The translations under genes were made by a program, and so were the position numbers. Shown piece after piece: positions 1 to 26,312 of a stretch of 26,312 bases of DNA. The stretch comes from a virus: positions 1 to 26,312 of IMG/VR virus record IMGVR_UViG_3300009132_000027; one strand, 5' to 3'. Below the pieces are notes generated by a model. That model searched no databases. It saw only the letters and a list, made by a program, of their open reading frames with translations, and was not told the origin of the DNA. How positions within the stretch are numbered: position 1 is the stretch's first letter; every line of letters starts with the position of its first letter.

Positions 1-132
1 GCCTCTTTTTTTCTCTAACATAATACAATCACAATCTAAACAATACCAATCTTCGTAATAGACTTTTCCAGCAAATCCCTCACTCCGATTCTCTTGTGTC
101 GTTTTCTTTTTGCACCTGTCGCACTTCGCCAT
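1..132 (-). CDS. Small zinc-ribbon-like protein, C-terminus cut by window edge
   Basis: An open frame runs from an ATG at 132 to the window edge: 44 codons with no stop, so the C-terminus lies outside. The visible protein has CDRC at residues 4-7 and CLDC at residues 31-34, two CxxC knuckles about 24 residues apart, which is the layout of a small zinc ribbon. No other domain is visible. The start lies inside the preceding gene (80-256) in another frame, overlapping by 53 bp. An AGAGGA element sits about 12 bases before the ATG, a loose but possible ribosome site. The paired CxxC spacing is the main argument that this is a gene. The function is unknown; nucleic-acid or protein binding is inference only. 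Confidence 0.5.
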   Translation of the reverse strand, partial: MAKCDRCKKKTTQENRSEGFAGKVYYEDWYCLDCDCIMLEKKRG

Positions 133-256
133 CCTCGTCCAGTTCCTCTTGTCCATCATTAACCCCTTCCATAAATTTACGTTTTCTGTTTTTGTAACGA
201 TTAAACTTCTTTTTCTCAAAACGATTCTTAACAAATTTCTTAAATGTCTTGCCCAT
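80..256 (-). CDS. Small highly charged protein downstream of uvsW
   Basis: A 58-residue protein starts nine bases after the uvsW stop. The ATG has a GAGG ribosome site about eight bases upstream. Residues 1-28 are very basic, with many Lys and Arg, and residues 30-58 are acidic, giving a bipolar charge pattern. There is no signal peptide, membrane segment or recognisable motif. Position suggests co-transcription with uvsY-uvsW. T4 also has a small gene (uvsW.1) beside uvsW, but I cannot establish homology by reading. The short spacing and good ribosome site support a real gene; the function is not recognised. Confidence 0.55.
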   Translation of the reverse strand: MGKTFKKFVKNRFEKKKFNRYKNRKRKFMEGVNDGQEELDEDGEVRQVQKENDTRESE

Positions 257-265
257 TTTTTTTCC

Positions 266-1750
266 TCATAAAGTGATTTCCTTACATATATAGTCAAATT
301 GTTCTGCTAGATAAGTGTTAACACGTTCTTTCCAATGTTTAACACCATAATTTTGGTGTGCTTTCCATGAAAGATCATCAACAATATCAAACAGAATTGC
401 TTTATTATCTTTATCATCTAATCTTAATACCCTACCTATTGATTGAAGATTTCTTATCTTCGCTTTATAAGGATGAGCAAAAATTAAAGTCTGCAAATTC
501 TTGATATTCACACCAGTTGATAATACACCAGACGAAGCGACTATTATGGAATTCTCAACTTCAGCTAAACTACGAATTTTCTCTCTATCTTCAACAGACG
601 TTTCACCTGCTATAAAAAAGATATTTCTATCTTTACTATTTTTTTGTTGCAACATCTTATGTAATACTTTACCATGTTTCTCAACATAATTAAAAAGAAT
701 TAACACGTTACCTTTTCTAAGTAAAGCAAGATCACGGATAAACTGATTTCTTAATTTATGTTGTACAACAAAATCAATTTCTTCTTTATAAGAAGCTCTT
801 GCTAATTGTTTTCTTTCTGCATCATTATATTTTAATACTAAACAATCAATCCGTAAATCAGATATATGTTTATCTTCCATCAATTTCTTTGAAGTAACCG
901 CTGTATATGTTTTACCAAACAAACCTTCTAATACTAATTTATGTGTCTTAGAATCGGTAATTGTTCCAGTAGTTCCGAAACGATATCTGGTGTTAATCAT
1001 CTTTTCCAGAATACCTTTAAGACTTTGGGCATTACATAGGTGAGCTTCATCACCTACAACCATTCCGAATTTGCGGAAGTATGGAGCACCTAATCGATAC
1101 AACGACTGCCATGTGCTTATATATATCTGTTTCTCTGAATCCTTTACTTTACCCGAATAAATTACATGACATTGTTCTTCAACATTCCAATCTTTTAATT
1201 TTGAAGAATAATCTTTAAAATCATTGTACATTTGCGTAACAAGATTTGTAGTAGGTACAAGAATTAAAATCTTATCCCTCTCTAGAAATTGTTGATGCCA
1301 TCTTATTAAAGAATAGATAACTAAACTCTTTCCAGATGATGTCGGGGAAAGTAACAACGCTCTTTCTTGTTTAATACACTCAACAAAAGATTCAACTTGA
1401 TAATCTCTTGGTATAATCTTCTTTCCCTTAACAAGAGGCATTAATGATTCCATATACTTCTTGCAGTTATCATAATCAATCTTATGACCTTTTACTTCTA
1501 TTATATCTGTTTTTATTTCGTAACTATGTTTAGATGCCCACTCTTTAAGATAAGGATATAAACCTAGATACATCTTTCCTGTATTGATATTAAATAAACG
1601 TATCTTACCATCCCACAATTTCGCTTTAAACTTAGGATGGAATTGAGCATTAGGTACTTTAAAACTAAAGTATTCATTAAGCTCATATGCGATATGTCTC
1701 TCACAAGAAATCTGTAAGAAAGATTCATTAACTTTACCAACAACAATCAT
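266..1750 (-). CDS. uvsW: UvsW-like DNA/RNA helicase
   Basis: This 494-residue superfamily 2 helicase matches T4 UvsW in length and architecture. T4 UvsW unwinds R-loops and branched DNA, drives branch migration, and helps switch from origin-dependent to recombination-dependent replication. Residues 1-100 form the small UvsW-type N-terminal domain. Motif I is SPTSSGKS (135-142), motif II is GDEAH (233-237), motif III is GTTGT (259-263) and motif VI is QSIGRVLR (436-443). All key helicase residues are present. The start codon overlaps the uvsY stop in an ATGA junction, so the two are probably translationally coupled. The gene is intact, with no frameshift. The N-terminal domain and the uvsY neighbour argue against a generic restriction-type helicase. 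Confidence 0.95.
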   Translation of the reverse strand: MIVVGKVNESFLQISCERHIAYELNEYFSFKVPNAQFHPKFKAKLWDGKIRLFNINTGKMYLGLYPYLKEWASKHSYEIKTDIIEVKGHKIDYDNCKKYMESLMPLVKGKKIIPRDYQVESFVECIKQERALLLSPTSSGKSLVIYSLIRWHQQFLERDKILILVPTTNLVTQMYNDFKDYSSKLKDWNVEEQCHVIYSGKVKDSEKQIYISTWQSLYRLGAPYFRKFGMVVGDEAHLCNAQSLKGILEKMINTRYRFGTTGTITDSKTHKLVLEGLFGKTYTAVTSKKLMEDKHISDLRIDCLVLKYNDAERKQLARASYKEEIDFVVQHKLRNQFIRDLALLRKGNVLILFNYVEKHGKVLHKMLQQKNSKDRNIFFIAGETSVEDREKIRSLAEVENSIIVASSGVLSTGVNIKNLQTLIFAHPYKAKIRNLQSIGRVLRLDDKDNKAILFDIVDDLSWKAHQNYGVKHWKERVNTYLAEQFDYICKEITL

Positions 1751-2184
1751 CCAAGTTCACCAGATAAAAACTTCTTCCATTTAATTGCATTACCAATATT
1801 AAAAGATGCTGACGTAATAGATTTAGTAAAATCTGTTAGCAAGTTAATCTTGATTTCTTGTAACGTAATCTTATCTTTTAATTTATTTAACGCTTCATCT
1901 GAATTTAAAAATTTGTCAATATCTGATTTAAGAATTTTTAAATCAAATTCTTCTTTTTCGTATTCTTCGGGGTCTGCTTTTCCAGAATAAAATAACCATC
2001 TTTCTTTATAAAGAACATCATAATCTTTTTTAAGTAATCGCAAACCCATAGTTTCGTCAGCGATTAATTGATGGTATTTTCCGCTCATCTCGGGCACGGA
2101 TAAAGATGCGATATCTATATTAGCCTCATCTTTAAAAAAGATAGAATCTTCCGTAATCATTTCTTTGATATCATTAATATTCAT
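1747..2184 (-). CDS. uvsY: UvsY-like recombination mediator
   Basis: A 145-residue protein close in length to T4 UvsY (137 aa), which loads the UvsX recombinase onto single-stranded DNA coated with gp32. Shared features are a charged helical body, an LFYSGKADPEEY stretch (64-75) corresponding to the T4 YYSGRGDGDEF region, and a C-terminal helix ending AIKWKKFLSGELG (133-145), similar to the T4 end with AIK and F residues. The last codons overlap the uvsW start by four bases. Upstream there is no clear Shine-Dalgarno site; a sigma70-like promoter lies immediately before the ATG (see 2191-2219). Sequence similarity is moderate, but similarity, length and synteny with uvsW together make the call firm. 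Confidence 0.88.
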   Translation of the reverse strand: MNINDIKEMITEDSIFFKDEANIDIASLSVPEMSGKYHQLIADETMGLRLLKKDYDVLYKERWLFYSGKADPEEYEKEEFDLKILKSDIDKFLNSDEALNKLKDKITLQEIKINLLTDFTKSITSASFNIGNAIKWKKFLSGELG

Positions 2185-2190
2185 AATATA

Positions 2191-2219
2191 AGTATAACAA
2201 AGGATTAATTCATATACAA
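2191..2219 (-). promoter_or_regulatory. Putative sigma70/middle-type promoter for uvsY-uvsW
   Basis: On the minus strand TTGTAT (2219-2214) is followed after exactly 17 bases by TATACT (2196-2191), preceded by the extended -10 TG element (TGTTATACT). Expected initiation, about seven bases downstream, falls on or next to the uvsY ATG at 2184. The -35 matches consensus at only three of six positions, and AT-rich DNA gives chance matches, so this is a candidate. Confidence 0.45.
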
Positions 2220-2228
2220 GGAATTAGT

Positions 2229-2762
2229 TTAGGTAAGTTTTTTAATCTGGAACTGCCCTGCATATGCGAAATTTGCAGTAACTATAATCGGTTCTATAGC
2301 GGCAGCATTTGCTTGGAATGAGATACTGGATAGAGATACAGGAAATGAATCACGAAATACGATTTCGTAATTTGGATTTGATTTGTTAGTATTCACTATA
2401 ATAGACATATCGGATTTAAGCGTATCAAGGCCTGTGCCTGATGCTGTGGAAACAATAGATTCTTTTAATTTAAATTGGTCAAAATCTTCTGGAAATCCGA
2501 TTGCTAACAACCAGTTATATATTTCAAGATAATTAGATAAATCTTCTGCTACTATAAAAGAAATACTTAATTGTTCAAAGTTAATTTTATCGCCTTCGAT
2601 AGGTAAATCACTAAAGAAAGAAGCATAAGAAGTTATACCTAATGCTACACTAGGAATTGTTACTTCTTGAGTCATAAAACTAACATCAGGTAATCTTAGA
2701 AAACTAGTTTCAAAAGATACTGGATTAAGATAATTTATTTCAGTTGGTGTATTAAATGGCAT
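2229..2762 (-). CDS. Tail-tube-fold virion structural protein
   Basis: A 177-residue protein whose pattern resembles the phage tail-tube superfamily. An N-terminal strand region reads LPDVSFMTQEVTIPSVALG (24-42). It is followed by PIEGDKINFEQLSISFIV (54-71), then an ENYxxIxxWL-like helix (NYLEIYNWLLAIGFP, 77-91). The final third is beta-rich, ending in a strand-forming ANFAYAGQFQIKKL segment. Tube-fold proteins in contractile phages form the tube, its initiator (gp54 and gp48 in T4) or its terminator. Its length equals that of T4 gp3 (about 176 aa), and it lies between gp23 and uvsY, so gp3-like tube termination is possible; I cannot tell gp3, gp54 or a minor tube protein apart by reading. 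A late-type promoter lies just upstream (2797-2804). Confidence 0.6.
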   Translation of the reverse strand: MPFNTPTEINYLNPVSFETSFLRLPDVSFMTQEVTIPSVALGITSYASFFSDLPIEGDKINFEQLSISFIVAEDLSNYLEIYNWLLAIGFPEDFDQFKLKESIVSTASGTGLDTLKSDMSIIVNTNKSNPNYEIVFRDSFPVSLSSISFQANAAAIEPIIVTANFAYAGQFQIKKLT

Positions 2763-2796
2763 ATTATTAATTGCTTTATGTTAAGTGTATTAAATC

Positions 2797-2804
2797 TATT
2801 TATA
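2797..2804 (-). promoter_or_regulatory. T4-type late promoter TATAAATA
   Basis: The minus strand reads TATAAATA, the exact T4 late promoter consensus, 35 bases before the ATG of the tail-tube-fold gene (2762) in the 98-bp gap after the nuclease gene. Position and exact match support function. The motif also occurs by chance in DNA this AT-rich. Confidence 0.6.
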
Positions 2805-2860
2805 CTATTGACCAAGCTGACAAGCAAAGCCTACCATGAAAAAATAGTCAATGTAAGGAA

Positions 2861-3280
2861 CTATGTTATATATTTATAACCTTTTCTATTTAATGCTACT
2901 CTGTTAACTTGATGTTCTTTCTGTATATCTTCTTTAGATTGCCCGTCATAGAATACGGCAAGGTTTTCTTCAACCATTTGTTCATTTAATGAAACTCCGT
3001 TCATTATAATATCACCTAATATTCTACCAAACTTTCCTTTTCCATCTTTAATAGTTCTTATTTTTATTTCACTACCTTTAGGGCAATAATCATTTAAAAA
3101 CTCTTTTGCGAGGTTTCCGTAATACTTTTCTTCTTTATCTTTCGTCCTTGACTCTGGTGCATCTATGCCATGTAATCGTATAGTTTGATTAGCAAGAAAC
3201 AAATCAAACCCCAAATCAATATCACACCTAATAGTATCGCCATCGATAATCCGTTTAACACGAGCTCGGTATTCATACAT
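2861..3280 (-). CDS. Staphylococcal-nuclease-like (thermonuclease) protein
   Basis: A 139-residue SNase-family (OB-fold) enzyme, predicted to be a calcium-dependent endonuclease/phosphodiesterase on DNA or RNA. The metal-binding segment is IIDGDTIRCDIDLG (11-24). RLHGIDAPE (35-43) carries catalytic Arg35 and Glu43, and KGKFGRILGDI supplies Arg86, so the full catalytic set is present. There is no signal peptide or membrane segment, unlike secreted thermonucleases, so it acts in the infected cell or the virion. It is an extra gene between the major capsid gene and the tail-tube-fold gene. The start has GGAG eight bases upstream and lies only about 13 bases after the T-run of the capsid-gene terminator, so expression probably depends on read-through. 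A role in host DNA breakdown or DNA processing is inference. Confidence 0.9.
   Translation of the reverse strand: MYEYRARVKRIIDGDTIRCDIDLGFDLFLANQTIRLHGIDAPESRTKDKEEKYYGNLAKEFLNDYCPKGSEIKIRTIKDGKGKFGRILGDIIMNGVSLNEQMVEENLAVFYDGQSKEDIQKEHQVNRVALNRKGYKYIT
2871..2878 (-). promoter_or_regulatory. Second TATAAATA late-promoter match in nuclease 3' end
   Basis: The minus strand has TATAAATA inside the last codons of the nuclease gene, 109 bases before the tail-tube-fold ATG and 67 bases upstream of the other late motif. It could add to late transcription of the downstream gene, or be a chance match created by Lys-Tyr-Ile codons. Confidence 0.3.
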
Positions 3281-3293
3281 AAATAGACTCCAT

Positions 3294-3327
3294 AAAAAAA
3301 AGGGGTAAGGGCAAAACCCTTACCCCT
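3294..3327 (-). terminator. Rho-independent terminator after the major capsid gene
   Basis: A perfect 11-bp inverted repeat (3301-3311 pairing with 3317-3327, arm AGGGGTAAGGG) encloses a five-base loop. Read on the minus strand it is followed at once by seven T residues (3300-3294). It begins 22 bases after the gp23 stop and is a textbook terminator for a highly expressed gene. Confidence 0.93.
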
Positions 3328-3349
3328 CTTGATTTAAACCAAACTAAAA

Positions 3350-4618
3350 TTACAGTAGGTTATTGACTTTAACTTTTCTGTAATATTGGTTTTCGTCTGC
3401 TGTCATGGTTTGAGAACCATCACCAACAAAAGGATTCTTAATCATGCCGTAGCGTGTCTTAAATCCGATTTTTGGTTGGAATGTGTTTTCACCCATAGCA
3501 CGTACCATCTGTAGAGGAACGTAAGGACAGTAGAAAAGACCAGCATCATAAGGACTTGCACCCTTATAACCAACTACATAGAATTGACCAGCGTTTGATG
3601 TGTAGTAAGGATCAACATAAACTTTCATGCCGTTCATCATACCAGCATAAGTTGACATTGTATCATCTACATTCAACGCATGACCTGATTCCAACATACC
3701 ACCCATTGACATAGCAGAAGCAACGTCAGCGGAACAGATCATAAAGTTACCTTTTCCTCGGCGAGTGTTATGACCGATTTCATTTCGATCACGCTCGATT
3801 TGGAACATCAAACCTTTGAATTTTTCAACAGACCAACGACCAGAACTATCAAGGTCAAGATCGAATGTACCTGCTGATGTAGTTGTAGAAGCACCGTCGT
3901 TAGCAGTTACATAAATTGTACGGATAACTTCACGGTTAATCTCTTGCAAGATTTCCGTAGAAAGAATATTCGCCAATTCTGTTTCTGCATCCAAACCATG
4001 TACTGCTTTCAAGTCTTGAGCCAACTCCGTAGAGTACTCAGCTTTAAGAGCACGTGATTTAGCGGTTACGGAAGTTTTGTCGATTGTGAAAGCCATCTCG
4101 CCAAAAGTTCCACCAGCGCCTAAATCTTCAGCGTCAGCTGTTGCCATACCAGTACCATAATTCCATGTGCCACCAAAAGGATTATTGGTATTGTCGGTTG
4201 TGGTATGTGTACCAGTACCAGAATGTTGAGTATCTGCTTCGTCTGCACCTGTACCAGCTGCACCGAACGCTTCAACACTCTCACCACCAGCAACTCCACC
4301 TGATCCACCTGTCTGAGCATTGTATTTTGATTTCATAGCGAAAATCAAACCAGTTGGCCCAGTCATAGGTTGAACGCCTGCAACGTCATATGCAATCATT
4401 TGAGGCATAGCACGTCTTACAAGACTAATTAAAATTGGATCCCAGTTATCTACGCTCCCACCAGTAGAATTAGTGGGTGCTGCTTCTTTTAAGAAGTTCT
4501 CTTGGTTTTCCAACAAACGCAAAGTAACATCTCTGCGATATGAATCTTTAACTTCGGGAAGATCGCCGTGTTCCATTACCGGCTTCCACTTATCCGAAAT
4601 ATCTTCTGATAAATACAT
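3350..4618 (-). CDS. 23: Major capsid protein gp23
   Basis: A 422-residue HK97-fold major head protein of the T4 gp23 family (T4: 521 aa). The N-terminus (WKPVMEHGDLPEV, 11-23) matches the T4 start. The strongest signature is SRALKAEYSTELAQDLKAVH followed by GLDAETELANILSTEI and EINREV, nearly identical to T4 gp23. The C-terminal GFKTRYGMIKNPF is also conserved. FLKEAAPTN (42-50) aligns with the T4 FLTEAEIGG maturation site, predicting gp21 cleavage after Glu45. The shorter length reflects reduction or replacement of the T4 insertion region by a Gly/Thr/Ala-rich stretch around residues 100-165. The start has AAGGAG upstream. A strong terminator follows. Confidence 0.97.
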   Translation of the reverse strand: MYLSEDISDKWKPVMEHGDLPEVKDSYRRDVTLRLLENQENFLKEAAPTNSTGGSVDNWDPILISLVRRAMPQMIAYDVAGVQPMTGPTGLIFAMKSKYNAQTGGSGGVAGGESVEAFGAAGTGADEADTQHSGTGTHTTTDNTNNPFGGTWNYGTGMATADAEDLGAGGTFGEMAFTIDKTSVTAKSRALKAEYSTELAQDLKAVHGLDAETELANILSTEILQEINREVIRTIYVTANDGASTTTSAGTFDLDLDSSGRWSVEKFKGLMFQIERDRNEIGHNTRRGKGNFMICSADVASAMSMGGMLESGHALNVDDTMSTYAGMMNGMKVYVDPYYTSNAGQFYVVGYKGASPYDAGLFYCPYVPLQMVRAMGENTFQPKIGFKTRYGMIKNPFVGDGSQTMTADENQYYRKVKVNNLL

Positions 4619-4681
4619 AATTGTACTCCTTGTAAATAATTTTGTTTAATTAATTAATGTTAAAATTCAGTCAATCCATTA

Positions 4682-5809
4682 TTATTGTTTTTTTGACAAA
4701 TTAGAAATTGCACTCATAACACTATCCATACGACTATCACCAGTTCCATCTACAACAGGGTTGTTAGTGCCAGCAGTTGCTTTCTTATTGTCCACAACTT
4801 CTTTCTTGTCAGATTTGAAATAACTATTCTTGATAGTGTTCAGTTTTTCCGCATACTTAGCATCAGTATCGTAATCAACATCCTCTGTCAATTCTTTTAG
4901 TTTTTCAATGTCTGTGTCAACCATACCTTCTGATACGGTCTTAAATACAGAAGCAGCCTTATATGTATTTAACTCTTTCACGGTGTCCATGTGCTTCTCA
5001 GTTTGTTCGTCTAATTTCTGTTCAAGTTCTGCAACTTCAACAACTAGACTTTCAAATACATCTTCTTTTTCTTCGGGAACGTCAATATAATGTTCCTCAA
5101 ACAATTTTTTCAATCCAGCAATAAAACTCTCCGTAACTTCGTTACGAACACCTTGTTCTACGACAAGTTTGTTTTCTTTCATCCATTCTTCAGTTGCATA
5201 GTTGAGGTATTTATCAACATTTTCAGACATCTCTGTTTGAATTGTCTCAACACGCTCATTAAGTTCTTTCTTAGATTCTTCACGAATCTGTTTGCGAACT
5301 TTTGCAATTTTGGATTTAACAGCGGCTTCAAAGATTGTAGCAGCTTTAGTTTTGAATTCTTCAGAAAGTTCTTCACCATCAACCAATGCAGCTACATCTT
5401 CATCTACATTAATTTCGATTTCTTCTTTCTTAGCTTTCTTAGATTCCTCTGCTTCTTCTTCATCCTCATCTTCTTCATCTTCATCTTCGTCATCAGCAGG
5501 GGGGAATTCCTCTTTTTTAGATTTCTTGGATTCTTCCCATTCTTCTTCATCTTCTTCTTCGTCATCCATCTCTTTTTTCACTTTTTTACCTTCTGCTTTT
5601 GCAGATGCGTGAGACTTAGAAGTTTTAGGTTCGGAAGCTTTAGATGTTCCTTCTTCTCCATCTTCCTCTGATTCATCTCGACCTGTATCTGGATCGATCT
5701 CAGGAAGTCCAGCTTCTTTGTTAGAATCTTTTACTTTTTCGTTTATCTTTTTTTCGATCTCACTATCTTCCATCATCTCTGCATCAGTTTGTCCATTTTG
5801 TTTAGCCAT
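4682..5809 (-). CDS. 22: Prohead scaffold (core) protein gp22
   Basis: A 375-residue, very acidic protein located between the prohead protease and the major capsid gene, exactly where T4 carries gene 22. Residues 20-150 consist of alternating Glu/Asp and Lys/Ser blocks, including long Asp-Glu runs around 80-120. Residues 150-310 are strongly helical and coiled-coil-like, and the C-terminus holds an Asn/Gly-rich linker and a short helix. T4 gp22 (269 aa) is also acidic and helical; it forms the core around which gp23 assembles and is degraded by gp21. Assignment rests on position and composition, since scaffold sequences diverge quickly. The acidic N-terminal extension makes it longer than T4 gp22. 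The start has AGGAG upstream. Confidence 0.85.
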   Translation of the reverse strand: MAKQNGQTDAEMMEDSEIEKKINEKVKDSNKEAGLPEIDPDTGRDESEEDGEEGTSKASEPKTSKSHASAKAEGKKVKKEMDDEEEDEEEWEESKKSKKEEFPPADDEDEDEEDEDEEEAEESKKAKKEEIEINVDEDVAALVDGEELSEEFKTKAATIFEAAVKSKIAKVRKQIREESKKELNERVETIQTEMSENVDKYLNYATEEWMKENKLVVEQGVRNEVTESFIAGLKKLFEEHYIDVPEEKEDVFESLVVEVAELEQKLDEQTEKHMDTVKELNTYKAASVFKTVSEGMVDTDIEKLKELTEDVDYDTDAKYAEKLNTIKNSYFKSDKKEVVDNKKATAGTNNPVVDGTGDSRMDSVMSAISNLSKKQ

Positions 5810-5836
5810 TTTTAACTACTCCTTTTAAATATCTAA

Positions 5837-6466
5837 TTAAGATTGTAATTTTTTCATAAAACTTTGAAATAGTTTTATCTTCTTTTCATCTAGTCTTTTG
5901 GATATTGTACTCTTAATCTCTTTACGAATATCATACTCAAGTTCTCCTGTGAGACTAAATTCTCTACCTTCCATAATGCCATTAACAAATGCGTCAGGGG
6001 CACTTGGGTCAGAAACAATATCAACAGTAGAAAGAACAAAGTCATCTTGAACTTCATTCACACCATCTTTATTTGTCTTAACTGAACCAAGACCTCTAGA
6101 ACTCACTCCCAAACGAACACCTGATTCAAGAAGATTTTTTACAATCTTTCCATTCGGTGTATCGATTATCTTTGCTTTTCCAATGAAATTTTTTCCATCT
6201 TCTTTTAATTCTGTTATTATATGAGAAACCCTATCAAGATTAACGGTTGGGCCGTCTGGATGTCCTAACTCTCCCAACGCTCTATCTTGTTTTACAAAGT
6301 TCTCATTAAATTTCTTTACCTGCTTTTTAAGAACTGGATATGGATAAACTCTACCATTCTGATTCTTAATATCAGATTGCATAAAGATACCTTTAATATA
6401 TTGTTGTTTATCTTTACCTTCAACAATATATTCAACTTCGCTGGTATGTTCTGTTATTAGTTTCAT
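5837..6466 (-). CDS. 21: Prohead core protease gp21
   Basis: A 209-residue T4 gp21-type (herpesvirus-assemblin fold) serine protease that matures the prohead. The catalytic His lies in GELGHPDG (His69) and the catalytic Ser in GVRLGVSSRG (Ser122 or Ser123). The following STVDIVSDPSAPDAF segment is the conserved third block. The length equals T4 gp21 (about 212 aa). Expected substrates are the scaffold, the portal-region core proteins and gp23 (see the LKE site in gp23). The gene sits between the small basic core-region gene and the scaffold, as in T4. Glu-rich LxE-type sites near its own C-terminus are compatible with self-cleavage, but I cannot confirm that. Confidence 0.95.
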   Translation of the reverse strand: MKLITEHTSEVEYIVEGKDKQQYIKGIFMQSDIKNQNGRVYPYPVLKKQVKKFNENFVKQDRALGELGHPDGPTVNLDRVSHIITELKEDGKNFIGKAKIIDTPNGKIVKNLLESGVRLGVSSRGLGSVKTNKDGVNEVQDDFVLSTVDIVSDPSAPDAFVNGIMEGREFSLTGELEYDIRKEIKSTISKRLDEKKIKLFQSFMKKLQS

Positions 6467-6811
6467 TTATTTCTCTCCCTTTTTCGCCCTTCGTGCTTTT
6501 AATCTCTCCCCTTCAGCAGACTTCATTTTAGGAAATAATTTTTTAGCAATTTTTTTAATTATACCTTTCTTCTTGCTTAACAACTTTTCAACTTTTTCTT
6601 TTTGAGACATAGATAAGTCTTTTGCACTTTTACCAGCTGTATGTTTTTTTCTAAGAATATCACGAGCCTTTTTCATCGCTCTGTTAAATATTTTCTCAGG
6701 ACTTGCTCTTTTGTTTAAAGCGATCTCACGTTTTCTTTTAATAATACCAGACTTCATTTTCATTATTCTAGATCGTTTCAATCTCTGAGAGATTGTTAGT
6801 GCTTCATCCAT
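6467..6811 (-). CDS. Small highly basic head-core-region protein
   Basis: The likely protein is 114 residues, starting at the ATG at 6811 (MDEALTISQRLKRSR), which has an AGGAT site eight bases upstream. A longer frame opens at 6925, but that extension overlaps the upstream gene and reads as its shadow. About 40% of residues are Lys or Arg, in helical segments such as KRSRIMKMKSGIIKRKRE (11-28) and a C-terminal RLKARRAKKGEK; no domain is recognised. It lies immediately upstream of the prohead protease, in the slot of T4 gene 68 (a minor prohead-core protein). Homology is not established. The basic charge could pair with the acidic scaffold or bind DNA; this is inference. Confidence 0.75.
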   Translation of the reverse strand: MDEALTISQRLKRSRIMKMKSGIIKRKREIALNKRASPEKIFNRAMKKARDILRKKHTAGKSAKDLSMSQKEKVEKLLSKKKGIIKKIAKKLFPKMKSAEGERLKARRAKKGEK

Positions 6812-6815
6812 TTTA

Positions 6816-7046
6816 TTATCCTGTGGTATTATCTGTTTCTGTTTCCGTACTTGTCTCACCTTTAGGTTCTGTTGTTGGTGAACTAGCATTAGGAACATAC
6901 TTAAACGAATTTTTGAAATCATCAATAACTGACATCGCCTTATTTTTCATCATATCGGCTAATGTAACATTTGATTTACTAAATTTTTTATCTACAATTT
7001 GTTTTATAAAACTAACATTAGTTGATCTTGTATCTGCATCACTCAT
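6816..7046 (-). CDS. Small head-core-region protein (gp67 position)
   Basis: A 76-residue protein starting in an ATGA overlap with the upstream gene, so the two are translationally coupled. Residues 11-50 are helical (NVTLADMMKNKAMSVIDDFK and neighbours), and residues 53-76 form a Thr/Glu/Pro-rich, disordered acidic tail. T4 carries gene 67, an 80-residue prohead core protein with an acidic tail, at this place between the portal and protease genes. Size, position and acidic tail fit, but sequence identity is not evident, so gp67-like is an inference from synteny. It would be a component of the internal core degraded by gp21. Confidence 0.65.
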   Translation of the reverse strand: MSDADTRSTNVSFIKQIVDKKFSKSNVTLADMMKNKAMSVIDDFKNSFKYVPNASSPTTEPKGETSTETETDNTTG

Positions 7047-7282
7047 TTCGCTTTCCTTTCATTTAAAATAAAATCAGAGTCGTTAATTTTTTCTCTAAGT
7101 ATATCTTCGTTGATATTAAACTTAATTGCGGATTCTGCAATCGCCTTATTAATTCTAACGATACCATATTGATCTGTTAAATCAAACGCAAAATAAATTG
7201 CTTCCTGTATCCTTTCCTTTTCAGGCAAGTCAGAAACCTTCTTCTTATAATTTTCAATAAAACTGGATTTAGAAATTTTCAT
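7043..7282 (-). CDS. Small hypothetical protein between portal and core genes
   Basis: A 79-residue, charged, mostly helical protein without a recognised domain (MKISKSSFIENYKKKVSDLP at the N-terminus; IVRINKAIAESAIKFNIN in the middle). It starts 13 bases after the portal stop and ends in an ATGA overlap with the next gene. There is no good Shine-Dalgarno site, so it may depend on coupling to portal translation. Conserved small genes at this place in T4-like phages belong to head morphogenesis, which is the only functional hint. No membrane segment or signal peptide is seen. Confidence 0.65.
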   Translation of the reverse strand: MKISKSSFIENYKKKVSDLPEKERIQEAIYFAFDLTDQYGIVRINKAIAESAIKFNINEDILREKINDSDFILNERKAK

Positions 7283-7295
7283 ATTTAATTATGGA

Positions 7296-8816
7296 TTAAA
7301 ATTCATCATCATCACCAGAATCAGTTTCTTCTTCTTCTGGTTTTTCTTTCGCAATCTGGGCATCAATATCTTTTATATCTTGTTCTGATTGTCGTAAAAC
7401 ACTCTTTCTTACCCATTCATTAGAAATATATTTTCCAATATATTCATCCATTTGCTGGAGAATTTCAAATCTTTCTCTATAAATTTCATTCTCTTTTAAT
7501 TCAACATAGTGTGAATCTTTAGTCCATATATAATCTAATCCGTCTTTAATCTGGTGCCAATCATCTTCACTAATAATTCCTTTAAGAAGAAGTTGCACTC
7601 GCAATAATTCTGAAAATAAAGATGAAAATTTATATCGTATTTTCGTAATAAATTTTGAAAACTTAATTTCATCTCTATTAATCTCGGATGTTCTTCCAAG
7701 ATTAAATGCAGTTTGTTCCGTTCCCTCTATTCTAGAGATAGGAACATTCAATGCTTGATATAGTTTCTTTCTAAAATATTCTATATCTTCGATCTCACCA
7801 AGATTCTGTCCACTAGGTAAGGTATTAATCTCTGTACCTCTACCGCCTTCCCTTCGTGGCAACCAGAAATCTTCTAGCATTGACATCTGCTTTTTCTGAT
7901 CTTCTACTTCACCAGTAGTTGCGTTATAAACAACCTTTTGTTTATACTTGTCCATAACAGAACGTAAGTATTGTTCTGCTTTTAATTTCGGCAAGTTACC
8001 AACATCTATATAAAAAATTCTTCGTTCTGGTGCTCTTGCCAAGCGATAGATAACAAGAGAATCCTCAATCATCCTTAATTGGTTATAAGGTTTAATTGAC
8101 TTATATAGATAACCTATAACAACTTGTTTCTGAGAATCAATCATTCCAGAATGAACATAGGAAATTGAATCAGCAGAAACTTTTATTTCCTCTTGATATC
8201 TTCCATGAGGATAAAACTGTCCAGACAACTGATCTGGTTTGTAAATAAAATATTCTTCTATGTTTGTGATAAATTCAATATTTGTTACAGGGTCTTTTTC
8301 TTTTTGAATCTCACGAACTTTTTTGATATCTAATGCATCAACAGGAACTAAATGCTTAATTCCCTTTCTTGGATTTTCGTCATCAATAATAATATGATGA
8401 TAAAGTTTTCCATCAACATACCATTTTCTAAAAAGATCAGAACCATTATGATTGAAGTCTAATAACTTTAGAACTGATTGAAATTCCGTAGAAATTTTTG
8501 TTTTTATAGATTCGCTTAAATCTAAATTCTCTAAAGAAATTGCAACCGCATCTCTACCATGATCTCCGCCGTGTAAAACAGCTTCATTAACAACGTCAGT
8601 TAATGCAAGATCAACTTCTTGAGTCATAGCCATCTCACGATATTTTTGAATTAAAAGATTTTCATCTTTTGCATCAACATCCGTATTGAGATATGTTCCT
8701 ACAAATCCGCCACCCTCTATATAAGTAAGGGCTCCATCATCTTTTTGCGGAGTTATAAAACTTCCAGTATCTTTCTTTTTTTTATCAAACGTGAATCCAA
8801 ATAATTCAAATGCCAT
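7296..8816 (-). CDS. 20: Portal vertex protein gp20
   Basis: A 506-residue T4 gp20-family portal (T4: 524 aa), which forms the dodecameric ring at the head vertex, nucleates head assembly, docks the terminase and joins the neck. Recognisable blocks are LARAPERRIFYID (259-271), DFWLPRREGGRGTEI (316-330), ALNVPISRI (355-363) and RDEIKFSKFI (381-390), all characteristic of gp20. The C-terminus is an acidic tail rich in Glu and Asp. The start has AGAGGA upstream. The gene lies between the tube gene and the core genes, as in T4, with a G6/C6 hairpin in the upstream gap. Confidence 0.97.
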   Translation of the reverse strand: MAFELFGFTFDKKKKDTGSFITPQKDDGALTYIEGGGFVGTYLNTDVDAKDENLLIQKYREMAMTQEVDLALTDVVNEAVLHGGDHGRDAVAISLENLDLSESIKTKISTEFQSVLKLLDFNHNGSDLFRKWYVDGKLYHHIIIDDENPRKGIKHLVPVDALDIKKVREIQKEKDPVTNIEFITNIEEYFIYKPDQLSGQFYPHGRYQEEIKVSADSISYVHSGMIDSQKQVVIGYLYKSIKPYNQLRMIEDSLVIYRLARAPERRIFYIDVGNLPKLKAEQYLRSVMDKYKQKVVYNATTGEVEDQKKQMSMLEDFWLPRREGGRGTEINTLPSGQNLGEIEDIEYFRKKLYQALNVPISRIEGTEQTAFNLGRTSEINRDEIKFSKFITKIRYKFSSLFSELLRVQLLLKGIISEDDWHQIKDGLDYIWTKDSHYVELKENEIYRERFEILQQMDEYIGKYISNEWVRKSVLRQSEQDIKDIDAQIAKEKPEEEETDSGDDDEF

Positions 8817-8847
8817 AAAAGTATCCTCTTTTCATTATGAAAGTAAA

Positions 8848-8865
8848 GGGGGGAAAATTCCCCCC
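8848..8865 (-). terminator. Hairpin between tail tube and portal genes
   Basis: G6 (8848-8853) pairs with C6 (8860-8865) across an AT loop, extendable by two A-T pairs. It begins eight bases after the tube-protein stop. On the minus strand it is followed by TTTACTTTC, a weak T-run, so it is probably a partial terminator or mRNA-stabilising hairpin rather than a complete stop. Confidence 0.6.
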
Positions 8866-8873
8866 TCTATCAA

Positions 8874-9464
8874 TTAGATATTAATTGATAAACCACCGAT
8901 ATTAGTTCTACCATTCAGAGAAATATCAATACCAAGACCAGTAGCACTACCGTCTGGGCCATTTCCATCAATGGTGTAGTTGTTAACTGCAAATGTTACG
9001 GCGAATTCTTCAACCGTATCATTAGAACCCATACCCAACTCAATAGCCGCACATTCAACAGGGAAAATGTCTAGCATACGATATGTACGCAATACATTTC
9101 CTTCTCGACTTAATTGAGAAACAGCTGCACTACCATAAATATTAGCATTTGAAATTGTACTAAGATTTTGGGAGTGTGCTGTAATAGCGTTCATCCATTG
9201 TTCAATCTTTGTTCGATTTTCCCATTCGGGATCGTTCAAAATTGTAACCGCCCAATCAGCGAAAGTTCTATCGCCTGGAACTTTTAGTTGTCGTCCACGA
9301 TAATCTACTGGAAACTGAGCTACAGTAGAAGAAGGGAGACTTGTGGTTTTTCCAAGAAATTCCAAGTTCATTGACCCAAATATTGGAGCAGTGATTACAA
9401 CTTGAAATAAGTTTGGTCGAACACCACCTCTAAAGTTATTCTTAAAATCTGATATTGTTGCCAT
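8874..9464 (-). CDS. 19: Tail tube protein gp19
   Basis: A 196-residue T4 gp19-type tube subunit (T4: 163 aa), which polymerises as hexameric rings to form the DNA channel inside the sheath. RPNLFQVVI (16-24) aligns with T4 RPNLFQVEI, FLGKTTSLP (36-44) with T4 FQCKATALP, and VPGDRTFADWAVTILND (62-78) with T4 VAGDRTFDDWTVTVMND. The C-terminal third is longer than in T4 and Gly/Asn-rich. A late promoter consensus sits about 25 bases upstream (9490-9497), and the start has a GGAG element. The downstream hairpin suits a highly expressed structural gene. Confidence 0.96.
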   Translation of the reverse strand: MATISDFKNNFRGGVRPNLFQVVITAPIFGSMNLEFLGKTTSLPSSTVAQFPVDYRGRQLKVPGDRTFADWAVTILNDPEWENRTKIEQWMNAITAHSQNLSTISNANIYGSAAVSQLSREGNVLRTYRMLDIFPVECAAIELGMGSNDTVEEFAVTFAVNNYTIDGNGPDGSATGLGIDISLNGRTNIGGLSINI

Positions 9465-9489
9465 TTTTTATTACTCCTTTATTTTCGTA

Positions 9490-9497
9490 TATTTATA
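9490..9497 (-). promoter_or_regulatory. T4-type late promoter TATAAATA for gene 19
   Basis: Exact TATAAATA on the minus strand, in the sheath-tube gap, 25 bases before the tube-protein ATG at 9464. Initiation about six bases downstream would leave a short leader containing the Shine-Dalgarno site, the usual T4 late layout. Confidence 0.65.
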
Positions 9498-9501
9498 AGA
9501 C

Positions 9502-11235
9502 TTAACCACCGATTTCTGTAAAAGATACATCTGATCGAGCGGCAATAAAGTTCAACTGGATATAGTTAATTGATCGTGTCGGTTTGACAAAAATATCACC
9601 AACAAACTGATTAGAGTCAACTATTTGTCCTGTATTATTAGATGAATCACAAACTACTTTGAAGTCTGTAATACCTCTACGTCCTTGAACTTCTCTCAAA
9701 AATGGAGAAACAAGGTTGATGAATTGTGAGCGAGTAAACTCGTCATTGAATTCAAACAACATAGATTTTGCAACAATACTAATTGCTTTCTCAAGAATGA
9801 TAAACAATCTTCGTACATTGATTCGATCAAATGCACTCGGAATTGTTTGACACGTTTTATCTCCCCAAAGAACTACACCACTACCTCTTTGAGTAATAAT
9901 TGGGTTGATTCCCAACTGATACATTTTATCACGATCTGCTTTTGAAGGCTCCCAAGAAAGTTTTACAACATTCTTAATAACACCTCTTGTTAAACCAGCA
10001 GGACTCCACCATGAATCATGCGTAAAATCTGTTCTTGCACATAAACCAGCCATATCACCGTTCATTGGAACAAAACGGAAAACATCATTATACTTGTCGT
10101 ACTGATATTTATATACACTATCCATGATAGCATAACTTGAAGCACTCAAAGTTGTTTTGTCAGTTTCCAAAGCAGTCAGTTGTTGGTTAGCACCAGCATT
10201 AACAACGGATGACTGATTAGGAGAAAGTAGAGCGACACAATCTTTTCGTGTTTCAGCGATGTTGTCATTGATATATGCACCAACAGTTGTACTACCCGCT
10301 CCTTGCATAATCAAATTGAAGTCAACTACTTGTGGTTCTTTATACAGATCATAAGCAGTTTGATATTCACCATCTGTAATTGTATCACCATCAACAGCAC
10401 CAGCAAGTGAACCGCCTGGCATTTTTTCACCATCAGTTGCACTATCAAAGTTTTTAAATGTACTTGTTTTATCTGAACCAGCGTCTGCACCAGCTGCAAC
10501 TGAATCAGCAGTTAATTCAGCAGGTAATCCCAACCAAACATATGCAGATTCGTTACGCAAAACATTTTTAACATAGTTGGATGAACCATCAACACGTTTT
10601 GCATCAGATGCTTTACTTACATAAGCGTGTGTTTCCAGAACTTCGCCTGGAGTTCCTGTCCATAAACCATCTTCGTCAATAACTAAAATGTGCATTTCAT
10701 CATTTGCACCACCAGAGTTAGCAACGTCTTGAGATGTGCCAGGGGCACGATCAAAGTTTGATCTGAATAAATTTCGCAGAGTTGTTTCTGCACCAGCAGC
10801 AACTGCGTTAGTCCACGCTACACTATCAATAGCATGAACTTTCAAACTATTTCCAAGTAAGCCTGGATACTTAGCAACAAACATTTGATTGGTAAATGTT
10901 TTTGCATCATACTCTGTAGCGTTCTCTACAAGGATTGGAGTTCCAACTGAACCAACTGTAGCATTCCTTGCACTATCAAGTACGTTACGAACAACAAGCA
11001 AGTTGTTAGAATATGAAAGATAATTAGATGCGACATACCAACTTTTAAAGGTGCTATCATTTGGTTCTCCAAATACTTTAACCAATTCACCTTCTGTTGT
11101 TATCTGTGTTCTTTCTAATACTGGGCCCCATTGAAAAGATCCAGCCATTGCACCAATACTTGTCGCAACATTTGGTACAATCGTAGTTAAATCGGTTTCG
11201 GAAATATTAACTCCCGGCGATACTTGAAATGGCAT
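9502..11235 (-). CDS. 18: Contractile tail sheath protein gp18
   Basis: A 577-residue sheath subunit of the T4 gp18 family (T4: 659 aa). The N-terminus carries the sheath hallmarks SPGVNISETDLT (6-17) and GSFQWGPVLERT (32-43), followed by VFGEPNDSTFKSWYVASNYL. The C-terminal, tube-contacting domain includes INVRRLFIILEKAI and a FNDEFTRSQF segment. The middle region (about 170-330) is Ala/Gly/Asp-rich and probably surface-exposed, the part that varies between phages. AAGGAGAT lies eight bases upstream of the ATG. It is followed by the tube gene, the standard sheath-tube pair. Confidence 0.96.
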   Translation of the reverse strand: MPFQVSPGVNISETDLTTIVPNVATSIGAMAGSFQWGPVLERTQITTEGELVKVFGEPNDSTFKSWYVASNYLSYSNNLLVVRNVLDSARNATVGSVGTPILVENATEYDAKTFTNQMFVAKYPGLLGNSLKVHAIDSVAWTNAVAAGAETTLRNLFRSNFDRAPGTSQDVANSGGANDEMHILVIDEDGLWTGTPGEVLETHAYVSKASDAKRVDGSSNYVKNVLRNESAYVWLGLPAELTADSVAAGADAGSDKTSTFKNFDSATDGEKMPGGSLAGAVDGDTITDGEYQTAYDLYKEPQVVDFNLIMQGAGSTTVGAYINDNIAETRKDCVALLSPNQSSVVNAGANQQLTALETDKTTLSASSYAIMDSVYKYQYDKYNDVFRFVPMNGDMAGLCARTDFTHDSWWSPAGLTRGVIKNVVKLSWEPSKADRDKMYQLGINPIITQRGSGVVLWGDKTCQTIPSAFDRINVRRLFIILEKAISIVAKSMLFEFNDEFTRSQFINLVSPFLREVQGRRGITDFKVVCDSSNNTGQIVDSNQFVGDIFVKPTRSINYIQLNFIAARSDVSFTEIGG

Positions 11236-11306
11236 TTTAATCTCCTTTACAATTAATTACATTTTTTATATTAATATATTTTCATCAAATGCATAATTTA
11301 ATTATT

Positions 11307-12923
11307 TTAAGATACTTTTTCCCAAATTGTACCATCCGAGTCTATTTCATATTTATCTTGATTTAAACCATCATTAATAATTCCAAATGGCGTTAGATGA
11401 TCTTCTAAATTTGCTAAGTTGTTTTGGTATAAATTATCTCTTATATTTTGATTAACTAAATCTTTAAAATATTGTTGATCTACCAACCATGCAAATAATA
11501 CCATTGTAATTACTAAATCATCATTTGTTCCATCTTCTCCCGAATAGGTTTCACCAGTAGCAATAAATGTTGTTAGTTCTGATATGATATCATAATCAGT
11601 AAACAGAAGTTTGTTTTCTTCTATAAGTGATTTTAAATTTGAACAACCTATTTTCTTCATAGATTTAGTTGTTCTAACACCAAAAGAAGATTCCTTCTTT
11701 GCACCACTACTTATTTGCTGTCCATGCCTACCATACCATGATGTCGAAAATAGATGCTCATATTCTAAATCATGGTGAAGCACGTCAGCAACTTGTGATC
11801 CAATGTCATTTATTTCTACTAAAATATACGCATAATTATATCTCTTACCTATAGTATTTATAATATTGGGAAAGTGTAGGGGTGCCACTGTGTTATTGCG
11901 GTATTTTGCAACTATTTTGTACGGAATTTCAGTAGTATCGAAAACCGAGAAGGCCGAATAATCGTTTCCCTGCCCCCTTGCCACGTCAACTGTAATAGTA
12001 TAACTGTGTCCTTCTTTGGGTTCTTCATGGACATCCAATCCTTCTCTAGAAAAGATCGGATCATTGTAAGACATTTCTTGTAATTTTTCAGTCGAAATCA
12101 GAGTATTCGTAGAGCCCAAAAACTCTGCTTCGTACTCTTGTCTGAAAGAATCCTCACCAATAGTTGAGACAGTTCGTTTATACCAAGCATCATCTCTGCC
12201 TGGCACATTAGACCAATGTACCTTGAATGGATAAAATGTATTATTTTTGTTTTCAGCATCATTCCAGAACTTGTAAAACAAATTAAATCCGTTTGGAGTA
12301 GATACTATAATAACTTTCGTTTCTTTACCAGATGAAATCGTAGGATAAACTGAACGAATAAACTCATTTGCAATATGTCTTTGAACATGGGCAAACTCAT
12401 CTAAGAGAATACAAGAAAATGAAAATCCACGAATTGCACTTGAGGATGTAGAAGAAGCAATAACCTTACTTCCGTTCTCAAGTTCCATAGAACCTTTATT
12501 CCATTCTCTTAATCCTTGTTGGAGAAACTTGGGGAGATGTTGATAGGATGTTTGAACTCGACTAAGAATTTCTCGAGCGGTGATAGCTTTATTCGCAAGA
12601 ATACCTACAATTTTTTCTTTATTAAAAAGAATATAATGTAATAACCAACCAATAGTTGTAGTTGTTTTACCAACCTGCCTACCAGTTTTTACGATAACAT
12701 TTCTGTTTTCAATTATTGCTTCAACCAAATTTCTTTGAAAGGGGTACATCTTAAAAGGTACAAGTCCTTCGTCAACGTGGACAATTTTGACATAGTTTTC
12801 CAAAAAGTAGATAGGATCATCGTGGCACTTAACATATTCCTCTACTTCTTTTTTAGTAAACTTATGCGGTACGTTCAAACCTTTTAAAAGGTTATTACCT
12901 AAATAAGAATTATCATCTGCCAT
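11307..12923 (-). CDS. 17: Terminase large subunit gp17
   Basis: A 538-residue packaging motor of the T4 gp17 family (T4: 610 aa). The N-terminal ATPase has Walker A GRQVGKTT (81-88), Walker B CILLDE (171-176) with the catalytic Glu, and a coupling motif VSTP (207-210). The C-terminal RNase H-like nuclease has TVDVARG (311-317) with Asp313, VEINDIG (369-375) with Glu370, and TNDDLV (466-471) with the final Asp pair. All catalytic residues are present, so both packaging and headful cutting should work. The start lies just after the gp16 stop. An exact TATAAATA occurs inside the gene at 11855-11862 and could feed the sheath gene, or be chance. Confidence 0.97.
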   Translation of the reverse strand: MADDNSYLGNNLLKGLNVPHKFTKKEVEEYVKCHDDPIYFLENYVKIVHVDEGLVPFKMYPFQRNLVEAIIENRNVIVKTGRQVGKTTTTIGWLLHYILFNKEKIVGILANKAITAREILSRVQTSYQHLPKFLQQGLREWNKGSMELENGSKVIASSTSSSAIRGFSFSCILLDEFAHVQRHIANEFIRSVYPTISSGKETKVIIVSTPNGFNLFYKFWNDAENKNNTFYPFKVHWSNVPGRDDAWYKRTVSTIGEDSFRQEYEAEFLGSTNTLISTEKLQEMSYNDPIFSREGLDVHEEPKEGHSYTITVDVARGQGNDYSAFSVFDTTEIPYKIVAKYRNNTVAPLHFPNIINTIGKRYNYAYILVEINDIGSQVADVLHHDLEYEHLFSTSWYGRHGQQISSGAKKESSFGVRTTKSMKKIGCSNLKSLIEENKLLFTDYDIISELTTFIATGETYSGEDGTNDDLVITMVLFAWLVDQQYFKDLVNQNIRDNLYQNNLANLEDHLTPFGIINDGLNQDKYEIDSDGTIWEKVS

Positions 12924-12924
12924 A

Positions 12925-13341
12925 TTATTTTTTCTTTTGTTCTAACAACTCTTGCAGTTCTTTTGTACTTCCAATGAAAAGATTGTTTTCTGTTTTAGCA
13001 ACAGATTTATCCTTCTTTTCAATCTCTCCTTTTGTTTTTTGTAACTGCAAAAGTTCTTTAGTTGTTGCTGTTAATGAATTTATTAATTGAGTCGCAACTT
13101 CAAATGCTCTAGGTTGTTCACCCTCTTTTGCAATCGTTAAGAGTTCTTCAAGGGCGTCATTACCTTTTTCAATTAATGTTTGATATTGATCTCTTGAAAA
13201 TTGATAATCAGCAGTTAAGTCTGTAGTGTTAACATCTACAGTTGGTGATTTCTTTACAATTTCTGTAGGTTCTTCAACATCAATAATATCATCAGCAATA
13301 TCTAAGACATCATTTAATTTTTGTATAGTCTCTTTCTTCAT
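12925..13341 (-). CDS. 16: Terminase small subunit gp16
   Basis: A 138-residue acidic helical protein directly upstream of the large terminase, in T4 order. Residues 48-112 (SRDQYQTLIEKGNDALEELL onward to QLQKTKGEIEKK) form the long helical hairpin that oligomerises in gp16 homologues (T4: 164 aa). The N-terminal 35 residues are acidic (LDIADDIIDVEE). The small terminase stimulates the gp17 ATPase and helps select DNA for packaging. Shorter length and lack of an obvious helix-turn-helix fit the T4 family, whose N-terminal DNA-binding part is minimal. The gene begins five bases after the gp15 stop. Confidence 0.88.
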   Translation of the reverse strand: MKKETIQKLNDVLDIADDIIDVEEPTEIVKKSPTVDVNTTDLTADYQFSRDQYQTLIEKGNDALEELLTIAKEGEQPRAFEVATQLINSLTATTKELLQLQKTKGEIEKKDKSVAKTENNLFIGSTKELQELLEQKKK

Positions 13342-13346
13342 ACATT

Positions 13347-14105
13347 TTATACATCACTAATAGTTGTGGAAAATCCAAAATCATCTTCTGGCCCAGCATC
13401 TGCTGGATTAGGTTTAATATCAACATTTCTATCAAATTCTTCGGGGTCTGGTATCTGCGCTCCAAGATTAACATCCACTTCCCTTATCAAACTTACTTGA
13501 GATGTTGGCCCATAAACAAAACCCAAAACTTGAAAATTCAAGGTATGTATTAAAGCACGTCTTGTTATCATATCACCTTCGTAACTATCACTAGTAACGA
13601 TTGAAGTCATAATAATTGGGATGTCTCTTTTAACATCCAAATTACTCATTTCATTCATGGTAACATGAAATTCTGGTGTAAAGAATGGCATGATTTGTTC
13701 AAGTATCTGAGCACCATCATCACTATTCTTTACCATTACATTTAATTCAATATCGAAAGTATATGGAACAGGCGTATATGCTGTTAACAATTTCGTATTA
13801 TCAGCAGCTATATCTTTTTTAATTCTTTTTGTTTTTTGTAATTTTCTTTGGGTATCATATGTCATCGCTGTAATTTCAAATGACATTCGTGGTAATGTAA
13901 TAGCCAAATTATCTTTACCATCTATTCTTCTTTGATCTATTCTCGCTAACCATTTTTCTGTCGGCCCGTAAGCAATAGGTACTTTAAATCTTTGATCTGC
14001 ACCACCAGCGAGGTTTTGTCTTACGATTGTAATATCGTTAAATATTGTACCAAAAACAATAATGATATTTCTAATATTTTTATTATAAAAATGTTTACCA
14101 AACAT
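13347..14105 (-). CDS. 15: Tail sheath stabiliser / completion protein gp15
   Basis: A 252-residue T4 gp15 homologue (T4: 272 aa), the hexameric ring that caps the finished tail and attaches it to the neck. The N-terminus MFGKHFYNKNIRNII matches T4 MFGYFYNSSFRRYAT. The block ILEQIMPFFTPEF (134-146) followed by TMNEM matches T4 IVEQILPYFQPHF and TMYEQF. RDIPIIMTSI and the DGDMITRR-like YEGDMITRRAL segment (about 176-185) are also shared. The C-terminal 40 residues are acidic and probably disordered. AAGGAG lies upstream of the ATG. The gene abuts gp14 without a gap. Confidence 0.95.
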   Translation of the reverse strand: MFGKHFYNKNIRNIIIVFGTIFNDITIVRQNLAGGADQRFKVPIAYGPTEKWLARIDQRRIDGKDNLAITLPRMSFEITAMTYDTQRKLQKTKRIKKDIAADNTKLLTAYTPVPYTFDIELNVMVKNSDDGAQILEQIMPFFTPEFHVTMNEMSNLDVKRDIPIIMTSIVTSDSYEGDMITRRALIHTLNFQVLGFVYGPTSQVSLIREVDVNLGAQIPDPEEFDRNVDIKPNPADAGPEDDFGFSTTISDV

Positions 14106-14972
14106 TTATAAGTCTCCTTCAGCCCACGGATCAATTTCACTAAAGTCTAATATGTTATCACCTTCTGTTTCAAAAGTAATATTCTCATCATAGGAATCTG
14201 CCTTAGCAGATAATTCTTGATCGTTCACAGCAATTACATTTTTTGTTGTTGCACTATTAGCACCAATTAAATTTTCACCAGTAGTAAATTCTCCACCAAC
14301 CACATTGTAAAGATAAATTTTATGCGTAAGTGGATCGAATGATGATACAACACCGCTTACTGTTGTACTTAGACTTGTTTGTGATACTACTTCACCTATT
14401 GTATAATTACCTTCAACGTCTGCTAATGTTAATGCTGTTTTAATTGCATACTCTCTTTCAAACCCATCAAACAATGATCCCATCTGTGCAGCTGGTATCA
14501 GGAATTTTTCATTACTGTATGTGAACTTCTCACAAGTAATTTCAAACACTTGATTTTTTCCCATTGAATAAAATGGTTTTTCATGTTCAACAAATGAAAT
14601 TTGAAATAAACTTTTAGACATATAAAGATAAATTAAATCACCCTCTTTAGGTGAAACTAATTTTGTTTCTTCTTTGAATCTTTCTTTATGTACTACAAAT
14701 ATTATTTCATCTTCGACATTTAAACCAAACTTTCCAATAATATCTCCCTGTCCAGAAAAAGCATCTGTATTCTGAATATATGCTTCAACTTCAAATGCTG
14801 TTTCAAAAACAGAAATAGGAGCTTCATTTAAAACATCATCCCTTCTAACTAAATTTCTAGGAAGATAAAGTACATCCGTTCCATTTATTTTTATTACTTC
14901 CTTAGCAATATCATCAACTAACTGTTGTTGTGGTAAGGAATTAAAATTCTGAAAATATTGATTAGTTGGCAT
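14106..14972 (-). CDS. 14: Neck protein gp14
   Basis: A 288-residue T4 gp14-type neck/head-closure protein (T4: 256 aa). Diagnostic blocks are GTDVLYLPRNLVRRDDVLNE (31-50), APISVFETAFEVEAYIQN (51-68) and GDIIGKFGLNVEDEI (76-90), corresponding to the T4 VECYYVPREYV, AAYLNSFEGY and FGMQVQDEVTL regions. Residues 200-255 carry a beta-rich insert (TTVSGVVSSF and GGEFTTGENLIG) that accounts for the extra length. With gp13 it forms the head-completion complex where the tail docks. It is four bases from the gp13 stop. Confidence 0.93.
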   Translation of the reverse strand: MPTNQYFQNFNSLPQQQLVDDIAKEVIKINGTDVLYLPRNLVRRDDVLNEAPISVFETAFEVEAYIQNTDAFSGQGDIIGKFGLNVEDEIIFVVHKERFKEETKLVSPKEGDLIYLYMSKSLFQISFVEHEKPFYSMGKNQVFEITCEKFTYSNEKFLIPAAQMGSLFDGFEREYAIKTALTLADVEGNYTIGEVVSQTSLSTTVSGVVSSFDPLTHKIYLYNVVGGEFTTGENLIGANSATTKNVIAVNDQELSAKADSYDENITFETEGDNILDFSEIDPWAEGDL

Positions 14973-14975
14973 ATC

Positions 14976-15722
14976 TTAACCCATATATCCATCAATAGGA
15001 AGTTCATATTTAAGACTCATTTGTTCTTCTATAAGTCTTATTTCTTCTACCGCTTCGTCATAGATTGTTTTACCATCAAGAGTAATACCGCCTGGTAATA
15101 CAACACCAGCAAACTTCTTAATGTTTTCTCCCCATTGTCTTTTTATTAAAGCAGTTGCATACTGTTTCAAGAATAAATCATTATATACTTGTGGCCAAGT
15201 TTCAGCATTTAAAGCACGATACGCCTCAACTATTAAAATACTTCCAACATTAAATTTATCCGCCCAATCAGTTTCTAAGTAAAGTCTATCTTGTTTTCTA
15301 TTAAACATCATTTGTGGTGCAATAGAAAATAATTGTTCAATTTGAGCGAAATTTCTTAACTTCATACTCCATTGAATTAAAGATGAACCAGAAAAATTAT
15401 TCAAATCATTTAAACGCATTTGATATTCTTCATTGAAGAAACCACCTTGAAATGAATCAAAACTAGGAACTGGCAAAACTCTAACTACACTAATAACTGT
15501 ATTATCAATACTAACATATTCATTATCTATGTTAGATTGCGTTAATACGTGCTTGTTAAATACCTTTTCTACTCCGTCAAAATGATATTCTTGGAAAAAG
15601 GCAATAGCGTCATCAATTCTTTCTTCTAATTGATCTTCATCCACATTGATTTCAACAACGGGCTGACCCAATCTTCGTAAACAATAATCTATCAGTCCTT
15701 GTCTTGAGGTTACACTAGCCAT
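14976..15722 (-). CDS. 13: Neck protein gp13
   Basis: A 248-residue gp13 homologue (T4: 309 aa) that, with gp14, closes the filled head. The N-terminus has YCLRRLGQPVVEINVDEDQL (13-32), then ERIDDAIAFFQEYHFDGVEK (34-53), the family signature. The middle includes QMMFNRKQDRLYLETDW, and the C-terminus carries QYATALIKRQWGENIKKF and LPGGITLDGKTI, all typical of cyanophage-type gp13. The start is directly followed by the 13-14-15-16-17 order of T4. A small coiled-coil gene lies 14 bases upstream. Confidence 0.94.
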   Translation of the reverse strand: MASVTSRQGLIDYCLRRLGQPVVEINVDEDQLEERIDDAIAFFQEYHFDGVEKVFNKHVLTQSNIDNEYVSIDNTVISVVRVLPVPSFDSFQGGFFNEEYQMRLNDLNNFSGSSLIQWSMKLRNFAQIEQLFSIAPQMMFNRKQDRLYLETDWADKFNVGSILIVEAYRALNAETWPQVYNDLFLKQYATALIKRQWGENIKKFAGVVLPGGITLDGKTIYDEAVEEIRLIEEQMSLKYELPIDGYMG

Positions 15723-15736
15723 AGTAATTTATTCCT

Positions 15737-15982
15737 TTATTTTTTTGCAGCTACGCCCTTCTGTGCATTAAGGCCATATTCTTCCAGCTGTTTGGTAATT
15801 CCTTGATGATCTTCTTCAGCAAGTTGAAGTTTTGCTTCAAGCTGAATAATAATACCAAGTTGTTCATTCAATTTTGTTTGTAAATTGGTAATCAATTTTT
15901 GTGCATATTTTAATTTGCCCGTTAGTTGGATTACCTGCTCTTCTGCACTTATTTCTTCTTCCACTTTCGCTTCTTCATTCAT
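15737..15982 (-). CDS. Small coiled-coil protein upstream of gp13
   Basis: An 81-residue acidic protein with one long predicted coiled coil from about residue 10 to 68 (heptad-like Leu/Ile spacing through LITNLQTKLNEQLGIIIQLE). There are no cysteines and no membrane or enzymatic motif. It has a GGAG site upstream of the ATG and lies between a membrane-protein gene and gp13 in the same operon. It may oligomerise or act as an assembly chaperone or adaptor; nothing in the sequence decides this. The product family is not recognised. Confidence 0.7.
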   Translation of the reverse strand: MNEEAKVEEEISAEEQVIQLTGKLKYAQKLITNLQTKLNEQLGIIIQLEAKLQLAEEDHQGITKQLEEYGLNAQKGVAAKK

Positions 15983-16008
15983 TTCACATACTCCTTAATA
16001 TAAAATTA

Positions 16009-16302
16009 TTATTTAGTTCTTTTATTTTTTCTTCTAACTTCATCTGCTCTTGCGATTCTTTCTTCATCTGCATCCAAACCATAGCGAGTTCTTATCATAG
16101 TATCTAATTTTAAAATGTCTGTTTGCAATACACGAATTCTATCTATAAGTTGTATAAGTATATCGGTTTGATAACTTATTTTTCCTGTCATAGATTCTTG
16201 TAACCACTTAACAACTTTCCAGAAACCCCACCCTACCAATAATAAACCAACAATCGGCATCCCTAACTTTTCAATTAGTTCTGCGGTTTGGTCGAATTCC
16301 AT
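16009..16302 (-). CDS. One-helix membrane protein with coiled coil, holin-like candidate
   Basis: A 97-residue protein with one hydrophobic helix (MPIVGLLLVGWGFWKVVKWL, 15-34) flanked by an acidic N-terminus and basic-aromatic KWL residues. Next comes a heptad-patterned helix (about 44-70), then a very charged, basic tail ending KNKRTK. Small size, a single membrane span and a basic C-terminus resemble class III holins and other small phage membrane proteins. No endolysin lies beside it, which weakens a lysis call; an anchored structural or membrane-remodelling role is equally possible. A late promoter consensus lies 22 bases upstream (16324-16331). Confidence 0.7.
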   Translation of the reverse strand: MEFDQTAELIEKLGMPIVGLLLVGWGFWKVVKWLQESMTGKISYQTDILIQLIDRIRVLQTDILKLDTMIRTRYGLDADEERIARADEVRRKNKRTK

Positions 16303-16323
16303 TTTTACACCTATCTTTAAATG

Positions 16324-16331
16324 TATTTATA
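16324..16331 (-). promoter_or_regulatory. T4-type late promoter TATAAATA
   Basis: Exact TATAAATA on the minus strand, directly downstream of the fibre-gene terminator and 22 bases before the ATG at 16302. It is well placed to restart late transcription of the membrane protein, coiled-coil protein and neck genes. Confidence 0.65.
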
Positions 16332-16332
16332 C

Positions 16333-16372
16333 AAAGAAAAAAAGGGGGATAAGGACTAAGCCTCATCCCCCT
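16333..16372 (-). terminator. Rho-independent terminator after the last fibre gene
   Basis: GGGGGAT (16344-16350) pairs with ATCCCCC (16365-16371), and after one mismatch AGG pairs with CCT around an ACTAAG loop. On the minus strand the stem is followed by seven Ts, C, then three Ts. It lies about 40 bases after the stop at 16412. Confidence 0.9.
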
Positions 16373-16411
16373 CTGTTTCAAAATGCTTTTAGAACTTTCA
16401 AAATACTAAGA

Positions 16412-17674
16412 TTAGAAAGTACCAGCATCTATTGTATCAGACCATGTAGGTACGCCAGATTCAACTCGGAGAACCTTACCATTGTTACCTGTAGATGAAA
16501 CAACTGTCATGTTGCCTGCACCGTTACCAAGAACGATTGCATTTGCTTCGATGGTAGAAAGACCAGTACCACCAAATCCAACATCCAGATTAGATTCATA
16601 CGTCCAGTTACCAGTAGTTACAACAGCAACACCAGAAGCACTAGAAGAATCTCCACCAGTACCACCGTGAGTTTGAGGAATAGCAGTACCATTCCACACA
16701 CCAGTTGCGATTGTACCAACACCAGTAATGTTTGGTTGACTAGCAGTTGTCAATGTACCTTCGATATCTCCGAAAGCAGCATCACCCAATGTGCCAGAAA
16801 ACTGTTCAGAACTGTTACTAGCATCCATGATATATTTGAATTTACCATCTGTTTTGTCATATCCAAAGAAACCTTCTTTGGTATTACCAGCGCCTGCATT
16901 TGCAGTAGAATCGTCATCATTCCATTTGAAAGAAATACCACGATCAGTAGTATCGTTGATAACATCTCCACCAACTACGAATACTGGATCAGAAACAGAA
17001 ACGGTTGATGATTCAACTGTTGTAGTTGTACCACTAACTGTCAAGTTACCAGCGATTGTTACATTGTTTGACAATGCGATACTTGGTGTAGAACCTTCAC
17101 CACCAGCACCAGTAATAGTAATGTTATCACCAGCAGCAACTGTAGAAACATAAGCACCAGATGTCTTTGTTCCGAGAGTTACGATACCATCTGCAACATT
17201 AGAAACCGTTGCAACACCAGCTGCAGTAATAGCAACGTGTCCTGACAACGCTTTGTTTTCCCATGCGGAATTACTATCATTCCATACGAGCAAATCTGCA
17301 TCAGTTTCTGAAGCTACGGTAGCATCAGAAATATCATTCATAGCAGGAGCTGCATTTGAAACCTGTCTATCAACATACGCTGTACTCGCAATTTTGAGAG
17401 AGTTATCATCTGCTGCCGGCGTAGTTGTTATCAGGGGAGTTCCCAATAGAGTTGTGTCGGTTAGAAGTTCTGTACCCCAACCTGGGCCACCGATTTTGTG
17501 TATAGCAGTACCACCATTCGCTACAGAGCGAACATCACCAATATACAAATAACCAGCTGCTCCACCACCGCCTGTTGATGCGTTATTATCAGACCATGCA
17601 AGTTCACCAGCAAGCAATCCAGAAGGGGTCGCTTGCCCGTCATTCCTTTTAATTTGAATTCTGTTATTAGCCAT
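16412..17674 (-). CDS. Tail fibre-like structural protein
   Basis: A 420-residue beta-rich, low-complexity virion protein. The N-terminus (RIQIKRNDGQATPSGLLAGE, 5-24, then YLYIGD at 42-47) is the attachment-type module common to tail fibres of marine T4-like phages. LKIASTAYVDRQVSNAAP (93-110) recurs in the fibre at 23825. A Val/Thr/Gly-rich repeat shaft occupies 145-235, then an RGISFKWNDD and FFGYDKTDGKF module (245-279) typical of cyanophage fibres. GVWNGTAIPQTHGGTG (325-340) is followed by a final GKVLRVESGVPTW unit, and the protein ends DAGTF. No intramolecular chaperone is visible. AAGGAAAC precedes the ATG. A strong terminator follows. The exact receptor role is unknown. Confidence 0.88.
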   Translation of the reverse strand: MANNRIQIKRNDGQATPSGLLAGELAWSDNNASTGGGGAAGYLYIGDVRSVANGGTAIHKIGGPGWGTELLTDTTLLGTPLITTTPAADDNSLKIASTAYVDRQVSNAAPAMNDISDATVASETDADLLVWNDSNSAWENKALSGHVAITAAGVATVSNVADGIVTLGTKTSGAYVSTVAAGDNITITGAGGEGSTPSIALSNNVTIAGNLTVSGTTTTVESSTVSVSDPVFVVGGDVINDTTDRGISFKWNDDDSTANAGAGNTKEGFFGYDKTDGKFKYIMDASNSSEQFSGTLGDAAFGDIEGTLTTASQPNITGVGTIATGVWNGTAIPQTHGGTGGDSSSASGVAVVTTGNWTYESNLDVGFGGTGLSTIEANAIVLGNGAGNMTVVSSTGNNGKVLRVESGVPTWSDTIDAGTF

Positions 17675-17800
17675 TATTGTTTCCTTTTTTAACTTTTATT
17701 ATAATTGAGTTTAGTCATTTACTCGCATTGTCAACATTAAATTCAATATACTCGCTTTGTTTTGGTCATTGTTTAAAATGTACCTCATTTGAAAAACTTT
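17675..17800. other. 126-bp intergenic gap with a duplicated gene end
   Basis: The gap holds a second copy of the 13-base string TTTAAAATGTACC at 17772-17784, 28 bases from the copy at 17800-17812 that encodes the terminal Gly-Thr-Phe-stop of the 88-residue gene. TTGACA and TATAAT also occur on the minus strand, but 25 bases apart, so no conventional promoter can be claimed. Nothing else is recognised. Confidence 0.5.
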
Positions 17801-18067
17801 TTAAAATGTACCACCATCATTGTTGTTTATTTCATCTATATCAATAGGTTTAAATTTACCATTTACAGCATCAAAAACTAATACGTCATTATGATTTAAA
17901 CTAGTAGGATTAACGTCTGCTAAGTCAACCATATTAATATCAGATATAGGTGTCTCAGCTGCAGTAAGTGTTGAAGTAGTCTCATCAAGCTCAGGGTCTA
18001 GTTGTACACCGCCTTCTTGAGGTGATGAGAAAGTAATACCTGATGTGTTACTTATTATCGTAATCAT
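17801..18067 (-). CDS. Small structural/fibre-associated protein
   Basis: An 88-residue acidic protein starting in a four-base ATGA overlap with the upstream gene. The N-terminus MITIISNTSGITFSSPQEGG looks like a short fibre-joining segment. The middle VDLADVNPTSLNHNDVLVFD (47-66) is a common fibre module in which a 'NxxDVLxxDxxxGKFKP' unit repeats, here once. It ends NNNDGGTF, similar to the DAGTF end of the next fibre. No catalytic or membrane feature is seen. It may be a fibre-tip or connector protein, or the stub of a longer fibre trimmed by recombination; the duplicated stop region just downstream fits the latter. Confidence 0.7.
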   Translation of the reverse strand: MITIISNTSGITFSSPQEGGVQLDPELDETTSTLTAAETPISDINMVDLADVNPTSLNHNDVLVFDAVNGKFKPIDIDEINNNDGGTF

Positions 18068-18408
18068 GTGATTGTAACCTCTGGTCTAACTGTTATCGTT
18101 CCTTCAATTACTCTTTCTTTTTCTGTTGTTGCATCATTAGTTAATTCTACATCATACAAATATTTTCCAGATTTTAAATTAGAAGTTTGTGCATTTGTTA
18201 AATGAAATTTTATTTTTCCGTTGACCGCATCCAATACTGTTATACCCATAGTTTCTTTATGTCCTACGGATTTGTAATGTCTCTTTATTCCTGATGCTAA
18301 GGTATGTCCAGTAAGATCACGAGGCGCACCAGTAGAAAATGCAAGAACAATCTCAGCGTTCCAATTCTCACCAGCGTTAATGTCTTGATTCCATATTGTT
18401 GATGCCAT
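18064..18408 (-). CDS. Small beta-sandwich-like baseplate/fibre protein
   Basis: A 114-residue protein with alternating strand pattern. It has a family layout seen in many phages: a DINAGENWNAEIVLAFSTG start, DLTGHTLASGIKRHYKS (31-47), then KIKFHLTNAQTSNLKSGKY (66-84), YDVELTND and a closing EGTITVRPEVTIT. This resembles the N-terminal domain of upper-baseplate (BppU-type) proteins and standalone fibre-network proteins. The role is probably linking fibres to the baseplate or to one another; this rests on resemblance, not on a proven match. It lies between two fibre genes and is coupled to the next by an ATGA overlap. Confidence 0.72.
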   Translation of the reverse strand: MASTIWNQDINAGENWNAEIVLAFSTGAPRDLTGHTLASGIKRHYKSVGHKETMGITVLDAVNGKIKFHLTNAQTSNLKSGKYLYDVELTNDATTEKERVIEGTITVRPEVTIT

Positions 18409-18420
18409 AATTCTTATCCT

Positions 18421-20220
18421 TTAATAATTAATCGCCCAACCATGAAGTCGAGTTACTTTAGAACCAACTGATTGATTAGCCCAAACTCCTTTAACGGCTA
18501 TTTGAGTTCCGCTTGTTACGGTTGTATTTCCTAAAGAAACTATTTTTTTAGTTCCAGTATAAGTAGTCGGAGTTCCATAACTACTGGCTTCTGTCCAGTT
18601 ACTTCCATTATCAGCAGTAAAGTAAATTTTAAAATCAGAACCTAAAGTCGCTGTGCCAGCTTCATCTTCGTACACAATTACTCCCGAAACAGAAGTTCTA
18701 CTTGATGAAGCAGTTTGTGTAACAGAAACTAAAGTACCAGTTGAACTATTACAAGTTGTTTGCGTTTCTGTCCACTTAATATTTGTCATATTCGTACTAG
18801 CATCTTGTCCTGCTATTGCACCTCTAAAAGTAGCACTTGAAGGGTGAGATGCGTAAGTATGTCTCAGGTTGCCACCTATATAAAGTTTGATGGTTGTTCC
18901 AACTCTTTCAAACTTAATTGTCTCGCCGTTTGCAACAGATGGATATGTGCTACCCTGTGTACTCCCCCCATAATAAGCCTGATTTCCGTTACTGCCGGGA
19001 TACCATGAATCAGCATGATAACTTACCGTCATATTTTCTAAGTTACCTCTATCTTTTGGGTAACTACCAAAAGAACCTAATTCATTGTTATCAAAAATAC
19101 CAACAAATCCAGTTGTATTGCCTGTCCAACTATTATCTGCTTGAAAAGTAAAATCACCCGAAAAGGTTTTGGTTGTATAGATACTATAATTACTTGATGT
19201 TTGATCTGCACCACCAGTAGTCAAAGTATATCCACTTGTTCCCCCACCCCAATCAGAAGCAGCTATTGTAGTTTCAACCAAACTCTGTATGATACTTGCA
19301 ACATACTCATCATCTACATCACGATCAACTGTAGTTTCAGTAGCTATCCCTGTATCATCTTCAAAGCCATCTATGAAACAATCATTTAAACTAAATGCAA
19401 CTCTATTACCATCTACCGCTTGACTAATTGCTAATTTTAAAATGTCTGCCTGAATACCAGAGAGATCAACTCCAACCCCTGTTAATGCTGATCCATCACC
19501 GTGAAAACTTGTTGCAGTTACCGTACCAGTACCAGATATATTATTGTTGTTTAAATCTAATGTGCCACCAAGCATTGGTGAAGTATCATCCAGTAGCTTA
19601 CCAATCTTTCCTATTGCATCATTCGCACCCGCTTTGGTTAATATCCCATCAATCGAAATACCACCACTACTACCATCTGGATTTTTAACTAAAAGACCGT
19701 CTAGGGCAATACCATATTCATCCCCAGGCTTAGTTGTCATGGATGTTCCATCTGCAAAATTTAATGCTTTACCACTTGCAATATGTAAACCATCCGTTTT
19801 TACGGTTGCAATTTGTTCAACCGCACCATCATTTCTAACTTGAAGTTCTAATTCACCATCTTCCGTTGAAGAAGTTGCATCATTTATTTTACTTACAATA
19901 TTCGCATATACAATTTTATTAGTATTATCATTCTCTCCATAAAACCTTATATTCCCGATAGCATCAGAGTCAAATGGAGAAAAAGAATTTCTATATAAAT
20001 TTAAGGTTGGGCCTTCCGTAGAACCAGCATCCGTAGATGTCAATTCTAAAGAAGGCTTACCTGTGTTTGTTTCAGAAATCGTAACGATTGAATCATCTGA
20101 CTTCCTAGTATAGATTTTTTGATCTGCGACATTCATGCAGATTTCACCTACTTCTAATTCGCTAGTAGTAGGAACGGAATTGGCAGATTCGCTTCTTTTT
20201 ATTTTTATCTTTATTGTCAT
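18421..20220 (-). CDS. Tail fibre protein with lectin-like domain
   Basis: A 599-residue fibre. Residues 1-48 form the attachment module (IKRSESANSVPTTSELEVGE then IYTRKSDDSIVTI). Residues 55-165 are a beta-rich domain of the LNLYRNS and GNIRFYGEN type. DDTSPMLGGTLDLNNNNISG (211-230) and SFHGDGSALTGV (238-249) are short fibre-shaft modules. Residues about 345-485 look like a concanavalin/LamG-type jelly roll (GFVGIFDNNELGSFG, NMTVSYHADSWYPGSNGN, IKFERVGTTIKLYIGG), suggesting sugar binding. Residues 495-599 form another beta-domain ending HGWAINY. Late promoter consensus 20254-20261 lies upstream. Receptor recognition is inferred. Confidence 0.87.
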   Translation of the reverse strand: MTIKIKIKRSESANSVPTTSELEVGEICMNVADQKIYTRKSDDSIVTISETNTGKPSLELTSTDAGSTEGPTLNLYRNSFSPFDSDAIGNIRFYGENDNTNKIVYANIVSKINDATSSTEDGELELQVRNDGAVEQIATVKTDGLHIASGKALNFADGTSMTTKPGDEYGIALDGLLVKNPDGSSGGISIDGILTKAGANDAIGKIGKLLDDTSPMLGGTLDLNNNNISGTGTVTATSFHGDGSALTGVGVDLSGIQADILKLAISQAVDGNRVAFSLNDCFIDGFEDDTGIATETTVDRDVDDEYVASIIQSLVETTIAASDWGGGTSGYTLTTGGADQTSSNYSIYTTKTFSGDFTFQADNSWTGNTTGFVGIFDNNELGSFGSYPKDRGNLENMTVSYHADSWYPGSNGNQAYYGGSTQGSTYPSVANGETIKFERVGTTIKLYIGGNLRHTYASHPSSATFRGAIAGQDASTNMTNIKWTETQTTCNSSTGTLVSVTQTASSSRTSVSGVIVYEDEAGTATLGSDFKIYFTADNGSNWTEASSYGTPTTYTGTKKIVSLGNTTVTSGTQIAVKGVWANQSVGSKVTRLHGWAINY

Positions 20221-20253
20221 AACAAAAAATTACAATCTGTTAGATTTTTGAAT

Positions 20254-20261
20254 TATTTATA
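20254..20261 (-). promoter_or_regulatory. T4-type late promoter TATAAATA
   Basis: Exact TATAAATA on the minus strand, overlapping the stop codon of the 113-residue gene and 34 bases before the ATG of the lectin-like fibre at 20220. Its spacing to the start is similar to that at 2797 and 9490. Confidence 0.55.
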
Positions 20262-20598
20262 AAGTCTTTGGCAACCATTTTCTACTAAAAAATTTATCAG
20301 TAGTAATGAATTCGTCAAGGACTTCTTTATGTTTTTCATAAAATTCATCTGTGCAATTTAACATACCAAACCAGCCATGGTAATGTTTTTTATGCTCAAG
20401 GATACTCCCATTGGGGAGTATCCTAGCCGGTTTTTTAATTAATTTACCAAAGGGATTCCAACTATATTCAATAGTTGATTTTTCCCAAATCAATTCACCA
20501 GTAAAGTTATCTTCAGCTGTTAAAAAAGTTAACTTTTCTTTTGCATATTTCTCACCTTGAGTTGATAATAACAAATAATCATTTCTATTCATTGGCAT
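20257..20598 (-). CDS. Small hypothetical protein between two fibre genes
   Basis: A 113-residue, soluble, Lys- and aromatic-rich protein that looks globular, unlike its repetitive neighbours (NPFGKLIKKPARILPNGSIL near the middle; HKKHYHGWFGMLNCTDEFYE after it). AAGGAG eight bases before the first ATG favours that start over the ATG two codons later. Compact non-fibrous genes lying between fibres are sometimes assembly chaperones or adhesins (as gp57 and gp38 in T4), but no homology is visible. It contains an 11-bp perfect inverted repeat at 20399-20424 that resembles a plus-strand terminator. The family is not recognised. Confidence 0.72.
   Translation of the reverse strand: MPMNRNDYLLLSTQGEKYAKEKLTFLTAEDNFTGELIWEKSTIEYSWNPFGKLIKKPARILPNGSILEHKKHYHGWFGMLNCTDEFYEKHKEVLDEFITTDKFFSRKWLPKTL
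20399..20430 (+). repeat. Perfect inverted repeat resembling a plus-strand terminator inside a coding region
   Basis: AGGATACTCCC (20399-20409) and GGGAGTATCCT (20414-20424) are perfect complements around an ATTG loop. On the plus strand the stem is followed by AGCCGG and six Ts. The region is coding on the minus strand (Arg-Ile-Leu-Pro-Asn-Gly-Ser-Ile-Leu), so the symmetry also had to satisfy codons. It may terminate antisense transcripts or fold in the mRNA. Confidence 0.5.
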
Positions 20599-20622
20599 TG
20601 TTTATACTCCTTTAAGAAAAAA

Positions 20623-23067
20623 TTAACCTAGAGCGATTGCTAAAGTAGAACTACTTACCCATGAAGGAGCTGCACCAGCACCGTTAGACTGTAAATAACA
20701 ACTTTCTACAGCTTCGAGTCTTACCCAATCAGTTCCATCATAGTACATAATGTCGCCATGTGCATTACCTGTCAATTCAATCTTAGTACCATCAACAGCA
20801 CCATCTTGAATCTTAGCAAGTCTTACTGCACCATCTTGAATCTCTGCAAATGTAACACTATTAGCTGCTAAGTCTTCAGCAACGATAATGTCAAGTGCGA
20901 TCTTATCAGATGTAATTGAGTTTGCACCCAACTTAGCATTTGTAACTGCACCATCAGCAATTTTTGCTTCCGTAACATTCGCATCAACGATTGCAGCTGT
21001 ATCAACTGAATCATCAGCAAGTTTGTTAGCGGTTACTGAATTGTCAGCAAGTTCTGCTTCAACAACAGTACCATCAGCAATATGAGAAGCATTGATCTGT
21101 CCAGCAGCAATCTTAGCTGATGTAATATTACCATCTACTATCTTAGCAGTTGTTACTGAATCAGCAGCCAACTTAGCATTTGTAACATTCAAGTCAACAA
21201 TCTTAGCAGTTGTGATTGCATTACTTCCAACCTTGTCAACTGTAACTTGAAGATCGCCAATGTGAGCTGTGTCGATAGAACCATCAGCATAATGTTGAGA
21301 ATCAACAGCGTCGTTAGCTATATGTTCAGCGTCGATACCACCAGCAGCTAAATGTTCACTATCAACTGCATCATCAGCAATTTTAGTTCCATCAATAACA
21401 TCATTAGCAAGTTTTGCTCTTGTAACATTCAAGTCTTTGATCTTAGCAGTTTCAACTGCATCATTACTCAATTCTGCAACTGTAATTGCATTATTAGCAA
21501 TATCATCAGCAACGATAACATCAAAGGCAATCTTACTAGATGTAATTGCATTATCTAAGATGTGTTCGTTTTGAATTGCATTATCTTGGATATGGTTTTG
21601 TGCAATAGAGTCATTACCTAATTTATTTCCAGTAACTGCTCCATCAGCAAGTTTACCTTCCGTTACCGCACTAGCACCAATCTTAGTTTCTGTAACTGAA
21701 CCAGCCATTAACTTAGATTCACTAACAGTATTATCTGAAACCGTACCAGATGAAGAAATCTGAATTGTAGAAAGATCAGTATTAACTTCAATAGAACGAT
21801 TTTGCATATCGATTGTAGCAAGTGCTTGAGGATAAATCTCAAAACCCTTCAACCAACCACTACCTGAGTTAGCATATCCTGTACCATGAAAGAACTTAGC
21901 AGAATAATTAGAACTACCAGTTTTCAAAGGTACTGTAATTGATGTATCTGGAAGATTTGCAGACAAAACACCATTAGATGAATAATGGAAATGATTAATC
22001 TTCATTGACATCAAACCACGATATTGTGTCTTTGATACTAAACCAATACCAGCATCAAAAGGATCACTTGCTAATTGAGATTCGGAGTTAGATACAACTC
22101 TAACTTTACCATCACTCAACAATGTCATGTAGTTTGCATTAGTAGAATCAGCGTAATGAAAAATCGGTGTTACTGTTTCAGTAGTGTTCAAAGGAACATA
22201 ATCACACCACATAGAAACACCAGCGTTCCAGTTCCATGCATCATCCGTAGCAGAAATCAAAGCAACGTCAGCAGCTCTTGCAACTGTAGATGTAGTTGTT
22301 GGAACATAAGAAGTCATGTATGCAAGTGCTTCACATTGAGCACCCCAAAGATGAATCTTATTACCAGCAGTATGTGCTGAAGTCGTAGAAATATCATCAT
22401 CATTTCTTGCTTTGAAATAAATTTCACCAGCTGAAGAAGCATCAGCAGTAAAAGTTACCCAACAGCGATACCATCCACCAGAATATTCGTCCATTCCAGA
22501 AGCATCTGCACCGTTACCAGCTGTTCCAACCGCACCAGTAGAAAGATTAAATGTTTTTGCGAATGTACGTCCAGCGGCATCATTATCAAGATTAGATATT
22601 TCAAGATAATCATAACCTAATGATTTTCTAGCCCAAACTGAAACTGTATATTTTGTTCCGTTTGTAAAAGTCAATCCTGTTTGTCTTGCTGCTACGATAC
22701 CAGTACCAGTTGAAGCAGCGTTAAGATAATCACCAGTTTTCAAACCGTCAGGCGACATGAAATCTGTACCATTTGCAGACATACCACCTAAGTTTGTTAA
22801 GGTAGCAGCTGTATCAACTGCCCATGTTGTAGAAAAATCTGATGATTGTAAAAGCATATTTGTAGAAGCTTCTTCTAACAAATAACCTCTGCGAACACCA
22901 ACCAAAGACATAGAAGGATAATAGTCCATACGAACTTCATCCGTTGCCATGGTTTCAATGTGTCCAATTTTATTTACTCTTGTACCTTGTGATGCCCGTG
23001 AGAAAGTCAAATTACTTGGTTTTTGCTCACCGGCTATCATCCTTAGTGATTCAGATATTGCAGCCAT
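20623..23067 (-). CDS. Large tail fibre/adhesin with decapeptide repeat shaft
   Basis: An 814-residue protein. Residues 18-80 carry the phage adhesin signature (NLTFSRASQGTRVNKIGHIE, then RRGYLLEEASTNMLLQSSDF). Residues 80-265 look like a carbohydrate-binding beta-sandwich (YTVSVWARKS, GGWYRCWVTFTAD, IHLWGAQCEALAYMTSYVPT). Residues 270-420 form a second jelly-roll-like domain (PIFHYADSTNANYMTLLSDG, WLKGFEIYPQAL). From 449 to 763 follow 31 exact-length ten-residue repeats and a half unit. The tail is HGDIMYYDGTDWVRLEAVES and a Ser/Ala-rich end. The likely role is host glycan recognition on a long shaft. Here the putative binding domains are N-terminal to the repeats, the reverse of a classic fibre. 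AGGGGAAA precedes the ATG. Confidence 0.9.
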   Translation of the reverse strand: MAAISESLRMIAGEQKPSNLTFSRASQGTRVNKIGHIETMATDEVRMDYYPSMSLVGVRRGYLLEEASTNMLLQSSDFSTTWAVDTAATLTNLGGMSANGTDFMSPDGLKTGDYLNAASTGTGIVAARQTGLTFTNGTKYTVSVWARKSLGYDYLEISNLDNDAAGRTFAKTFNLSTGAVGTAGNGADASGMDEYSGGWYRCWVTFTADASSAGEIYFKARNDDDISTTSAHTAGNKIHLWGAQCEALAYMTSYVPTTTSTVARAADVALISATDDAWNWNAGVSMWCDYVPLNTTETVTPIFHYADSTNANYMTLLSDGKVRVVSNSESQLASDPFDAGIGLVSKTQYRGLMSMKINHFHYSSNGVLSANLPDTSITVPLKTGSSNYSAKFFHGTGYANSGSGWLKGFEIYPQALATIDMQNRSIEVNTDLSTIQISSSGTVSDNTVSESKLMAGSVTETKIGASAVTEGKLADGAVTGNKLGNDSIAQNHIQDNAIQNEHILDNAITSSKIAFDVIVADDIANNAITVAELSNDAVETAKIKDLNVTRAKLANDVIDGTKIADDAVDSEHLAAGGIDAEHIANDAVDSQHYADGSIDTAHIGDLQVTVDKVGSNAITTAKIVDLNVTNAKLAADSVTTAKIVDGNITSAKIAAGQINASHIADGTVVEAELADNSVTANKLADDSVDTAAIVDANVTEAKIADGAVTNAKLGANSITSDKIALDIIVAEDLAANSVTFAEIQDGAVRLAKIQDGAVDGTKIELTGNAHGDIMYYDGTDWVRLEAVESCYLQSNGAGAAPSWVSSSTLAIALG
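20779..21723 (-). repeat. 31 tandem decapeptide (30-bp) repeats in the large fibre
   Basis: Encodes residues 449-763 as consecutive ten-residue units of consensus T-x-x-K-(I/L)-A-D-x-A-(V/I), e.g. TEGKLADGAV, TTAKIVDGNI, TANKLADDSV, with no insertion or deletion across 31 units. Higher-order copies exist: units 7-8 resemble units 28-29 exactly 630 bp apart (see 20881 and 21511), and units 10 and 18 resemble each other 240 bp apart. Confidence 0.92.
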
Positions 23068-23120
23068 TCGTCGTTTCCCCTATTGTAATGTTGTTGATGT
23101 GTTAGTTAATATATAATTGA

Positions 23121-23378
23121 TTATACGTCAGCATCCCATAGATCGAAACAATTAAATTCAACTCTATCTGATGTTTGCACACCAGTAGTAAAAGTAACGC
23201 TCGTTCCGTTTGTTGCAGTATAATCTGTACCACTTATTAACTTAATACCATTGAGAAACACGAACAACCTATTGGGTGTATATGTTATACTAAATACCGT
23301 CTGGTTCGCTGTAGGTGTAACGATCATGCTCCTCACACCAGATGGTTGCGTTCCCATAAAATCTGTTGTTGATGACAT
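23121..23378 (-). CDS. Small virion protein with LNGIKL domain
   Basis: An 85-residue protein consisting almost entirely of one beta-rich domain: a TVFSITYTPNRLFVFLNGIK strand pair, then LISGTDYTATNGTSVTFTT. The same domain forms the C-terminus of the 300-residue fibre at 23825 (VYMNGIKLVNGVDFTATNGT), so the two are paralogous. AGGAAAAT lies upstream of the ATG. The 'FLNG..L..G.DYT..NGT.V' motif is widespread in marine phage fibre-associated proteins. It is probably a fibre tip or a decoration subunit. No enzymatic residues are seen. Confidence 0.8.
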   Translation of the reverse strand: MSSTTDFMGTQPSGVRSMIVTPTANQTVFSITYTPNRLFVFLNGIKLISGTDYTATNGTSVTFTTGVQTSDRVEFNCFDLWDADV

Positions 23379-23432
23379 ATTTATTTTCCTTTTCTATGAA
23401 AGTATTATGTAAATTTAAATTACTGAATTGTA

Positions 23433-23759
23433 TTAATTAACATCTTCAAGAACTGAACACATAACATCTACTGTTTGGTCAGATGTAACCGTAATTGAAT
23501 CACTACCATCCAAAACAATTTTTTGTCCAGATACTATTTTCATAGATGAACCAGCTAATACGTTTGTACCTTTAACAAGATATGCAGATGTTCCACCAGA
23601 ACTATCTATAACTATTACGTCAATAGATGCTGTACTGCCAGATGTATTAGCTACGTCCAATTCCAATACGATTGATGATTTACCAGCGGGAGCTGCATAA
23701 ACCGTTGTAACACTTGTAACAGATGCTGCTTGTGCATTTTTAAATGTGTTTGTACCCAT
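23433..23759 (-). CDS. Small beta-rich virion protein
   Basis: A 108-residue protein, Ser/Thr/Val-rich with an evident beta-sandwich pattern. It has an N-terminal TVYAAPAGKSSIVLELDVAN segment, then SAYLVKGTNVLAGSSMKIVS, GQKIVLDGSDSITV and DVMCSVLEDV at the end. This small family occurs beside fibre genes in T4-like marine phages and is assumed to be structural. AAGGAAAC precedes the start. A single cysteine lies near the C-terminus. It lies between the two NGIKL-domain genes. No function beyond virion decoration or fibre association can be supported. Confidence 0.75.
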   Translation of the reverse strand: MGTNTFKNAQAASVTSVTTVYAAPAGKSSIVLELDVANTSGSTASIDVIVIDSSGGTSAYLVKGTNVLAGSSMKIVSGQKIVLDGSDSITVTSDQTVDVMCSVLEDVN

Positions 23760-23824
23760 TTGGCGTGTTTCCTTATTTCTATAAAGTTATTATTAGATTT
23801 ATTTGACTACTCATTCCTTAATAC

Positions 23825-24727
23825 TTAAACACAATATCTTTGAAACTCAAGAGTCGTATTATTTGTTGAAACCGCAGGCGTTAGCACTACCTGAGTTCCA
23901 TTGGTTGCTGTAAAATCAACCCCATTAACCAACTTAATGCCGTTCATATAAACCACTATTTTACCAATATTATAATTAACTAAAAACGTGTGATCTCCGA
24001 TATTGGGCGTTAACGTATCAATTATCACGGAAGGTCTAAAATTAATTACACCCACACCATCCGTAGTCGCAATATGTCCTACTGAACTATCTGCTAAATC
24101 AAGTTCAGCGACGTTTATTACTCCTTGATTAATCTCTAGGTAGTCAATAGAACCAGAGATATCACCGCCACCAATCGCACCTACACTATCTGTATTTATA
24201 AACTTTAATTGCCCATTACCTTGAGTTGAGACAAATAAAAGACCACCTGAATCAAAAAAGGTTGTATCTAATTCAGTTAAACCAACTACATTTGGTTCAA
24301 TTTGATTACTAAGCGGAGCACCTGATATATCACCCGAAAATGTAACGGATGGAGCGACAGCACTTACCTTTGCACCTGTATATGCTGTTGTTGCTATTTT
24401 ATCAGATTCGTCTGTCAACAGTTGAGTGAATCCTAATGTTGAACCAACAATACTTGTAACATCCATTGTACCAATAATAGATATATTGCCATTCCCAGTA
24501 ATCTTAAAACTATTCAAGTCTAAATGGCCACCCAAAGCAGGGTTAGTATCTTCTACAACATTTTGCAATTCACCTTGAAGTGTTCCTAATGTTTCATTGA
24601 TTGGATTAACAATATTACTTTTATTTGTAGTATTCAAATCATCTAAATCCCCAATATTTTCAGAGATTAAATTTGTTTTTTCAATCCAAGATTTGAAAGA
24701 ATCTTTTTTAGTTATTGTTACTTGCAT
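23825..24727 (-). CDS. Tail fibre-like protein with C-terminal NGIKL domain
   Basis: A 300-residue fibre protein. Residues 1-55 form an attachment/coiled region (SWIEKTNLISENIGDLDDLN). VVEDTNPALGGHLDLNSFKI (57-76) is the same shaft module as in the 599-residue fibre, and KIATTAYTGAKVSAVAP (110-126) matches a unit of the 420-residue fibre. Gly/Asp-rich beta repeats follow, and residues 240-300 form the MNGIKL domain shared with the 85-residue gene. Its first 20 bases overlap the end of the radical SAM gene, and its GAGG ribosome site lies inside that gene, so the two are translationally coupled. This coupling is the main hint that the enzyme and the fibre belong together. Confidence 0.85.
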   Translation of the reverse strand: MQVTITKKDSFKSWIEKTNLISENIGDLDDLNTTNKSNIVNPINETLGTLQGELQNVVEDTNPALGGHLDLNSFKITGNGNISIIGTMDVTSIVGSTLGFTQLLTDESDKIATTAYTGAKVSAVAPSVTFSGDISGAPLSNQIEPNVVGLTELDTTFFDSGGLLFVSTQGNGQLKFINTDSVGAIGGGDISGSIDYLEINQGVINVAELDLADSSVGHIATTDGVGVINFRPSVIIDTLTPNIGDHTFLVNYNIGKIVVYMNGIKLVNGVDFTATNGTQVVLTPAVSTNNTTLEFQRYCV

Positions 24728-26087
24728 TTTCTATCGCCTCAAATCCAAATATATCTTGTCTAGATTCCCTTTGTGGGCCTTCGATTTTATAAAGTACCAT
24801 TCCATTTGACAACTCATATAATGCAGCTGCTAACCAAACTACATTATCACTAAAAGCATTGTTACAAGATATATCCCAATACTCTGAATCGGGTGCAAGA
24901 AATAAACAAGACCCATGACATAATTGTAATACAGGACAATCACCACATTCTTTTCTATCAGACCAATGTGTGCCTGGATTGATCTTGATTTTTGAAAGAC
25001 CTTCATCCCCTTCATCAAGATTTCCAATCTTATGACTTATTCCAGCACTATTGGTTGATGATGCTGTAACATTTTGACAAGTTGTTATATTACCATTCAT
25101 ATCAACTGCCATAGTTTGAGGATCATCCATACCACACTTTTGATTTAATGCTTCAGCAGGTCTTTGTCCTCTTAGTGATTTAACCCAATTATCAATCTTT
25201 TGTCTTATGATAATAAAGTTTGGTGCTTTTCCTGTAACAATTTCTGAAAAAGCATTTCTTCTATACTCTAAATGTTCTTCTTCGGTACGCCAAGAATTAT
25301 TTAATCCACCTTCATCATATGCATCTACTGTACCACCTTCTCCAATAGGCATATTTCCTACTTTGTTGCGAAAATATCTTTGAACTTCAGCCCTACTTGG
25401 ATTGTCTTTATGAATCATAGAATTAAAAGACATCTTACCATTAGGTGCTAATTTGTTTTTTAGTTTCTGAATCATCTTTGCTTTTTCTGGATCATCAAAT
25501 GGATCAGGCCCTCTAGTTGGTTGTCCTGGCCCATCATGTGAAACAGAAATTTGTATATTATGTTTAACAATGAAATCTATAATTTCATCTGTAAACATTG
25601 AACCATTAGTAATAACACTATAAGTAGATTCTGGCCATTTTTCATGTAACCTTTCAATTAAAGGTTTCATTGTTTTCCAATATAAAAATGGTTCACCACC
25701 CCATAACTCAAAGTGGGGTTCTTTATCTATGCTTATGCTGTCAAACTTGTTAACATATTCTTCGATCTCTGCATCAGATATACTATAAAAATCTGATGTG
25801 TCCAAATGATCGTCTTTATTTCTTGGAACAAATCTCTGTGAACAATAATCACAAGAGTAATTACATTTTAATCCCAAGTTGATTTTTATTTTCTTTAGGT
25901 TTCCTTTACCAGCATTCATCTTCCATGCTTCAAGCTCATCCCAATCATTAAACAAATCTTGAGGTAAACAGATATCACCATTTTGCATCCACATTTGAGA
26001 GGTCATGTTATCATAAGTTAAAACATCTTTTTCTGCAGGCCGATCTTCTGTAGCAGCTCTCTCTAAATAAAATTTAAACTGTGCCAT
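24708..26087 (-). CDS. Radical SAM / SPASM-domain enzyme
   Basis: A 459-residue protein. The radical SAM core begins with LGLKCNYSCDYCSQ: C75, C79 and C82 form the CxxxCxxC site that binds the [4Fe-4S] cluster and S-adenosylmethionine. WGGEP (129-133) is the SAM-binding GGEP motif, and SVSHDGPG (181-188) is a typical barrel strand. The C-terminal SPASM domain has C318, G332, C337, then C381-x2-C384-x5-C390-x3-C394 and C408, the canonical set for auxiliary clusters. SPASM enzymes such as anSME sulfatase-maturing enzymes and RiPP maturases modify peptides or proteins by radical chemistry. The substrate here is unknown. Six bases separate it from the upstream oxygenase gene, and its end overlaps a fibre gene. 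AGGGGAT precedes the ATG. Confidence 0.93.
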   Translation of the reverse strand: MAQFKFYLERAATEDRPAEKDVLTYDNMTSQMWMQNGDICLPQDLFNDWDELEAWKMNAGKGNLKKIKINLGLKCNYSCDYCSQRFVPRNKDDHLDTSDFYSISDAEIEEYVNKFDSISIDKEPHFELWGGEPFLYWKTMKPLIERLHEKWPESTYSVITNGSMFTDEIIDFIVKHNIQISVSHDGPGQPTRGPDPFDDPEKAKMIQKLKNKLAPNGKMSFNSMIHKDNPSRAEVQRYFRNKVGNMPIGEGGTVDAYDEGGLNNSWRTEEEHLEYRRNAFSEIVTGKAPNFIIIRQKIDNWVKSLRGQRPAEALNQKCGMDDPQTMAVDMNGNITTCQNVTASSTNSAGISHKIGNLDEGDEGLSKIKINPGTHWSDRKECGDCPVLQLCHGSCLFLAPDSEYWDISCNNAFSDNVVWLAAALYELSNGMVLYKIEGPQRESRQDIFGFEAIENASNNN

Positions 26088-26093
26088 ATTATA

Positions 26094-26312
26094 TTATCCC
26101 CTAAGTGGTATTGACAATTCGTTATATCCATGCGACATAACTCTAAAATTAACAACAATGCATACCCTTGTACCTTTTCCTAGCCATGGATTAGTTTCAT
26201 GCCAAACATAGTTTGGATGAATGAGTGTAAGTCCTACTCTCGGCGATACCGCATAAATCTTTTCCCAAAAAGGATAGTTGATAGAGGGGCGAGGGTCTTG
26301 AAATAAAACTTG
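26094..26312 (-). CDS. 2OG-Fe(II) oxygenase-like protein, N-terminus cut by window edge
   Basis: The last 72 residues of a gene that begins beyond the right edge. The visible part has FQDPRPSINYPFW, then AVSPRVGLTLIHPNYVWHET and KGTRVCIVVNFRVM. This is the C-terminal half of the double-stranded beta-helix in the putative 2OG-Fe(II) oxygenases common in T4-like marine phages: the His of WHE would be the distal iron ligand and the Arg of GTR the 2-oxoglutarate ligand. The proximal HxD pair must lie outside and is not seen. Such enzymes hydroxylate proteins, nucleotides or small molecules; the target is unknown. Six bases separate it from the radical SAM gene, so the two are probably one transcription unit. 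Confidence 0.75.
   Translation of the reverse strand, partial: QVLFQDPRPSINYPFWEKIYAVSPRVGLTLIHPNYVWHETNPWLGKGTRVCIVVNFRVMSHGYNELSIPLRG

Follow-up and report, generated by a model that had tools for sequence, protein, structure and literature searches.

The main known roles of radical SAM/SPASM enzymes are the production of modified peptides and the maturation of sulfatases and cofactors. The cysteine pattern of the SPASM domain has been given as CX9-15GX4C-gap-CX2CX5CX3C-gap-C, and it has been reported that the open Aux I site of CteB is occupied by a cysteine of the substrate, whereas the clusters of anSME are fully ligated (PMC6231123). In NxxcA an asparagine is joined by a C-beta thioether to the cysteine three residues further on (PMC8326336). 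The presence of radical SAM genes in phages has already been reported (PMC2853527, PMC7029224), and Campylobacter phages of the CP220 type carry many of them (PMC2853527).

Here we analysed a 26,312-base stretch of phage DNA (the window), which is an entire virus record, and found that the radical SAM/SPASM enzyme encoded near its end belongs to a family that is consistently paired with fibre-like proteins having an alternating-cysteine end ([N/A/D]-C-[N/A/D]-C and so on, hereafter CNC proteins). Based on this co-occurrence we consider it likely, with a probability of roughly 0.78, that the enzyme modifies the CNC protein.

Methods

Relatives of the enzyme were collected from viral contigs (279 found, 80 kept), genome contigs (11 loci), named phages and loci from the motif scan, and were clustered at 85% identity into 72 clusters. 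CNC proteins were found by scanning the neighbourhoods of the enzyme genes for cysteine-rich stretches. Loci with at least 5 kb of upstream and 1.5 kb of downstream flank were taken as informative for the forward test, which gave 38 nonredundant clusters. For the reverse test, viral contigs were scanned for DNA that could encode CNCxCNCxC, without regard to the enzyme, which yielded at least 120 stretches. The enzyme call in this test includes more distant members (profile score above 40 bits), and the in-frame set of 44 includes five CNC genes that were identified by inspection and not by the ORF caller. The relaxed-motif control (23/76) was biased, its loci having been selected through the DNA of the motif, and the opposite-strand and the in-frame/out-of-frame controls were used instead. 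The loci of the 2OG oxygenase (10 contigs) were all among the radical SAM loci already and therefore provided no usable negative control.

Results

The virus is a T4-like tailed phage, with strong PHROG matches for the major head protein, portal, tail sheath, large terminase, head-maturation protease and head-tail adaptor. At the end of the window lie three tightly packed genes (Table 1). The initial annotation had described them as a radical SAM/SPASM gene, the C-terminus of a 2OG oxygenase-like protein beside it, and a fibre gene that starts inside the enzyme gene, and this layout was confirmed in all three respects, with an overlap of 20 nt between the fibre-like ORF and the enzyme gene.

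Table 1. Coordinates of the genes in and around the enzyme locus (positions without a contig name refer to the window).
Feature	Position	Strand	Evidence or remark
Fibre-like ORF, 300 aa	23825-24727	(-)	Weak tail-fibre PHROG matches, best 1.3e-4
Radical SAM/SPASM enzyme, 459 aa, phrog_1802 family	24708-26087	(-)	Pfam, NCBIfam and PHROG matches
2OG-Fe(II) oxygenase, C-terminal 72 aa, cut by the window end	26094-26312	(-)	PF13759 3.6e-06; phrog_81
Complete 2OG oxygenase gene, 271 aa, on a near-identical contig	L003:7179-7994		PF13759 1.8e-07
Complete 2OG oxygenase gene on a further contig	L227:10001-10816		
CNC gene of the window's virus group	L227:8390-8803; L002:1467-1880		Upstream of the enzyme gene

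The enzyme matched the Pfam Radical_SAM family (PF04055) above the cut-off (2.7e-10), the NCBIfam SPASM domain TIGR04085 with 36.1 bits (cut-off 27) and phrog_1802 over nearly its whole length (1.5e-58, residues 61-437). The motifs named in the initial annotation were all present: the cluster motif C75/C79/C82, GGEP at residues 130-133 and seven SPASM cysteines spaced as C318-X13-G332-X4-C337, C381-X2-C384-X5-C390-X3-C394 and C408, which agrees with the published SPASM pattern (PMC6231123). Cluster motif, GGEP and SPASM cysteines were all invariant, first in 11 and then in 26 relatives. Among the named NCBIfam RiPP maturases (PapB, CcpM, CteB-type and others) all equivalog models stayed far under their cut-offs, the best being the PapB ranthipeptide maturase with 69 bits against a cut-off of 340, and a sub-threshold match was also obtained with the sulfatase-maturase model (1.9e-15). 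The AlphaFold2 model of the enzyme (pLDDT 88) was compared with solved structures, of which CteB was nearest, followed by anSME, ChlB and TigE, with EpeE ranking below CteB and anSME. With a TM of about 0.53 (normalised by query length) and 16-18% identity, CteB is moderately similar, and the score of anSME is almost as high. By inspection, the N-terminal region of the model consists of three short strands and looks unlike a canonical RRE domain. A viperin (pVip)-type defence protein was also considered and rejected; PADLOC matched the enzyme in its radical SAM core alone (residues 70-187), and a SPASM domain is present.

Pairing of the enzyme with CNC proteins was tested in both directions and is well supported. 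In the forward direction, a CNC ORF by the relaxed motif was present in 35 of the 38 informative clusters. The three others comprise a locus with a shorter NCNCNC end (L044), one with a looser NC-rich fibre (L039) and one where no CNC protein was found within 10 kb of the enzyme (L048). With the strict motif, a CNC ORF was found on the enzyme strand in 53/72 loci and on the opposite strand in 1/72 (p = 5e-22), and the relaxed motif occurred on the opposite strand in 7/72 loci. In the reverse direction, among the matches listed, 33 of the 44 in-frame cases encode the enzyme in the same stretch, against none of the 76 out-of-frame cases (p = 2e-20, an optimistic value as some of the 44 in-frame loci are near-copies). 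The remaining 11 in-frame cases, again among the matches listed, include six with the enzyme elsewhere in the record (in one case just a fragment where the contig ends). Judged by inspection, L116 looks like a spurious antisense ORF and L162 is apparently a truncated copy of the L060 locus; in L170, L187 and L220 the CNC gene is close to the contig end, and the homologues L120 and L143 have the enzyme downstream. Near-full-length matches to the enzyme in named phages were limited to the Achromobacter phages JWF and 2-1, two cultured phages that carry both the enzyme gene and the CNC gene, in JWF as gp30 and the Hint-bearing fibre gp28; the CNC segment of these phages reads NCNCDCNCNC. Phages of the CP220 type were rejected as a CNC system, since their match to the enzyme covers only residues 75-194 with about 30% identity and no CxCxCxC ORF was found in the first 50 kb of the Campylobacter phage CP220.

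The CNC gene usually lies a few genes upstream of the enzyme gene. For the virus group of the window it was located on two contigs (L227 and L002) that extend upstream and share 99.9% identity with the window end across about 5 kb; the gene lies outside the window, its end being about 1.8 kb from the window end. On these contigs the fibre-like CNC product ends NCACDCACACNC, and for this same product (gene coordinates in Table 1) the end is likewise given as NAFNCACDCACACNC. In the best explanation, what the window contains is the downstream portion of a phage cassette for virion modification, which continues beyond the window end. A glycine-rich fibre-region protein with GCPGCGGCNGG is also encoded in the same virus group (L003:341-1186).

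CNC proteins are cysteine-rich, fibre-like and usually 130-1,000 aa long. Several of them match tail-fibre PHROGs, and many CNC ends follow such a fibre body. In 65 distinct CNC proteins with 813 cysteines, the residue before the cysteine was asparagine in 69%, alanine in 12.5% and aspartate in 4%. Within CXC runs the X was N in 61%, A in 24% and D in 9%, the three together accounting for 93%, and glycine was found at X once in 304 positions as compared to 36 expected from composition. In addition, two kinds of small protein with similar ends were seen. Three of 67-79 aa, ending HTHxFxDDYSTxCNCNCNCNC (L123, L135 and L223), are accompanied by one to four divergent radical SAM genes and possibly represent a second, more distant CNC system. 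In the others (L115:2386-2784 and L149:214-600), which are encoded near a more distantly related radical SAM gene, CQTCQGCQ repeats precede NCNCDCNCNC.

The motif is found either at the C-terminus or before a further domain. Of 67 CNC ORFs, 48 stop within 12 residues after the motif, eight run into a Hint domain and two into a Peptidase_S74 domain, and most of the rest continue into an uncharacterised 'SKIIC' domain. This last domain starts with SKI[IV]CxKL in L046, L077, L079, L083 and L090, and the L077 protein had no Pfam match. The Hint domain (PF05203) begins at a cysteine, at the motif end or just after it, and Cys1 as well as [TS]xxH at about 60 residues were kept in 13/13 domains examined. 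The S74 domain (PF13884) begins just after the CNC motif, and both S74 domains read SDD[RT]LK, with serine and lysine five residues apart, the same spacing as S911 and K916 of the endosialidase (PMC8326128). When mapped onto the tree of the enzyme, the Hint arrangement requires a minimum of four changes and the S74 arrangement two, which suggests that these arrangements were acquired repeatedly. Autocleavage, as predicted from these sequence features, would leave the CNC stretch at, or a few residues from, the mature C-terminus.

Several other genes recur near the enzyme. A family of about 240-376 aa (Family X) was found in 36/72 clusters, and in many of these its gene separates the CNC gene from that of the enzyme; its structure model is confident, and it gave only partial matches to Ig-like folds, in the C-terminal region, which suggested no function. 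The coupling of oxygenase and enzyme that the initial annotation had pointed out held in part, as 2OG oxygenases were near the enzyme in 36/72 clusters. At one locus five consecutive genes of the 2OG oxygenase family lie upstream of the enzyme (L033:6146-10007). Near CNC and radical SAM genes a protein of the tryptophan-halogenase family was observed in five clusters (PF04820, 9.7e-91 for L078:12307-13491; same family in L082, L163, L213 and L215), and a RimK-like ATP-grasp protein (PF08443, 3.6e-11) adjoins the cassette at L012:2820-3758.

Discussion

The data suggest that the radical SAM/SPASM enzyme probably rebuilds the tip of a fibre chemically in many phages. As for the chemistry, thioether formation is our leading candidate, held at slightly less than even odds, because CteB is the nearest fold, PapB is the best named NCBIfam match, seven SPASM cysteines are present and NxxcA offers a precedent; the NCNC repeat contains the same Asn-Cys i, i+3 spacing as the NxxcA thioether. 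In the mechanism that we propose, the fibre would be made first, and in some phages it would carry an autocleavage domain (Hint or S74) behind the CNC stretch. The enzyme would then bind the CNC stretch, cleave SAM and abstract a hydrogen from the Asn, Ala or Asp between the cysteines, and the cysteine sulfurs would be joined to these residues as thioethers, possibly while a substrate cysteine docks on an auxiliary cluster having only three protein cysteines. Where an autocleavage domain is present, it would subsequently cut itself off and thereby leave the modified stretch exposed as the end of the fibre, and this rigid, covalently fixed tip may contact or pierce the host surface.

Other reactions on the same stretch were considered. 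Every second residue (Asn/Ala/Asp) might be epimerised to the D form, giving an alternating L/D strand that could fold as a gramicidin-like helix at the tip. Such a reaction would fit the strict two-residue alternation with almost no achiral glycine at X, PoyD works in a strict 1,3 pattern (PMC8326336), and the fold matches of the enzyme include the epimerase EpeE. However, EpeE ranks under the thioether enzyme CteB and anSME, proteusin epimerases carry the radical SAM cluster only (PMC8326336) as compared to the full seven-cysteine SPASM domain found here, and the invariance of the cysteine itself is left unexplained, and we regard epimerisation as unlikely. An oxidase similar to anSME, which would turn some cysteines of the CNC stretch into formylglycine or another, related aldehyde for host attachment, appears less probable still. 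It would agree with anSME as the second-best fold group and with the sub-threshold match to the sulfatase-maturase model, but the anSME clusters are fully ligated (PMC6231123) whereas the present family conserves only seven SPASM cysteines, the neighbour families of the enzyme loci include no sulfatase gene, and a single oxidised residue does not lead one to expect invariant long runs of cysteine.

The CNC stretch could also be a metal-binding core of the fibre, with the enzyme acting elsewhere or preparing the site indirectly. In a trimeric, beta-structured tip the alternating side chains would face the axis and might bind metal without any modification, as the HxH motifs of T4 gp37 hold seven irons (PMC11705849), and the fibre bodies that precede many CNC ends would suit this role. 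Metal binding, however, predicts neither the near-obligate link to the radical SAM gene (33/44 against 0/76 among the matches listed) nor the choice of Asn, Ala and Asp with avoidance of glycine, and it could coexist with enzymatic modification; as a full explanation it seems as improbable as epimerisation. The most improbable substrate is the overlapping downstream fibre, which the initial annotation had favoured. Its gene overlaps that of the enzyme, but a homologue directly follows the enzyme only in the closest relatives (L021, L022 and L227, 3/72 clusters), the protein contains a single cysteine and a paralogue is present elsewhere in the same genomes. The enzyme is thus found in many phages without this fibre, a distribution that the initial annotation had itself named as speaking against it, and we rejected the fibre as the likely substrate on the basis of this distribution and the single cysteine. 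What stood from that proposal is the idea of a virion-modification cassette, together with its fallback that another fibre-region protein is the target.

Modification of the CNC stretch by the enzyme would belong to a known kind of activity, radical SAM protein modification, with an unusual class of substrate. More broadly, we tentatively suggest, as a possibility somewhat short of an even chance, a widespread class of phage fibres with a covalently cross-linked Asn-Cys tip that is built by a radical SAM enzyme and, where a Hint or S74 domain is present, uncovered by its autocleavage; RiPP-type chemistry would here build a virion part and not a secreted peptide. In a search of mainly open-access journal literature, neither the enzyme-fibre pairing nor a fibre substrate nor the CNC motif was found to have been reported before. 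If confirmed, a phage enzyme dedicated to the fibre tip would be a new use of radical SAM/SPASM chemistry, and phrog_1802, whose annotation goes no further than 'radical SAM domain-containing protein', would obtain a function. This use is directly testable, as the two cultured Achromobacter phages carry both genes.

Compared to known systems, the phage cassette shares with the ranthipeptide and sactipeptide maturases (CteB, PapB, NxxcB, SkfB/AlbA) a radical SAM core, a seven-cysteine SPASM domain and a small cassette with a cysteine-rich partner. In those systems the partner is a short leader-core peptide and a leader peptidase is used, whereas here the partner is a tail-fibre protein in which cysteines alternate with Asn, Ala or Asp, Hint or S74 autocleavage would take the place of the peptidase and no canonical RRE is apparent in the enzyme model. 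The anSME enzymes resemble the phage enzyme in fold and SPASM architecture, but have eight SPASM cysteines in comparison to seven, and no sulfatase partner was seen in the phage loci. In the marine T4-like pelagimyophages, radical SAM cassettes lie in the variable host-recognition fibre region; the consulted passages of that report note them as gene content only and describe no partner protein or CNC motif (PMC7029224). Fibres of the Peptidase_S74/endosialidase type have a C-terminal Ser-Lys domain that cleaves itself off the trimeric fibre (PMC8326128), and two CNC proteins carry this domain, whereas most are without it and several have Hint instead. Finally, the tip of T4 gp37 has alternating side chains as in the CNC proteins (PMC11705849), but T4 gp37 uses histidine, while the CNC proteins use cysteine with a dedicated radical SAM enzyme encoded beside them.
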